A stretch of 64,000 bases of DNA from Flavobacteriaceae bacterium (GCA_029238215.1 JAQWGN010000009.1:31135-95134); one strand, 5' to 3'; shown: positions 1 through 64,000, counted from the first letter of the stretch. Numbers and translations: made by a program. The notes: generated from the sequence alone by a model not told the origin.

Positions 1-984
1 TGGCGTAAGGGTGTGAAAAAACTCATGTGATACCACGTCGGTTAAATACGTTTTTAAAGACTCTTTATCAATGCCTTCAAAAAACACAACCGTTGTAGAC
101 GTGTGATGTTCCAATGCTCCTTGTACTCCACCGTAATGCTGCAATTCTTCCATACTCATAAGAAGTAAAAGAATGTCGTAGCTCTTAGTGTTATTGGCCG
201 CTCCTAAAAATGCTTTTTGTGCCGACATCATGTCCACCAAAGTTTGTTTAAAATCTTCTGCATTATGAGCTCCTGTAGGCGAATAAACGGCCAGGCTTAC
301 TTCTATATCATCTACTTTAAATGAAATGCTGTTTTCTTCTGAAAACAAGATAGGGTCGTCAATAATGTTAAAGTACCGCTTTGCAAAAAACACGTCTTTA
401 GTAGGGCTGTGACTTACCGATTGTAAGGAAGAAAATGGCACTAAATCTTCAGGAGAATCAATCGAAAGTCGGTACGACCATTCTTTTCCTCCATCAAAAT
501 AGCCAACCATTCCATGAAGGTTGAGTAAGAAAACTTCATCTTTCTCAATTTTAGTCCCCCCCATTGGGTAAATTTCTTTACCGTCTTCGCTGTCAAAGGT
601 GTCGTCTATTAGGTATGATATACGATCTAATTTTTTACCCTCAGAAATTTTCCATGTGTTTTTGTTTTCTCGAACCACTTCTAACAACTGGTTGTCGTTA
701 TCAAACGCCTTAAAGTCAGTTACAAAGCGTCCAAAGTTTGAGTATTCATAGGTTCCAGGAATAACGCTAGGCATATAAAAAATCACTTCTCCTTTTGGAA
801 ATGGCATTGGATCTAAAGAAACAACAAGTCTGTCGTCAACAACATTGTTTAAATCAATATGTGTTTCAATGATTTTCGTTTTCTTGTTAGCAGTATCATT
901 CGTACGGAGTGTTGCGCATCCTTGCAACAGCAACAAACCTGCAAAAAGAGCTAATAGGTGATTCTTAAAGCTATAGAAATTCAT
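1..984 (-). CDS. M61-like (glycyl aminopeptidase-type) metallopeptidase lipoprotein, C-terminus truncated by window edge
   Basis: My own reverse-strand translation from ATG at 984: MNFYSFKNHLLALFAGLLLLQGCATLRTND..., lipoprotein signal, running open to ...DVVSHEFFHTLTP at the edge (HExxH motif). Absent from ORF track because it leaves the window. Confidence 0.8.
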   Translation of the reverse strand, partial: MNFYSFKNHLLALFAGLLLLQGCATLRTNDTANKKTKIIETHIDLNNVVDDRLVVSLDPMPFPKGEVIFYMPSVIPGTYEYSNFGRFVTDFKAFDNDNQLLEVVRENKNTWKISEGKKLDRISYLIDDTFDSEDGKEIYPMGGTKIEKDEVFLLNLHGMVGYFDGGKEWSYRLSIDSPEDLVPFSSLQSVSHSPTKDVFFAKRYFNIIDDPILFSEENSISFKVDDIEVSLAVYSPTGAHNAEDFKQTLVDMMSAQKAFLGAANNTKSYDILLLLMSMEELQHYGGVQGALEHHTSTTVVFFEGIDKESLKTYLTDVVSHEFFHTLTP

Positions 985-1030
985 AACATCATGTATTAAA
1001 AGTGAGATTTAGGTTTTATAATGGCAATAA

Positions 1031-1056
1031 GTAGAAAAACGACTAAAACCGTTTTA
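1031..1056 (-). terminator. Weak intrinsic terminator downstream of hisIE
   Basis: AAAACG-8nt-CGTTTT inverted repeat followed on the minus strand by a short T run; low-GC stem. Confidence 0.35.
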
Positions 1057-1075
1057 TATTACAATATAAAAAAAA

Positions 1076-1669
1076 TTAATGGCGTTTTTCCAAAACACCA
1101 ACTACATCTTGCAGGCTATATCCTTTTGCTTGCAACAAAATTAGGTAGTGAAACAACAAGTCAGCACTCTCGTTTAAAAACAAGTTTTCGTTGTTGTCCT
1201 TTGCCTCAATTACGGTTTCAACAGCTTCTTCTCCTACTTTTTGAGCAATTTTATTAATGCCTTCAGCAAACAAACTGGCCACATAACTCTTTTCTGTGGG
1301 GTTATTTTTTCGGTTTTCAATAATCCCTTCCAAAGCAGAAAGAAAGCCATAAGAAGGCTTGTTTGCCTCATTCCAGCAGGTATCACTACCCGTGTGACAG
1401 GTTGGTCCTTTTGGATTGGCCTGAATTAGTAGGGTGTCGCTATCACAATCTACCGCCATAGAAACCAATTCGAGTACATGACCACTTTCCTCCCCTTTTG
1501 TCCAAAGGCGATTTTTACTTCGACTGAAAAAGGTAACTTGTTTAGAATCGTTGGTTTTAGCTACGGCATCGGCATTCATATAACCAAGCATCAATACCTG
1601 TTTGGTATTCGCATCTTGCACTATAGCAGGAACTAGTCCGTCTGGGTGTTTGGTATAATCTAATGTCAT
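1076..1669 (-). CDS. hisIE: Bifunctional phosphoribosyl-AMP cyclohydrolase / phosphoribosyl-ATP pyrophosphatase
   Basis: Translation matches HisI ([40 protein letters not shown]) fused to HisE; end of his operon. Confidence 0.95.
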
Positions 1670-2418
1670 CGTACAGGGATTTTATGTTGCTGTAAATATG
1701 TTTTTAATGTAGGGATACTAATTTCTTTAAAATGGAAGACACTCGCTGCAAGGGCCGCATCGGCATTTCCAAGGGCAAAGGTATCAACAAAATGATTCAT
1801 CGTCCCTGCACCGCCCGAAGCAATTATAGGAACTTGAACCAATTTACTCAATTCGTTTAATGCAGTATTGGCAAAACCTTGTTTGGTACCATCGTGATCC
1901 ATCGAAGTAAATAAGAGTTCACCAGCTCCGCGTTCTACCGCTTCTTTTGCCCATTCAAACAACCGGCGTTCTGTTGGAACCTTGCCACCAACTAAGTGAA
2001 CAATCCATTCGCCATTAAGCTGCTTGGCATCTATGGCCACAACAATACATTGTGTTCCGAAGCGTTGTGCCAACTCACGTATTAATTCTGGACGGCGTAC
2101 GGCCGATGAATTAATCGAAACCTTATCGGCTCCATTGTCTAATAAAACTCCAACATCTTCTACCGAGCTAATCCCACCACCAACCGTAAATGGAATATCA
2201 ATTGCACGGGCAACATCACGTACCATTTTGGCAAGGGTTTTCCGCTTTTCTTCAGAAGCAGAGATGTCTAAAAACACCAATTCATCGGCACCTTCTTCTG
2301 CATACCGACTAGCAAGTTCAACGGGGTCTCCCGCATCACGAAGGGATACAAAATTTACGCCCTTTACCGTACGACCATCTTTAATGTCTAAACACGGAAT
2401 GATACGTTTTGTAAGCAT
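1666..2418 (-). CDS. hisF: Imidazole glycerol phosphate synthase subunit HisF
   Basis: [23 protein letters not shown]..., HisF barrel signature. Confidence 0.97.
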
Positions 2419-2419
2419 G

Positions 2420-3148
2420 TTATTGTTGTTCAGATTGATAACGTTCTAATTCTTTTAATGAAATATTCCCTTCGTAAATAGCCTTTCCAATGATAGCAGC
2501 CGTGCAACCCAGTTCTTCCAACTGATAAAGGTCATCGAGTGTAGTAACCCCCCCAGAAGCAATAAGACAGATTTCGTCAATTTCATCCAATAGCTCATAA
2601 TACAGTTCTAGTGATGGACCTGCAAGCATGCCATCTTTCGCAACATCTGTACATAAAACATCGCTAAACCCTTTTTGAATATAGTCTTTTACAAAATCAA
2701 TTACGTCTATGCCCGAATCTTGTTCCCAACCATGCGTAGCAATACGACGGTTTTTGGCATCTGCACCCAAAATAAGCTTTTCAGCACCATAAACACCCAA
2801 CCATTCCAAAACCAATTCGGGGCTACTAACTGCAATACTCCCTAAAGTAACTTGGGAAGCCCCACAATCAAAAGCGATTTTTAAATCTTCAGCCGATTTA
2901 ATGCCACCACCAAAATCTACATGAAGACTCGTTTTTGTAGCAATGGTTTCTAAAACCTTCGCATTTACAATATGCTTATCTCGTGCGCCATCAAGATCAA
3001 CAACATGAACATGGGTGAGGCCAGCGCCTTCAAAAGCTTTGGCAACTTCTACAGGAGACTCGCTATACACCTTCTTGGTGTCGTAATCTCCCTTAGTTAA
3101 TCGAACGCACTGACCATTAATAATATCTATTGCTGGAACTAAAATCAT
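2420..3148 (-). CDS. hisA: 1-(5-phosphoribosyl)-5-[(5-phosphoribosylamino)methylideneamino]imidazole-4-carboxamide isomerase
   Basis: [22 protein letters not shown]..., HisA signature in operon. Confidence 0.96.
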
Positions 3149-3723
3149 ATTGCAAGAAAGTTTTTTAATAATTGAGCACCCATTTCACCACTTTTTTCTG
3201 GGTGAAATTGAGTGCCATAAAAATTGTTTTTAGCTAAAGCAGCAGCAAAGGGTATTCCATACGTACAGCTTCCTACGGTGTTTCCGTTTGATTTTGCATA
3301 ATAACTATGTACCAAATAAAAATGGCTGTTTTGAGGGATACCCCCAAACAGTACACCCGCTCCCTCAACTGTATTCCAGCCCATATGCGGTACGTTTAGA
3401 TTCGTGTCAAATCGAACTACATCAGTATCGAATATGCCCAATCCTTTGGTGTTTCCTTCCGCCGTACGGTTACACATCAATTGCATCCCTAAACAAATCC
3501 CCAAGACAGGTTGTGTAAGGGTTGGAATAAGCGTGTCTAACCCACTAGAAATCAATTTTTCCATAGCCGTACTTGCTTCGCCAACTCCAGGGAATATTAC
3601 ATGTGCAGCTTCTCGAATAACATTGGCGTTATTGGTTAAAACTGCCGTGGTCCCTAATCGCTCCAATGCAAATTTTATGCTTTGGATATTTCCAGCACCA
3701 TAATCAATAATGACTACACTCAT
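3145..3723 (-). CDS. hisH: Imidazole glycerol phosphate synthase subunit HisH
   Basis: Class I glutamine amidotransferase: [28 protein letters not shown]. Confidence 0.96.
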
Positions 3724-4844
3724 AATTGTCCTTTGGTAGAGGGTAAAACTAGTTTTTCTGGATCACGTTTAATGGCAACCTTAATAGCCTTAGCAAATGC
3801 CTTAAATATTGCTTCTATTTTGTGGTGTTCATTGTGCCCTTCAGCCTTAATGTTCAGATTTGCCTTTGCACCATCTGCAAAAGATTTAAAGAAGTGAAAA
3901 AACATTTCTGATGGCATTTTGCCAATCATTTCACGCTTAAACTTTGCATCCCACATCAGCCAAGCACGCCCGCCAAAATCAATGGCAACTTGCGCAAGGC
4001 AATCATCCATTGGCAAGCAAAATCCATAACGCTCAATGCCTAGCTTATCCCCTAAGGCCATGCCAAAGGCTTCGCCTAATGCAATGGCAGTATCTTCAAT
4101 GGTGTGGTGCTCATCTACTTCAAGATCACCTTTTGTTCTTAGCTCAATGTCAATTCCTCCGTGACGTGCCAACTGATCTAGCATGTGATCAAAAAAGGCA
4201 ATTCCAGTATCAATACTACTCACTCCAGTTCCATCAAGATTCAATGAAATCTCAATGGCTGTTTCCTTTGTTTTTCGATTGTGTTCAATACGCCTTCCGC
4301 CCGCCTTTAATAAGGTATAAATGGCATCCCAATTATTGGTTTTTAACACGATGGTTTTTTCCAACTCTTTGGTGGTTTCTTCTGAAAACCGTGTGTCGTA
4401 TTGCAAGCAAATACCCTGTGCTCCAAGATTCTTTGCAAGTTGCATATCAGTCATTCTATCTCCAATAACAAATGAATTGGCGATATCATAGGCTGGATTA
4501 TCCATATATGCTTTTAACATTCCCGTGTTCGGCTTGCGTGTTGGTGCGTTTTCTTCTGGAAGGCTTTTGTCAATAAAGATTTGATCAAAAGCAATCCCCT
4601 CATTTTTTAGAGCCGTCATCAAAAAATTGTGCGTGGGTAAAAACGTGTCTTCTGGAAAACTAGCAGTACCCAATCCATCTTGATTGGTTACCATCACTAG
4701 TTCAAAGTCAAGTTCTTTGGCAATCCGCCCAAGATATTGAAAGACACCAGGATAAAATTCTAGTTTATCGATAGCATCCAATTGATAATCCTTTGGCTCC
4801 AGCGCTAAGGTTCCGTCTCGATCAATAAATAATACTCTTTTCAT
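3720..4844 (-). CDS. hisB: Bifunctional histidinol-phosphatase / imidazoleglycerol-phosphate dehydratase
   Basis: N-terminal HAD (LFIDRDGTL) fused to IGPD ([24 protein letters not shown]). Confidence 0.96.
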
Positions 4845-5893
4845 AATTGTAATGATTTACACGCAGCAATAAGTAGGTCATTTTCTTTAGGCGTTCCAAC
4901 ACTAATTCTTAGGGTGTTCTCGCAATTTTTCTGAGATGATCTGTCTCGAACAACGATATGTTGATTGAGTAAATCCGTATACCTTTTTTTAGCATCATCT
5001 ACTCGAATAAGTAAAAAATTGGCATCAGATGGGAAGATCTGTTTAATCCATGCTACAGAACGCAGTTCATCATCAAGGCGCTTGCGTTCAGCGATTAATG
5101 ATTCGATTTGCGTTTGGTATGTTTTTGTGTCTTTAAGTGCTTCGATAGCATTTTGCTGACTTAACGTATTGATGTTGTAAGGCGGCTTGATGTTGTGCAG
5201 CAATTGTATGATTTCGGGACGCGCAATGGCAATACCTAGACGCAATCCTGCTAATCCAAATGCTTTTGATAGTGTCTGTGTAACAATGAGTTGCGGATAT
5301 TCATTTAAAGTAGTACTCCAGCTATTTACACTGGTGAAATCAATATAGGCCTCATCGATTACCACAACCCCTTCAAAGCCTCCTAAAAGAGTCTTTATGT
5401 CGTTTTCTTTAAACAGATTTCCACTAGGGTTATTAGGACTGCAAAAGAATAATGCTTTTGTATTGGGTTTTACCGCTTTAAGAATCGCTGCTGTATTGAG
5501 TTGAAAATCTTCATTGAGCGGTACTTCCGATATTGCCACGCCATTAATATTTGCCAAAACAGCATACATGCCATAGGTTGGAGGCATCAGTAATACTTCG
5601 TCTTTATTTGGCGTACAAAATGCCCTAAAAATCAGATCTAAGATTTCATCGCTGCCATTTCCAATAAGCAGTTGGTTTGTTTCACAGCCACGCAATGAGG
5701 CAATAACATTTTTAAGAGCTGCTTGATTTGGATCAGGATAACGATTAACCGATGAGGGGTACGGGTTTTCATTGGCATCCAAAAAGGTCCACTCCCCTTC
5801 CGTTGCGGTAAAGGTATCTCTAGCCGAAGTATACGGCTTAAGCGCAAGCATTTCAGCTCGAGCCCATTTTTTGATGTCAAACGGCTTAGTCAT
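4841..5893 (-). CDS. hisC: Histidinol-phosphate aminotransferase
   Basis: PLP aminotransferase ([23 protein letters not shown]) in his operon. Confidence 0.95.
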
Positions 5894-7172
5894 TATTCAA
5901 ATCATTTAATCGAAGCGTAACCGCATTTTTGTGTGCATAAAGCCCTTCAGCTTCAGCCATAGCTTCAATGTGTGGCCCTAATTGTTGTATTCCTTTAGCA
6001 CTTATACGTTGGTAGGTAATTGCCTTTAAAAAGGCGTCCAAATTCACGCCGCTGTACTGCTTTGTGTATCCATTTGTAGGAAGTGTGTGATTTGTTCCAG
6101 AAGCATAATCCCCAGCACTTTCGGGTGTATAATTCCCAATAAATACCGATCCAGCGTTTGCGACACCATCCACAAAAAAGGATTCGTTTTCTACACAAAC
6201 GATATAGTGTTCAGGACCGTATTCATTAATAAATGCAAGCGCTGTGGATTCCTCATCAAAATAAACAATCAACGAGTTTTCTAGTGCAACTTTTGCAAGA
6301 TCTTTTCTTGGTAGTTCTTCGAGTTGTCGTGTGATTTCTGTTTCAACACGATCTCCAAAATCTTTAGACGTTGTAACCAAAATCACTTGGCTGTCTTTAC
6401 CGTGTTCGGCCTGAGAAAGTAGGTCGGCAGCCACATATTTTGGATTTGCTGAATTATCTGCAACGACCAACAACTCTGATGGCCCAGCAGGCATATCAAT
6501 AGCCGTCTGATATTGAGTAGCTTTTTGCTTGGCCACAGTTACATATTGATTTCCAGGACCGAATATTTTATAGACTTTAGGAATAGTTTCCGTTCCAAAT
6601 GTAAGGGCGGCAATTGCTTGAATACCGCCAACTTGTGCCACTATGTTTATCCCGCATTTATACGCAGCATATCGGATGGCAGCAGGAATGCCGTTTTCGC
6701 TTGGAGGTGTGCAGAGTACAATTTGATTACAACCCGCAATTTGAGCAGGAATCGCTAGCATTAACGCTGTTGAAAACAACGGTGCTGTACCTCCCGGAAT
6801 ATAAATCCCTACTTTATCGATTGGTTTTTTAGTTTGCCAACAATCAACACCTTCTTGGGTACTAATACGAACCGTAGGTGTTTGCTGCGCTTTGTGGAAT
6901 GCAAAAATATTAGCGTATGCTACATCGATAGCCTCAACTAATTCTTTAGGCAACTCGTCTTTAGCGGTTGTCAAAAGATCTTGATTTACAATAAGAGCAT
7001 CTGGGGAAACCTTATCAAATGCTAAACTGTATTTTGCAAGAGCTTCATCACCACTTTTACTAACGGCAGCAAAGACCTCATTTACAAGAGGCTCAATCGC
7101 GCTAAAATCTGCGGTTGGACGTTCTGTGAGTTTTGACCACAGCGAAGGATCCGGATTAAGTATACGTCTCAT
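5886..7172 (-). CDS. hisD: Histidinol dehydrogenase
   Basis: KVGIYIPGGTAPLFSTALMLAIPAQIAGC, AGPSELLVVAD signatures. Confidence 0.96.
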   Translation of the reverse strand: MRRILNPDPSLWSKLTERPTADFSAIEPLVNEVFAAVSKSGDEALAKYSLAFDKVSPDALIVNQDLLTTAKDELPKELVEAIDVAYANIFAFHKAQQTPTVRISTQEGVDCWQTKKPIDKVGIYIPGGTAPLFSTALMLAIPAQIAGCNQIVLCTPPSENGIPAAIRYAAYKCGINIVAQVGGIQAIAALTFGTETIPKVYKIFGPGNQYVTVAKQKATQYQTAIDMPAGPSELLVVADNSANPKYVAADLLSQAEHGKDSQVILVTTSKDFGDRVETEITRQLEELPRKDLAKVALENSLIVYFDEESTALAFINEYGPEHYIVCVENESFFVDGVANAGSVFIGNYTPESAGDYASGTNHTLPTNGYTKQYSGVNLDAFLKAITYQRISAKGIQQLGPHIEAMAEAEGLYAHKNAVTLRLNDLNND

Positions 7173-8035
7173 TATTGTATAATTCGTTCAATAGGACAAA
7201 CTAAAATATCTCGAGCTCCTGCTGCTTTAAGCGCATCAACCATCTCCCAGAACGTGTTTTTATCAACTACCGAGTGTAACGAACTCCATCCCTCTTCAAC
7301 TAAGGGCATCACAGTTGGGCTTTTAAGCACTGGGAGTAGTGCAGAAATTGTATCAATAGCATCATTTGGAACATTCATAATAATATACCTTGAATTCTTT
7401 CCTGCCGAAACTGCTCTAATACGAAACAATAGCGTGTCAAGTAATTCTTGTTTTGCCACAGACAGACCTTGACCACTAACGAGAACTGCTTGTGAGGTAA
7501 ACAAAACTTCAACCTCTTTAAGGTTGTTTTTAAAAAGGGTCGACCCACTAGAAACAATATCACAAATGGCATCAGAAAGACCAATATTTGGTGCGATTTC
7601 TACCGAGCCATTAATGACGTGTAAGTCGGCTTTAATTCCCCATTCTGCCAAATACTTTTCTACAGTTTTTGGATAAGAAGTTGCGATTTTTTTACCAGCT
7701 AAATCTGATACACTCGTGTAAGTAGCCTCTTTGGGCACAGCAATAGAAACCCTACATTTTGAAAACCCTAAAGATTCTTGAGTAATAAGACCTTCTCCCT
7801 TTTCAACCAATAAATTCTCCCCGACAATAGCTAAATCCACAACGCCATCTCTAAGGTACTGTGGGATATCACCATTACGGAGGTAATAGAGTTCCATAGG
7901 GAAATTAGCGGCTGAAGTCTTAAGCTGATCTTTGCCATTATTTATAGAGATGCCACAATCCTTAAGTAATTTTAAAGATTCTTCATTAAGTCTTCCAGAC
8001 TTTTGAATGGCAATACGTATGTTTTCTTTCTTCAT
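7172..8035 (-). CDS. hisG: ATP phosphoribosyltransferase (long form)
   Basis: IRIAIQKSGRLNEESLKLLKDCG, DLAIVGENLL, C-terminal regulatory domain. Confidence 0.95.
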   Translation of the reverse strand: MKKENIRIAIQKSGRLNEESLKLLKDCGISINNGKDQLKTSAANFPMELYYLRNGDIPQYLRDGVVDLAIVGENLLVEKGEGLITQESLGFSKCRVSIAVPKEATYTSVSDLAGKKIATSYPKTVEKYLAEWGIKADLHVINGSVEIAPNIGLSDAICDIVSSGSTLFKNNLKEVEVLFTSQAVLVSGQGLSVAKQELLDTLLFRIRAVSAGKNSRYIIMNVPNDAIDTISALLPVLKSPTVMPLVEEGWSSLHSVVDKNTFWEMVDALKAAGARDILVCPIERIIQ

Positions 8036-8044
8036 AATTGATAC

Positions 8045-8076
8045 AAAAAAACCCGTTTGAGGTCATCAAACGGGTT
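8045..8076 (-). terminator. his attenuator terminator hairpin
   Basis: Minus strand AACCCGTTTGA-TGACC-TCAAACGGGTT followed by TTTTTTT: perfect 11-bp stem, 5-nt loop, U-tract, just upstream of hisG. Confidence 0.9.
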
Positions 8077-8099
8077 AGACGGTTAAATATACACCACAA

Positions 8100-8153
8100 C
8101 TAGCTCGCTTGAAACGAAATATTTGAATGGTGATGTATATATATGTTTTTCAT
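8100..8153 (-). CDS. hisL: his operon leader peptide (17 aa)
   Basis: Minus-strand ORF ATGAAAAACATATATATACATCACCATTCAAATATTTCGTTTCAAGCGAGCTAG = MKNIYIHHHSNISFQAS, three consecutive His codons before an intrinsic terminator and hisG. Confidence 0.85.
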   Translation of the reverse strand: MKNIYIHHHSNISFQAS

Positions 8154-8186
8154 TAGAGTGCAAATATCGGACTTTTTTTGAAAAGT

Positions 8187-9005
8187 TTACTGATTTCCTA
8201 AAATAAGTGGTAATCCATCTTTACCGCTACCAATAACAATTACTTTCGTATTGGGTGATTCAGATAATTTAATAGTTGCTTCAATCCCTTTATCCTTAAG
8301 AATATTGGTTGTCAGTGAAGCAGCTAAAATCCTGTTTGCATCAGCTTTTCCTTGCGCATCAATTCGTACTTTTTCAGCCTCTTTTCTAGCTTTTTCTAAT
8401 CGAAATTCATACTCTAATGACTCTTGTTCTTGAGTCAATTTACGCTGAATAGCTTCTTTAATTGACTTAGGAAGTGTCACATCACGCACTAAAACAGAAT
8501 TTAACTGCACATGTTGTGATTCTACCTTACGCTTAGTTTCTTCAAAAATCTCGTTTTGAATGGCGTCTCGTTTTGAAGAATACAATTGCTCAGGAGTGTA
8601 ACGTCCAATCACAGATCGGGCAACTGCACGAATTTCCGGAACAATAACGATACCAAGGTAGTTTTCTCCTTTAGTTTTGTGCAACATTCCAAGTTCATTA
8701 AGTTTTGGTTGATATAATACCGATACATCTAGGGAAATTTCAAGTCCGTTTGAAGAAAGCACACGCATGCTGCTCTCAAATTCTTCCTGTTGTTTGATGT
8801 TGTAAATGTACACACGATTCCATGGAGCAATAATATGAAACCCCTCACCCAATGGTGGCTCATCGGTTACAACACCTCCACCAAAGGTTTTAAACAATAC
8901 ACCAGCTTCACCATATCCAATATTTACAGATGATTTAGCGATAAAAATGATCGATACTAAAATAACGACTACAAGAGGTAGTCCGAGTTTTGGGAGTTTA
9001 TTCAT
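8187..9005 (-). CDS. SPFH/prohibitin family membrane protein
   Basis: N-terminal TM, prohibitin-like domain (GEAGVLFKTFGGGV, ARSVIGRYTPEQLYSSKRDAIQ), coiled-coil C-terminus. Confidence 0.88.
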   Translation of the reverse strand: MNKLPKLGLPLVVVILVSIIFIAKSSVNIGYGEAGVLFKTFGGGVVTDEPPLGEGFHIIAPWNRVYIYNIKQQEEFESSMRVLSSNGLEISLDVSVLYQPKLNELGMLHKTKGENYLGIVIVPEIRAVARSVIGRYTPEQLYSSKRDAIQNEIFEETKRKVESQHVQLNSVLVRDVTLPKSIKEAIQRKLTQEQESLEYEFRLEKARKEAEKVRIDAQGKADANRILAASLTTNILKDKGIEATIKLSESPNTKVIVIGSGKDGLPLILGNQ

Positions 9006-9016
9006 AATTTAAAATT

Positions 9017-9763
9017 TTAGGTTAACATGCCGCCATCTACATTGAGGACTTGACCGGTAATATACGTAGATAAATCAGAGGACAAAAATAAACATGCATT
9101 AGCAATATCGCTAGTGGCTCCACCTCTTTTTAGTGGAATATTAGCGCGCCATTGCGCAACAACATCTTCCGGAAGTTTTTCCGTCATTTCAGTTTCAATA
9201 AATCCAGGTGCAATCACATTTGAACGAATGTTTCTAGAACCAAGCTCAAGAGCAATTGACTTCGAAAACCCTATAATACCAGCCTTAGATGCTGCGTAAT
9301 TTGATTGCCCTGCATTCCCCTTCACTCCTACTACCGAACTCATGTGAATCAGACTTCCATGACGTTGCTTTAACATGCTGCGCTGTACGGCTTTTGTCAT
9401 GTTAAAAACAGACTTTAGGTTAACTTCAATTACCTTATCAAAATCTTCTTCAGACATACGCATCAGTAGATTATCTTTTGTAATGCCTGCATTGTTAATC
9501 AATACATCGATTGAACCAAAGGTTTCAAGGACATCATCTACAAGCTGTTGTGCAGCGTTATAGTCAGCAGCGTTGGACTGATACGCCTTTGCCTTAACTC
9601 CTAAAGCAATAAGCTCTTGTTCCAGTGCTTCAGCAGGTCCTGCTGATGCGCTATACGTAAAAGCTACATTGGCTCCTTGTGCTGCAAATGCCAAAGCAAT
9701 TCCACGACCAATACCCCTACTCGCTCCAGTAATGATAATATTTTTTCCTTTTACTAAATCCAT
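9017..9763 (-). CDS. fabG: 3-oxoacyl-[acyl-carrier-protein] reductase
   Basis: SDR: ITGASRGIGRGIA, NNAGITKDNLLMRM, YAASKAG. Confidence 0.93.
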   Translation of the reverse strand: MDLVKGKNIIITGASRGIGRGIALAFAAQGANVAFTYSASAGPAEALEQELIALGVKAKAYQSNAADYNAAQQLVDDVLETFGSIDVLINNAGITKDNLLMRMSEEDFDKVIEVNLKSVFNMTKAVQRSMLKQRHGSLIHMSSVVGVKGNAGQSNYAASKAGIIGFSKSIALELGSRNIRSNVIAPGFIETEMTEKLPEDVVAQWRANIPLKRGGATSDIANACLFLSSDLSTYITGQVLNVDGGMLT

Positions 9764-9772
9764 GCGTTAAAA

Positions 9773-10645
9773 TTAAGCTAGTGCAAGTGCAACTGTTTTT
9801 CCAATAGCTGCAGGTGAATCCACAACGTGGATACCACAGGCTTTCATAATAGCCTTTTTGGCTTCAGCCGTGTCTTCAGCCCCGCCAACAATAGCACCAG
9901 CGTGTCCCATAGTTCGTCCTTTAGGGGCAGTTTCTCCAGCAATAAACCCTACAACAGGTTTAGGGTTCCCTTGGGCTTTAATCCAATTTGCAGCATCTGC
10001 TTCAAGTTGACCGCCAATTTCTCCAATCATCACTATACATTCTGTTTCGTCGTCTTCCATAAGAAGTTGAACCGCATCTTTAGTAGTTGTTCCAATTATT
10101 GGATCACCACCTATTCCAATGGCAGTAGTAATGCCAAAACCTTCTTTAACTACCTGATCAGCAGCTTCATAAGTAAGCGTTCCTGATTTAGAAACAATCC
10201 CAACATTTCCTTTCTTAAATACAAAGCCAGGCATAATCCCAACTTTAGCTTCCTCAGGAGAAATTACGCCAGGACAATTTGGTCCAATAACACGGCAATC
10301 TTTACGTTTGATGTATTCCATTACTTTGGCCATGTCATTTACTGGAATTCCCTCTGTAATGGTAATAATAACTTTAATTCCTGCATCAGCAGCTTCCATA
10401 ATGGCATCAGCAGCAAATGCGGGTGGCACAAAAATGATTGTTGTATCGGCTTTCACTTTTTCTACAGCGTCTTTAACCGTGTTAAAAACAGGTTTGCCTA
10501 AATGGGTTTGACCGCCTTTACCAGGAGTTACGCCCCCAACGACATTTGACCCATAGTCAATCATTTGACTTGCGTGAAAAGTCCCTTCACTTCCAGTAAA
10601 TCCTTGGACAATAATATTTGATTCTTTATTAACTAATACACTCAT
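9773..10645 (-). CDS. sucD: Succinyl-CoA synthetase alpha subunit
   Basis: [31 protein letters not shown]. Confidence 0.95.
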
Positions 10646-10646
10646 G

Positions 10647-11213
10647 TTATTCTTTTACGCGTTCGATATAAGTTCCTTTTTCAGTGTCTATTTTAACTTT
10701 GTCCCCTTCGTTTATGAATAAAGGGACATTTATTTTAGCACCAGTTTCTGTTGTGGCTGGTTTAGTGGCATTTGTAGCTGTATTTCCTTTTACACCTGGT
10801 TCGGCGTGAGTAATCTCAAGAATTACACTTGCAGGCATGTCTACAGATATTGGACTATTATCTTCTGTATTTGTCATCACAGTAACAATCTCCCCTTCTT
10901 TCATAAGTTTGGGTTGATCTAAAATGCTTTCTTGAAGTTCAATCTGATTGTAATCCTCAGTATTCATAAAATGGAAGGTGTCATTTTCGTTGTATAAAAA
11001 TTGATATTTCCTTGTTTCCACTCGAACGTCTTCAATTTTATGTCCAGCAGAAAAAGTATTGTCAATTACTTTACCTGAACTTACACTTTTGAGTTTTGTT
11101 CGTACAAATGCAGGGCCTTTACCTGGTTTTACATGTAGAAATTCTATAACTTTAAAAATGTCGTTGTTGTAATGGATACAAAGTCCTTTACGAATGTCTG
11201 AAGTTGATGCCAT
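10647..11213 (-). CDS. efp: Elongation factor P
   Basis: [38 protein letters not shown]. Confidence 0.96.
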
Positions 11214-11215
11214 AA

Positions 11216-11998
11216 TTAGTTTTGTATATATCCTTTCATAATACCACGTTGTGACTGTCTAATAAACAGTAAAATATCATCTCTTTCATTTGATACTTCC
11301 ACTTCAGCTTCAATGATTTGTGTGGCTTGTGTGTTATTAAAATTCTTTTGGTAAAGAATTCTGTAAATACTTTGAATTTCTCTAATCTTATTAGAATCAT
11401 ACCCTCTTCTACGAAGTCCAACGGAATTAACTCCGGCATAAGAAAGCGGTTCACGAGCAGCCTTAACAAAGGGTGGAATGTCTTTACGGACTAAGGATCC
11501 ACCAGCAACAAAAGCGTGACTTCCTATTGAACAAAATTGATGGACTGCGGTCATTCCTGCTAAAATAACATGATCTCCTACTGTAATATGTCCTGCAAGA
11601 GTACTGTTATTGGAAAAAATACAATAATCACCAACGATACAATCATGGGCAATGTGAGAATATGCCATAATTAGGCAGTTAGAACCAATGGATGTCTTTC
11701 TGCGTGAACTTGTACCTCGGTTAATGGTTACACATTCCCTGATGGTGGTATTGTCACCAATTTCAGCAGTTGTATTTTCTCCATTAAATTTCAAATCTTG
11801 AGGAACTGCGCTAATAACGGATCCAGGAAAAATATTGCAGTTTTTTCCTATCCGAGCACCTTCCATAATCGTTACGTTAGGCCCAATCCATGTGCCCTCT
11901 CCGATAACGACATTTTTGTCGATTGTTGTAAATGGTTCAATAACCACATTTTTGGCGATTTTGGCATCGGAATGCACATATGCTAAGGGTTGATTCAT
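11216..11998 (-). CDS. lpxA: Acyl-ACP--UDP-N-acetylglucosamine O-acyltransferase
   Basis: Left-handed beta-helix hexapeptides; HDCIVGDYCIFSNN, AVHQFCSIGSHAFVAGGS. Confidence 0.95.
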   Translation of the reverse strand: MNQPLAYVHSDAKIAKNVVIEPFTTIDKNVVIGEGTWIGPNVTIMEGARIGKNCNIFPGSVISAVPQDLKFNGENTTAEIGDNTTIRECVTINRGTSSRRKTSIGSNCLIMAYSHIAHDCIVGDYCIFSNNSTLAGHITVGDHVILAGMTAVHQFCSIGSHAFVAGGSLVRKDIPPFVKAAREPLSYAGVNSVGLRRRGYDSNKIREIQSIYRILYQKNFNNTQATQIIEAEVEVSNERDDILLFIRQSQRGIMKGYIQN

Positions 11999-13395
11999 AC
12001 TTTTACTTGGTCTTTACGAACTATTTGCGCCATCATTTCAGCCTCAGTGGTAATTCTACCTCTTGCGTATGCAACGGCTTGCATGTGGCAAATACCGCGT
12101 CTGATGGGTGACAATAATTCCATTTTAAACACCAGTGTGTCTCCTGGAACAACAGGATTCTTAAACTTGGCGTTTTCAATTTTCATAAAAAAAGTTAGGT
12201 AGTTTTCTGGGTCAGGAACAGTATTTAATACAAGAACCCCACCCGCTTGTGCCATGGCTTCAATTTGCAATACTCCTGGCATAACTGGTTGTCCAGGGAA
12301 GTGACCTTGAAAATATGGTTCGTTCATCGTAATGCTTTTTAAGCCTACAATATGGGTGTCACTTAATTCTAAAATTTTATCAACCAACAAAAATGGAGGT
12401 CTATGGGGAAGTACCTTCATGATATCATTCACATCCATAAGCGGCTCTGCATTTATATCAAATGAAGGCACTCTATTTCGTTTTTCTTGCTTGATAATTT
12501 TTGAAAGCTTTTTAGCAAACGCAGTATTCGTTTTATGCCCTGGCTTGTTAGCAATTACTTTTCCTTTAATACGGCAACCAACAAGAGCCAAGTCTCCAAT
12601 AACATCAAGCAGTTTATGCCTTGCTGCTTCATTAGGGTAATTTAAAGTAAGGTTGTCTAAAACGCCATTGGGTTTTACCGATATTGAATCTCTATTAAAC
12701 GCAGAGCAAAGCTTTTGCATCGTTTCTTCTGAAAGCTCCTTATCAACATATACAATTGCATTATTTAAGTCTCCTCCTTTAATAAGACCATGCTCTAACA
12801 TGGCTTCAAGCTCATGTAAAAAGCTAAAAGTCCTAGCGTTAGCGAAATCGTCTTTAAACTCAGAAATATGCTTCAAAGTTGCATTTTGAGTCCCTAAAAT
12901 TTTAGTGCCAAAATCAACCATGGTAGTAACCTGATATTCATCAGCAGGTATTACTGTGATTTCACTGCCTGTTTCTTCATCCGTATAAGTGATATTGTCT
13001 CGAACAACATATTCGTAACGATCGGCATCTTGTTCCTCAATACCCGCTTTTAAAAGTGCTTCAACAAAGAACTTTGAGGAACCGTCCATAATTGGAGGTT
13101 CCGGAGAGTTAAGTTCTATAAGAACATTGTCTATTTCTAACCCTACTAAAGCGGCCAATACGTGCTCAGAGGTTTGAATACTAACCCCATTTTTTTCTAA
13201 ATTAGTTCCTCGTTGTGTATTAACTACAAGGCTTGCTTCTGCTTCTATTATGGGGTTTCCTTCCAAATCAATACGACAAAATGCATAGCCGTGATTTTTT
13301 GGAGCAGGCTTAAAGGTTATTGTTACTTTTTTTCCAGTATGAATACCAATGCCATTAAGAGAAATTGGCTTTGAGATTGTAGTTTGATTACTCAT
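11995..13395 (-). CDS. lpxC-fabZ: Bifunctional UDP-3-O-acyl-N-acetylglucosamine deacetylase / 3-hydroxyacyl-ACP dehydratase fusion
   Basis: N-terminal LpxC ([26 protein letters not shown]) fused to FabZ ([36 protein letters not shown]). Start placed at MSNQTT rather than the track start at 13440. Confidence 0.95.
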
Positions 13396-14416
13396 GGTCA
13401 AGTTTCTTTTTAAGAGATTGAAGGTCTTTAATGTGTTCATTTAGATTACGGAAGTGCACGTACGACTTGTTAAATGCCTTATAATCAAATGCAGGATACC
13501 CCATAACTTTGGTGTCATCCTTAATGTTTTTCAAAATGCCCGATTTTGCTTGAATTCCAACGCGATTGCCAATAATCAAATGACCACTGATACCTACTTG
13601 CCCTCCAATTTGACAATACGATCCAATCTTTGTTGAACCCGCAATTCCTGTTTGAGCGGCAATTACGGTATGATCGCCTACTTCAACATTATGTCCAATT
13701 TGAATCAAGTTGTCAAGCTTTACACCATTACCAATTTTAGTAGATCCTAGGGTAGCTCTATCAATGGTGGTGTTTGCGCCGACATCAACAAAATCACCCA
13801 AAACAACATTCCCTGTTTGGGGAACTTTGTCATAAGATCCCTTATCATTGGGTGCCCATCCAAAGCCATCAGCTCCAATTACTGCATTATTATGAATCAC
13901 ACAATTACATCCTATACTAGAGCCATTGAGAATACGAGCACCAGAATGTATAATTGTATTATCGCCAATAGTTACATCTTGACCAATATAAACTTGTGAG
14001 TGAATCGTAACATCGTTACCTATAACACTTTTTGCTCCCACTAGCGCAAAATCTCCAATAAAAACATGATCTGGAACTACAGCATCTTTAGAAACCAACG
14101 CAGAAGCGGCGATGCTATATTCGGGCTTTGATGTAATGTCGTTATAATGACGTAAAAGCATTGAAAAGGCCTCATAAGGATCGGAAACACGAACCAAGGT
14201 TGTTGTGTAAGGCTTTTCAGCTACAAAGGAATCACTGACTAACGTAATTGTTGCATTAGTGTCATAAATGAAGGGAGTATACTTGGGGTTTGCTAAAAAA
14301 GATAGACTCCCTTTTGTACCCTCCTCAATTTTTGAAAGCTTATATACCTCGGCATCAGCATTACCTTCAACTGTACCCGCTACCAAATTGGCAATTTGTG
14401 AGGCTGTAAAATTCAT
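13388..14416 (-). CDS. lpxD: UDP-3-O-(3-hydroxymyristoyl)glucosamine N-acyltransferase
   Basis: Hexapeptide repeats, [34 protein letters not shown]; start at [11 protein letters not shown] (track start 14551 lies within the upstream gene). Confidence 0.94.
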
Positions 14417-14426
14417 AGGTGCAAAA

Positions 14427-15644
14427 TTAAGAAAAATATCCGTCACCCTTAGGATAAGCCATATAGTACTTACTATCCATTTTTGTGAGTATTGGAAAAT
14501 GAGCAACATCTGACGAAGTGTCAAACAAAAAACAAGAGCCGTTATTATCACAAAGTTGTATAGGGCTTATGCTTTTTTTATAGCCTTGAATGTGGAAACT
14601 ACCACTGAATACAACATACTTTGATTCTTCTTGTGATATGGGATGTTTTGAGCAAACACTACTTCGCTGTTGTTCTAATGCATCTTTAGAAAATGGATTG
14701 TTTGAAAGTATAATCTTTGGGAATTTTCTATCCAATAACATGGATGCAAGCGACGATAATACCACGTCTTCGTTTGCTGTGGCTTCTTTCAACATTATCC
14801 AAACATCAGCGTCATCTAATCGAATAAAATATTGGATTTTATCAATAATAGAACCCTTACTACCCTCTAAAAACGACGCTAAAGCAGCTGTAACGGACAA
14901 CGGCTTGCTGGTGCTGATTAATTCTTTAGCACGTTTGAAAAAACGAACCAGAAGCTCTTCGGCTAAAAAACTAGTTTTATGCAGATAAACAGACCAGTAC
15001 ATCATGCGTCTGGCGAGTAAAAACTTTTCAATGGAATAAACTGCTTTTGCGTGAAAAACAAGACCATTATCTTTTACGGTCATCATTGAAATAAGCCTAT
15101 CTGAATTGATGTTACCTTCAGTAACGCCAGAGTAGAAACTGTCACGTTTCAAATAATCTAACCTATCAAGATCAATATGAGAGGATACAAGTTGTGAAAA
15201 AAACTTTCTTGGATAAGTGTTTGTAAACATTTCAATGGCCAACGATAACTTCCCTTCAAATTGAGTGTTTAAGTCTTGTATAAGCGCTAATGACATGTCC
15301 TCATGAGAGTCATTTGGCATTAATACATGCTCTAGGGCATGTGAAAAGGGCCCATGTCCTAAATCATGCAATAACATACAAGCGTATAATGCTTCTGCTT
15401 CGTCATCACTTATTGGAATATCTTGATTACGTAACACTCCTACAGCTTTGGTTGCCAAGTGCATGGAGCCAAGAACATGTTGAAAACGAGTATGCTCGGT
15501 CGTTGGAAAAACCAAAAAGGAAAGCCCCATTTGCTTAATACGTCGAAGGCGTTGCACGTACGGGTGATTGACAAGTTTGGCAATAAAAGGTGTAGGGATT
15601 GTAATAAATCCGTAAATTGGGTCGTTGTACTGGGTGAGTTTCAA
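14427..15644 (-). CDS. HD-domain phosphohydrolase (dGTPase-like)
   Basis: [48 protein letters not shown]; apparent TTG start. Confidence 0.9.
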
Positions 15645-15663
15645 CTTAATATATAATTACGCC

Positions 15664-15671
15664 CAAATATA
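15664..15671 (-). promoter_or_regulatory. Bacteroidota -7 promoter element TATATTTG for the HD-domain gene
   Basis: Reverse complement of CAAATATA matches TAnnTTTG, 19 nt before the start codon. Confidence 0.5.
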
Positions 15672-15676
15672 CACAT

Positions 15677-17224
15677 ATGCAGCCGATTGAACTTCTTTGG
15701 ATTGACGACGAAATAGATTTATTACAAGCACACGTTTTATTCCTATCTCAAAAGGGGTATAATGTTGAGGTTGCACACAGTGGTCAAGATGCCTTAGAGT
15801 TAGTGAATTCCAAAAATTTCGATGTCGTGCTTTTAGACGAAAACATGCCTGGAATGAGCGGATTAGAAGTGCTAGATGCATTAAAAGAACAAAAACCTTC
15901 TTTGCCAATAATCATGATTACCAAAAGTGAGGAAGAGAATATTATGGAAGAAGCAATTGGAGCAAAAATTGCAGATTACCTTATCAAGCCAGTTAATCCA
16001 AATCAGATTTTGCTCTCACTTAAAAAGAACCTGGAATCTTCCAAGTTGATTCGTGAAAAAACAATTTTAAGTTATCAGCAGTCATTTCAAAAACTTAGTG
16101 GGTTACTCATGCAAGCACAATCTCTTGAGGATTGGATTGCGCTTTATCAAAAAATACTTTTTTGGGAATTGGAGCTCGACACCATAGACTCTCCTGAGTT
16201 ACAAGAAATTTTTCATTATCAAAAAACAGAGGCAAATCTTACTTTTTCTAGATTTATAGAAAAAAATTACGCTTCGCAATTTAATACGGATGACGGTGTT
16301 GTTTTTTCGCATCAGGCTTTTAAAAAACTTGTCCTTCCTGAATTAGAAGACAGCAAGCCCACCTTACTGTTAATGATTGATAATTTACGATACGATCAGT
16401 TTAAAATTATCCAACCCATTCTATCAAAACACTACACACTTGAGAAAGAGAGTCCCTATTATAGCATCCTACCAACAGCGACTCAATACGCAAGAAATGC
16501 TTTTTTTTCAGGGTTACTACCGCTTGAGATGCAGAAAAAATATCCGCAATGGTGGAAAAACGATACTGATGAAGGCGGAAAAAACATGCACGAAGAGGAC
16601 TTCCTTGGCGCTCAAATTAGTAGGTTGGGCATTACAATGCCCTACACATACACCAAGATAAAAAAGCCCAGTGAAGCTTCAAAGTTTTTGGAAGTTTTAA
16701 AATCAGAAAGTTCTCCGGCTTTTAGAACGGTTGTTTACAATTTTGTCGATATGATTTCCCATTCTAAAACTGAAATGGAAGTAATTAAAGAATTGGCTAG
16801 TACCGACAAAGCGTATCGTTCATTAACTAAGAGTTGGTTTCAAAACACGGCATTGTTAGACATTATTAAAACTGCTCAGCAAAAGGGCTATCAACTAATT
16901 GTTACTACAGATCATGGTACTATTAATGTTGAACAACCCGCCAAAATTATTGGCGACAGAGAGACTAGTTCTAATATTCGATACAAGACAGGACGCAGGC
17001 TAAAGACAGACGATAAGCATGTTTTTATGGTCTCTAACCCAGAATCTATTGGGCTTCCAACCATTAACATGAGTAGCTCCTTTGCCTTTGCAAGAGATAA
17101 TTTTTACATGATATACCCTACTCGCTATAATTATTTTGTGAATTATTTTAGGAATACGTACCAACACGGAGGGATATCCCTTGAAGAGATGTGTATTCCG
17201 TTTGCGGTCTTTTCTCCCAAGTAG
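15677..17224 (+). CDS. porX: PorX-type response regulator with C-terminal PglZ domain
   Basis: N-terminal receiver (LLWIDDEIDLL, VVLLDENMPGMSG, MITKSEE, KPVNPNQ) plus alkaline-phosphatase-like PglZ region (LLMIDNLRYDQF, LPTATQYARNAFFSG, TTDHGT, QHGGISLEEM). Confidence 0.92.
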   Translation: MQPIELLWIDDEIDLLQAHVLFLSQKGYNVEVAHSGQDALELVNSKNFDVVLLDENMPGMSGLEVLDALKEQKPSLPIIMITKSEEENIMEEAIGAKIADYLIKPVNPNQILLSLKKNLESSKLIREKTILSYQQSFQKLSGLLMQAQSLEDWIALYQKILFWELELDTIDSPELQEIFHYQKTEANLTFSRFIEKNYASQFNTDDGVVFSHQAFKKLVLPELEDSKPTLLLMIDNLRYDQFKIIQPILSKHYTLEKESPYYSILPTATQYARNAFFSGLLPLEMQKKYPQWWKNDTDEGGKNMHEEDFLGAQISRLGITMPYTYTKIKKPSEASKFLEVLKSESSPAFRTVVYNFVDMISHSKTEMEVIKELASTDKAYRSLTKSWFQNTALLDIIKTAQQKGYQLIVTTDHGTINVEQPAKIIGDRETSSNIRYKTGRRLKTDDKHVFMVSNPESIGLPTINMSSSFAFARDNFYMIYPTRYNYFVNYFRNTYQHGGISLEEMCIPFAVFSPK

Positions 17225-17226
17225 CT

Positions 17227-17234
17227 TACTTTTG
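17227..17234 (+). promoter_or_regulatory. Bacteroidota -7 promoter element TACTTTTG upstream of tsaE
   Basis: TAnnTTTG match 4 nt before ATG 17239, with TTTG at 17201-17204 (22-nt spacer). Confidence 0.5.
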
Positions 17235-17238
17235 CATC

Positions 17239-17643
17239 ATGGTTTCAATAGTCAAATTAGATGGACTTAATCGTTTTGTTAAGAAACTGCTTCCCCTATT
17301 TAGATATAAGGTTATTTTACTAAAAGGCGAATTAGGAGCAGGTAAGACAACTTTGGTTAAGCAACTAGCAAAAGAGTTAGGCTGCATTGAATCGATTTCT
17401 AGTCCAACTTTTGGCATTGCAAATGAATTAATGATTGGTGACAAAACTGGTTATCATTTGGATTTGTATCGAATCAACACTCCGGATGAACTTATTGAGT
17501 TCGGTTTTGAAGAATATGTTTCAACTGATCGGTATTGCTTTATTGAATGGCCAGAAATAGCGATGTCGTATATCCCAAATAAGCATCACGTTATAGCTAT
17601 AAAAACTGTAGATCACCAAACTAGACAAATAACATTTATATGA
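17239..17643 (+). CDS. tsaE: tRNA threonylcarbamoyladenosine biosynthesis ATPase TsaE
   Basis: LLKGELGAGKTTLVKQLAKELG, ISSPTFGIANEL, HLDLYRI; start moved to ATG 17239. Confidence 0.93.
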   Translation: MVSIVKLDGLNRFVKKLLPLFRYKVILLKGELGAGKTTLVKQLAKELGCIESISSPTFGIANELMIGDKTGYHLDLYRINTPDELIEFGFEEYVSTDRYCFIEWPEIAMSYIPNKHHVIAIKTVDHQTRQITFI

Positions 17644-17963
17644 GTTTTATAAAGCGATTAGGCTATTATTTAGTGGGTCTTTCTGTAGGGTTAATTTTTT
17701 TGTTTTTCTTTTTTAATGGGAAACGCACTCAGTGTAATTACACCCCAGATGCCAGAGTAAAAAATGATATTCAACAAAAGAAATGGATTTTTGAATCAGG
17801 GTTTTACACAATAAATGACACAATTAAATGGTTTGACAATACGGATGTTCGTTTTAGTGAAAGCACCGTGGGATTAGATTCTTGTAATGTGTATAAATTA
17901 CGATACAACAAGGATATTTTCTATGTAGAAAATTGTAAAAAAGTCGCCTTTTTCAGACGTTAA
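17640..17963 (+). CDS. Small membrane-anchored hypothetical protein (DUF4258-like)
   Basis: N-terminal TM then soluble domain; overlaps tsaE stop by 4 nt. Family name recalled, not searched. Confidence 0.6.
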   Translation: MSFIKRLGYYLVGLSVGLIFLFFFFNGKRTQCNYTPDARVKNDIQQKKWIFESGFYTINDTIKWFDNTDVRFSESTVGLDSCNVYKLRYNKDIFYVENCKKVAFFRR

Positions 17964-19101
17964 CATTTCGCCTCTTTAGCTCCATACGGATCATTTCTCG
18001 TTCACGTTTTGTTTGATCTTTCATTGCGCTATTTTCTAAAGCCCTGCGTGTTAGGTAAGGTATTGTTTGTTTTAAAGGTCCAAATGGCATGTATTTAACC
18101 ACGTTGGCCCCTTCGCTAGCAAGAGAAAAGGAAATGAAATCACGCATTCCATATAACTGACTAAACCATAGGTTTTTGTTGCCTAGCTGTATTGCATTGG
18201 ATTTACAATTTGCTTTTACCCATGCAATATCTTCTTCGTTATGGGTAGCAATAATGCAAATAAAATTTTTCAAATGGCGCATTGTCATTTTCAATGCCAT
18301 GCGGTATTGATTGTCTGTTTCCCGTTTTGTGTCACACACTGGGCTAAGAAGATTTAAGTTGTATGCCCGATTACGCTCTTTTTCCATGTATGCGCCACGA
18401 ACGAGTTTAACACCCAAAAAATAATGACCAGTAAGTGCATCTTGTACTAAGGTTTTATAAAAACTCAACGTGTTTTTTAAGTAAAACTGTAAGGTTATTG
18501 CAATAACCACGCGAGTTTTGTTATAGCTTTTTACTAGAGGTAGTATTAACTCATTAACAGCAGGTTGAATCCAGCTTTCTTCGGCATCAATCATAAGTAT
18601 AATGCCTGCATGCTTTGCGGCAGTAGCACAAGAATCAAAGCGGTTTTTAAGTTTTTCCCATGCAGCTTTGTCAGATGTTGAAATTAATTCTCCATTCGCT
18701 TTTTTTTCAAGCAGTTCAAAAGACCCCAAAGAAGAAGGTTTTACTACAGCAAATGGATAGTTTCTATTGTTTTTTGCTACAGCTATAGCCTCTAAAATAA
18801 CATGCATATTATGATCAAAGTCTGATATAGTTTTAGCGTGTTCATTTGCATAGTCTAACGCAGTAAACACATTAAAAGAAGCCAACGTTTTTGAAGCATT
18901 GAAGCAATCTGACACAGTCTCTCCTGCACAAAATTGATGATACCCTGAAATGCCAATAAAGGGTTTAATAGGAAATCTAATACGCTGTAAAAATTTCCAT
19001 AGCACAAGGATTACATGCGCAAATTTGGGTCGCGACAACACCCAAAATAACCTTAGTGAAGCCTGTAATTCCTTAGATGTTTTGTGGGGATATAAAAACA
19101 A
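17953..19101 (-). CDS. Proline dehydrogenase family protein
   Basis: MIDAEESWIQPAVNEL, FLGVKLVRGAYMEKERNRA, IATHNEEDI, GMRDFISFSLA. Confidence 0.88.
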   Translation of the reverse strand: MFLYPHKTSKELQASLRLFWVLSRPKFAHVILVLWKFLQRIRFPIKPFIGISGYHQFCAGETVSDCFNASKTLASFNVFTALDYANEHAKTISDFDHNMHVILEAIAVAKNNRNYPFAVVKPSSLGSFELLEKKANGELISTSDKAAWEKLKNRFDSCATAAKHAGIILMIDAEESWIQPAVNELILPLVKSYNKTRVVIAITLQFYLKNTLSFYKTLVQDALTGHYFLGVKLVRGAYMEKERNRAYNLNLLSPVCDTKRETDNQYRMALKMTMRHLKNFICIIATHNEEDIAWVKANCKSNAIQLGNKNLWFSQLYGMRDFISFSLASEGANVVKYMPFGPLKQTIPYLTRRALENSAMKDQTKREREMIRMELKRRNVNV

Positions 19102-19193
19102 GAGATTATGATTTAATTAAAAAACAAAATGCTACTCCTATCAAAATTAGGAAAATACTCCTTAAAAGCACTAATTTTGTTTCTTATTACGAT

Positions 19194-20246
19194 ATGCGAA
19201 TAAAAACCAACCATTGCGAAGTATTATTTGGTGAAATCACTTGGAACTCTTTAAATTCCTGTGTAGACACCTATGGCTATTCTTCCGTTTATGTTTTAGT
19301 AGACAGGAATACGAAAAAGCATTGCCTGCCCTATTTCAAGAATCAAGTGAATTTCTCCTTTGAACTATTAGAAATGGATGCCGGAGAAGAAAATAAGCAT
19401 ATCCAAACGTGTGTATTGCTTTGGAATGTGCTTTCTGAAAAAGGTGCAGATAGAAAAAGCTTGCTTATTAATCTTGGTGGCGGTGTAGTAACAGACCTGG
19501 GTGGATTTGTTGCTTGTACTTTTAAGCGTGGTATAGACTTCATAAACATTCCTACCTCCCTCCTAGCCATGGTGGATGCATCTGTTGGCGGCAAAACTGG
19601 GATAGACTTAGGGCCACTAAAAAACCAAATCGGTATTATTCAAGAACCTAAAATGGTTCTTGTAGACAACTCCTTTTTACAAACCTTACCAGATGACGAG
19701 TACCGTAGTGGATACGCAGAAATGTTAAAACACGGGCTTATTCGCGAACCAGATTATTTTAAAACACTTAGTGCTTATTTGGATCGTGAAGCAATCCTTC
19801 CACACATTTATCACTCTGTTGAAGTTAAGGCAAAAGTGGTAACTGAAGACCCCTATGAGCATAACCTTAGAAAAATATTGAATTTTGGTCATACGCTAGG
19901 TCATGCTATTGAATCACACTATTTAATTTCTAACAATAAAAAAAGACTGTTGCACGGAGAAGCCATTGCCATTGGCATGGTCTTAGAAGCTTACTTATCT
20001 ACTGAATTAACAGCTTTACCATTAGCGAATGCTAAACAAATAAAAAATGTTTTTGGTAGTATTTACCCAAAAGTTTCTTTCGATGCAGAAACAATCGAAG
20101 CTATTTTAGCAATGCTGACTCATGATAAGAAAAACGAAAACGGTAATGTACTCTTTGTCTTATTAGCAGCAATAGGAGAACCGGTGTGGAACCAATCTGT
20201 TCCCGAGTCCCTTATTCAAAAAGCATTTGACTTTTACGCGGCTTAA
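19194..20246 (+). CDS. aroB: 3-dehydroquinate synthase
   Basis: NLGGGVVTDLGGFVACTFKRGIDFINIPTSLLAMVDASVGGKTGID; start MRIKTNH at 19194. Confidence 0.95.
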   Translation: MRIKTNHCEVLFGEITWNSLNSCVDTYGYSSVYVLVDRNTKKHCLPYFKNQVNFSFELLEMDAGEENKHIQTCVLLWNVLSEKGADRKSLLINLGGGVVTDLGGFVACTFKRGIDFINIPTSLLAMVDASVGGKTGIDLGPLKNQIGIIQEPKMVLVDNSFLQTLPDDEYRSGYAEMLKHGLIREPDYFKTLSAYLDREAILPHIYHSVEVKAKVVTEDPYEHNLRKILNFGHTLGHAIESHYLISNNKKRLLHGEAIAIGMVLEAYLSTELTALPLANAKQIKNVFGSIYPKVSFDAETIEAILAMLTHDKKNENGNVLFVLLAAIGEPVWNQSVPESLIQKAFDFYAA

Positions 20247-22816
20247 GCAGAGTTTCTACTAGCGTTAATATTTCCGAATAACGAACGTGTTACCATTTTC
20301 TCCATAATGTCTCTTTCAGAATCGCTGATATTACTGTTTTGAATATTTAAAAGCGCGTACTGTTGAATCGTTAGTAACGGTTGTACGATTTCTTCACGAA
20401 CATGGATAGAAGCTTTTCCTGATGGCTGATCTTCCATAAGGACATCCATTTGAGTAAGCTTAAGAATATAGTGTTTTGAACGAAGGTATTCATCATGAAT
20501 TATTTTCCAAAACGGGCCATATTCAGCATCTTGCTCCATATAAGCAGTAAGATTAAAAAAGGATTTTTGTAAACTCATCATTGAATTGGAAATGAGTGTT
20601 CTAAAAAAAGCATTGTTTTTATATAATCGCATTGCCTTGTCAAATGAACCAGCTTTATCAAAAGTTTCAAGCGCAGTACCTACCCCATAAAATCCAGGAA
20701 CATTTTGTTTTAATTGACTCCAACTTCCAACAAAAGGAATTGCACGGAGTGCAGAAAAATCTAACGTTTTACTTGATTTTCTTTTAGATGGCCGACTACC
20801 AATATTGGTTTTCGCATAATACTTAAGCGTACTCATATGCTCCAGATACGGCAAAAATTTTGGATGGGCTTTAAAGTTTTTATACGTCTCGTAACTTGTT
20901 TCAGCCAATTGCGTCATTGTAGCTCTGTCCTCATCATCTAAATCTTTGCTTTTATCTGCAAAAAGACGGTTTGAAACCCCAGCACTTAAAAGTTGCTCTA
21001 GGTTATAGCGGCATGAATTCAGTGTTCCAAAATTTGAACTAATGGTTTGTCCCTGAACTGTTATCTGAATCTCATCAGCCTCAACACTAGATCCCATTGA
21101 AGCATAGAATTGATGGGTGTTTCCTCCTCCACGTGCTGGTGGTCCACCACGTCCGTCAAAGAAAGCCACATTAATACCATGTTTTCTGGAAATTGCTGTT
21201 AATTCCTCCTTAGCCTTGTAGATACTCCAGTTAGCCATTAAATAACCACCATCTTTTGTGCCATCCGAAAAGCCAAGCATTATTGTTTGTTTATCGCCCC
21301 TTCTGCTCAAATGTGCGCGGTATTCTTGGTTTGAATATACTTTGTCCATTACTTCAACAGCAATTTCCAAATCAGGTATCGTTTCAAACAACGGAACAAT
21401 ATCAACAGACGGAGCTGTCCAATCGCTAAGTCGAATCATGGCAAATACTTCAAAAATATTTTGTGCTGTTTGATTGTTACTAATGATGTAACGGTTACAA
21501 CCCGCCTCACCATTGGATTCCTGGATAGCTTTTATGGCACGGATAGAGCCAAGGGCTTTTCGAACAGTTTCATCTTCAAATGAATCTGGATCTACATCCC
21601 CTTTAAGTGAAGTTAAAAAATCAATGCGGGCGTCCTCAGAGGCTGTTTGATAGTCAAAAGACGCATCGGTAACCCCAGTGGAATTGGTTTGATTTAAAAG
21701 CGTTAAAAATGCGTCATGATGCACTCTGGAATCTTGACGAATGTCTAAACTAGCAAAGTGATACCCAAATACATTGACTTTAGCGATAAAGTCACGAAGC
21801 TCTTTTTCAAATAAACCGTGGTAATCTTTTTCAACAAGAATTAATATCTCATTGAGTTTTTCTTTTAATTCTACTAAAGAAATTTCAGGCTCTTTATCTA
21901 GCTTAAAAATACTGTTGTATAATTTCTTTTCAACCTCTAGTACAATCTCTTCTACACCAGCAAAAGTTAAGCGTCTTCGAAGCTTACGTATATCACGGTA
22001 ATAATTTCGAATGACACTACTGCGTAGCAACTGGGCTGTTTTACGTGTAATAGCAGTAGTTACAAAAGGATTTCCATCTCGATCACCACCAGGCCAAAAC
22101 CCAAGCTTAACTGTTTGATTAGAAAGCGAAACTTCCTTAAATATATGACGCTGAACATAGGATTGGATTTCTCCAATAGCAGGATAAAAAACATTGCTTA
22201 AATACCAAATCAAGCTTTTAGCCTCATCAAGCGGAGTAGGCTTTTTCTTTTTGAAAAAAGGCGTTCTGCCAAGTTGAGATAGAAGAAGTTTAATTTCTTG
22301 TAAATCGTTTTGCTGAATACTTTTCCCTAAATCAGTAATAATTCCAAGAACGGAACCTGGGTAAAACTGTGTTGGGTGCGCCGTAAGCACAGGACGAACA
22401 TTAATTTCTTGTAAAAGCTCTTTTAACTCTGTTGTTTTTTGTCGTGATTCTGCTTCTTCCTTGAGATTACGTAGAGTACCTATCCCACCCATATTGTTGA
22501 TTCGACTAAAAGCAGCATCTTCAACAGCATCAAACAATACCACGCGACGCTCAATAAACTGTATAAAACGAAACAGTAAATCCGTCTGATCCACCTTACT
22601 AATATCTGGATAATAGCGTGAGAAAAAACCATCAACAATAACCTTTGGATTTAACTCTTGAGCATAACCCTCTTTACAAGTGTTTGCGAACAAGGGTAAA
22701 AGTGTAGCCGTATTGGTTATTTTTGAATACGGTAAGGTTGAAAATATACTGTCGTAAAGTTTAAACTTTGATAAAACGTTTTCTTCAAAACGCTCCAATT
22801 TAGTATGTGGATTCAC
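20243..22816 (-). CDS. ppc: Phosphoenolpyruvate carboxylase
   Basis: LTAHPTQFYPGS, LGFWPGGDRDGNPFV, FFDGRGGPPARGGGNTH, MLGFSDGTKDGGY. Confidence 0.95.
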   Translation of the reverse strand: MNPHTKLERFEENVLSKFKLYDSIFSTLPYSKITNTATLLPLFANTCKEGYAQELNPKVIVDGFFSRYYPDISKVDQTDLLFRFIQFIERRVVLFDAVEDAAFSRINNMGGIGTLRNLKEEAESRQKTTELKELLQEINVRPVLTAHPTQFYPGSVLGIITDLGKSIQQNDLQEIKLLLSQLGRTPFFKKKKPTPLDEAKSLIWYLSNVFYPAIGEIQSYVQRHIFKEVSLSNQTVKLGFWPGGDRDGNPFVTTAITRKTAQLLRSSVIRNYYRDIRKLRRRLTFAGVEEIVLEVEKKLYNSIFKLDKEPEISLVELKEKLNEILILVEKDYHGLFEKELRDFIAKVNVFGYHFASLDIRQDSRVHHDAFLTLLNQTNSTGVTDASFDYQTASEDARIDFLTSLKGDVDPDSFEDETVRKALGSIRAIKAIQESNGEAGCNRYIISNNQTAQNIFEVFAMIRLSDWTAPSVDIVPLFETIPDLEIAVEVMDKVYSNQEYRAHLSRRGDKQTIMLGFSDGTKDGGYLMANWSIYKAKEELTAISRKHGINVAFFDGRGGPPARGGGNTHQFYASMGSSVEADEIQITVQGQTISSNFGTLNSCRYNLEQLLSAGVSNRLFADKSKDLDDEDRATMTQLAETSYETYKNFKAHPKFLPYLEHMSTLKYYAKTNIGSRPSKRKSSKTLDFSALRAIPFVGSWSQLKQNVPGFYGVGTALETFDKAGSFDKAMRLYKNNAFFRTLISNSMMSLQKSFFNLTAYMEQDAEYGPFWKIIHDEYLRSKHYILKLTQMDVLMEDQPSGKASIHVREEIVQPLLTIQQYALLNIQNSNISDSERDIMEKMVTRSLFGNINASRNSA

Positions 22817-22825
22817 AAGCGGTTG

Positions 22826-23305
22826 TTATAGGTCGTTAAAAATGGTATGCATTAATCGTTTTTTGTCGTTAATACTTTCTTCAAGAGAGATCATGGTCTC
22901 CGTTCGTAATATTCCATCAACGTCATCAATTTTAAATATAATTTCTTTTGCGTGTTCTGTTGACTTCGCCCGAACCTTACAATAGATGTTATATTTTCCT
23001 GTTGTAATGTGCGCAACAGTAATAAAAGGAATTTCTCTAAGACGTTCTAAAACGTATTTTGTTTGATGTGTCTTTTCTAAGTAAATACCTACATATGCAA
23101 TAAAAGAATATCCCATTTTATTGTAGTCAAGTGCTAGTGAAGACCCTTTGATAATTCCAGCATCTTCCATTTTGCGAACACGGACGTGTACAGTACCTGC
23201 AGAAATCAATAGTCTTTTTGCAATATCGGTAAAAGGCGTACGCATGTTATCGATAAGAATATCTAAGATTTGATGATCAATATCATCCAATTTAAATTTA
23301 TTCAT
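22826..23305 (-). CDS. Lrp/AsnC family transcriptional regulator
   Basis: LDDIDHQILDILIDNMRTPFTDIAKRLLISAGTVHVRVRKMEDAGIIKG. Confidence 0.93.
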   Translation of the reverse strand: MNKFKLDDIDHQILDILIDNMRTPFTDIAKRLLISAGTVHVRVRKMEDAGIIKGSSLALDYNKMGYSFIAYVGIYLEKTHQTKYVLERLREIPFITVAHITTGKYNIYCKVRAKSTEHAKEIIFKIDDVDGILRTETMISLEESINDKKRLMHTIFNDL

Positions 23306-23366
23306 AATTATTTTTTTTGTAAAGAAAACAAAAAATCATTGAATTTAAAGTGGTTAAATCGAAAAA

Positions 23367-24467
23367 TTAATGTGAATTTTTTGTTAAATCTATCACATTT
23401 AGCAAAAAAGACTCATTTTGACCTAGCTCGATTTTAAACTCATCGCCAAATGATTTTCCATTAAAATCAAGCAACCGATGACCTTGAGTATTATCTAAGT
23501 CGCCTATTTTGTGCACTTTAGGAATAAACTTAATGATGTTTTGATGCAGTTCTTCTTGATATTGTAAGGCAATATCCGTTTGTTTATTATTGATTGCCAC
23601 ATTTTTAATAACAACATCAACAAATGTTTTTGCTACTTCTGGAATATTGGTGTAAGCATCCACATTGTAATAATCATCAGCAATGCTTTTTAAAGCTGCT
23701 AATACGGATAAACCAAACCATTTACGTGTTGCTTCGCGATCATAATCTTCTCCCACCTGACCACATTCAAATAAAATAGTTGGTGTTTCCTGTGCCTGAA
23801 AATAATCACCAGTGCAATTTACGTTGTGCGTATCATCGTAACGGCCAACTTGATTGGGAATGTATTTTTGAAGTGTTGTGTTTATTGCCCCTATAACTCC
23901 CATAGCTTTTGTTCTAGCGGGAGTTAAGTCTTTGGCTTCATTTGCTGAGGGAGCGAGAAATGAAAGCATGCAGGGCTCTCCATTAACCCCAAAAATGGTC
24001 CGTTGATCGTGAAGATTAAAGCAAAAATCAGGGTTGAACTGTTTAAATAGTCTAATTAATGCCTGAGTTTCTGGTTGAGATTGCTCCATTGCATCTCTAT
24101 TCAAATCGATATTATTAGCATTCACTCGTGTGTAAGCATGCGCTCCATCTGGATTTAACATGGGTACTATGTTCAAACTGAATTGCGAAAGAAGAGCAGG
24201 TCTCTGATTTAAGTACGCTAGTACATCTAAAATTCCTTTTGTGGACGTAGATTCATTTCCATGCATTTGCGACCACATAAGCACTTTTATAGGCCCTGTG
24301 CCTAGTGCAATACAATGAATTGGTCGGCCCGCAACACTTTCACCAATTGCATGACAGTTATATATTGATAATAAAGAGTCTATTGTTTCAAGCGTAATAT
24401 AACGTCCGCTTAGTTTAGACGTTGACAATAGTGGCTGTTGTTCTAAATAATCATTCATTGTTTGCAA
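23367..24467 (-). CDS. M14-family zinc carboxypeptidase-like protein
   Basis: MWSQMHGNESTSTKGILDVL (HGNE), NMLNPDGAHAYTRVNANNIDLNRDA, FNLHDQRT. Confidence 0.88.
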   Translation of the reverse strand: MQTMNDYLEQQPLLSTSKLSGRYITLETIDSLLSIYNCHAIGESVAGRPIHCIALGTGPIKVLMWSQMHGNESTSTKGILDVLAYLNQRPALLSQFSLNIVPMLNPDGAHAYTRVNANNIDLNRDAMEQSQPETQALIRLFKQFNPDFCFNLHDQRTIFGVNGEPCMLSFLAPSANEAKDLTPARTKAMGVIGAINTTLQKYIPNQVGRYDDTHNVNCTGDYFQAQETPTILFECGQVGEDYDREATRKWFGLSVLAALKSIADDYYNVDAYTNIPEVAKTFVDVVIKNVAINNKQTDIALQYQEELHQNIIKFIPKVHKIGDLDNTQGHRLLDFNGKSFGDEFKIELGQNESFLLNVIDLTKNSH

Positions 24468-24550
24468 ATGTAAATTCTTTATAGTTTACAATTGGAAACA
24501 ACAGATGTTATAAATGTAAACATCTTTTTTGGCATTAACTCCTATAAATT

Positions 24551-24564
24551 GTTACAAAAGTAAC
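24551..24564. promoter_or_regulatory. Inverted repeat GTTAC-AAAA-GTAAC, candidate operator
   Basis: Shares TTAC-N4-GTAA with TTACAATTGTAA at 24698-24709. Confidence 0.35.
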
Positions 24565-24648
24565 TTTATTCACATTAAATTTCTTTAAACTGCTCATAAC
24601 ATGACTATTAACGATATATAATAAATTAAAGGTTTAATTATATTTTCG

Positions 24649-24678
24649 TGTATTTTGTTGTATATTGCTGTATGTTAT
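24649..24678. repeat. Three tandem ~10-bp units beginning TGTAT (TGTATTTTGT TGTATATTGC TGTATGTTAT)
   Basis: TGTAT at 24649, 24659, 24669: exactly one helical turn apart, upstream of the XRE gene. Confidence 0.6.
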
Positions 24679-24682
24679 TATA

Positions 24683-24709
24683 TTAATTCGAATTAAATTA
24701 CAATTGTAA
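24683..24709. promoter_or_regulatory. Two adjacent perfect palindromes TTAATTCGAATTAA (24683-24696) and TTACAATTGTAA (24698-24709) abutting the XRE start codon
   Basis: Direct reading; ATG is at 24712. Confidence 0.5.
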
Positions 24710-24711
24710 CC

Positions 24712-25128
24712 ATGTTATTAATCGATCGTATCAAAGAAATTATTGCTCAACATGAACTTAGTTCCACTGCATTTGCCGATTGTTTGGGTGTGCAACGATC
24801 TTCTATTTCTCATATATTATCCGGACGTAACAAGCCTAGTTTAGATTTTATCATGAAACTTTTGCAGGCCTTCCCTACTACAGACACCAATTGGCTTCTA
24901 TTTGGAACTGAAAATAATTCTCCATTGCCAATAAGCACCCCATCGCCTCTACCCCCCTTAAAAGAAGACTTAGCAGTACCTGATAAGCGTATAGAAGATG
25001 TAATCTCTTCTGATTCATTAGCTGAACCTGCAACTAAAGACACCTTAAACCCAAGTAAAATCAGTGTGAAACAGGTTGTTGTTCTGTATTCTGATGGTAG
25101 TTGCAGTACGTACACCAATAAAAAATGA
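24712..25128 (+). CDS. XRE-family helix-turn-helix transcriptional regulator
   Basis: RIKEIIAQHELSSTAFADCLGVQRSSISHILSGRNKPSLDFIMKLLQAFP = HTH_3; C-terminal VVVLYSDGSCSTYT. Confidence 0.92.
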   Translation: MLLIDRIKEIIAQHELSSTAFADCLGVQRSSISHILSGRNKPSLDFIMKLLQAFPTTDTNWLLFGTENNSPLPISTPSPLPPLKEDLAVPDKRIEDVISSDSLAEPATKDTLNPSKISVKQVVVLYSDGSCSTYTNKK

Positions 25129-25140
25129 TATTTTTGGGGT

Positions 25141-25518
25141 ATGCGTATACTTGTTTTTATAACCCTCCTCTTTCTACTAAGTGCTTGTTTTACTCCTGAG
25201 CGTAATTGTAAAGAATTTCAGACTGGAAATTTCTCTTTTACATCTGTTGTTTTAGGAGATACGCTAACAACTACTTTTACGCGAAACGATAGTATTGAAA
25301 TCGATTATTACTTAAACCGTGTAGATACATTCTCTGTACGATGGCTTAATGATTGCGAGTGTATTGTTAAAAAACTACGTCCTCTCACCTATCAAGACTC
25401 TAAGGCAGTACAAATGAAAATTCTAACGACGGATAAATCCACATATACTTTTGAATACAACTTGGTTGGGGACACAGGAAATAAGCAGCGTGGCATGGTA
25501 ACTAAACTATCTAAATAA
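25141..25518 (+). CDS. Hypothetical lipoprotein
   Basis: MRILVFITLLFLLSAC lipobox; no recognised domain. Confidence 0.7.
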   Translation: MRILVFITLLFLLSACFTPERNCKEFQTGNFSFTSVVLGDTLTTTFTRNDSIEIDYYLNRVDTFSVRWLNDCECIVKKLRPLTYQDSKAVQMKILTTDKSTYTFEYNLVGDTGNKQRGMVTKLSK

Positions 25519-26294
25519 TGGATTTCTTATTCTCACCAGAAGCTTTATCATCGCTGTTGACTCTTACATTTTTAGAAATTATTTTAGGAATTGATAATAT
25601 TGTTTTTATCTCTATTGTCGTTGGTAAATTACCTGAACACAAGCGTAAGCGCGCTACGCATATTGGCTTAATACTTGCGCTAGTGTTGCGTATTGCCTTA
25701 CTGTTTGCTATTTCTTGGCTTGTTGCCATGCGAACTCCCCTTTTTTACATCAATACGGAGCATATTAGCGCCTCAATAAACGGTCAGTCTTTAATCCTAT
25801 TTGCAGGTGGATTGTTCTTGCTTTATAAAAGTACCAAGGAAATTCATGAAAAAATGGATCATTCTGGGGAACAAAGTGAAAAAATAGCACAGAAATCAGG
25901 GAATACTTTTTATCGTGTATTGATTCAAATACTTTTAATAGACGCTGTTTTCTCAGTAGATTCTATTCTCACTGCTGTTGGAATGACCAATGGTTTAGAC
26001 GGTGCACTTTGGATTATGATTACAGCAGTTGTTATTTCGATACTTGTTATGCTGTTGTTCGCACATCCTGTCAGTAAGTTTGTTCACCAACACCCTTCTT
26101 TACAAATTTTGGGGTTATCCTTTTTGTTGCTCATTGGATTTATGCTCTTGGCTGAAGGGGCACATCTTTCACATCTTGAAGTAATGCAGCAATCTGTAGG
26201 AGCCATCCCAAAGGGATACCTCTATTTTGCTATTGCTTTTTCGTTGTTGGTTGAATTTTTAAACATGCGTTTTCGCAAGAAGAAATCAATCTAA
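25518..26294 (+). CDS. TerC family integral membrane protein
   Basis: LEIILGIDNIVFISIVVGKLP, LIDAVFSVDSILTAVGMT. Confidence 0.93.
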   Translation: MDFLFSPEALSSLLTLTFLEIILGIDNIVFISIVVGKLPEHKRKRATHIGLILALVLRIALLFAISWLVAMRTPLFYINTEHISASINGQSLILFAGGLFLLYKSTKEIHEKMDHSGEQSEKIAQKSGNTFYRVLIQILLIDAVFSVDSILTAVGMTNGLDGALWIMITAVVISILVMLLFAHPVSKFVHQHPSLQILGLSFLLLIGFMLLAEGAHLSHLEVMQQSVGAIPKGYLYFAIAFSLLVEFLNMRFRKKKSI

Positions 26295-28882
26295 AGTTCT
26301 AAACTTATTTGTCCCTCTCCATCATCATCAGCTTGTTTTGGGAGTACTTCCTCTACTTCTGCTTCAATATCTTCAGCCGCTACAACAGCTTCAGGAATGT
26401 ATGGCAAAGCGTCATTCGATTCAATTCGCTTTAACCTATCCGTTGTAAGCTGATTCCCTATCGCCTTAATTCCTTTTGGTGTGATAAAATCTTCAAAAGA
26501 AAACGTAGTAGGGTCTTTTGCTTCTTCTCCTCTTGGTTTCACATAATGCATGGTGCATACGGGTCGCCAATCTGTTGAAAACCATTCCAGTTGTATTTTT
26601 GCCCCCTCTTTTAAAAAGGATTCTTCCTTGTCGGGTGCTTCAATAAGAAAGCGTTTACCGAAATAGCGATCCTTATCCCCATCAAAATATATTGTGGATA
26701 AGGGTTTGTTCGGATCCCATTTTTCTAAAACAAGCATGTCGGCGGGAAAATGCATGGTCAGATCTGGAATTTGTGTTTTCACAAGTCCCGATTTTGTCAC
26801 AATCAACAAACGATCTTCGCCGCTAAAGGCTCCTAATAAACGACCACGCTCATCTGCATTGAGGCGCTGAACCGTGTCATCAAACCATACGTTCCGTGGT
26901 TTTAAGGTAGAAACCCCAGCTTCTTTTAAGTCAACTCGTTTAATTGCATATTTCGAAACTGTATTTCCACGAACGCCACGCCCTTTAACGACCAGGTCGG
27001 CAAAGTCTAAATCCCACTTTAGTTTTTTAATAGATCCACTCTGTCTTAGGTGAATAGTTACCACTTCGGCTTCACCATTAGGATTTGCAGAAAAATAATG
27101 CACTTTAGAAGATGGGGTTCCATTGGTGAGGTCGTAATGTTTATCTCTAGTAACACCTGTTACTGCAAAGCGCTTGATATACGAGGTTCCTCCTTTTCCA
27201 TCTTGATAGATCATGTTGTAAATCGTACGCTTATCTTTCTTTTTAAACACCGCCACGTGGATGATATTTTTACCAACAAAGGTCTTGGTTTCTACTTTGG
27301 TAACAATCATCTTACCATCTGCTGTAAACACAACAACATCATCGATGTCGGCACAATCTGCAACGTATTCTTCTTTGCGCAATGACGTGCCTACAAAGCC
27401 CTCTTCTCTACTGACATAAAGCTTGGTGTTACGCATCACTACTTTTCGCGCATCCACATCTTCAAATAGCCTGATTTCGGTCTTTCTTTCTTTTCCTTCG
27501 CCGTAGGTTTTCTTTAAACGTTTAAAATGTGCAATAGCAAAATCAATAAGATTTGCTAGATCATGCGCTACTCGAGAAAGTTCTTCTTCTAGTGCATCAA
27601 TTTTTTGTTGAGCCTTGTCTAAGTCAAACTTTGAAATACGCTTAATGCGAATTTCAGTTAGACGAACTACATCATCGTCGGTAACCGAACGCTTAAGATG
27701 TGTTACATGAGGTGCTAAACCAAGGTGAATGGCTTGCAATACGCCTTCCCAGGTTTCTACTTCTTCAATGTCACGATAAATACGTTCTTCGATAAAAATA
27801 CGTTCCAACGAAGCAAAATGCCATTGCTCTTCGAGCTCCTCTTTCTTAACTTCAAGCTCATTGCGAAGCAATTCAACCGTATGATTAGTAGAGTGCACAA
27901 GCATTTCAGAAACGCCGATAAAATTGGGTTTGTTATCTTGGATAACACACCCCAATGGTGATATGGAGGTTTCACATGCCGTAAATGCAAATAGCGCATC
28001 TATGGTTTTATCGGGAGATACATTAGTGGGCAAATGAATTAAAATCTCTACAGTGGCCGCTGTATTATCTTCAATTCGTTTAATCTTAATCTTCCCCTTT
28101 TCGTTTGCTTTTAATATGGATTCAATTAAAGAAGACGTTGTCGTACTAAACGGGATTTCATTAATGACTAACGTTTGCTTGTCTTGTTGTGCTATTTTAG
28201 CACGTACGCGTATTTTACCGCCTCGAAGCCCATCGTTATAATTGGTGGCATCCATATCGCCACCTGTTGGAAAATCAGGAAAAAGCGTAAAACGCTTTCC
28301 TTGCAAGTGCCTGATGGAAGCATCTATAAGCTCTAAAAAGTTATGTGGGAGTATTTTGGTAGACAATCCAACAGCAATCCCTTCGCCACCTTGTGCTAAC
28401 AGCATAGGAAACTTTACGGGAAGGTGAATGGGCTCTTTTTTACGTCCATCATACGAAAGCTGCCAGTTGGTAACTTTTGGACTATACACCACATCTAAGG
28501 CAAACTTTGAAAGGCGGGCTTCGATGTATCTCGAAGCTGCTGCAGAGTCACCGGTGAGTATATTCCCCCAGTTTCCTTGCATATCAATAAGCAAGTCTTT
28601 TTGACCAATTTGCACCATGGCATCGGCAATAGAAGCATCTCCGTGTGGATGGTATTGCATGGTGTGCCCTACAATATTAGCAACCTTGGTGTAGCGCCCA
28701 TCATCCAAATCCTTCATGGAATGCAGAATCCGTCGTTGCACAGGCTTAAATCCATCGTCGTTTGCAGGAACAGCACGCTCTAAAATCACATACGAAGCAT
28801 AATCAAGGAACCAGTCTTTGTACATGCCTGATACGCGTATCAGCTGATCACCAGAAGCTATAGATTGTTCTTCTTCGTTCAT
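26291..28882 (-). CDS. parC: DNA topoisomerase IV subunit A (ParC/GyrA family)
   Basis: [39 protein letters not shown]; adjacent parE. Confidence 0.93.
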
Positions 28883-30732
28883 TGCTCAATTTTATCTAAC
28901 TCTACTTTGAGGTTATCAATAATAAACTCTTGTCGTTTAGGGGTGTTTTTACCCATATAAAAAGACAGTAATTCATCTATCGTCATGTTCCTGTCCAGCA
29001 TAACCGGATCAAGCCGAATATCATCACCAATAAAGTGCTTGAATTCATCGGGAGAAATCTCACCCAATCCCTTAAATCGAGTAATTTCAGCTTGTTTACC
29101 CAACTCATCTAGTGCATTTACCCGCTCTTGCTCCGAATAGCAGTAAATCGTTTTCTTTTTATTGCGAACACGAAATAAGGGTGTTTGTAAAATATACAAA
29201 TGTCCGTCTTTAATCAGCTCGGGGAAAAACTGCAAGAAGAAGGTAATAAGGAGCAATCGAATGTGCATTCCGTCTACATCGGCATCGGTAGCAATTACAA
29301 TATTGTTGTACCGTAGGTCTTCCATATTGTCCTCTATATTCAATGCTGCCTGCAACAGATTGAATTCTTCGTTTTCGTAAACAATTTTTTTGGACATCCC
29401 GTAAGAATTTAGTGGCTTTCCACGAAGACTAAAAACCGCTTGGGTATTAACATCTCTAGATTTTGTAATCGATCCACTTGCAGAGTCACCCTCGGTAATA
29501 AACAAGGTAGATTCCAAACGACGGTCTTTCTTGATATCGCCTAAATGTACTCGGCAATCACGGAGTTTTTTGTTATGTAGGTTTGATTTTTTGGCACGCT
29601 CACGGGCTAGTTTACGAATCCCCGACAGTTCTTTACGTTCTTTCTCTGCTTGTAAGATTTTACGCTGTAGAGCGTCAGCCGTAGTCGTGTTTTTATGCAG
29701 GAAGTTATCGAGTTGTTTTCCAATAAACTCATTGATGTAGGTACGTACTGTAGGAAGGTTGCCCCCCATTTCCGTAGATCCAAGTTTGGTTTTTGTTTGT
29801 GATTCAAATACCGGCTCCATAACCTTAATACTAATGGCCGATATGATTGATTTACGAATATCAGAAGGATCAAACTGCTTGCCGTAAAATTCGCGTATCG
29901 TTTTTACTAACGACTCACGAAATGCATTTTGGTGTGTTCCTCCTTGTGTGGTATGCTGCCCATTAACAAACGAGTGGTATTCTTCGTTGTATTGGGTTTT
30001 ACTATGTGTAATGGCTACTTCAATATCGTCGCCCTTGAGATGAATTACTGGATAAAGGAAATCCTCAATATTGTTATTGTCTTCCAACAGGTCTCTAAGA
30101 CCGTTCTTGGATATAAACTTTTCACCGTTAAAAACTATTGTAAGCCCAGGGTTTAGATAAACGTAGTTTTTGAGCATTTTGGCTACATACTCATGGCGAT
30201 AGCGGTATTTTTTAAAGATGGATTCGTCGGGAACAAAAGTGACTTGAGTTCCATTGCGTTGGGTGGTTACCTCGGTAGGGCTATCTGTTTCTAAACTACC
30301 CTGTGCAAATAAGGCGGATTTCTGTTGCCCATCACGAGAGGATGCCACGTAGAACGACTGGGAGAGGGCGTTTACGGCTTTTGTTCCTACTCCGTTTAAC
30401 CCAACCGATTTTTTGAAGGCGCGGGAATCGTATTTACCCCCTGTGTTCATTTTAGACACCACGTCAACAACCTTACCTAGCGGAATCCCACGGCCATAAT
30501 CGCGAACGGTAACTTTGCCTTCATCAATTTTTATATCAATGGTTCTGCCCGCCCCCATAACAAACTCATCAATACTATTGTCCAATACTTCTTTAAGGAG
30601 AATGTATATGCCATCATCTGGAGAAGACCCATCACCAAGCTTTCCAATATACATCCCCGGACGCATCCGAATATGTTCTTTCCAATCGAGTGATCGGATA
30701 TTATCTTCGTTGTACTGGGTGGTTTGTGGCAT
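28879..30732 (-). CDS. parE: DNA topoisomerase IV subunit B (ParE/GyrB family)
   Basis: [51 protein letters not shown]. Confidence 0.93.
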
Positions 30733-30841
30733 GAGGGCTAATTTAAAACATCAACCCATCAAATTGAAGTGATGTTTAACAAAGAAATTAACAAATACAA
30801 CGACCAATTGTTGAAACATCATCAGGAAGACTTTTCAGTAT

Positions 30842-30880
30842 TTTTGTTAACTTAGCTTTAAACAAACATCCAAATCTGTT
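30842..30880 (+). repeat. 39-bp dispersed imperfect repeat, copy A
   Basis: TTTTGTTAACTTAGCTTTAAACAAACATCCAAATCTGTT; 33/39 identical to copy B at 33179-33217. Confidence 0.7.
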
Positions 30881-30937
30881 CTTCACTTTAAAACCTAGTC
30901 GCACAAACTGTATTGATTTGCACGCAACAAACTAATC

Positions 30938-31564
30938 ATGAAGATATTATCCATTATTGTGATTTCTATTTTACTAGGTTCTTGTAAACCTGTAAATAAC
31001 TTGATTAGTAAAAACCCAGAAAGGCAAGAAAACCAGCAGGAATCTCATTCAATAGATTCAATCAATCTAGGAAAAGAAATCTCAACCAACACTGAAACGG
31101 ATATTGACTCAAAAATCAAAGCTGTTTTTGACGGGATAGCATGTTATGGATTGAGTAAGTCTTATGAAGTAACTAAGAATGATTTAGACTTTGACGGCAT
31201 CGATGAAATCATAATTTTTTACTGGGGATCTTGTTTTTGCGGCACAGGAGGATGTTCCACTCAAATATATAAACAGCGCAATGCTGCATTAAAGCTTATT
31301 GGCGATTTTGGGCTAACCAGAGTGCCTTTTTACTTAAAAAAAGAGCCTAATCGTAAGTGGAAAGATATTGTTTTTTTTAGTAGTGGTGGTGGTGCAAAAC
31401 CCACACAACGAATTTATATGTTTAACGATGAAGAATACGTATTGGCAGAAGAGATTGCTTCTTCAAACAATCTTTATGAGGAATACAAAATAAGGAGTGA
31501 AAGTGATAAAAATTTAGAACGGATCTTTGTTGATGCCCATGAAAAAATATACGGTAAAAATTGA
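30938..31564 (+). CDS. Hypothetical lipoprotein
   Basis: ATG start, MKILSIIVISILLGSCKP lipobox; DFDGIDEIIIF VCBS-like motif. Confidence 0.7.
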   Translation: MKILSIIVISILLGSCKPVNNLISKNPERQENQQESHSIDSINLGKEISTNTETDIDSKIKAVFDGIACYGLSKSYEVTKNDLDFDGIDEIIIFYWGSCFCGTGGCSTQIYKQRNAALKLIGDFGLTRVPFYLKKEPNRKWKDIVFFSSGGGAKPTQRIYMFNDEEYVLAEEIASSNNLYEEYKIRSESDKNLERIFVDAHEKIYGKN

Positions 31565-31583
31565 TTTTGATGGTTCAAAATCA
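31562..31583. promoter_or_regulatory. Perfect 9-4-9 inverted repeat TGATTTTGA-tggt-TCAAAATCA
   Basis: Direct reading; left arm contains the TGA stop of the upstream gene; no following T-tract. Confidence 0.5.
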
Positions 31584-31630
31584 GCTGTACAAACGCAAAA
31601 TTGAAAACCGAATAACAGAAGATAAGCACT

Positions 31631-31930
31631 TTGAAAAAACACAACAAAATAAGTAAACTAATTTTTATATTTTTTACGGTAGTGTCTATCATTAGCTATG
31701 TGTTTGCTGGGATATTGTTTGCTGTTCATTTCACAGTAAATAACCCGGGAATGATACTAATTATGTTAGTTCCTTTGCTCGTCTTTGGCTTATTCACAGG
31801 GATTATTGCACTCCTTGTTAAACTACTTAGAAAGAAGCCACTAAATCTGTTTTCAAGGCGAATGCATAACCTAAATGTAGTATTAATAATTGTTGGAATT
31901 ATTGCATTGATTTACAGTTTTTATAATTGA
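31631..31930 (+). CDS. Small integral membrane protein (hypothetical)
   Basis: 99 aa with three hydrophobic segments; apparent TTG start. Confidence 0.5.
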   Translation: MKKHNKISKLIFIFFTVVSIISYVFAGILFAVHFTVNNPGMILIMLVPLLVFGLFTGIIALLVKLLRKKPLNLFSRRMHNLNVVLIIVGIIALIYSFYN

Positions 31931-32020
31931 AGGGGTTATAGGAAATAAAGCTTGAATACCTCCGTTTTCAAAGACTAAAACGTTATTATTCTTTAACCGT
32001 ATCCATACTAAACACCCAAT

Positions 32021-33145
32021 ATGATAGGAATACTTATTTTTCTTTTTGCTCCTGCTCTTTTAGTTCTATTTGATTTTGTGAGGTTTATAAGTACTGGAAA
32101 AAGACTGTACCCCAGCGTTATTGAAAAGTCACTTGAAGTGATTCTCATCATTGGTTATCCGCTGCTGTATTTAGGGATGCTAGATTCTGGAATAGCAAAT
32201 GATTGTTGTGCTGATGATGTAACATTTTCACCCGAACACCGATTGTCTATTTACACACTAATAATCATTTGTGTGCTATCCTTTTTTTACACGAGTTATA
32301 GGAAGCGCATGGCTCCTCCCCTGTTAGAGGTCATTATAAATTGTGTTTTAATACTAGGAATCCTTTTAAATGTGTTCATCGCAATTCATGTTGAAGAACT
32401 ATACGGGTTGTTTAATCTCCCGCTTATTTTGCTATTCATACTATCGCTTGCACAAAATCAAAAAATGGTGATTTCAGAAATCAAAAGCATGGAAATTGAG
32501 CATAAAAGTGGGTTTGAAAAAACAGTTTGGAAGTTTTTAAACTTGAAACTACTTTTTAAAGTTCCGCTGTTGTTTGTTTTGTCACTCCCAGTTCTGCTGT
32601 TAATTACTACTTTTTTAATGTTATTTGGGCAAAAACCAGATTCAATGATAGCCGCATTTACAGACACCTATAAACACGGTTTATCACAACTCGATTATAT
32701 GTGTGATAATGTATATTGCGGAGATCATTTCTTGTGTTCAGTTGGTGCAAACGGTCACAAACAACTTGTAAAACCCATTAGGTACGGAGAACGAAATGGC
32801 GGTAAAATCATTTGTACCCGCCAATTGTTGGTCTCCAATGCTTTTGAAGAATTGATTGAAGAAAAATTCCCTAAAATCCATTCAATAATAAGGAAACAAT
32901 ACAATAAGGCAGGAAATGTTATTCATAAGCATTACCATATTTTCAACATTAAATTAGTCTCAGATTTTGTTTACGTTTTAATGAAACCGTTAGAGCTACT
33001 TTTTCTTTTTACACTTTACACATGTGACAAAAAACCTGAAAATAGAATTGCAACCCAGTATTTAACACGAATGGATAAAGAAAAAATTAAAAGCATTAAT
33101 GCCCTAACTATGCGACCCACTAAGACCGAGGGAAAATTATTATAA
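32021..33145 (+). CDS. Multi-pass membrane protein with C-terminal cytosolic domain (possible DUF6688)
   Basis: 374-aa ORF, N-terminal TMs, then CDNVYCGDHFLCSVGANGHKQLVKPIRYGERNGGKIICTRQLLVSNAFEELIEEKFP. Family label recalled only. Confidence 0.65.
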   Translation: MIGILIFLFAPALLVLFDFVRFISTGKRLYPSVIEKSLEVILIIGYPLLYLGMLDSGIANDCCADDVTFSPEHRLSIYTLIIICVLSFFYTSYRKRMAPPLLEVIINCVLILGILLNVFIAIHVEELYGLFNLPLILLFILSLAQNQKMVISEIKSMEIEHKSGFEKTVWKFLNLKLLFKVPLLFVLSLPVLLLITTFLMLFGQKPDSMIAAFTDTYKHGLSQLDYMCDNVYCGDHFLCSVGANGHKQLVKPIRYGERNGGKIICTRQLLVSNAFEELIEEKFPKIHSIIRKQYNKAGNVIHKHYHIFNIKLVSDFVYVLMKPLELLFLFTLYTCDKKPENRIATQYLTRMDKEKIKSINALTMRPTKTEGKLL

Positions 33146-33178
33146 AAGAATTCGATGCGTAAAATTCCGCATTGTATA

Positions 33179-33217
33179 TTTTGTTAACTTAGTCCTAAAC
33201 AAACTCCCAAGTCTGTT
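33179..33217 (+). repeat. 39-bp dispersed imperfect repeat, copy B
   Basis: TTTTGTTAACTTAGTCCTAAACAAACTCCCAAGTCTGTT, aligned without gaps to copy A. Confidence 0.7.
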
Positions 33218-33490
33218 TACCCCAAACAATGAAAAACCTACGACGCATACCCAGTACACACCGACGGCAACCCAGTATCAAAGCAACCTTTGTTTTTGAA
33301 GGGGAAGCCCCTGTCCTATTTGGGTTAAACTTAAAAGGAAGCAATAGAGCGGAGTATTCAGACTTTAAAACTATATCAGTATCGTTGGGATTGCACTTTT
33401 TTGATACCCCACGATGATAAAACAACAATATTGATGGAAATAAGCCGAAAAACCATCTAAATTTTGAAGTAGGTAACTAAAATTATTAAA

Positions 33491-34129
33491 ATGAAAAAAA
33501 CACTAATTATAATAAGTTTAATTTATACAACCACAATTGTAGCACAAACGAAACTTTATGTTCACCCGGATGCTAAAACTTATGTAGCAAACACCAAAAC
33601 AATTGCGATTTTACCACTAAAAGTTCAAGTTAAATTAAGACCAAAAGAATTAAAAGAATTTACAGAAGACCAAATTACAGAAATGGGTAGGGATGAAGCA
33701 TTAGATATTCAAAAAGCAATGTATTCTTGGTTTTTAACTAGAAAAAAGAGAGGTACTATGCTCGTTGATGTACAAAATCCAACTAAAACAAATACTCTAT
33801 TGAAAAAAAATGAAATAGATATTCATTCCTATGATGAATATCTGCCAAGTGAATTAGGTAAAATATTAGGCGTTGAGACAATTATTACAGGTTCTTTTGA
33901 AACCTCAAAACCAATGTCTAACGGAGCAGCAATTGGACTTGCAGTTTTGACAGGAGTTATGTTTACAACAAATAGCGCTACTATGAATATGGATTTTATA
34001 AGTACGACTGATGATGAATTAGTAGTAAATTATCTCAAAAAGATAAGAGGAACGCTTGGGTCTGACTCCCAAGACTTAATTAACGTTTTAATGAGAAAAG
34101 TTTCAAGAAGAATCCCTTATACAGAATAA
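33491..34129 (+). CDS. Secreted protein of unknown function, CsgG-like lipoprotein fold suspected
   Basis: Signal peptide; KTIAILPLKVQVKLRP and LGKILGVETIITGSFETSK resemble the nucleotide-free CsgG/FlgO-type layout. Confidence 0.55.
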   Translation: MKKTLIIISLIYTTTIVAQTKLYVHPDAKTYVANTKTIAILPLKVQVKLRPKELKEFTEDQITEMGRDEALDIQKAMYSWFLTRKKRGTMLVDVQNPTKTNTLLKKNEIDIHSYDEYLPSELGKILGVETIITGSFETSKPMSNGAAIGLAVLTGVMFTTNSATMNMDFISTTDDELVVNYLKKIRGTLGSDSQDLINVLMRKVSRRIPYTE

Positions 34130-34168
34130 TATAATTAACCATGTTGAAGATGAAAAATCCAACCGCTT

Positions 34169-34196
34169 AAAAAAAACACCCAATCGGGTGCTTTTT
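34169..34196. terminator. Bidirectional intrinsic terminator between convergent genes
   Basis: A-run, CACCC-AATC-GGGTG, TTTTT; lies between stops at 34129 (+) and 34219 (-). Confidence 0.65.
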
Positions 34197-34218
34197 AATT
34201 ACAAATTAAACTCAGTAC

Positions 34219-34713
34219 CTATTCTGCAGGTGCTTTGGTAGCATACACAAAAAAGCGCGCTACTTTACCGTCTTTAATTTCACCGTCTATCATATGCATT
34301 GCGGTAGTTTCGTTTCCTTCTACCGTTTCGGTAACGGTATGTCCGGCAATAATCCATTCTGCACCGCTAGGAACAGACTTGTAGGGCATTGCCCAATAGA
34401 CATCCCATTTTGGGTTTGAGGCGGCAAACCAGCCCTCTAACACGGCTGCTTGTGCACCATTGGTGCGAATTTCAGAACCATCAGGGCCTAAAATGTATAT
34501 AGAGTCTGCGCTCATCGACTTAATAGCCTCAATGTCTCGGTTGTTGTGTGCGTCTATATATTTCATCCAGAAATCGGTAGTGTCATCCGATCCTGTAATG
34601 AATTTCTCTTCTGGCATGGGCTTAAAGAAACCTACACCCTCTACAGCTGGTGCTGGTGGTGTGGCACAGCTTGCAAGAATAATTATGGTGAATACTAAAA
34701 GTGCTTTTTTCAT
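34219..34713 (-). CDS. SnoaL/NTF2-like lipoprotein
   Basis: MKKALLVFTIIILASCA lipobox; FWMKYIDAHNNRDIEAIKSMSADS ... GWFAASNPKWDVYW typical NTF2-like. Confidence 0.75.
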   Translation of the reverse strand: MKKALLVFTIIILASCATPPAPAVEGVGFFKPMPEEKFITGSDDTTDFWMKYIDAHNNRDIEAIKSMSADSIYILGPDGSEIRTNGAQAAVLEGWFAASNPKWDVYWAMPYKSVPSGAEWIIAGHTVTETVEGNETTAMHMIDGEIKDGKVARFFVYATKAPAE

Positions 34714-34782
34714 ATTTAATTGCTTTAAAATTATCTTTTAAATTAAAACAATTTCTGCAATTAGGAAAAAAGAGGGGGTGAA

Positions 34783-35877
34783 TTAAACGTTAAATCTAAA
34801 GTGCATCACGTCTCCGTCTTGAACAATGTACTCCTTGCCTTCTACCCGAGCCTTACCGGCCTCTTTGGCTTTTTGTTCAGAACCAAAGCTGTCATAATCA
34901 GCGTATGAAATCACTTCAGCACGAATAAAGCCTTTTTCAAAGTCGGTGTGGATTACTCCAGCAGCTTGAGGCGCCGTTGCACCTGCAGGAATCGTCCATG
35001 CGCGTACTTCTTTTTCCCCTGCCGTAAAATAGGTTTCTAGTTTTAATAAGGTATAGGCCGAACGAATTAGTTTGGCTGCTCCAGGTTCATCGAGACCTAA
35101 ATCTTCGAGGAACAACTGGCGTTCTTCGTAGGTTTCCAATTCATTGATGTCTGCCTCAGTAGCTACTGCCAACACCAATACTTGCGCATTTTCGCCTGCT
35201 ACCGCTTCTTTAACTTGGGTAACGTAATCGTTTCCGCTAGCTGCAGCACGCTCATCTACATTACACACATACAATACAGGTTTGTCTGTAATCAGTTGCA
35301 ACGGATGAACAAAGCTTGTTCTATCGTCATCGCTAAGTGCTACAGCACGTACAGAAGTAGCGGCTTCAAGTGCGTTGTGCAGCAACTCTAATACAACAAG
35401 TTCTTTTTGCGCGTCTTTATCGCCTGTTCGTGCAGCACGTTTTACCTTTTCCAAGCGTTTTTCAACGGCTTCTAGGTCTTTAAGCTGCAATTCGATATCA
35501 ATGGTTTCTTTGTCGCGTATCGGGTCTACAGATCCGTCTACGTGCACAATGTTGTCGTTGTCAAAACATCGCAACACATGAATAATAGCATCGGTTTCAC
35601 GGATATTGGCCAAAAACTGATTGCCCAAGCCCTCCCCTTTACTTGCGCCTTTTACTAAACCTGCAATATCTACGATTTCAACCGTAGCAGGAAGTACTTT
35701 TTGGGGAGCAACCAATTCCTCCAGACGGTTTAGCCGTGGATCAGGAACGTTTACTACGCCAATATTGGGTTCTATGGTACAAAATGGAAAATTTGCGCTT
35801 TGTGCTTTGGCACTCGACAAACAATTAAATAAAGTAGATTTTCCTACATTCGGAAGGCCAACAATTCCTGCTTTCAT
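34783..35877 (-). CDS. ychF: Redox-regulated ATPase / ribosome-binding GTPase YchF
   Basis: [38 protein letters not shown]. Confidence 0.97.
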
Positions 35878-35879
35878 AT

Positions 35880-36230
35880 TTAGTCGGGATGCATAAAACG
35901 TTGCTTACCAAGAAGCACTTCTTCCGATTCTACGTGATCCTCATCAGGAATACAGCAGTCAACAGGGCACACAGCTGCACATTGCGGTTCATCATGGAAG
36001 CCCTTACACTCGGTACATTTATCAGGAACAATAAAATATACCTCGTCTGAAATAGGTTCTTGCATGCTGTCGGCATTTACTGCACTGCCGTTAGGAAGCA
36101 CCACATCGCCTTTTAGTTGGGTGCCGTCTCCATACTTCCAATCGAAAGCTCCTTCGTAAATAGCCGTGTTTGGGCATTCGGGCTCACAAGCTCCACAATT
36201 AATACATTCGTCTGTAATGATAATAGCCAT
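35880..36230 (-). CDS. 4Fe-4S ferredoxin
   Basis: [16 protein letters not shown] and [22 protein letters not shown]. Confidence 0.93.
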
Positions 36231-36240
36231 AGCAATTAAT

Positions 36241-36248
36241 TAACTTTG
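36241..36248 (+). promoter_or_regulatory. Bacteroidota -7 promoter element TAACTTTG
   Basis: TAnnTTTG match 33 nt before ATG 36282 in a divergent intergenic region. Confidence 0.5.
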
Positions 36249-36281
36249 CAAAAATAGTGTATAACCACACCAACACAAAAT

Positions 36282-37316
36282 ATGAATGCATATCAAAAAT
36301 CAATTCGTGCCTTTTCAAAATTAGGACAGCTTTTTCGCGATTATTCTGAAGGGAATTTGCGGGATGATAATTGGATACAACTTCTTGACAATGCATGTGT
36401 TGAGGCTTCAAGTCAAAACAAATGGTTTACCAAAGATAATTTGTCTTTTTGTATTGCTGTTTGGGGTGAAACATTGACCAAAGAGGCAATTACCTCATGG
36501 CTATCTAACTACAACACGCCTGTAAACACCAAACGACTGGGCCTTGTTTTGGCAGGAAACGTACCTATGGTTGGACTTCATGACTTACTTTGTGGTTTAG
36601 CGTGTGGGTACAGTATACAGGCAAAACGCTCGTCAAACGACACCGTTTTATTGCCCTTTGTTGTTGATTTTCTTGTTGCTGTCGAGCCTTCATGGAAAGA
36701 CACTATACATTTTACAGAAGGCAAGCTCGCCAATTTTGATGCCGTTATTGCCACAGGAAGCAACAATACTGCGCGTTATTTTGAGCACTATTTTAAGGGG
36801 TTTCCACATATCATTCGTAAAACACGAAATGGGGTTGCACTATTGGACGGAACAGAGTCATCAGAAGATTTAGCAGCACTTTGTACGGATATTGTACGCT
36901 ATTTTGGATTGGGCTGTCGTAGTGTTTCACACCTCATAGTCCCCGAAAATTATGACTTTAACAATCTTTTCTTGGCACTCTACGAACATCGTGACATCAT
37001 TCATCACAATGCCTATGCAAACAATTACGATTACAATAAAGCAGTGTACTTGATGCAAGAACTTGATTTACTCGACAACGGATTCATGATGCTGAAAAAG
37101 GATGCTGGTTTAAACTCCCCTATTGCGTGCATCCATTACAGTACATATGCAACACTTGATGAAGCAAAGAATCGCCTTAACGAAGAAGTACAACAGATAC
37201 AATGTGTGGTTAGTAACATCCTTTCAGATGCACTTCCTTTTGGCTCAACACAATACCCAAAACTTATGGACTATGCCGATCATGTGGACACTATGGCTTT
37301 TTTGTTAAAAAACTAA
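36282..37316 (+). CDS. Acyl-CoA reductase (LuxC-like)
   Basis: LGLVLAGNVPMVGLHDLLCGLACG, IRKTRNGVALLDGTES, FGLGCRSVSHLIVPENYD. Confidence 0.87.
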   Translation: MNAYQKSIRAFSKLGQLFRDYSEGNLRDDNWIQLLDNACVEASSQNKWFTKDNLSFCIAVWGETLTKEAITSWLSNYNTPVNTKRLGLVLAGNVPMVGLHDLLCGLACGYSIQAKRSSNDTVLLPFVVDFLVAVEPSWKDTIHFTEGKLANFDAVIATGSNNTARYFEHYFKGFPHIIRKTRNGVALLDGTESSEDLAALCTDIVRYFGLGCRSVSHLIVPENYDFNNLFLALYEHRDIIHHNAYANNYDYNKAVYLMQELDLLDNGFMMLKKDAGLNSPIACIHYSTYATLDEAKNRLNEEVQQIQCVVSNILSDALPFGSTQYPKLMDYADHVDTMAFLLKN

Positions 37317-37376
37317 TATAAATTTCTATGACTAACCGAACAGGTTTTTGTTTCTTTGCTTTTCAAATATTTGAAT

Positions 37377-38441
37377 ATGAAAAAGCACAACTTTAGTGCT
37401 GGACCGTGTATCCTCCCGCAAGAAGTGATGCAGAAAGCGTCACAAGCTGTTGTAGAACTTAACAATTCAGGGTTATCCCTAATAGAAATCTCTCACCGTA
37501 GCCCTGCTTTTATTGAAATCATGGACAAAGCGACTTCGCTAGCTCTAGAGCTTTTAGGACTTGAAGGTAAAGGATATAAAGCTATGTTTCTTCAAGGTGG
37601 CGCTAGCATGCAATTTATTGCTACTGCTTATAACCTCTTAGAGAATAAAGCGGGTTATTGCAACACAGGAACTTGGTCTTCTAAAGCAATTAAAGAAGCA
37701 AAATTAATAGGTGAAGCTATTGAACTATCTTCTTCCAAAGATGCTAATTTCAATTACATCCCTAAAGGATTTGATATCCCAACAGGTTTAGACTACCTGC
37801 ATATAACTACAAATAACACCATATTTGGTACACAGTATAAATCATTACCAGAAACAGCTGCTCCCCTAGTGGCAGACTCTTCCTCAGATATTTTTTCTAG
37901 GGAATTGGATTTTTCTAAGTTTGGATTGATTTATGCCGGAGCACAAAAAAACATGGGCCCAGCAGGAACGACACTAGTTGTGGTTCGCGAAGATGTTTTG
38001 GGTAAGGTATCCCATGCAATTCCTTCAATGTTAGATTATAGTATTCACGCTGATAAAGGAAGTATGTTTAATACACCTCCAGTATTCGCTGTTTACACGT
38101 CCATGCTCAACTTGGAATGGTTAAAAAATAAAGGTGGTATAGCTGCAATTGAAAAGGAAAATAATGCTAAAGCTGCCTTAATGTATGGAGAAGTTGACCG
38201 CAATCCACTGTTTGATGGTTTTGCTGCCGTCGAAGACAGAAGTACAATGAATGCTACTTTTACACTAAACACACCTGAACTTAAAGACACTTTTGAAGCC
38301 ATGGCAAAAGAAGCTGGACTTAATGGAATTAATGGGCACCGCTCTGTTGGTGGCTACCGTGCATCTATGTACAACGCATTACCGATTGCATCGGTACAAG
38401 CCTTAGTAGATGTCATGAAAACACTAGAACAAAACGCTTAA
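37377..38441 (+). CDS. serC: Phosphoserine aminotransferase
   Basis: MKKHNFSAGPCILPQEVMQKA, GLIYAGAQKNMGPAGTTLV; start at 37377. Confidence 0.95.
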   Translation: MKKHNFSAGPCILPQEVMQKASQAVVELNNSGLSLIEISHRSPAFIEIMDKATSLALELLGLEGKGYKAMFLQGGASMQFIATAYNLLENKAGYCNTGTWSSKAIKEAKLIGEAIELSSSKDANFNYIPKGFDIPTGLDYLHITTNNTIFGTQYKSLPETAAPLVADSSSDIFSRELDFSKFGLIYAGAQKNMGPAGTTLVVVREDVLGKVSHAIPSMLDYSIHADKGSMFNTPPVFAVYTSMLNLEWLKNKGGIAAIEKENNAKAALMYGEVDRNPLFDGFAAVEDRSTMNATFTLNTPELKDTFEAMAKEAGLNGINGHRSVGGYRASMYNALPIASVQALVDVMKTLEQNA

Positions 38442-38449
38442 TACTATTT

Positions 38450-39400
38450 ATGAATATTCACGCAAACGACGGAGTTTCTCAAACTGGACAAGATGCATTA
38501 GCAGCTGCAGGTTTTACGATAACAACTACCAATGTAGCACAAGAACAACTTGTTGATTACATCAATGAAAACAACATCACAGGTCTTTTAGTCCGTAGTG
38601 CCACAACGGCTCGTAAGGAGCTTATTGATGCCTGCCCAGGATTAAAGCTCATAGGACGTGGCGGCGTTGGGATGGATAATATTGATGTTGACTATGCTCG
38701 TGAAAAAGGATTGCATGTGATCAATACACCTGCAGCGTCATCAGCATCGGTTGCAGAACTTGTATTTGCTCACCTATTTGGAGCCGTTCGTTTCTTATAC
38801 GATTCTAACCGAAACATGCCTTTAGATGGAGAAACTAAGTTTAAGTCCCTTAAAAAAGCGTATGCCGGAGGTATTGAACTTCGTGGAAAAACACTTGGAG
38901 TTATTGGTTTTGGCCGTATCGGTCAGGCTACAGCAAAAATAGCACTAGGTTTAGGAATGGATGTCGCTGCCTATGATCCTTTTATGGAAGAGGCAACAGT
39001 TGCTGTTGATTTTTTCGATGGACAGTCTGTTAATGTATCCGTTAAAATCAAATCTTTTGATGAAGTGCTAGCACAAGCTGATTTTGTAACACTGCATGTA
39101 CCTGCTCAAGACAAACCAACTATTGGAGCCGCTGAAATGGCAAAAATGAAAGAAGGTGCAGGACTTATTAATTTAGCTCGTGGTGGCGTGGTTGATGAAG
39201 AAGCACTTGTTGAAGCCTTGGATAATGATCATTTAGGGTTTGCTGCCCTAGACACCTTCGTTAATGAGCCGACCCCTGCGGTAAAACTGCTTATGCATTC
39301 AAAAATTTCACTTACTCCTCATATTGGTGCTGCTACCTTGGAAGCGCAAGACCGTATTGGTACAGAACTAGCACAACAGATTAAGGAGCTTTTGGGATAG
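38450..39400 (+). CDS. serA: D-3-phosphoglycerate dehydrogenase
   Basis: LVRSATTARKELIDACPGLKLIGRGGVGMDNIDVDYA, LGVIGFGRIGQ, NLARGGVVDE; downstream of serC. Confidence 0.93.
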   Translation: MNIHANDGVSQTGQDALAAAGFTITTTNVAQEQLVDYINENNITGLLVRSATTARKELIDACPGLKLIGRGGVGMDNIDVDYAREKGLHVINTPAASSASVAELVFAHLFGAVRFLYDSNRNMPLDGETKFKSLKKAYAGGIELRGKTLGVIGFGRIGQATAKIALGLGMDVAAYDPFMEEATVAVDFFDGQSVNVSVKIKSFDEVLAQADFVTLHVPAQDKPTIGAAEMAKMKEGAGLINLARGGVVDEEALVEALDNDHLGFAALDTFVNEPTPAVKLLMHSKISLTPHIGAATLEAQDRIGTELAQQIKELLG

Positions 39401-39718
39401 ATGCAAAAGCTAAAAAAACGCTGGGGAATCCATACTAACACACAGTTGGTTATCATATTTGTGGTTTTTGCTGTTACCGGCTCATCTGCAGCTAAACTTG
39501 CTACACCTTTAACTGAATTTTTTGGAATTACTAAAGATTCTTCTTCTGCTTTTGTTTATTGGTTTGCTCGTATTTTTTTAATATTCCCCATTTATCAGGT
39601 GTTGCTTGTTTTTTTTGGATTTATATTTGGTCAGTTCAGTTTTTTTTGGAACTTTGAAAAGAAGATGCTCAGTCGCATGGGATTAGGTTTTTTGTTCAAA
39701 TCAAAAAATGAAAGCTAA
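39401..39718 (+). CDS. Small membrane protein, DUF6787-like
   Basis: KKRWGIHTNTQLVIIFVVFAVTGSSAAKL, FGQFSFFWNFEKKMLSRM; family recalled only. Confidence 0.65.
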   Translation: MQKLKKRWGIHTNTQLVIIFVVFAVTGSSAAKLATPLTEFFGITKDSSSAFVYWFARIFLIFPIYQVLLVFFGFIFGQFSFFWNFEKKMLSRMGLGFLFKSKNES

Positions 39719-40016
39719 ATTTTTCTTATTCAGGTTGTTGTTTGTAGGGTTAATCTTTTACCCTACGCTCTCTCAGCATGTTCATATTTTTGAACATCAT
39801 GACCATCCTGTTTGCGAAGACAACAGCCTACACTTTCACGAGGGTGATTCATCTTGTGAACTGTTGGATTATGTAACCAATACGCATGCTGTGTTAACAG
39901 CATATTTCGTCAAATCTACTCCCACATGGATTGAGCTGCAAAAAAGTCAGCATCATGCTACACTTTACAACAAGGTTCTTCTTGTTAAGAAGTTGAGAGG
40001 TCCACCTGTGGTATAA
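39708..40016 (+). CDS. Small secreted His-rich protein, predicted metal-binding
   Basis: Signal-like N-terminus then QHVHIFEHHDHPVCEDNSLHFHEGDSSCELLDY. Confidence 0.75.
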   Translation: MKAKFFLFRLLFVGLIFYPTLSQHVHIFEHHDHPVCEDNSLHFHEGDSSCELLDYVTNTHAVLTAYFVKSTPTWIELQKSQHHATLYNKVLLVKKLRGPPVV

Positions 40017-40040
40017 TTTTTTATTGTTTCATTTTTCTTT

Positions 40041-40062
40041 TGTTTATCCAACAGGATAAACA
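40041..40062. promoter_or_regulatory. Perfect 9-4-9 inverted repeat TGTTTATCC-AACA-GGATAAACA
   Basis: In the 79-nt gap before the His-rich lipoprotein gene; no adjacent downstream T-tract. Confidence 0.55.
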
Positions 40063-40094
40063 TTCCTATTAACAACATTTAAAAAAATTATATC

Positions 40095-40676
40095 ATGTTT
40101 AAAAATATCCAAATAAAATCTTTATTACTTGCTGCTGTTGTTTTTCTATCTTCTTGTGAAAAAGAAGATCCAGCGCATATCCATGAAGGTGAAGTAATCA
40201 CCACTTTAGAAGTTACTGTAACTAATCAAGCAGATGATTCACAAGTTATTTATGAGTTTGAAGCTGAGCACGATGATCATGATAATCAAGGGAATGACCA
40301 CGGTGAGCATGAAGCTATTGAACTCGACAGCAATTCTACCTATACATTTGAAGTGCGCTTTTTAAATGAGTCAGACCCTGATAACATAGAAGATATTACT
40401 GTAGAAGTGATAGAAGAAGCCGATGAGCATCAAGTATTTTTTGAGCTTGAAGGTAGCAGTATAACGATTAACGCTGCTTCTGATGACCACAAAGATAGTA
40501 GTAACAACCCCCTTCATATTAAAACGGTTTGGGAAACTACTACGGCTGGAGAAGTTGATGTTATCGCATACTTAATTCACGAGCCCACTTCAAAAACAGG
40601 GAACTCTCGTAATGACTTTGGCGGATCTGTAGATGCAGAAATAGAATTTGAAGCTCATGTAGAGGACACACCCTAG
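40095..40676 (+). CDS. His/Asp/Glu-rich lipoprotein, predicted metal-binding
   Basis: SSCEKEDPAHIHEGE lipobox; EHDDHDNQGNDHGEHEAIE; upstream of TonB receptor. Confidence 0.75.
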   Translation: MFKNIQIKSLLLAAVVFLSSCEKEDPAHIHEGEVITTLEVTVTNQADDSQVIYEFEAEHDDHDNQGNDHGEHEAIELDSNSTYTFEVRFLNESDPDNIEDITVEVIEEADEHQVFFELEGSSITINAASDDHKDSSNNPLHIKTVWETTTAGEVDVIAYLIHEPTSKTGNSRNDFGGSVDAEIEFEAHVEDTP

Positions 40677-40679
40677 ATC

Positions 40680-43133
40680 GTGATTCTTTATTCAATGCTT
40701 TTAAAATACAGCAATTTTAGTTGCTGCAATGTATTCAAAACAGTAGTCGGTATATTTTTACTGACTACTAGTTTTGGGTATTCCCAAAACTGTAATTTAT
40801 CTATTACAGGAAAAGTAATAAGTTTTCATGACAAAAAACCCTTAGAAACAGCAGTTGTTCAAATAGTTGGCGAAACTAAAAATGCTGTTACTTCAGTCGA
40901 TGGTGTCTTTGTATTTGAAAACCTATGCCCTAAAAAACTTACGATCAAAATCTCGCACATCAATTGTGAGGATTTTGTAACTAAAATCGATTTGACAGCA
41001 TCCGTTACGTTAGAGTTGTTTATGGATCACCATATTGAAACACTCGAGGAAGTTGTAATATCAAAAGAGAGAACAGATAAACTTTCATCAACAACCAAAG
41101 TTTATTCGCTGACTGAATCTGAAAAAGAACGGTACAACACAAAAGGATTAGCAGGTGCGCTAGAGCAAATTAGTGGCGTGAATACACTCTCAACAGGAAA
41201 CAGCATTGCCAAACCTGTTATACATGGAATGTTTGGAAGCCGAGTGGGTATTGTTTACAATAATTTGATGCTTGAAAATCAGCAATGGGGACAAGATCAC
41301 GCACCAAACATTGATATCAATGCATTTGAAGACATTCGTGTAATTAAGGGAGCATCTGCACTAAAATATGCCGGTTCTATCGCTGGTGGTATAGTTGTAC
41401 TTGAGTCTAGTTTACCAATACCTATAGATTCTTTGTATGGAAAAACAATACTGAATGGAATGACCAATGGAAAAGGAATGGGAATTGTTAGTTCATGGGT
41501 GAAATCTTATGAAAACGGCACCTATATCAAGGCGCAAGGTACTCTTAGAAAAAATGGAGATTTCTCAGCACCCAATTACATGCTTACCAATACAGGAAGC
41601 CATGAGAAAAACATTGCCCTTTCTGTTGGAAAAAATGGATTTCACAGCATGTGGAATGTATATTTTAGTTATTTCAATACTGAAATTGCCATACTCAAAA
41701 GCGCTCATATTGGAAGTATTCGTGATTTATTAGGAGCTATTGAGGCGGATAGCCCCAGTGTAATTGAACCATTTGCTTATGGTATAGAATCGCCAAAACA
41801 AGCAAATACGCATCATACAACGAGTTTATCCTATTCAAAATTTTTGAGTTCAAATCAAAAGCTAAACATCAAATACAGCTGGCAGAAAAATAATCGCGAA
41901 GAATACGACCTTAGAAGAGGAGATCTTAAATATACCCCTGCAATCGATTTACGTCTAAACACACATGATATAACTACTAATTATGAATGGTCAAGAAATA
42001 AGGGTTCTTACGATGGGGGCTTATTTTTTCAAGTACAAGACAATTACTCGAACCCCGATACGGAAGTGAGGCGATTAATTCCTGATTATTTAAAAGTAAA
42101 ATGGGGTGGCTATGCTACCGCTTCCTTTAACCTCTCAGACAAAGTCAACTATGCCATTGGAATGCGTTACGAGCATCAAAGCAATGACGTTAGAAAATGG
42201 TATCGAAACAATCGATGGGAATCAAAAAACTATGAAGAATTGCTGGGTTCTTATGTCATCAACGAAGTTGTAGGACAGCGATTGGTTTCAAGAGATCTTA
42301 TCTTTAATACAGTATCCTTTTCAACTGGTGTTCGCTATATGCCTTCATCCAGATACAGAATAGCCTTGAATTTTAATTACGCTGAACGTGCTCCAGATAT
42401 TGCAGAAATGTTTAGTGACGGATTGCATCATTCATTAGCAACTATTGAATATGGAAATCCTTTTTTAACAAAAGAAAAAACGCACAAACTGGTTTTAGAT
42501 GTTGAAAAAAGAGAAGGCCTATTTACGTTTATAGCAAGTCCTTTTATAACATTTGGAGAGCACTACATTATCATTGAACCAACCGGAGTTGAACAAACTA
42601 TTAGAGGGGCATTTCCTGTTTGGGAGTATTCAGCTGTCAATGCCCTATTAGCAGGAATTGATGTGGATTTAACTTATGAAATTAACTCAGAATTAGAATT
42701 TAGACAAAGTACGTCTTGGGTGCATGGCACAAACAAAAACACCGAAAAGCCACTCATTATTCCCCCAGTAACAACTACGAATCAAATTAGGTATTCACCA
42801 CAAAAATGGAACGCTTTTTCAATAGCGCTACATAGTAAAATTACTTTTACACAACATCGATTTCCTTTGAATAATCCAGATGATGTTCCTGTAATTGAGA
42901 ATGGACAGAAGCTCTACAAAGAAGTTGATATAAGTACACCTCCAAATGGGTATCACAATCTTGGGCTTGATTTGAATTGGGGTCCATACAAAATCAAGGA
43001 AAGTGCTATTAATATTGGACTTTCATTTGACAACCTTTTTAACGTAGGCTATAGAGACTACATGAATAGACTACGGTTTTACGCTGATGAAGCAGGAAGA
43101 AATGTGATGTTTCAAATCAAAATATCACATTGA
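40680..43133 (+). CDS. TonB-dependent outer membrane receptor with carboxypeptidase-regulatory-like N-domain
   Basis: ITGKVISFHDKKPLETAVVQIVGETKNAVTSVDGVFVFENL; plug LEQISGVNTLSTGNSIAKPVIHGMFGSRVGIVYNN; C-terminal barrel ending FQIKISH. Confidence 0.92.
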   Translation: MILYSMLLKYSNFSCCNVFKTVVGIFLLTTSFGYSQNCNLSITGKVISFHDKKPLETAVVQIVGETKNAVTSVDGVFVFENLCPKKLTIKISHINCEDFVTKIDLTASVTLELFMDHHIETLEEVVISKERTDKLSSTTKVYSLTESEKERYNTKGLAGALEQISGVNTLSTGNSIAKPVIHGMFGSRVGIVYNNLMLENQQWGQDHAPNIDINAFEDIRVIKGASALKYAGSIAGGIVVLESSLPIPIDSLYGKTILNGMTNGKGMGIVSSWVKSYENGTYIKAQGTLRKNGDFSAPNYMLTNTGSHEKNIALSVGKNGFHSMWNVYFSYFNTEIAILKSAHIGSIRDLLGAIEADSPSVIEPFAYGIESPKQANTHHTTSLSYSKFLSSNQKLNIKYSWQKNNREEYDLRRGDLKYTPAIDLRLNTHDITTNYEWSRNKGSYDGGLFFQVQDNYSNPDTEVRRLIPDYLKVKWGGYATASFNLSDKVNYAIGMRYEHQSNDVRKWYRNNRWESKNYEELLGSYVINEVVGQRLVSRDLIFNTVSFSTGVRYMPSSRYRIALNFNYAERAPDIAEMFSDGLHHSLATIEYGNPFLTKEKTHKLVLDVEKREGLFTFIASPFITFGEHYIIIEPTGVEQTIRGAFPVWEYSAVNALLAGIDVDLTYEINSELEFRQSTSWVHGTNKNTEKPLIIPPVTTTNQIRYSPQKWNAFSIALHSKITFTQHRFPLNNPDDVPVIENGQKLYKEVDISTPPNGYHNLGLDLNWGPYKIKESAINIGLSFDNLFNVGYRDYMNRLRFYADEAGRNVMFQIKISH

Positions 43134-43156
43134 TTTCTGATTAAACCATCAGATTA

Positions 43157-43753
43157 TCAAGACAGTTTTCCTTGTATGAGTTTTAAAAATTCGTTTCGGG
43201 TTTCCATGGCCTCAAAAGCACCGCGAAATCCAGAAGTCGTAGTAAGCGAATTTTGTTTTTGCACACCCCGCATCATCATGCACATATGAGCAGCTTCAAT
43301 CACAATGGCTACCCCTTTTGGTTTTAGGGTTTCATCAATACAATTCATTATTTGTTCTGTAAGTCGTTCTTGAACCTGTAAACGACGTGCAAAAACATCG
43401 ACAACACGTGGTATTTTGCTTAAACCAACAATATGACCATTTGGGATATAAGCGATATGCGCTTTACCAAAAAATGGTAACATATGGTGTTCACAAAGCG
43501 AATACACTTCAATGTCCTTAACCAATACCATTTCATTGTAGGTTTCAGCGAACTTTGCACCCTCTAAAATTGCAGCAGGATCCATTTCATACCCTTGCGT
43601 TAAAAACTGCATAGCCTTGGCTGCACGTTTTGGTGTTTCAATCAAACCTTCTCTGTAAGGATTTTCACCAAGGTCAGTGAGTACTTCTAAATAATGCTTT
43701 TGCATCGATGTTGTAATATCAACATCATACACATGTTTTGTCTCAAATGACAT
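43157..43753 (-). CDS. folE: GTP cyclohydrolase I
   Basis: [49 protein letters not shown]. Confidence 0.96.
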
Positions 43754-43754
43754 A

Positions 43755-44282
43755 CTATTTTAATTTAGATGAATATTTTTCAACCAATTTTTGAACTTTG
43801 GGAGTAATCACTGCAGTACAATAAGGTTGATTTTTATTTAGATTATAATAATCATGATGATCTACTTCTGCTGGATAAAAAACGTCAAAAGCATTTAGCT
43901 CAGTAACAATTGGGTTTTTGAACACCAATGCATTTGTAACTTTTTGAATAAACTGTGATGCTGCAATCTTTTGTTCTTCATTGTGATAAAAAATTGCTGA
44001 TCGGTATTGTGTTCCAACATCATTTCCTTGGCGATTTAAGGTTGTTGGATCATGTGTGTCAAAAAAAACAGCCAATAATGTTTCAAAACTTATTATATCA
44101 GGCTCAAAATCAATTTGAACACATTCAGCATGACCAGTACGACCTGTACAAACTTCTCTGTAAGGTGGATTTTTTATAAAACCCCCGGTATATCCTGGAA
44201 CTGTTCTTGAAACACCATCAAGACGTGAAAAAAGGGTTTCCGTACACCAAAAACACCCACCGGCAAAGGTTGCTTGCTCCAT
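43755..44282 (-). CDS. msrA: Peptide-methionine (S)-S-oxide reductase
   Basis: [36 protein letters not shown]; start moved to 44282. Confidence 0.95.
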
Positions 44283-44391
44283 ATTTATTAATAAATATTT
44301 ATACAAATTTATACAAATTTGTTTGCTATCCTTTATAAAAAGAAGATTGTTTATTGATATAAAAAAATGAAAATGGTTACTTTGCAACAAT

Positions 44392-45051
44392 ATGATACAG
44401 GCAAGAGCATTATCAAAAGCTTATGGCAATACAGAAGTATTAAAAGCCATTGATTTCTCACTTAAACCTGCAGAAATTGTTTCTATTGTAGGACCTTCTG
44501 GAGCAGGAAAAACTACCCTTTTACACATATTGGGAACCTTAGAACACGCTGATAAACATGCAAAATCAACGCTTAGTATTGATGGAATTAGAATAGATTC
44601 ACTTTCAGATAAGGCATTGTCATCTTTTAGAAATAATACCTTGGGTTTTGTTTTTCAAAACCACCAACTTCTTCCAGAGTTTACCGCTCTCGAGAACATT
44701 TGTTTACCTGCCTATATTAAAGGAACTTCGAAGAAAAAGGCTGAAGAGAAAGCCTTAGAATTATTAGCCTACTTTGGACTTGAAAATAGAGCGCAGCATA
44801 AACCATCCATGCTATCTGGTGGTGAACAACAGCGAGTAGCTGTAGCACGTGCGCTAATCAATAATCCAAAATTACTTCTTGCCGATGAGCCTAGTGGGAA
44901 TTTAGACTCGGCATCAGCAAAGCAATTGCATGATTTATTTTTTCAACTTAGAGACCGTTTTTCACTTAGCATAATATTAGTAACTCATAACACAACACTT
45001 GCCGCTAGAGCTGATCGTATGCTAACATTAGTAGATGGAGAATGGGGTTAA
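44392..45051 (+). CDS. ABC transporter ATP-binding protein (LolD-like)
   Basis: Walker [16 protein letters not shown], signature [26 protein letters not shown]. Confidence 0.92.
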
Positions 45052-45812
45052 ATCAAGAAGAATTAAAATCGTTTTTAAACGAAAAGGCATTACAGTATAA
45101 CACAAAATCGTTTATTGCTGAAGACCCTATTCAAGTGCCACATTTTTTTTCTAAAAAAGAAGATATTGAAATTGCTGGTTTTTTTGCTGCAACAATTGCT
45201 TGGGGGAACCGTAAAAGCATATTAACCAATGCCAAAAAGCTGATGGCGTGTATGGATAATGCACCGCATGATTTTATTTTAAATCACAAAATAACAGATT
45301 TAACTGTGTTTGATGATTTTGTTCATCGCACTTTTAATGCAATTGATACTCGTTATTTTGCGCAACGATTACAGCAGCTATACCAACAACATGATAGCCT
45401 AGAAGTGTTGTTTACTCCTACTCCATCTGCGAACGCCATGCATGATACCCTTACAAGGTTTCACAATACTTTTTTTGAAACAGCGCATCCCAAAAGAACA
45501 ACAAAACATATTGCTAATCCTGCTAAAAAATCAGCAGCTAAAAGAATGCATATGTTTTTGCGCTGGATGGTGCGATCGGATGCCGCTGGCGTTGATTTAG
45601 GGATTTGGAAGTCTATTCCTATGAAGCTACTTTCCTGCCCGCTTGATGTGCATTCTGGCCATGTTGCACGTTCCTTGGGGCTTTTAAAACGTAAACAAAA
45701 TGACCTGTTAGCCGTTCAAGAGTTAGATAAACAACTCCGTATTTTAGACCCCGTTGACCCTGTTAAATATGATTTTGCTCTCTTTGGATTAGGCGTATTT
45801 GAAAGCTTTTAG
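45042..45812 (+). CDS. TIGR02757 family protein
   Basis: FFAATIAWGNRKSILTNAKKLM, KRMHMFLRWMVRSDAAGVDLGIWKSIPMKLLSCPLDVHSGHVARSLGLL. Confidence 0.85.
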   Translation: MGLNQEELKSFLNEKALQYNTKSFIAEDPIQVPHFFSKKEDIEIAGFFAATIAWGNRKSILTNAKKLMACMDNAPHDFILNHKITDLTVFDDFVHRTFNAIDTRYFAQRLQQLYQQHDSLEVLFTPTPSANAMHDTLTRFHNTFFETAHPKRTTKHIANPAKKSAAKRMHMFLRWMVRSDAAGVDLGIWKSIPMKLLSCPLDVHSGHVARSLGLLKRKQNDLLAVQELDKQLRILDPVDPVKYDFALFGLGVFESF

Positions 45813-45831
45813 TTGGTGTTGTGGGTTTTTC

Positions 45832-45839
45832 TATCTTTG
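45832..45839 (+). promoter_or_regulatory. Bacteroidota -7 promoter element TATCTTTG
   Basis: TAnnTTTG with TTG at 45813-45815. Confidence 0.45.
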
Positions 45840-45865
45840 CAATGTCACTATAGCGCGTGCTACCT

Positions 45866-47122
45866 ATGAATTTTTTAATCAAAGCGGCTCACATACTAGA
45901 CCCTTCTAGTCCATTCCATAACACGCAACAAGACATCTATGTTCAAGATGGTATAATTCAAGAAATAGGCAAAAACTTATCGATTACCAATGCTACAGTA
46001 TTAAAATTTGACGAACTATATGTATCACAAGGGTGGTTTGATAGTAGTGTGTCATTTGGCGAACCAGGGTATGAAGAACGTGAAACCGTAGAACATGGTT
46101 TAAAAGTAGCAGGACTCAGTGGTTTTACACATGTTGCATACAACACCAACACCTTTCCAAAACCAGACAGCAGGGCTGATATAGCCTTTTTGTTAGAACA
46201 AGCAGCTGGCTTTGTTGTAGCACTCCACCCAAAAGCCTGCATCACTACCTCTAACAACGAAAAAACTTTAGCACCACTTCGTGAATTAGCCGCCTCTGGA
46301 GCAGTTTCATTTAGCAATCACAAGGCTCCAATTTGTAATGCAAACACCTTAAAGCTTGCACTACAGTATTGTTCAGATTTTGATGGATTAGTAGAATCGT
46401 TTCCTTATAACAGCGATTTAGCTGATGGTGGTCAAATGCATGAAGGAGCAGTTAGCACTGTAATGGGATTAAATGGTATTCCAAGTATTGTTGAAGAAAT
46501 ACAACTTAAGCGTGACTTGGGGCTACTGGGCTATACTTCAGGAAAACTACATGTTCCTACAATTTCAACGGCACAAGCAGTTCAACTCATTAAAGAGGCT
46601 AAAAACGCCTCTATGGATGTTAGTACAAGTGTTTCCATTCACAATTTATTTTTTACAGATGAAGCCTTAAAAGGTTTTAATCCAAATGCTAAACTACTTC
46701 CACCATTAAGAGAAGAGGCTGATGTTGAAGCATTGCGCACTGGACTTGTAAACGGCACTATTGATATGGTTACTTCAGACCACCAACCATTAAACAGTGA
46801 ATTAAAAGATATAGAACTAGACCGAGCTGCATTTGGATCATTGGCAATAGAACATACTTTTGGGGCACTACTTAAGATTTTCCCGATTGAAGATGTTGTA
46901 TCCTTTTTAACGCGTGGTAAAACCCGTTTTGGAATACCCGCTAAAAATATAGAAATTGGTGTGCAGGCAGATTTAACTCTTTTCACTCCTAAGGGAACCA
47001 AAACGATAACAAAAGAATCAATCTTGTCAACATCTAAAAACAGTCTTTACATTGGAGAAGCGCTACCAGGAAATGTTTATGGGGTATTGGCGCAGGGTAA
47101 GGCATTACTTCAAAAAGTATAA
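45866..47122 (+). CDS. Dihydroorotase-like amidohydrolase with degenerate metal site
   Basis: Overall DHOase-type layout (FGEPGYEERETVEHGLKVAGLSGFTHVAYNTNT, LHVPTIST, VTSDHQP) but FDSSVSF where HxH is expected. Confidence 0.85.
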   Translation: MNFLIKAAHILDPSSPFHNTQQDIYVQDGIIQEIGKNLSITNATVLKFDELYVSQGWFDSSVSFGEPGYEERETVEHGLKVAGLSGFTHVAYNTNTFPKPDSRADIAFLLEQAAGFVVALHPKACITTSNNEKTLAPLRELAASGAVSFSNHKAPICNANTLKLALQYCSDFDGLVESFPYNSDLADGGQMHEGAVSTVMGLNGIPSIVEEIQLKRDLGLLGYTSGKLHVPTISTAQAVQLIKEAKNASMDVSTSVSIHNLFFTDEALKGFNPNAKLLPPLREEADVEALRTGLVNGTIDMVTSDHQPLNSELKDIELDRAAFGSLAIEHTFGALLKIFPIEDVVSFLTRGKTRFGIPAKNIEIGVQADLTLFTPKGTKTITKESILSTSKNSLYIGEALPGNVYGVLAQGKALLQKV

Positions 47123-47745
47123 TGTCAGGGTTTGTTTATTTAGAGCGCAGAAGTAATTTGCCAAACGCCACATTATTACTCTTACTCCATGGGTATAACA
47201 GCAATGAGGCTGATTTATTTTCATTTTCATCACATGTTCCTAATCACTATCATGTAGTTTCTTTACAAGCGCCATTAAATTTAGGTCATGGGCATGCTTG
47301 GTTTCCCATTCATTTTGAAGAAAACATGGAGCGATGGACAGCTGTTGATGAAGTCACAACTGCTATCAACTATGTAAATGATTTTTTGTCCTTTTATGCA
47401 ACTAAAAACAGTTCTGACACCCGTGATGTTGTGCTATTGGGCTTTAGTCAAGGAGCAATGCTTAGTTATGCCGTAGGGTTTCAATCGGCTGTTGTAAAAG
47501 GAATTGCTGCCCTAAGTGGATACCTTGATCCACGATTTCAAACCATTACAAACACCAATCTTAAATCGATTTATGTCTCGCATGGCATACACGATGAAGT
47601 AGTTCCCTACTCATGGGCGCAGCAATCAGTGGCGCTTTTAAAAGAAAAAAAATGTACTCCTGCTTTTTATTCTTATCCGCAAGGACATGGAATAAATCAA
47701 GAAAATCTGATGTCACTTATTCAGTGGCTTGCGGAACAGCAATAA
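47122..47745 (+). CDS. Alpha/beta hydrolase (carboxylesterase/phospholipase-like)
   Basis: LLHGYNSNEADLFSF, LLGFSQGAMLSYA, SHGIHDEVVPYSWA, QGHGI. Confidence 0.9.
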   Translation: MSGFVYLERRSNLPNATLLLLLHGYNSNEADLFSFSSHVPNHYHVVSLQAPLNLGHGHAWFPIHFEENMERWTAVDEVTTAINYVNDFLSFYATKNSSDTRDVVLLGFSQGAMLSYAVGFQSAVVKGIAALSGYLDPRFQTITNTNLKSIYVSHGIHDEVVPYSWAQQSVALLKEKKCTPAFYSYPQGHGINQENLMSLIQWLAEQQ

Positions 47746-47911
47746 GACGCTTATTAAGCACTTGTATAGAATCTTTTAAGCGGTCTACTTTTGTATTAAG
47801 TAGTGTTGTCTTATTTTGGGTGTATTGTAAACGTTTTCCGTAGTCTGAAACCAAATAAAGATTGATAAGAATTGAAAACAATAAGCAGTAGAATGTAATT
47901 TTTTGTTTCAC
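47717..47911 (-). CDS. Small membrane-anchored coiled-coil protein (hypothetical)
   Basis: 64-aa: N-terminal TM then heptad-like stretch TLLNTKVDRLKDSIQVLNKRL. Confidence 0.45.
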   Translation of the reverse strand: MKQKITFYCLLFSILINLYLVSDYGKRLQYTQNKTTLLNTKVDRLKDSIQVLNKRLIAVPQATE

Positions 47912-47920
47912 TTGATTGTA

Positions 47921-48691
47921 TTAGAGCGTTAATGTTAGCGTGTCGTACGCTAGATGAATGTTTTTTGGCAGGGACTTGCTTACTTCGTCATGAAAACCAA
48001 GTTTATGACTAATATGGGTGAAATACGTCTGTTTGGCTCCTACTTCTTGTGCAAAAGCAATTGCTGCTTCCAAATGTAAATGAGAAGGGTGCGGTGCAAT
48101 TCGAAGGGCGTTAATTACCAAAACTTCCAAACCAACTAATTTTTGTTTTTCTTCTTCAGAAATACGAGCCATATCAGTAATGTAGGCAAAAGTGCCAAAA
48201 CGATAGCCTAGAACGTCTAAGCCATAATGTTCTACTATTATAGGTGTGATTGTTTTTGAGTTAATGGTGAAAGGCTTTGAAGGGTCTACTTGACGGGTAG
48301 TTACTGATGGAGCCCCAGGGTATTTATCGACATCCGAAAATATATAGGCATATCTAGTGGCTAAATTATCTAGTACGCGTTGGAGGCTATAAATTGGCAT
48401 GGCCCCTTGTTTAAAAACGTAAGGACGGATATCATCTAATCCTGCAGTATGATCTGCATGTTCGTGTGTAATTAACAATGCGTCAATATGAGAACAACCA
48501 CTGCGTAACATTTGATAGCGAAAATCAGGGCCGCAGTCAATAACAAATGATATATCATCCCATTGAATCCAAACGGAAGAACGAAGCCGTTTATCGCGAC
48601 TATTTACGCTTAAACAAACAGGGTCTGTACTGCCAATAATCGGAATTCCTTGAGAAGTGCCTGTTCCAAGAAAATTTATTTTTAATCCCAC
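47921..48691 (-). CDS. MBL-fold metallo-hydrolase (PhnP-like)
   Basis: FLGTGTSQGIPIIGSTDPVC, LITHEHADHTAGLDDIRPY. Confidence 0.9.
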   Translation of the reverse strand: MGLKINFLGTGTSQGIPIIGSTDPVCLSVNSRDKRLRSSVWIQWDDISFVIDCGPDFRYQMLRSGCSHIDALLITHEHADHTAGLDDIRPYVFKQGAMPIYSLQRVLDNLATRYAYIFSDVDKYPGAPSVTTRQVDPSKPFTINSKTITPIIVEHYGLDVLGYRFGTFAYITDMARISEEEKQKLVGLEVLVINALRIAPHPSHLHLEAAIAFAQEVGAKQTYFTHISHKLGFHDEVSKSLPKNIHLAYDTLTLTL

Positions 48692-48736
48692 AGCGTAAAA
48701 TTACAGTATTGTATGCTTCTATAGCGATAAGTTTTA

Positions 48737-48744
48737 TAATTTTG
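48737..48744 (+). promoter_or_regulatory. Bacteroidota -7 promoter element TAATTTTG
   Basis: TAnnTTTG 15 nt before ATG 48760. Confidence 0.45.
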
Positions 48745-48759
48745 AGAAAACTTCGCCCT

Positions 48760-50190
48760 ATGGCTATAGCACTTTCAGGTGATCAACCTTTTGAAAACAC
48801 CCCTTCTCTAGAAGCGAAAGCGCTTCGTATTAACTTAAACGATAATATCTATGGGACTTTTGCCGAAATTGGCGCTGGACAGGAAGTAGCGCGTCATTTT
48901 TTTAGGTGTGGTGGTGCGTCTGGTACTATTGCCAAGACCATGAGTGCTTATGATAAAGATTTTAGTGATGCTATATATGGACGCGAAAACGATAGTCGGT
49001 ATGTATCCGAATCAAGGCTAAATAAGATGCTGGATTGGGAAATGGGCTTGCTTGAAAAGCGAATAGATCGCACTAAAAACCAAGACAAACTATTTTTTAC
49101 ATATGCAAATACAGTAACAACCATCGATTTTGCGAAAAAATTCAAAGGGCACGGTTGGATGGGTATTCGATTCCAAACAAAACCAGATGAACCCTACTCT
49201 ACCATTACTACACATGTTCGCTTTCGTGAGAATGATGCAAAATCTCAGCAACTTTCGCTAGGAGTTATGGGTGTAAATTTAATTTATGGGGCTTTTTATC
49301 AAAACGATCGTCCAAAAAAAATGCTTCAATATCTTTTTGACCACATTGACCGTGATTCAATAGAAATTGATACCATTAATTTTTCGGGACCCTTATTTAA
49401 AAATATTGATAATCGCGTGCTTAGTTTAGAGCTCGTTCGTTTAGGCATGACTGATGCGGTCATGTTTGGACCGGATGGTAATAATTTATTGCCAGCAAGA
49501 GAATTATATAAGAAAAATATTATTGCGATACGAGGAAGCTTTAGACCTGTTACCAAAGTTAATGTTGACATGTACCGCAAGTCATTGGCGATATTTGAAA
49601 AAGAACCAAATTCAGATCCCAATGAAACTCTCGTAGTGTTTGAGATAACCTTATCAAATCTAATGTCTACAGGAGAAATTGATGAGCAAGACTTTATGGA
49701 TAGGGCAAAATTACTTTGTTCGCTGGGACAAACGGTGATGATCTCAAATTTTAAAGAATATTATCGTCTGGCAGAGTATTTTTCTGAATATACCAAGAAA
49801 AAAATACGCTTGACTATGGGTGTAAATAACCTTATTGAAATCTTCAATGAAAAGTATTACCGTCACTTAAGTGGTGGTATTCTAGAGGCTTTTGGAAAGT
49901 TGTTTTTCAAAAATTTAAAAGTTTACCTATACCCTATTTTTGACCCTGAAACTGGTGAAATCATCACTAGTAATAACTTACGTGTGAACTCTCAATTAAA
50001 AGAACTCTATAATTTCTTTAAAAACAACGATAAGGTTGTCGACATTACAGATTATAATATTGATGACATGAAGATTTATTCCAGAACTATTTTAGATCAA
50101 ATAAAGTCAGGAGAAAGTGGCTGGGAAGACAAGTTACCAGAAGGAGTCTCAAAACTTATTAAAAGTAAAAAGCTATTTGGACTAAAATAA
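48760..50190 (+). CDS. Large conserved protein of unknown function
   Basis: 476-aa ORF from MAIALSGDQPFENTPSLEAKALRINLNDNIYGTFAEIGAGQEVARHFFRCGGASGTIAKTMSAYD; no diagnostic enzymatic motif recognised. Confidence 0.8.
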   Translation: MAIALSGDQPFENTPSLEAKALRINLNDNIYGTFAEIGAGQEVARHFFRCGGASGTIAKTMSAYDKDFSDAIYGRENDSRYVSESRLNKMLDWEMGLLEKRIDRTKNQDKLFFTYANTVTTIDFAKKFKGHGWMGIRFQTKPDEPYSTITTHVRFRENDAKSQQLSLGVMGVNLIYGAFYQNDRPKKMLQYLFDHIDRDSIEIDTINFSGPLFKNIDNRVLSLELVRLGMTDAVMFGPDGNNLLPARELYKKNIIAIRGSFRPVTKVNVDMYRKSLAIFEKEPNSDPNETLVVFEITLSNLMSTGEIDEQDFMDRAKLLCSLGQTVMISNFKEYYRLAEYFSEYTKKKIRLTMGVNNLIEIFNEKYYRHLSGGILEAFGKLFFKNLKVYLYPIFDPETGEIITSNNLRVNSQLKELYNFFKNNDKVVDITDYNIDDMKIYSRTILDQIKSGESGWEDKLPEGVSKLIKSKKLFGLK

Positions 50191-50197
50191 TTTTTTT

Positions 50198-50647
50198 TTA
50201 GCCTTCTAGTATCTGGGCGGCGTGATCTTTTGTTTTTACTTTATTGATAACACGTACTATAATACCTGTTTCATCAATAACAAACGTAGTACGAATAATC
50301 CCTTCGTATTCTTTCCCTTGAAATTTTTTGGGACCCCAAACCCCAAATGCTTTAATTGCGCTATGGTCTTCATCTGCTAAGAGCGGAAATGGAAAACCAT
50401 ATTTTGTAGCAAAATTGGCTTGTTTACTTACCGAATCGGCACTAACGCCCAGCAACGAATAACCTTCTGCCTGAAGTGCTGCATAATTATCAGTTAAATT
50501 GCAAGCCTCAGCAGTACAGCCAGGCGTGTTTGCCCGTGGATAAAAAAAGACAATAAGTTTTTTTCCTTCGTAGTCGGAGTGACTTACGGGTTCACCCAAA
50601 TGATTTGTTCCTGAAAAAGTAGGGAGTTTGTTTCCTTCTAATAGCAT
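50198..50647 (-). CDS. bcp: Thioredoxin-dependent peroxiredoxin (Bcp)
   Basis: FFYPRANTPGCTAEACNLTDNYAALQAEGYSLLGVSAD; start MLLEGN. Confidence 0.94.
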   Translation of the reverse strand: MLLEGNKLPTFSGTNHLGEPVSHSDYEGKKLIVFFYPRANTPGCTAEACNLTDNYAALQAEGYSLLGVSADSVSKQANFATKYGFPFPLLADEDHSAIKAFGVWGPKKFQGKEYEGIIRTTFVIDETGIIVRVINKVKTKDHAAQILEG

Positions 50648-50679
50648 TTTCTTTATTTTTAGATGATAAAAATACAAAA

Positions 50680-51333
50680 ATGAATAAAGCAGAAAAGGTT
50701 TCCTTTGTAATCAATACATTAGAAAAGCTTTACCCCACTATTCCCATACCACTTGATCATAAAGATCCCTACACGCTGCTCATTGCCGTATTACTTTCTG
50801 CACAAAGTACAGACGTGCGTGTCAATAAAATAACCCCTTTGCTTTTTGAACGAGCAGATAACCCTACTGATATGGTGAAATTAAGTGTTTCAGAAATTAG
50901 GGAAATTATTAAGCCAGTTGGTTTATCGCCTATGAAAGCAAAAGGGATTCATGGGCTTTCAGAAATACTTTTAGAAAAACATGGTGGAAACGTACCAAAA
51001 AGCTTTGAAGCCTTAGAAGAGTTACCTGCAGTTGGTCATAAAACAGCAAGTGTTGTTATGGCGCAAGCATTTGGCGTTCCTGCATTTCCTGTGGACACTC
51101 ATATTCATCGTTTAATGTATCGATGGGGATTTACCAATGGAAAAAATGTAGTTCAAACAGAACGGGATGCAAAACGTATTTTTCCAAAAGAAAAATGGAA
51201 CGATCTTCATTTACAAATTATCTGGTACGGAAGAGAATACAGCACAGCTCGAGCATGGGATATTGATAAAGATGTAATAACCCGAACTATCGGAAGAAAA
51301 AGTCTTTTAAAAAAACACGGTTATTTTTGCTAA
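50680..51333 (+). CDS. nth: Endonuclease III
   Basis: LLIAVLLSAQSTDVRVNKITPLLF, LPAVGHKTASVVMAQAFGVPAFPVDTHIHRLMYRWG. Confidence 0.93.
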   Translation: MNKAEKVSFVINTLEKLYPTIPIPLDHKDPYTLLIAVLLSAQSTDVRVNKITPLLFERADNPTDMVKLSVSEIREIIKPVGLSPMKAKGIHGLSEILLEKHGGNVPKSFEALEELPAVGHKTASVVMAQAFGVPAFPVDTHIHRLMYRWGFTNGKNVVQTERDAKRIFPKEKWNDLHLQIIWYGREYSTARAWDIDKDVITRTIGRKSLLKKHGYFC

Positions 51334-51383
51334 GCATAATTCACTTAGGACAGCTAATAAAATTAATTGAACATCAATTAGCT

Positions 51384-51488
51384 ATGAAACCAGTTTTAGA
51401 TTCTTCAATCTTTAGGCATTGGTATGAAGCGGCAAACTGCTTGATTAACATTAGAGAAGCCTTGCTAGGACTGGGAATGTTTTTGTAA
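51384..51488 (+). CDS. Candidate micro-ORF (34 aa from ATG; open back to TTG 51327)
   Basis: MKPVLDSSIFRHWYEAANCLINIREALLGLGMFL, frame extends upstream as LLSIIHLGQLIKLIEHQLA without stop. Confidence 0.35.
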   Translation: MKPVLDSSIFRHWYEAANCLINIREALLGLGMFL

Positions 51489-51549
51489 GGTAATACTGTG
51501 TAGAGGTTATCCATATTTTGTTTAATAAAATAACGACTACAAACTAATT

Positions 51550-52131
51550 TTATTGCGTCATTGTTAAATTTCGCTCGTCAATTAATTTACGTAAGTTAAT
51601 TAGTCCATATCGCATACGGCCTAAAGAGGTATTAATACTGACATTTGTACGTTCAGCAATTTCCTTAAAACTCATGTCTTGAAATAAGCGCATATGAAGT
51701 ACCTCGAGTTGATTTTGTGGTAATTCAAGCATTAAGGCGTTTAAGTCTGCTTTAATTTGGGTATCAATCAAAAAATCTTCAACGTTTTTTGATGGTTCAG
51801 ACATTTTATAAAAAACATCATATGCATTATCATGTGAATCATACATAGGCATGCGCTTTTTTCGTCTAAAGTGATCAACAATTAAGTTATGTGCGATACG
51901 CATCACCCATGATAAAAAACGGCCTTCTTCGTTGTATGTTCCCTTTTTCAGAGACTTAATAACCTTAATAAAAGTATCTTGGAAAATGTCATCGACAATA
52001 TCCTTGTCTTTGATTTTAGAATAAATGAAACTGTAAATACGTTGTTTGTAGCGTGAAAGTAGCGTATCGAACGCTTCATTAGAACCACTTAAGTACTCGT
52101 TTATTAGTACGTTATCAGGGATAATAGACAT
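51550..52131 (-). CDS. ECF RNA polymerase sigma factor
   Basis: YKQRIYSFIYSKIKDKDIVDDIFQDTFIKVI, RFLSWVMRIAHNLIVDHFRR, HMRLFQDMSFKEIAERTNVSINTSLGRMRYG. Confidence 0.95.
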   Translation of the reverse strand: MSIIPDNVLINEYLSGSNEAFDTLLSRYKQRIYSFIYSKIKDKDIVDDIFQDTFIKVIKSLKKGTYNEEGRFLSWVMRIAHNLIVDHFRRKKRMPMYDSHDNAYDVFYKMSEPSKNVEDFLIDTQIKADLNALMLELPQNQLEVLHMRLFQDMSFKEIAERTNVSINTSLGRMRYGLINLRKLIDERNLTMTQ

Positions 52132-52292
52132 AATCTCTCTTTTAAATCCAATAATTAATTAGAGTAAATGTCTGCTATAGGTTTTGTTTTTGATTTCTTC
52201 AAATATAGAAAACATATTTTATCACAACAAATCTACTTTCTTTTTTAAATAACTAGGACTAATCTATATCTTTAAGGCTTGATTAATTTCCA

Positions 52293-55049
52293 TTGAACAC
52301 AAACAAGAATATTGAAATAAAGGGTGCTCGAATGCAAAACCTAAAAAATGTTGATGTTAGCATCCCGCGCAACAAGCTTGTTGTTGTTACAGGCCTGTCG
52401 GGTTCAGGAAAATCTTCCTTAGCATTTGATACTTTATATGCCGAAGGTCAGCGACGTTATGTTGAAAGTTTATCCTCATATGCTAGGCAGTTTTTAGGTC
52501 GTCTGAACAAACCAAAAGTGGATCAGATAAATGGTATTGCACCTGCAATTGCTATCGAACAAAAAGTTATAAGTAACAATCCTAGATCCACCGTTGGAAC
52601 TGCAACAGAAATTTATGATTACCTAAAATTGCTTTTTGCTCGAATTGGTAAAACCTACTCTCCAATTTCTGGAAATGAAGTTAAGAAAGATGCCACCAAA
52701 GACGTATTAGCATACATTAAAACGCATAACGAAAAAGAAAAGCTCCTTATCCTTGCTCCCATTACAGTGTCTAAAAACAGAACCTTAAAAGGAACTATTG
52801 ATTTATATAAGCAACAAGGCTTTGCCAGATTGTGGATTAACAACACGTTGGTGCGTATCGATGATATTGATATTAATGAAAAACAATCCATTTCGTTGGT
52901 TATCGATCGCGTTATAACCCAAAATAATGATGATTTTTATAACCGCTTGGCGGAGTCCATCGAAACTGCTTTTCATGAAGGAAATAGCACAATGCAAGTC
53001 TACACAATTCAAAGCGGTACCATACGTGAATTTTCTAATCGCTTTGCATTAGACGGAATGATCTTTACACTACCCAACGAACATTTATTTAGTTTTAACA
53101 ATCCGCTGGGAGCCTGTCCAACATGTGAGGGCTATGGAGATCTTATAGGAGTAGATGAACAATTGGTTATTCCAAACACCAATTTATCTGTTTTCGGAGG
53201 TGCTGTGGCACCCTGGAAAGGCGAAAGTCTAAGCCGGCATTTGGAGCGATTTGTGAACAATGCACACCTTGCTGATTTTCCCATACACAAACCTTATTTT
53301 GAACTTACCGAGTCGCATAAAAAAACATTGTGGGATGGGGCAAAAGGAATTAAAGGGATTAATCAGTTTTTCGCCAAACTAGAAGCTAAGAATTACAAAA
53401 TTCAAAATCGGGTTTTATTATCACGCTATAGAGGCAGAACACGCTGTAATACATGTAATGGCAAACGCCTAAATGAAGCGGCAAATTATGTAAAAATAGA
53501 TGGGCATACACTTTCAGATTTCGTGGACATGCCTGTAAATGAATTAACTCGAGTTATTGCTGATTTAACATTGACCGAGCATCAACAACATATAGCGCGT
53601 AGGCTTTTAGTCGAGATAAACGATCGATTGCATTTCCTAAATCAAGTAGGTCTTGGGTATTTAACTTTAAACCGTCGTGCTAGCACACTTTCAGGCGGTG
53701 AATCGCAGCGAATAAACCTAGCAACTTCTTTAGGGAGTAGTTTGGTAGGCTCGTTATACATCTTAGATGAGCCTAGTATTGGGCTACACCCCAAAGACAC
53801 CAAGCGGTTAATCGCTGTATTGCATGCGTTACGTGATTTGGGAAACACTGTCATTGTTGTAGAACATGATGATGACATCATGAAAGCATCGGACGAAATT
53901 ATTGATTTGGGACCAGATGCTGGTGTTTTTGGAGGAGAACTGGTAGCGCAAGGCACTTTTAAGGCGCTACTTAAAGCAGATACCTGGACAGGTAAATACT
54001 TGTCAAAACGTGCAAGTATTCCGCTTCCAAAATCAAGAATTAAAACAACAAAAAAATTACAAATTCTAGGCGCAAGAGAACATAACCTTAAAAACATTGA
54101 TGTTTCTTTTCCATTGCATATGCTTACCGTAATAACCGGTGTATCAGGAAGTGGAAAAAGTACGCTAATAAAAGATATTTTACTCCCTGCCATAAGGAAG
54201 CAAAAAGGAATTCATGGTGATAAAACTGGTGAATTTACATCTTTAGAAGGTGACTTAAATGCCTTTGATGACATACAATACATTAGTCAGAAACCAATTG
54301 GTTTGTCCTCTAGATCTAATCCAGTAACTTACATAAAAGCATACGATGAAATCAGAAAGCTTTTTGCTTCATTAGGGGTTTCAAAACAACGTGGTTATCA
54401 GGCTAAACATTTCTCTTTTAATGTTGATGGAGGGCGTTGTCCCAATTGCAAAGGGGAAGGTACTGTTAAAATTGAAATGCAATTTATGGCAGATGTAGAT
54501 TTGATTTGTGAAGAATGTAATGGCAAACGTTTTAAAAAAGAGGTACTTGAAGTTAAATTCCAAGAAAAAACTATTCATGATTTATTGAGCATGAGTATTG
54601 ATGAAGCGATCGCTTTTTTTAAACAACATCAAAACAATAAAATTGCAGACCGTCTACAGCCTTTACAGGATGTAGGAATGGGCTATGTCGCTTTGGGACA
54701 ATCCTCCTCTACCCTTTCTGGTGGTGAAGCACAACGCATAAAATTAGCAAGTTTTTTACTAAAAGGAGCACAAAAAAGCAAAACACTATTCCTGTTTGAT
54801 GAGCCTACCACGGGACTACATATGCATGATATTAATAAACTTGTAGGATCGTTTAGAGCGCTTATTGAGCGCGGACATTCCTTAATTGTAATAGAGCATA
54901 ATATCAGTCTTATTGAGCAAGCAGATCACATCATTGATTTGGGACCTGAAGGTGGAACAAATGGTGGTTATATTTTGGCGACTGGTACTCCCGAAGAAAT
55001 TAATGCAAATAAGAAGTCTAGTCTGTTCAATTTATTGCTTACCACTTAG
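52293..55049 (+). CDS. uvrA: Excinuclease ABC subunit A
   Basis: [37 protein letters not shown], two ABC domains, [14 protein letters not shown] start. Confidence 0.95.
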
Positions 55050-56499
55050 ACTTAATTCGATTTTCTACGATTCTATTAAGCGTTGATGAAAGTTTTAACT
55101 TGATTACCAAAATTCCATAAACCAACGTAATCAGAGTGGATTTTAAAAGGATGGAAACGATTGGGTTAACAGAGAATACCACAAACGACATAGCCCAAAA
55201 TAATACGCCAATTATAGCGAAAGCATAAAGTGTATTTCTGTTGTAGGGCTGTATACCAAAATAATGGTAAACATATCCCATACGCACATAGGTGAATACC
55301 ACTACAACAAGTAATGTAGAAAGTGCAGCGCCGTTAATCCCATAAACAGGGATAAATACAAGATTTCCAAACACTACAAAAAGTGCCATTAAAATTGTAA
55401 GTATTAACGCAACGTGGTATTTTTTAGAATTAATAAGCATGGTGTTTGATGCCCCTGAACTCATATGCACAAGCTTTGCAAATGAAATCATAAGCACTAC
55501 CCAAATAGCATTACCATAACCTTTATCTTTAATTAACTCAAATAAGGATTCAATACTGCCATTCACCAATAGAAAAAACCAACCTGCTAAGAGTAATAAA
55601 TTAATCGAACTATCTTTATACAGACTAGCAACTTGACCTGTATCGTTAGTGTTAATTGCCTTTGCCACAAGTGGATTTAGAATTTGAAATAAAGCACGAC
55701 CCGGAACTTCAATCAATGTAGCAGTAAAAATGCCAACGGCGTAAAAAGCAGTCTGTTCAATCGCATTGTATTGCGGCAACATAAATTTATCAATATCAAT
55801 AATCAAACTTCCTGCCGAAGCAGCAAGCACGAGGTAAAAGGAGTATCGTAAGACTTCTTTAAAATTAGTTGGTATGTAAAGATTAAACTTGGGTGGTTGA
55901 ATACGAAAAGCGATGATCATCATCATGATTAAACGTAAATAATACAACCCAACAAGAAAAACAAAGAACTGATCTAAAGAAATTATCTCAAGTGCATAAA
56001 GCGATAGAAGTAAGAAGATGCTAATACGGGGATAGATTTCTTTAAGCATATTACCGCCCACAGATTTAAAATGAACTCTAGCCCATGAGTAAAACACCTC
56101 AAAATAAGCCGTAGCAAAAGCAACACTAAAGATGACCCATGTATACTTGGATATGATGGGGTTTTCAACAGATAATAAGGCAGCTATGCTGTAGTGAAAA
56201 AAGATGGCCAAAAAGCATAATGGTAAGGTAATTACTAGAGGGAGTAGCACTGCAAAAGAAAGAAATCCCTGTTGATGACTTGCATCATAACTGCTGTGAA
56301 ATTTAATAATCGTTTGAGCAATACCAAAACCTATTAGAGGCATTAATAAGTTTGATGCCGATAATAAAAATACAACCAACCCTTGCTGCTCAGCTCCAAA
56401 AAAATAGGGATATAAAACCAAGGTGTTCACAGCACCAATGCCAAAACCTAACATGATGCCAGCGAGATTTTTTGAAGATTGTGAAGTAAGCATATTCAT
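55039..56499 (-). CDS. Polysaccharide flippase / oligosaccharide transporter (MOP superfamily)
   Basis: 486 aa, ~12-14 hydrophobic segments, Wzx/MurJ-like; next to glycosyltransferase. Confidence 0.83.
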   Translation of the reverse strand: MNMLTSQSSKNLAGIMLGFGIGAVNTLVLYPYFFGAEQQGLVVFLLSASNLLMPLIGFGIAQTIIKFHSSYDASHQQGFLSFAVLLPLVITLPLCFLAIFFHYSIAALLSVENPIISKYTWVIFSVAFATAYFEVFYSWARVHFKSVGGNMLKEIYPRISIFLLLSLYALEIISLDQFFVFLVGLYYLRLIMMMIIAFRIQPPKFNLYIPTNFKEVLRYSFYLVLAASAGSLIIDIDKFMLPQYNAIEQTAFYAVGIFTATLIEVPGRALFQILNPLVAKAINTNDTGQVASLYKDSSINLLLLAGWFFLLVNGSIESLFELIKDKGYGNAIWVVLMISFAKLVHMSSGASNTMLINSKKYHVALILTILMALFVVFGNLVFIPVYGINGAALSTLLVVVVFTYVRMGYVYHYFGIQPYNRNTLYAFAIIGVLFWAMSFVVFSVNPIVSILLKSTLITLVYGILVIKLKLSSTLNRIVENRIKSKW

Positions 56500-57743
56500 G
56501 ATATCGATAGAATTAAGTTCAAGTAGTCTTTTGCAATATTTGCCCTTTTAAATTGATCAATATTTGCTTTTTCACTTAACAGTTCTTTGTCAGAAAACCA
56601 CTGTAAAAGAGTGTTTTTTATAATCGCCTTTTCATCAAATGTAGCATAAATACCAAGTTTATGTGCTGTAAATAATTGTTCCATGTCACTTGGCCTTGGT
56701 CCGATGGCAAGAATAGGTCGTTGAGTAGCCATATATTCAAACAATTTTCCGTGAATTACATTTTCTGTATTGGGCATATTGATTCCCAATAACAATAAGG
56801 CTTTTGCATTAGGAAGTCGTTTGTCAATTTCTGATTTGCTTTGGTACCCCATATGTTTCACATGTGTTTCAATTCCAAAAGCATGAATATCCTCTTTGAC
56901 AGCTTTGCTTAACTGACCATACAACTCAAGAGAGAATTCAGCTCGGAATGTGTCATTTTCTTGTAAAAGCTCTGCAATGGCACTCCATAAGGCTTTTGGA
57001 TTTTGTTGTGCTTTCAAACTGCCAGCATAAACCAATCCGTGAGGAGCAGCAGTGGTTTGCTGCAATATGCGTTCAAACCCATTTGTCATACAATACGTGT
57101 TTGTGTTGTATCTATAAAAAGCAGAAGCCAAAGACGGAGCAGTAACCACAACAGCATCAGCTTGGGTAACAACATTGCGTTCCTGCTTTTGATGGGTTAG
57201 TTTTATTGGCTTGAGCATCGGGAGGCTATTGTTTTGAAAAAAACCTGTCCATGGATCACGAAAATCAGCAATCCAAGAAACCCCTAGTTTATTTTTAGTT
57301 TCTAATCCAACCTTATGTATCGAATGTGGGGGGCCGGAAGTAATTACTACATCAAAAGGAGTGAGACCATGCTTATTTGTTAAACGTTTACACGCAGCTT
57401 TTGCCCAAAAAACACGAGCGTCTGGAATAAAAAAATTAGCACGAATCCAACGAAAAAACTGATTCTTAAAGCCTTTGTTAATACCAATATTTTCAGCAAT
57501 GGGTGATTTGCTTTTGCTCAAAGGCTCCCATCCTTTCACTGCAATAATGTTAATTCGCGAGTCAAGTTTTTCTAAGAGCGTTTCATCCACTTCTGACACT
57601 CTGGGTCGAAGTGGTACAAATACAGTTAATTGCATCCCTGACTTAGCCCAAGCATTGGCGAAAAACAACCAACGCTGTACTCCTGAGCCTCCTGAAGGGG
57701 GCCAGTAATACACAACCAACGCAATATGTTTTGATTTATGCAA
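56496..57743 (-). CDS. Glycosyltransferase (GT4-like)
   Basis: YYWPPSGGSGVQRWLFFANAWAKSG, FDVVITSGPPHSIH, WIADFRDPW. Confidence 0.88.
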   Translation of the reverse strand: MHKSKHIALVVYYWPPSGGSGVQRWLFFANAWAKSGMQLTVFVPLRPRVSEVDETLLEKLDSRINIIAVKGWEPLSKSKSPIAENIGINKGFKNQFFRWIRANFFIPDARVFWAKAACKRLTNKHGLTPFDVVITSGPPHSIHKVGLETKNKLGVSWIADFRDPWTGFFQNNSLPMLKPIKLTHQKQERNVVTQADAVVVTAPSLASAFYRYNTNTYCMTNGFERILQQTTAAPHGLVYAGSLKAQQNPKALWSAIAELLQENDTFRAEFSLELYGQLSKAVKEDIHAFGIETHVKHMGYQSKSEIDKRLPNAKALLLLGINMPNTENVIHGKLFEYMATQRPILAIGPRPSDMEQLFTAHKLGIYATFDEKAIIKNTLLQWFSDKELLSEKANIDQFKRANIAKDYLNLILSIS

Positions 57744-60123
57744 TCTCTTTTGGTTTTCGAATTAGAAGACCAAGTAAAAGGAAAAACAAGACCCATCCAG
57801 AAGCCATAAACAAAGTACCTCGCTGAATTATAGTAGGAGAAAACATAAAAACAACTTCATGTTCTCCTGGTGGAATAATAAGTCCTCTTAATAGGTAATT
57901 TACCTTAAAGTGTGGCACTGCTACACCATCAACATATGCCTGCCATCCATTAGCATAAAACTGTTCAGAAAACACAGCCAAACGTTCATGTTGAACATTT
58001 GCAGTATACGTTAAAAAATTGTTTTTCTGTGTCTTAAGCCTGATAACATCAGTCTCTGATGTTTTAAAATATTGCTGATCAAGTGTCGTAGAAATTGCCT
58101 GCTTTCGTGGATCGATTGAGCCTAAAGAAACAATTGCATCGTTAGCTGTAGGTACATGAATAATTTCATCAACCAACCAGGCTGCACCAAGTGCAGATGG
58201 ACGTGTGGCAATTCCATTTTCGTATGCTGAATCCAATACGTACTTTATGTTTAGCAGGTCCATAACGACGCTATCTTCTTGTTGCAAGTAAAAATCATAA
58301 ACCTCTTGTAATGCTGCAGGCTTTGCACCGTGGTATCCGCCTACAGTACGATGAAAATAGGCTGTACGGGAATTTGACAGTCCTAGGCGTGGTTCGAAAA
58401 CTCGAAAGCTAGTTTGATCTTTTAAAATCTCTTTGTCTTGCGGTGAAGCGACAAATGGTTGTGCAAGTTTGTATGATGAAACAAATTGTTCTTCGTCAAA
58501 ATAGGTTCGGTTTTGTTGCCACAAATCTCCGACCAAAAATACAGTCAACAACACTACAAATGAAGAAGCATTAATTTTTTTGCGCCAAAAAAGTAAAACA
58601 ATAGCTGCAACAATAACAAGTAAAAGCACAATCCGTTGAATGTCTTTCCAAAGCAAGGATGCGCGAGCATCTTTAAGAGGATTCATTATTTCTGGATAAT
58701 CTGCAAATGGTTCATTTGCGGAAGTAAAAGAGAAAAAGCCTTGGGCTCCTGCAACAAGAAATAAGATTAAAAGGACAAAAACAATTAAAACAGCATACAA
58801 TCGCAGTAGTTTTTGACGAGTTACAGGCTCTTTTATTAGGCTTGATAGACCCAGCATAGCCATGTAAGGCACACAAAGCATAATCATAATTTGAGCGCTA
58901 CTTACAGCACGGAATTTACCGTATAAAGGAAGGTAATCGATAAAAAATTGCGTAAGTCCAGGAACATGTTTACCCCAAGAAAAAAGAAGTGAAAGGCTAA
59001 TGATGGCTATTAAAACAATTTTAGTGCTTCGTTGTACTACCACCAATCCAAAAAGAGCAAAGAAAAGCACCATAACTCCCAAATAAACAGGAGCAGCTAC
59101 TATAGGTTGATCTCCCCAATACGGGCGGGCATACCTAAAAATTGTATTAGCCGTTTCTGCGTCTAGTGTATGCAAAAAACGTACAAAATCACTATCCATT
59201 GGGAAACTAGCCCCAGAGCTACCTCCTACTACATTGGGTGAAAACAGGGTAAGCGTTTCAAGAATTCCATAGCTATACTCCGTTATATAGTCAAAGGAAA
59301 GTCCGTCAGATGCAGGATGTGACATTCCTTCAGGTGTAATTGTAAGTTCACTAGAACCACGAGTGCTTTGCTTGGTGTAATCAAGTGTCGCTAAAACCCC
59401 TTGTGCATTTAACAACAGTGCAATAATTCCAGAAAAAACAAGTGTTGCAAAAGCACGATACAGTGTTTTGATATTGTTTTTTTTAGCCATATTTAGTGAC
59501 CATATTAAAAACCAAACAGCCGCCATTATAAGTGTATAATAGCTCATTTGTACATGATTAGCGTGTAGTTGAAGTGCTAATCCTAAACTAAGCCATAACA
59601 CACCATACTTATTTTTATCAACCAATACCTGAAATAGCCCTATAAACACTAGCGGTGCGTAAGCAAGTGCCATTGCTTTTGTATTGTGTCCAACCATTAA
59701 AATAATAATGTAATAGGAAGAAAAGCCATAGACTAAGGAACCAAAAACTGAAACTGGTATGGAAAATCGACGGCTTTGTGCAAAAAGGTAAAAGAAGAAT
59801 AAATACAAAAAAAGCATGTCCGCAGGACGTGGAAGAAATTGTAATGCGTTATTTATATAGCGTAAAACATCATATGGATATTTTGATGTTATTTGGTATG
59901 TTGGCATTCCCATAAATGCATTGTCAATCCAATAGGGCTCTTCATCAAATTCAGCCCGATGCTCCAAAATTTGACGTTGCATCCCTTTAAACTGTACAAT
60001 ATCTGATTGTACAAGTGACTTACCCGATAACAATGGGTAGAAATATGCAAGCGATATAACGACAAAAAAAGCCGTTACTAAAATGTGAGGTAACAAAAAG
60101 CGAAACCGAGCATACATCATCAT
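57736..60123 (-). CDS. YfhO-family membrane protein
   Basis: 795 aa polytopic; C-terminal YFKTSETDVIRLKT...FSEQFYANGWQAYVDGVAVPHFKVNYLLRGLIIPPGEHEVVFMFSP. Confidence 0.88.
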   Translation of the reverse strand: MMMYARFRFLLPHILVTAFFVVISLAYFYPLLSGKSLVQSDIVQFKGMQRQILEHRAEFDEEPYWIDNAFMGMPTYQITSKYPYDVLRYINNALQFLPRPADMLFLYLFFFYLFAQSRRFSIPVSVFGSLVYGFSSYYIIILMVGHNTKAMALAYAPLVFIGLFQVLVDKNKYGVLWLSLGLALQLHANHVQMSYYTLIMAAVWFLIWSLNMAKKNNIKTLYRAFATLVFSGIIALLLNAQGVLATLDYTKQSTRGSSELTITPEGMSHPASDGLSFDYITEYSYGILETLTLFSPNVVGGSSGASFPMDSDFVRFLHTLDAETANTIFRYARPYWGDQPIVAAPVYLGVMVLFFALFGLVVVQRSTKIVLIAIISLSLLFSWGKHVPGLTQFFIDYLPLYGKFRAVSSAQIMIMLCVPYMAMLGLSSLIKEPVTRQKLLRLYAVLIVFVLLILFLVAGAQGFFSFTSANEPFADYPEIMNPLKDARASLLWKDIQRIVLLLVIVAAIVLLFWRKKINASSFVVLLTVFLVGDLWQQNRTYFDEEQFVSSYKLAQPFVASPQDKEILKDQTSFRVFEPRLGLSNSRTAYFHRTVGGYHGAKPAALQEVYDFYLQQEDSVVMDLLNIKYVLDSAYENGIATRPSALGAAWLVDEIIHVPTANDAIVSLGSIDPRKQAISTTLDQQYFKTSETDVIRLKTQKNNFLTYTANVQHERLAVFSEQFYANGWQAYVDGVAVPHFKVNYLLRGLIIPPGEHEVVFMFSPTIIQRGTLFMASGWVLFFLLLGLLIRKPKEIA

Positions 60124-60169
60124 TCAAAAATACAACTCTATCCGTAACTAACAGAATTTATAATTGATG

Positions 60170-60177
60170 TATCTTTG
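60170..60177 (+). promoter_or_regulatory. Bacteroidota -7 promoter element TATCTTTG
   Basis: TAnnTTTG 3 nt before ATG 60181. Confidence 0.4.
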
Positions 60178-60180
60178 AAT

Positions 60181-61269
60181 ATGCGATGGATTTTATCTTA
60201 TAGCTTTAGTGTTATTCTCGTTGTTTTTATGCTAATCGACGTGAATGCACAGTACACCGATGTTATTAATAGCAATAGACCAAGTCAATCAATGGGTGCA
60301 TTTTCTGTAGGGAAAAATGTATACCAGCTTGAACAAGGTATTTCCATACGACAAGGTTCTTTTCCTGCCTTATACGATGCTTCATATACTGGCTTAGGAA
60401 CAAAAACAGAACTTCGAATAGGTGTGTTTAGAGAGCAATTAGAGCTCATTGGCGCTGTGGACTATCAAATGGATGCGTTATCATATTCGAATACACTTGG
60501 TACATTCAAAATAGATCGCAATGCGCCTCGAGATTTATCGGCAGGGATTAAATACCTAGTTTTTGATCCATTTCGGAGAGTAGATAAATATAAGGTAAAT
60601 GTGTACAGTTGGCATGCCAACCGGCGTTTACGGTGGCGTGATTTAGTACCTGCAGTGTCTGTTTATGGTGGTGCTCAATTTAGCACAACCGGAGTATTCC
60701 CTTATCAAGAAAATTTTTATCAATTATACCAATTCAATTACAAACCAATTACAGAGCCTACTGTATCAGGTCAAGCAACCTTAATCTTACAGCAGCATTT
60801 ACGCCCTGGATTGGTACTTGTTCATAACATAGGCATGCGCTACATCAGTGCTGAAATCACACAGCAAAAGTTAATTGGAACATTAACATATAGCACGCGT
60901 TCCAACTGGTCGTATTTCATTGAATACCGCATCGATGAGAGCCCATTATATAACGATACTACCCTAGCTTCAGGATTAGCTTATTTGGTCTCATCTAACC
61001 TTCAACTAGATGCCTTTTTACAGCGTTCTTTAAAAGAAACGCCGCAACTTATGACAGCCGGTATTGGGGTATCGTTTCGTATCGATCGTCATAATGATTT
61101 TGTTGGGCAACCTCAGAGTTATGATGAATCGAGAAAGTCACGTCAGAATCGTAAAGCGGTAAATCGCCAAAGTAAATTAAATAAAAAGTCTGAAAAACGC
61201 AGCAACAAAGGATTACGCAAGTTGGAGAAAGAACAAAAACGAATTGAAAGAAAGTTAAGGAAGTTATAA
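60181..61269 (+). CDS. Putative outer-membrane transporter-like (MetA-pathway/phenol-degradation type) protein with basic C-terminal tail
   Basis: Signal peptide; INSNRPSQSMGAFSVGKNVYQLEQGI; C-terminal RQNRKAVNRQSKLNKKSEKRSNKGLRKLEKEQKRIERKLRKL. Confidence 0.75.
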   Translation: MRWILSYSFSVILVVFMLIDVNAQYTDVINSNRPSQSMGAFSVGKNVYQLEQGISIRQGSFPALYDASYTGLGTKTELRIGVFREQLELIGAVDYQMDALSYSNTLGTFKIDRNAPRDLSAGIKYLVFDPFRRVDKYKVNVYSWHANRRLRWRDLVPAVSVYGGAQFSTTGVFPYQENFYQLYQFNYKPITEPTVSGQATLILQQHLRPGLVLVHNIGMRYISAEITQQKLIGTLTYSTRSNWSYFIEYRIDESPLYNDTTLASGLAYLVSSNLQLDAFLQRSLKETPQLMTAGIGVSFRIDRHNDFVGQPQSYDESRKSRQNRKAVNRQSKLNKKSEKRSNKGLRKLEKEQKRIERKLRKL

Positions 61270-62399
61270 TGATTGAAGTTATTGAAGTTAAAAACCGAAA
61301 GCAATTCCGTGCGTTTTTTCAATTTCCTTTTGAATTGTATCGCAATTGCGAGCAATGGGTCCCTCCTATCACCAAAGAAGAACACGCTACTTTTGATCCC
61401 AAAAAAAATAGCGTTTTCAACCATGCGATGGCGCGACTTTTTTTGGCAAAAAAGAACGGGGTTGTTGTTGGACGAGTTGCTGCAATGATTAATTGGGTTG
61501 AAGTTCAAGAATTAAAAAAGACAAAAGTGCGCTTTGGTTGGTACGACACCATAAATGATATAGAAGTTAGCAAAAAGCTTTTAAGAGCTGTTGAAGGGGT
61601 AGCAATCGCAGAAGGCATGACGTATATTGAAGGGCCTATGGGGTTTTCTAATATGGACAAAGCTGGGATATTAACGCAAGGTTTTGAGCACATGAACACC
61701 ATGATAACGTGGTACCATCATCCCTATCAAAAAGAACATTTGGAGCAATTGGGCTTGGTAAAGCAGAGTGAGTGGATTGAATTTAAAATCAACATTTATG
61801 ATGCTGAAGATGCTCCTGAAAAGGTGCGTAAATTTGCGCAGCTTATCAAAGAACGCTACAAACTCCGTATTCTCGACTTTAAAACTACGGAAGACATCGA
61901 ACCTCGAATTGATGAAATGTTTGACTTGCTTAATCAAACTTATAGCAAGCTTCAATCGTTTGTACCTATTCAGCAACACCAAATTGCACATTATAAAGAT
62001 AAGTTTCTGCCCTACGTACACCCCGACTTTATAAAATGTGTGGTCGATGAGACGGGAAAAATGGTTGCGTTTACGATTACCATGCCTTCTTTTACAAAAA
62101 CACTTAAAAAAATTAACGGTAAGATGTCGGTATTGGGCATGTTGCGCTTATGGCGAGCGCAACGAAAGAATAACCGTGCCGCATTCTATCTAATTGGAAT
62201 TGAGGAAAGCTATCAAAATAAAGGAGTCACTGCTATCATATTTCAAGAAATACAGGACATGTTTAACCGACGTGGAATTACTGAAGTTGAAACCAATCCA
62301 GAGCTTGAAGAAAATAAGGCCATACAAGCCCTTTGGAAAAACTATGAGCATCAATTACACAAGCGCCGACGTACGTACCGTAAAGAAATATCCTATTGA
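61269..62399 (+). CDS. GNAT-like N-acetyltransferase family protein
   Basis: VVGRVAAMINW, GPMGFSNMDKAGILTQGF, NKGVTAIIFQEIQDMFNRRGITEVETNPELEENKAIQALW. Confidence 0.8.
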   Translation: MIEVIEVKNRKQFRAFFQFPFELYRNCEQWVPPITKEEHATFDPKKNSVFNHAMARLFLAKKNGVVVGRVAAMINWVEVQELKKTKVRFGWYDTINDIEVSKKLLRAVEGVAIAEGMTYIEGPMGFSNMDKAGILTQGFEHMNTMITWYHHPYQKEHLEQLGLVKQSEWIEFKINIYDAEDAPEKVRKFAQLIKERYKLRILDFKTTEDIEPRIDEMFDLLNQTYSKLQSFVPIQQHQIAHYKDKFLPYVHPDFIKCVVDETGKMVAFTITMPSFTKTLKKINGKMSVLGMLRLWRAQRKNNRAAFYLIGIEESYQNKGVTAIIFQEIQDMFNRRGITEVETNPELEENKAIQALWKNYEHQLHKRRRTYRKEISY

Positions 62400-63790
62400 A
62401 TATTAACGATACCATAGTAGCGCTTTCTACGGCGCCAGGAAGTGCAGCCATTGCGGTAATACGGCTAAGTGGCGACCGTGCTATTTCGATTACAGAACAA
62501 GTTTTTAAATCACGTTTTGGAAAACAAGTAGCCCTTCAAAAAAGTCATCAGGTATTATTGGGTGATTTTTATCAAAACACCAAAGTCCTTGATGAAGTAT
62601 TGGTTTCTATTTTCAAAAACCCAAACTCATACACCGGAGAAGATGTGATAGAAATATCATGCCATGGATCGGTATATATACAACAACAAATTTTGCAAAC
62701 ACTGCAAAATTTAGGAGCGCGATTGGCAGAACCCGGTGAGTTTACTCTCCGTGCCTTTTTAAATAAAAAGATGGATTTAGCCCAAGCGGAAGCCGTAGCA
62801 GATCTAATCGCTTCAGAATCGGAAGCAGCGCATCATATTGCGGTACAGCATTTGCGTGGTGGAATCAGCACAAGCTTGGGACAACTTCGGGAACGGCTTC
62901 TAGAGTTTGCATCACTTATTGAATTAGAATTGGATTTTAGCGAAGAAGATGTTGCTTTTGCGGATAGAAAACAATTAAATCATTTGGTTGGTGAAATTCG
63001 TGAAACCCTAAAAAATTTATTGGATTCCTTTGCTACGGGCAATGCACTGAAAAACGGAATCCCAGTAGCATTAATTGGGAAGCCCAATGCGGGTAAATCA
63101 TCCTTACTAAACGCCCTACTACAAGAAGAAAAGGCCTTGGTTTCAGCTATTGCAGGAACGACTCGAGATAGCATTGAAGACACCCTGAGCATTGGAGGCA
63201 TTCAATACCGCTTTATGGATACTGCTGGCCTTCGGAAAACGTCTGACACCATTGAAGCCATGGGTGTAAAACGTACCAAAGAAAAGATTGAGAAAGCACG
63301 AATTCTTGTTTATGTGGTAGACCCTACAAATCAAGCGCCTGAAGAAACCCACAAAGCCCTAACGGAACTTCATAGAGATGATTGCACATTACTTTTGGTG
63401 CTCAACAAAAAAGATCTTATTGAACAAGAAACTCTTCAGGATTATATGGATCAATTGGTGACATTAAATACCGACTCACTTGTTTTTGATTCTATTGCCA
63501 TCAGCACCAAAACTAGGGATGGAATTGATGTCCTTACAGAACGCTTTAGCTCGCAAATGCAATGGAATACTGGGAGTGCATTGGTGAGCAATCAACGGCA
63601 TTGGGTTGCACTGCAAGCCGCATTTAAAAGCATCAATGAGGTTACCCAAGGCATTGTGGAAAACCGCAGTAGCGACTTGTTAGCAATTGATATTCGTCAG
63701 TCTTTACATGAACTCGGCACCATTACAGGAGAAGTCACAACAGATGACATTCTTGGTAACATTTTTGCTAATTTCTGTATTGGAAAGTGA
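62396..63790 (+). CDS. mnmE: tRNA modification GTPase MnmE
   Basis: NDTIVALSTAPGSAAIAVIRLSG, GKPNAGKSSLLNALLQEEKALVSAIAGTTRD, C-terminal GEVTTDDILGNIFANFCIGK; TTG start overlapping previous stop. Confidence 0.96.
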   Translation: MNINDTIVALSTAPGSAAIAVIRLSGDRAISITEQVFKSRFGKQVALQKSHQVLLGDFYQNTKVLDEVLVSIFKNPNSYTGEDVIEISCHGSVYIQQQILQTLQNLGARLAEPGEFTLRAFLNKKMDLAQAEAVADLIASESEAAHHIAVQHLRGGISTSLGQLRERLLEFASLIELELDFSEEDVAFADRKQLNHLVGEIRETLKNLLDSFATGNALKNGIPVALIGKPNAGKSSLLNALLQEEKALVSAIAGTTRDSIEDTLSIGGIQYRFMDTAGLRKTSDTIEAMGVKRTKEKIEKARILVYVVDPTNQAPEETHKALTELHRDDCTLLLVLNKKDLIEQETLQDYMDQLVTLNTDSLVFDSIAISTKTRDGIDVLTERFSSQMQWNTGSALVSNQRHWVALQAAFKSINEVTQGIVENRSSDLLAIDIRQSLHELGTITGEVTTDDILGNIFANFCIGK

Positions 63791-64000
63791 TTCCAAAGAA
63801 TAACAGTCGTATACTGCTTCCACTTGCTCGACTCTAACTAATTCAGATGGTGAAAGAAACGGAATACCCAATCCTAGGCCTCTTAAAATAAAAAGTGCTC
63901 CAATAATCACTACAAATACCGGAATCATTTTTAAGGTTTGTTGTTTAATTTTTTGAGTTAAAAAATTTCCTAAAAAAATGACTGAAGTCATTAGTGGTAT
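63704..64000 (-). CDS. C-terminal part of a sulfite exporter TauE/SafE (UreH-like) membrane protein
   Basis: Reading continues to the edge as IPLMTSVIFLGNFLTQKIKQQTLKMIPVFVVIIGALFILRGLGLGIPFLSP; the M at 63991 is probably internal. Confidence 0.65.
   Translation of the reverse strand: MPLMTSVIFLGNFLTQKIKQQTLKMIPVFVVIIGALFILRGLGLGIPFLSPSELVRVEQVEAVYDCYSLESLSNTEISKNVTKNVICCDFSCNGAEFM

Follow-up and report, generated by a model that had tools for sequence, protein, structure and literature searches.

The window analyzed here, a 64,000-nucleotide stretch of DNA from a small marine flavobacterium (Flavobacteriaceae bacterium, GCA_029238215.1, JAQWGN010000009.1:31135-95134; positions are counted from its first letter), carries three consecutive open reading frames (ORFs) on the plus strand. 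HIS (39708..40016, +) encodes a 102-aa predicted exported leader peptide that may act as a nascent-chain metal sensor, LIPO (40095..40676, +) a 193-aa lipoprotein and predicted surface-exposed receptor partner, and TBDR (40680..43133, +) an 817-aa ZnuD-like TonB-dependent receptor. Translation of TBDR starts at a GTG codon at 40680, 3 nt past the LIPO stop, which ends at 40676. The same-strand genes serC and serA and a DUF6787 gene (39401-39718, +) lie 5′ of the cassette, and a convergent folE gene lies 3′ of TBDR. No single metal is indicated by the neighbor genes serC, serA, folE, msrA, and lolD. The DUF6787 gene overlaps the HIS 5′ end by 11 nt, so that HIS cannot be seen to begin a transcription unit in this genome, and a scan for the Bacteroidota promoter pattern returned neither a plus-strand site ahead of HIS nor more sites than expected by chance. 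HIS may thus not be the head of its transcription unit here.

Conservation of the cassette

The cassette is ancient and conserved. Among 41 loci collected with TBDR as the seed, the small protein was present in 38 and the lipoprotein likewise in 38. LIPO adjoins a same-strand TBDR in 71 of its 76 finds. HIS homologues, 114 in total, were drawn from Flavobacteriaceae and the wider Bacteroidia, and nearly all are encoded directly 5′ of a TonB receptor: the receptor gene lies within 1.3 kb downstream in 105 finds, and at least one of the nine homologues without a receptor within this distance is located at a contig end. This gene arrangement is far beyond chance. The original prediction had described three consecutive same-strand genes with the receptor 3 nt after the lipoprotein, had quoted His-rich strings, and had named co-occurrence of the three families as a check. 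The ORF coordinates bear out the layout, the strings are present in the HIS and LIPO ORFs, and the counts above confirm the co-occurrence.

HIS, a predicted ribosome-arrest leader

Alignments of relatives uncovered a common layout of the HIS family: a hydrophobic start, the series H26...H30...C36...H42-x-H44...C50, a variable stretch, and L-R-[G/A]-P-P before the stop. HIS has an export signal. The His/Cys core (39783..39857, +) consists of H26, H30, C36, H42, H44, and C50, with top-residue frequencies over 74 sequences of 99, 76, 96, 96, 80, and 99%, respectively. The codons for R97-G98-P99-P100 (39996..40007, +), a predicted ribosome-arrest motif, lie 2 codons before the stop; the Arg and both Pro residues are 100% conserved, and RGPP has published arrest activity (PMC12992588). 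R[AG]PP occurs in 113 of the 114 homologues (78 RGPP and 35 RAPP), mostly 2 to 3 residues before the stop. To prevent circularity, a second model was restricted to HIS residues 1 to 60, leaving the motif out. It returned 103 matches, 100 of which carry R[AG]PP at most 8 residues from the stop; the other three comprise an apparent frameshift, a longer tail, and an RPPP variant. The background count, which covers the other ORFs of the fetched loci, found R[AG]PP three times in 621,544 residues and never near an end.

The distance between the core Cys and the Arg of the motif is 46 to 50 residues in 111 of the 112 measurable homologues, and the stretch of ∼42 residues between the core and R[GA]PP is unconserved in sequence, with a mean top-residue frequency of 0.23 (residues 53 to 94) versus 0.45 (residues 23 to 52) and 0.77 (residues 95 to 100). 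Judged from these alignments, constant length without conserved sequence is what a ribosome-tunnel ruler would need. A Pfam search with the window HIS gave no match. HIS does not reach the gathering cut-off of PF11162 (DUF2946); 11 of 48 relatives match this family weakly (best E 0.0011), and one Bacteroidia protein that exceeds the cut-off terminates with LRGPP. In the window clade, the CXXC of DUF2946 no longer has its second Cys (C50-E-L-L in the window HIS), and most of the wider Bacteroidia homologues keep CxxC. Being below the cut-off and devoid of CXXC, HIS was not filed in DUF2946. Its layout is that of ribosome-arrest leaders such as Bordetella CruR, and HIS is probably the arrest leader of this operon.

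TBDR resembles the zinc receptor ZnuD

Pfam identified plug, barrel, and CarbopepD_reg_2 domains in TBDR, and NCBIfam returned sub-cut-off matches to haem, ZnuD, and copper receptors. The best NCBIfam score was that of the haem subfamily TIGR01785 (97 bits; cut-off, 316.85), and the ZnuD model NF038289 scored 72.1 bits (cut-off, 950). ZnuD was the best match to TBDR in a phmmer search of PDB sequences (E 4e-12). A TBDR profile scored ZnuD at 104.8 bits versus 80 for OprC, and with a profile including related receptors of other Bacteroidia, ZnuD reached 187 bits, a haem receptor 118, and OprC 68. The AlphaFold model of TBDR (pLDDT 78) had ZnuD as its top PDB fold match, with OprC close behind; identity to ZnuD is about 15% over the fold.

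The zinc ligands of Neisseria meningitidis ZnuD are Asp99, His100, Glu340, and His499 (PDB 4RDR, PMC4557270). Their alignment with TBDR assumes that residue numbers in the PDB chain and in the publication (PMC4557270) differ by 14; this offset was inferred, and it places the Asp-His pair and His499 consistently. The plug residues D206-H207 (41295..41300, +) align with Asp99-His100, and H583 (42426..42428, +) aligns with His499. The invariant E408 (41901..41903, +) falls in the segment of Glu340 with an inexact register, five residues before it. We inspected 104 receptors encoded behind HIS genes, the plug pair being readable in 102 and the Glu and the second His in 100. All 102 have an acidic residue (53 Glu and 49 Asp) followed by His in the plug, and the Glu and the second His are each present in 100/100. 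D/E-H, E, and H also occur in five receptors of the same family for which no HIS gene had been selected, and fifteen unrelated receptors of the same loci are devoid of the D/E-H...E...H signature. The copper ligands of OprC, which we take to be Cys and Met of the plug loop, are absent as a pair from the window receptor family, where the aligned positions are Q and D (Q-W-G-x-D/E-H). The missing Cys/Met and the ZnuD-type ligands favor zinc over copper, short of proof because the copper receptor CrtA is also devoid of conserved Cys or Met (PMC12914433).

LIPO, a predicted surface lipoprotein

LIPO carries the lipobox Cys21 within C-E-K-E-D (40155..40169, +). The pattern C-X-K-(D/E)2, that is, X-K-(D/E)2 after the lipobox Cys, is the surface-export signal of Bacteroidetes lipoproteins (PMC5080379), and C21-E-K-E-D fits it, suggesting that LIPO sits on the cell surface as a receptor partner. 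Conserved in the family are the lipobox with this signal, E33, Y83, H112, H162, G177, and D180, of which the invariant E33, Y83, H112, H162, and D180 are candidates for a binding site. The LIPO gene lies upstream of the receptor gene in the window genus and near relatives and downstream of it in most others. It accompanies the receptor subfamily closest to that of the window; receptors scoring about 300 bits come without it.

Pfam and NCBIfam searches placed LIPO in no recognized family, in agreement with the original prediction. Its AlphaFold model is a confident beta-sandwich (pLDDT 87.6), for which Foldseek found generic Ig-like beta-sandwich matches only, none below E = 0.001, and no close PDB match. 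LIPO had also been called a His-rich lipoprotein, and the string is indeed there (residues 58 to 73, EHDDHDNQGNDHGEHE; 40266..40313, +), but it is a lineage-specific insert found in near relatives and missing from distant homologues, and was therefore rejected as the hallmark of the family. Weak Pfam matches of six LIPO relatives to ZrgA (best E 0.018) were judged compositional, arising from this insert. A literature search found no work that connects zinc with ZnuD-like receptors and lipoproteins in Bacteroides.

Intergenic hairpin and genomic context

A 9-bp hairpin, TGTTTATCC-AACA-GGATAAACA (40041..40062, +), lies between HIS and LIPO. It reached a P value of about 0.01 against shuffles, which is moderate evidence. 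Many relatives have a hairpin about equally far from the HIS stop, its stem differing in sequence, and a P value of ≤0.05 was obtained in 11 of 39 close relatives versus about 2 expected, these relatives not being independent. The hairpin was rejected as an intrinsic terminator because no U tract follows the stem. Having no U tract and leaving the next start codon uncovered, it could mark the trimmed 3′ ends of terminated transcripts, which is our speculation. An Rfam scan of positions 37000 to 44500 gave no matches. The genome (assembly 88% complete) contains one FUR-family gene and two ZIP genes, and no ZnuB-type permease was found in it. Zinc entry through ZIP and a mode of control different from the classic Zur-znuABC set are both compatible with this gene content.

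Comparison with known systems

CruR (DUF2946, PF11162) precedes a TonB receptor in the Bordetella pertussis cruR-bfrG/crtA-bp2921 operon and carries CXXC at residues 90 to 93 and RAPP at residues 139 to 142 (PMC9426467, PMC12914433). Downstream expression is abolished in RAPP mutants, copper no longer controls it in CXXC mutants, and its control is impaired when five residues are added to the spacing (PMC9426467); the arrest was later demonstrated in vitro (PMC12992588). HIS is likewise small and exported, with a putative metal core followed by R-[A/G]-P-P before the stop, and lies directly upstream of a TonB receptor. The spacing from C90/C93 to R139 in CruR is 46/49 residues, as compared with the 46 to 50 residues of the HIS family. 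Unlike CruR, HIS has a His/Cys core with an incomplete CXXC (C-E-L-L) and no Pfam match. The window receptor is ZnuD-like rather than CrtA-like, a surface lipoprotein replaces the PepSY_TM protein, and zinc is the putative ion, as opposed to copper for CruR.

Another metal sensor of the nascent exported type is Rhodobacter capsulatus CutF, in which a Pro-rich, stalling-like motif at the C terminus lies 45 residues past the metal motif; the same study lists CutF-like proteins that occur in Bacteroidota and with TonB neighbors (PMC9973294). HIS shares with CutF the predicted sensing by an exported nascent chain, an intergenic stem-loop, and a similar spacing. However, CutF with bound copper raises the expression of the copper oxidase encoded downstream of it, whereas the gene downstream in the window is for uptake, and the CutF stem-loop hides a Shine-Dalgarno site, whereas the window hairpin leaves the next start codon free. 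More generally, bacterial proteomes avoid RAPP and RGPP, and both are overrepresented where small exported proteins end; in various Gram-negative groups, such R[AG]PP proteins are encoded ahead of TonB receptor genes, among other genes (PMC12992588). As in the RAPP/RGPP arrest peptides ApdA, ApdP, and the S. lividans set (PMC10951233, PMC12992588), RGPP ends a small exported protein upstream of a codirectional gene, but the predicted HIS core suggests sensing of metal, not of export.

Asp99-His100 and His499 of ZnuD have counterparts in D206-H207 and H583 of TBDR, which differs in its extra N-terminal CarbopepD_reg_2 domain, its partner lipoprotein, and the inexactly aligned Glu340. Receptor-lipoprotein pairs of Bacteroidota include SusC-SusD, BtuB-BtuG, and HmuR-HmuY. 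The window shares with these pairs the adjoining lipoprotein and receptor genes and the surface-export signal, but LIPO belongs to no recognized family and is predicted as a beta-sandwich with generic Ig-like matches only. The kind of system is already known, and Bacteroidota members were implied by earlier papers. Specific to the window, as predicted from its genes, are the His/Cys core with the incomplete CXXC, the ZnuD-type receptor, the surface lipoprotein, and the putative use of zinc.

Proposed model of regulation

We infer, with a probability of about 0.62, that the cassette is an operon for the uptake of metal, zinc being the likeliest, and that it is regulated through arrest at its own nascent-chain leader peptide, HIS. 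Translation of HIS would start export of the short chain, and its His/Cys core would be about 47 to 71 residues from the peptidyl-transferase center by the time the ribosome arrives at R97-G-P-P. As long as the core carries no metal, the ribosome would stall at this motif and expression would run on into LIPO and TBDR. Metal on the core, presumably zinc, would relieve the arrest, the ribosome would leave, and downstream expression would drop, the probable cause being Rho-dependent termination in the intergenic region. The receptor would be made only under metal scarcity and would take the ion through its ZnuD-like site, with LIPO as its surface partner. An uptake operon should be off at plentiful metal, and the CruR scheme, in which metal relieves the stall and Rho terminates, gives that sign. 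If HIS is an arrest leader, zinc would probably be its main ion. The broader proposal is tentative, at somewhat less than even odds: HIS would be the founding zinc-sensing arrest peptide of a Bacteroidota-wide family, in which Zn(II) on the nascent core controls release at R[GA]PP and switches off the operons of ZnuD-like receptors, in place of Zur control or in addition to it. The original prediction of a metal-uptake cassette holds for the receptor and for its suggested preference for zinc, which are supported by ZnuD as the best match in sequence, profile, and fold and by the conserved D/E-H...E...H. What changes is the role of HIS, then regarded as a secreted metal-acquisition protein: a regulatory arrest peptide, probably one that senses metal, is more in keeping with the R[GA]PP at the C terminus and the constant distance from core to motif.

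Alternative explanations

The same leader mechanism might respond to copper (or to other transition metals, e.g., nickel or cobalt), with HIS as the Bacteroidota counterpart of CruR and a receptor importing that metal. Every characterized metal-responsive leader of this type senses copper (PMC9426467, PMC9973294), CxxC is kept in many Bacteroidia HIS homologues, OprC is near ZnuD in the fold ranking, and the copper receptor CrtA has no conserved Cys/Met ligands either (PMC12914433). We nevertheless regard copper as unlikely, given that D/E-H and His occupy the ZnuD zinc-ligand positions in all readable receptors with no OprC-type Cys/Met, that ZnuD outscores OprC with both profiles, that the second Cys of CXXC is lost in the window clade, and that Cu-related uORFs are reported to be absent from Bacteroidota (PMC12992588). 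Import of haem, with HIS and LIPO sensing or capturing it, would accommodate TIGR01785 as the best NCBIfam score and the resemblance of ZnuD itself to haem receptors (PMC4557270). This is very improbable, however: the 97 bits are far under the cut-off, ZnuD outscores haem receptors in the PDB profile searches (187 versus 118 bits), the acidic residue before the plug His in every readable receptor is a ZnuD zinc-ligand feature, and no haem genes were seen beside the cassette.

The remaining alternatives concern HIS. As a stable secreted or periplasmic accessory, it would hand metal to or from the receptor, in line with its export signal, its conserved His/Cys residues, and its linkage to a metal-type receptor. 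Such a role leaves unexplained the invariant R[GA]PP, with RGPP among the most avoided tetrapeptides of bacterial proteomes (PMC12992588), the fixed core-to-motif length, and the near-constant place upstream of the receptor; it is improbable, and HIS is most likely not an accessory metal binder. HIS could instead be a SecM-like arrest peptide monitoring protein export, its metal-ligand pattern being incidental, since it carries an export signal and RAPP-type arrest peptides upstream of sec genes do monitor export (PMC10951233, PMC12992588). That the downstream gene is almost always a metal-type receptor, not a sec gene, and that the conserved core residues are metal ligands leave this explanation hardly any credence.

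Implications of the proposed zinc-responsive leader

The metal-sensing arrest peptides known so far, CruR and CutF, respond to copper (PMC9426467, PMC9973294), and neither copper nor zinc has a known riboswitch, as pointed out by the authors of the CruR work. If the zinc-responsive leader proposed here is true, the same arrest tail joined to a His/Cys core before zinc-type receptors would show nascent-chain sensing to be modular, with the core setting the metal. LIPO, an uncharacterized, predicted surface lipoprotein, is a candidate partner in zinc uptake, and Bacteroidota, in which the control of zinc uptake is poorly known, would gain a testable post-transcriptional switch.

Genomic context of the cassette

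The gene order serC-serA-(DUF6787)-cassette-folE-msrA-lolD is conserved across Flavobacteriaceae (36282-45812 in the window; loci L074, L076, L080, L081, and L082 in relatives), and the genus of the window exhibits a reversed order of the receptor and lipoprotein genes within the cassette. A perfect 9-bp hairpin (40041-40062) lies 3′ of the stop codon of HIS, the predicted metal-sensing leader with a His/Cys core; relatives carry hairpins at a comparable distance past this stop, with differing stem sequences. Approximately 1.1 kb 3′ of the cassette receptor, L034, L036, L040, L041, L042, L057, L060, and L071 encode another TonB receptor, which lacks the plug Asp/Glu-His signature. At L071, the two receptor genes flank a Rieske-like lipoprotein gene on the opposite strand.

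Whole-genome inspection of the 88% complete assembly containing the window (G000; small, 1.67 Mb) revealed a single FUR-family regulator and two permeases of the ZIP type; permeases of the ABC-3 (ZnuB) type were not found.

Further HIS homologues

No ZnuD-like receptor was found within 1.3 kb 3′ of the HIS homologues bearing the R[AG]PP motif at L128 (2885-3217), L131, L141 (10634-11014), L147 (9524-9889), L150, L156, and L162. Some genomes (G158, G123, G360, G419, and G099) encode two to three HIS paralogues each (e.g., at L146, L147, L156, L157, and L128), several of which precede different receptor subfamilies. Such paralogues could show whether the sequence of the HIS core tracks the metal.
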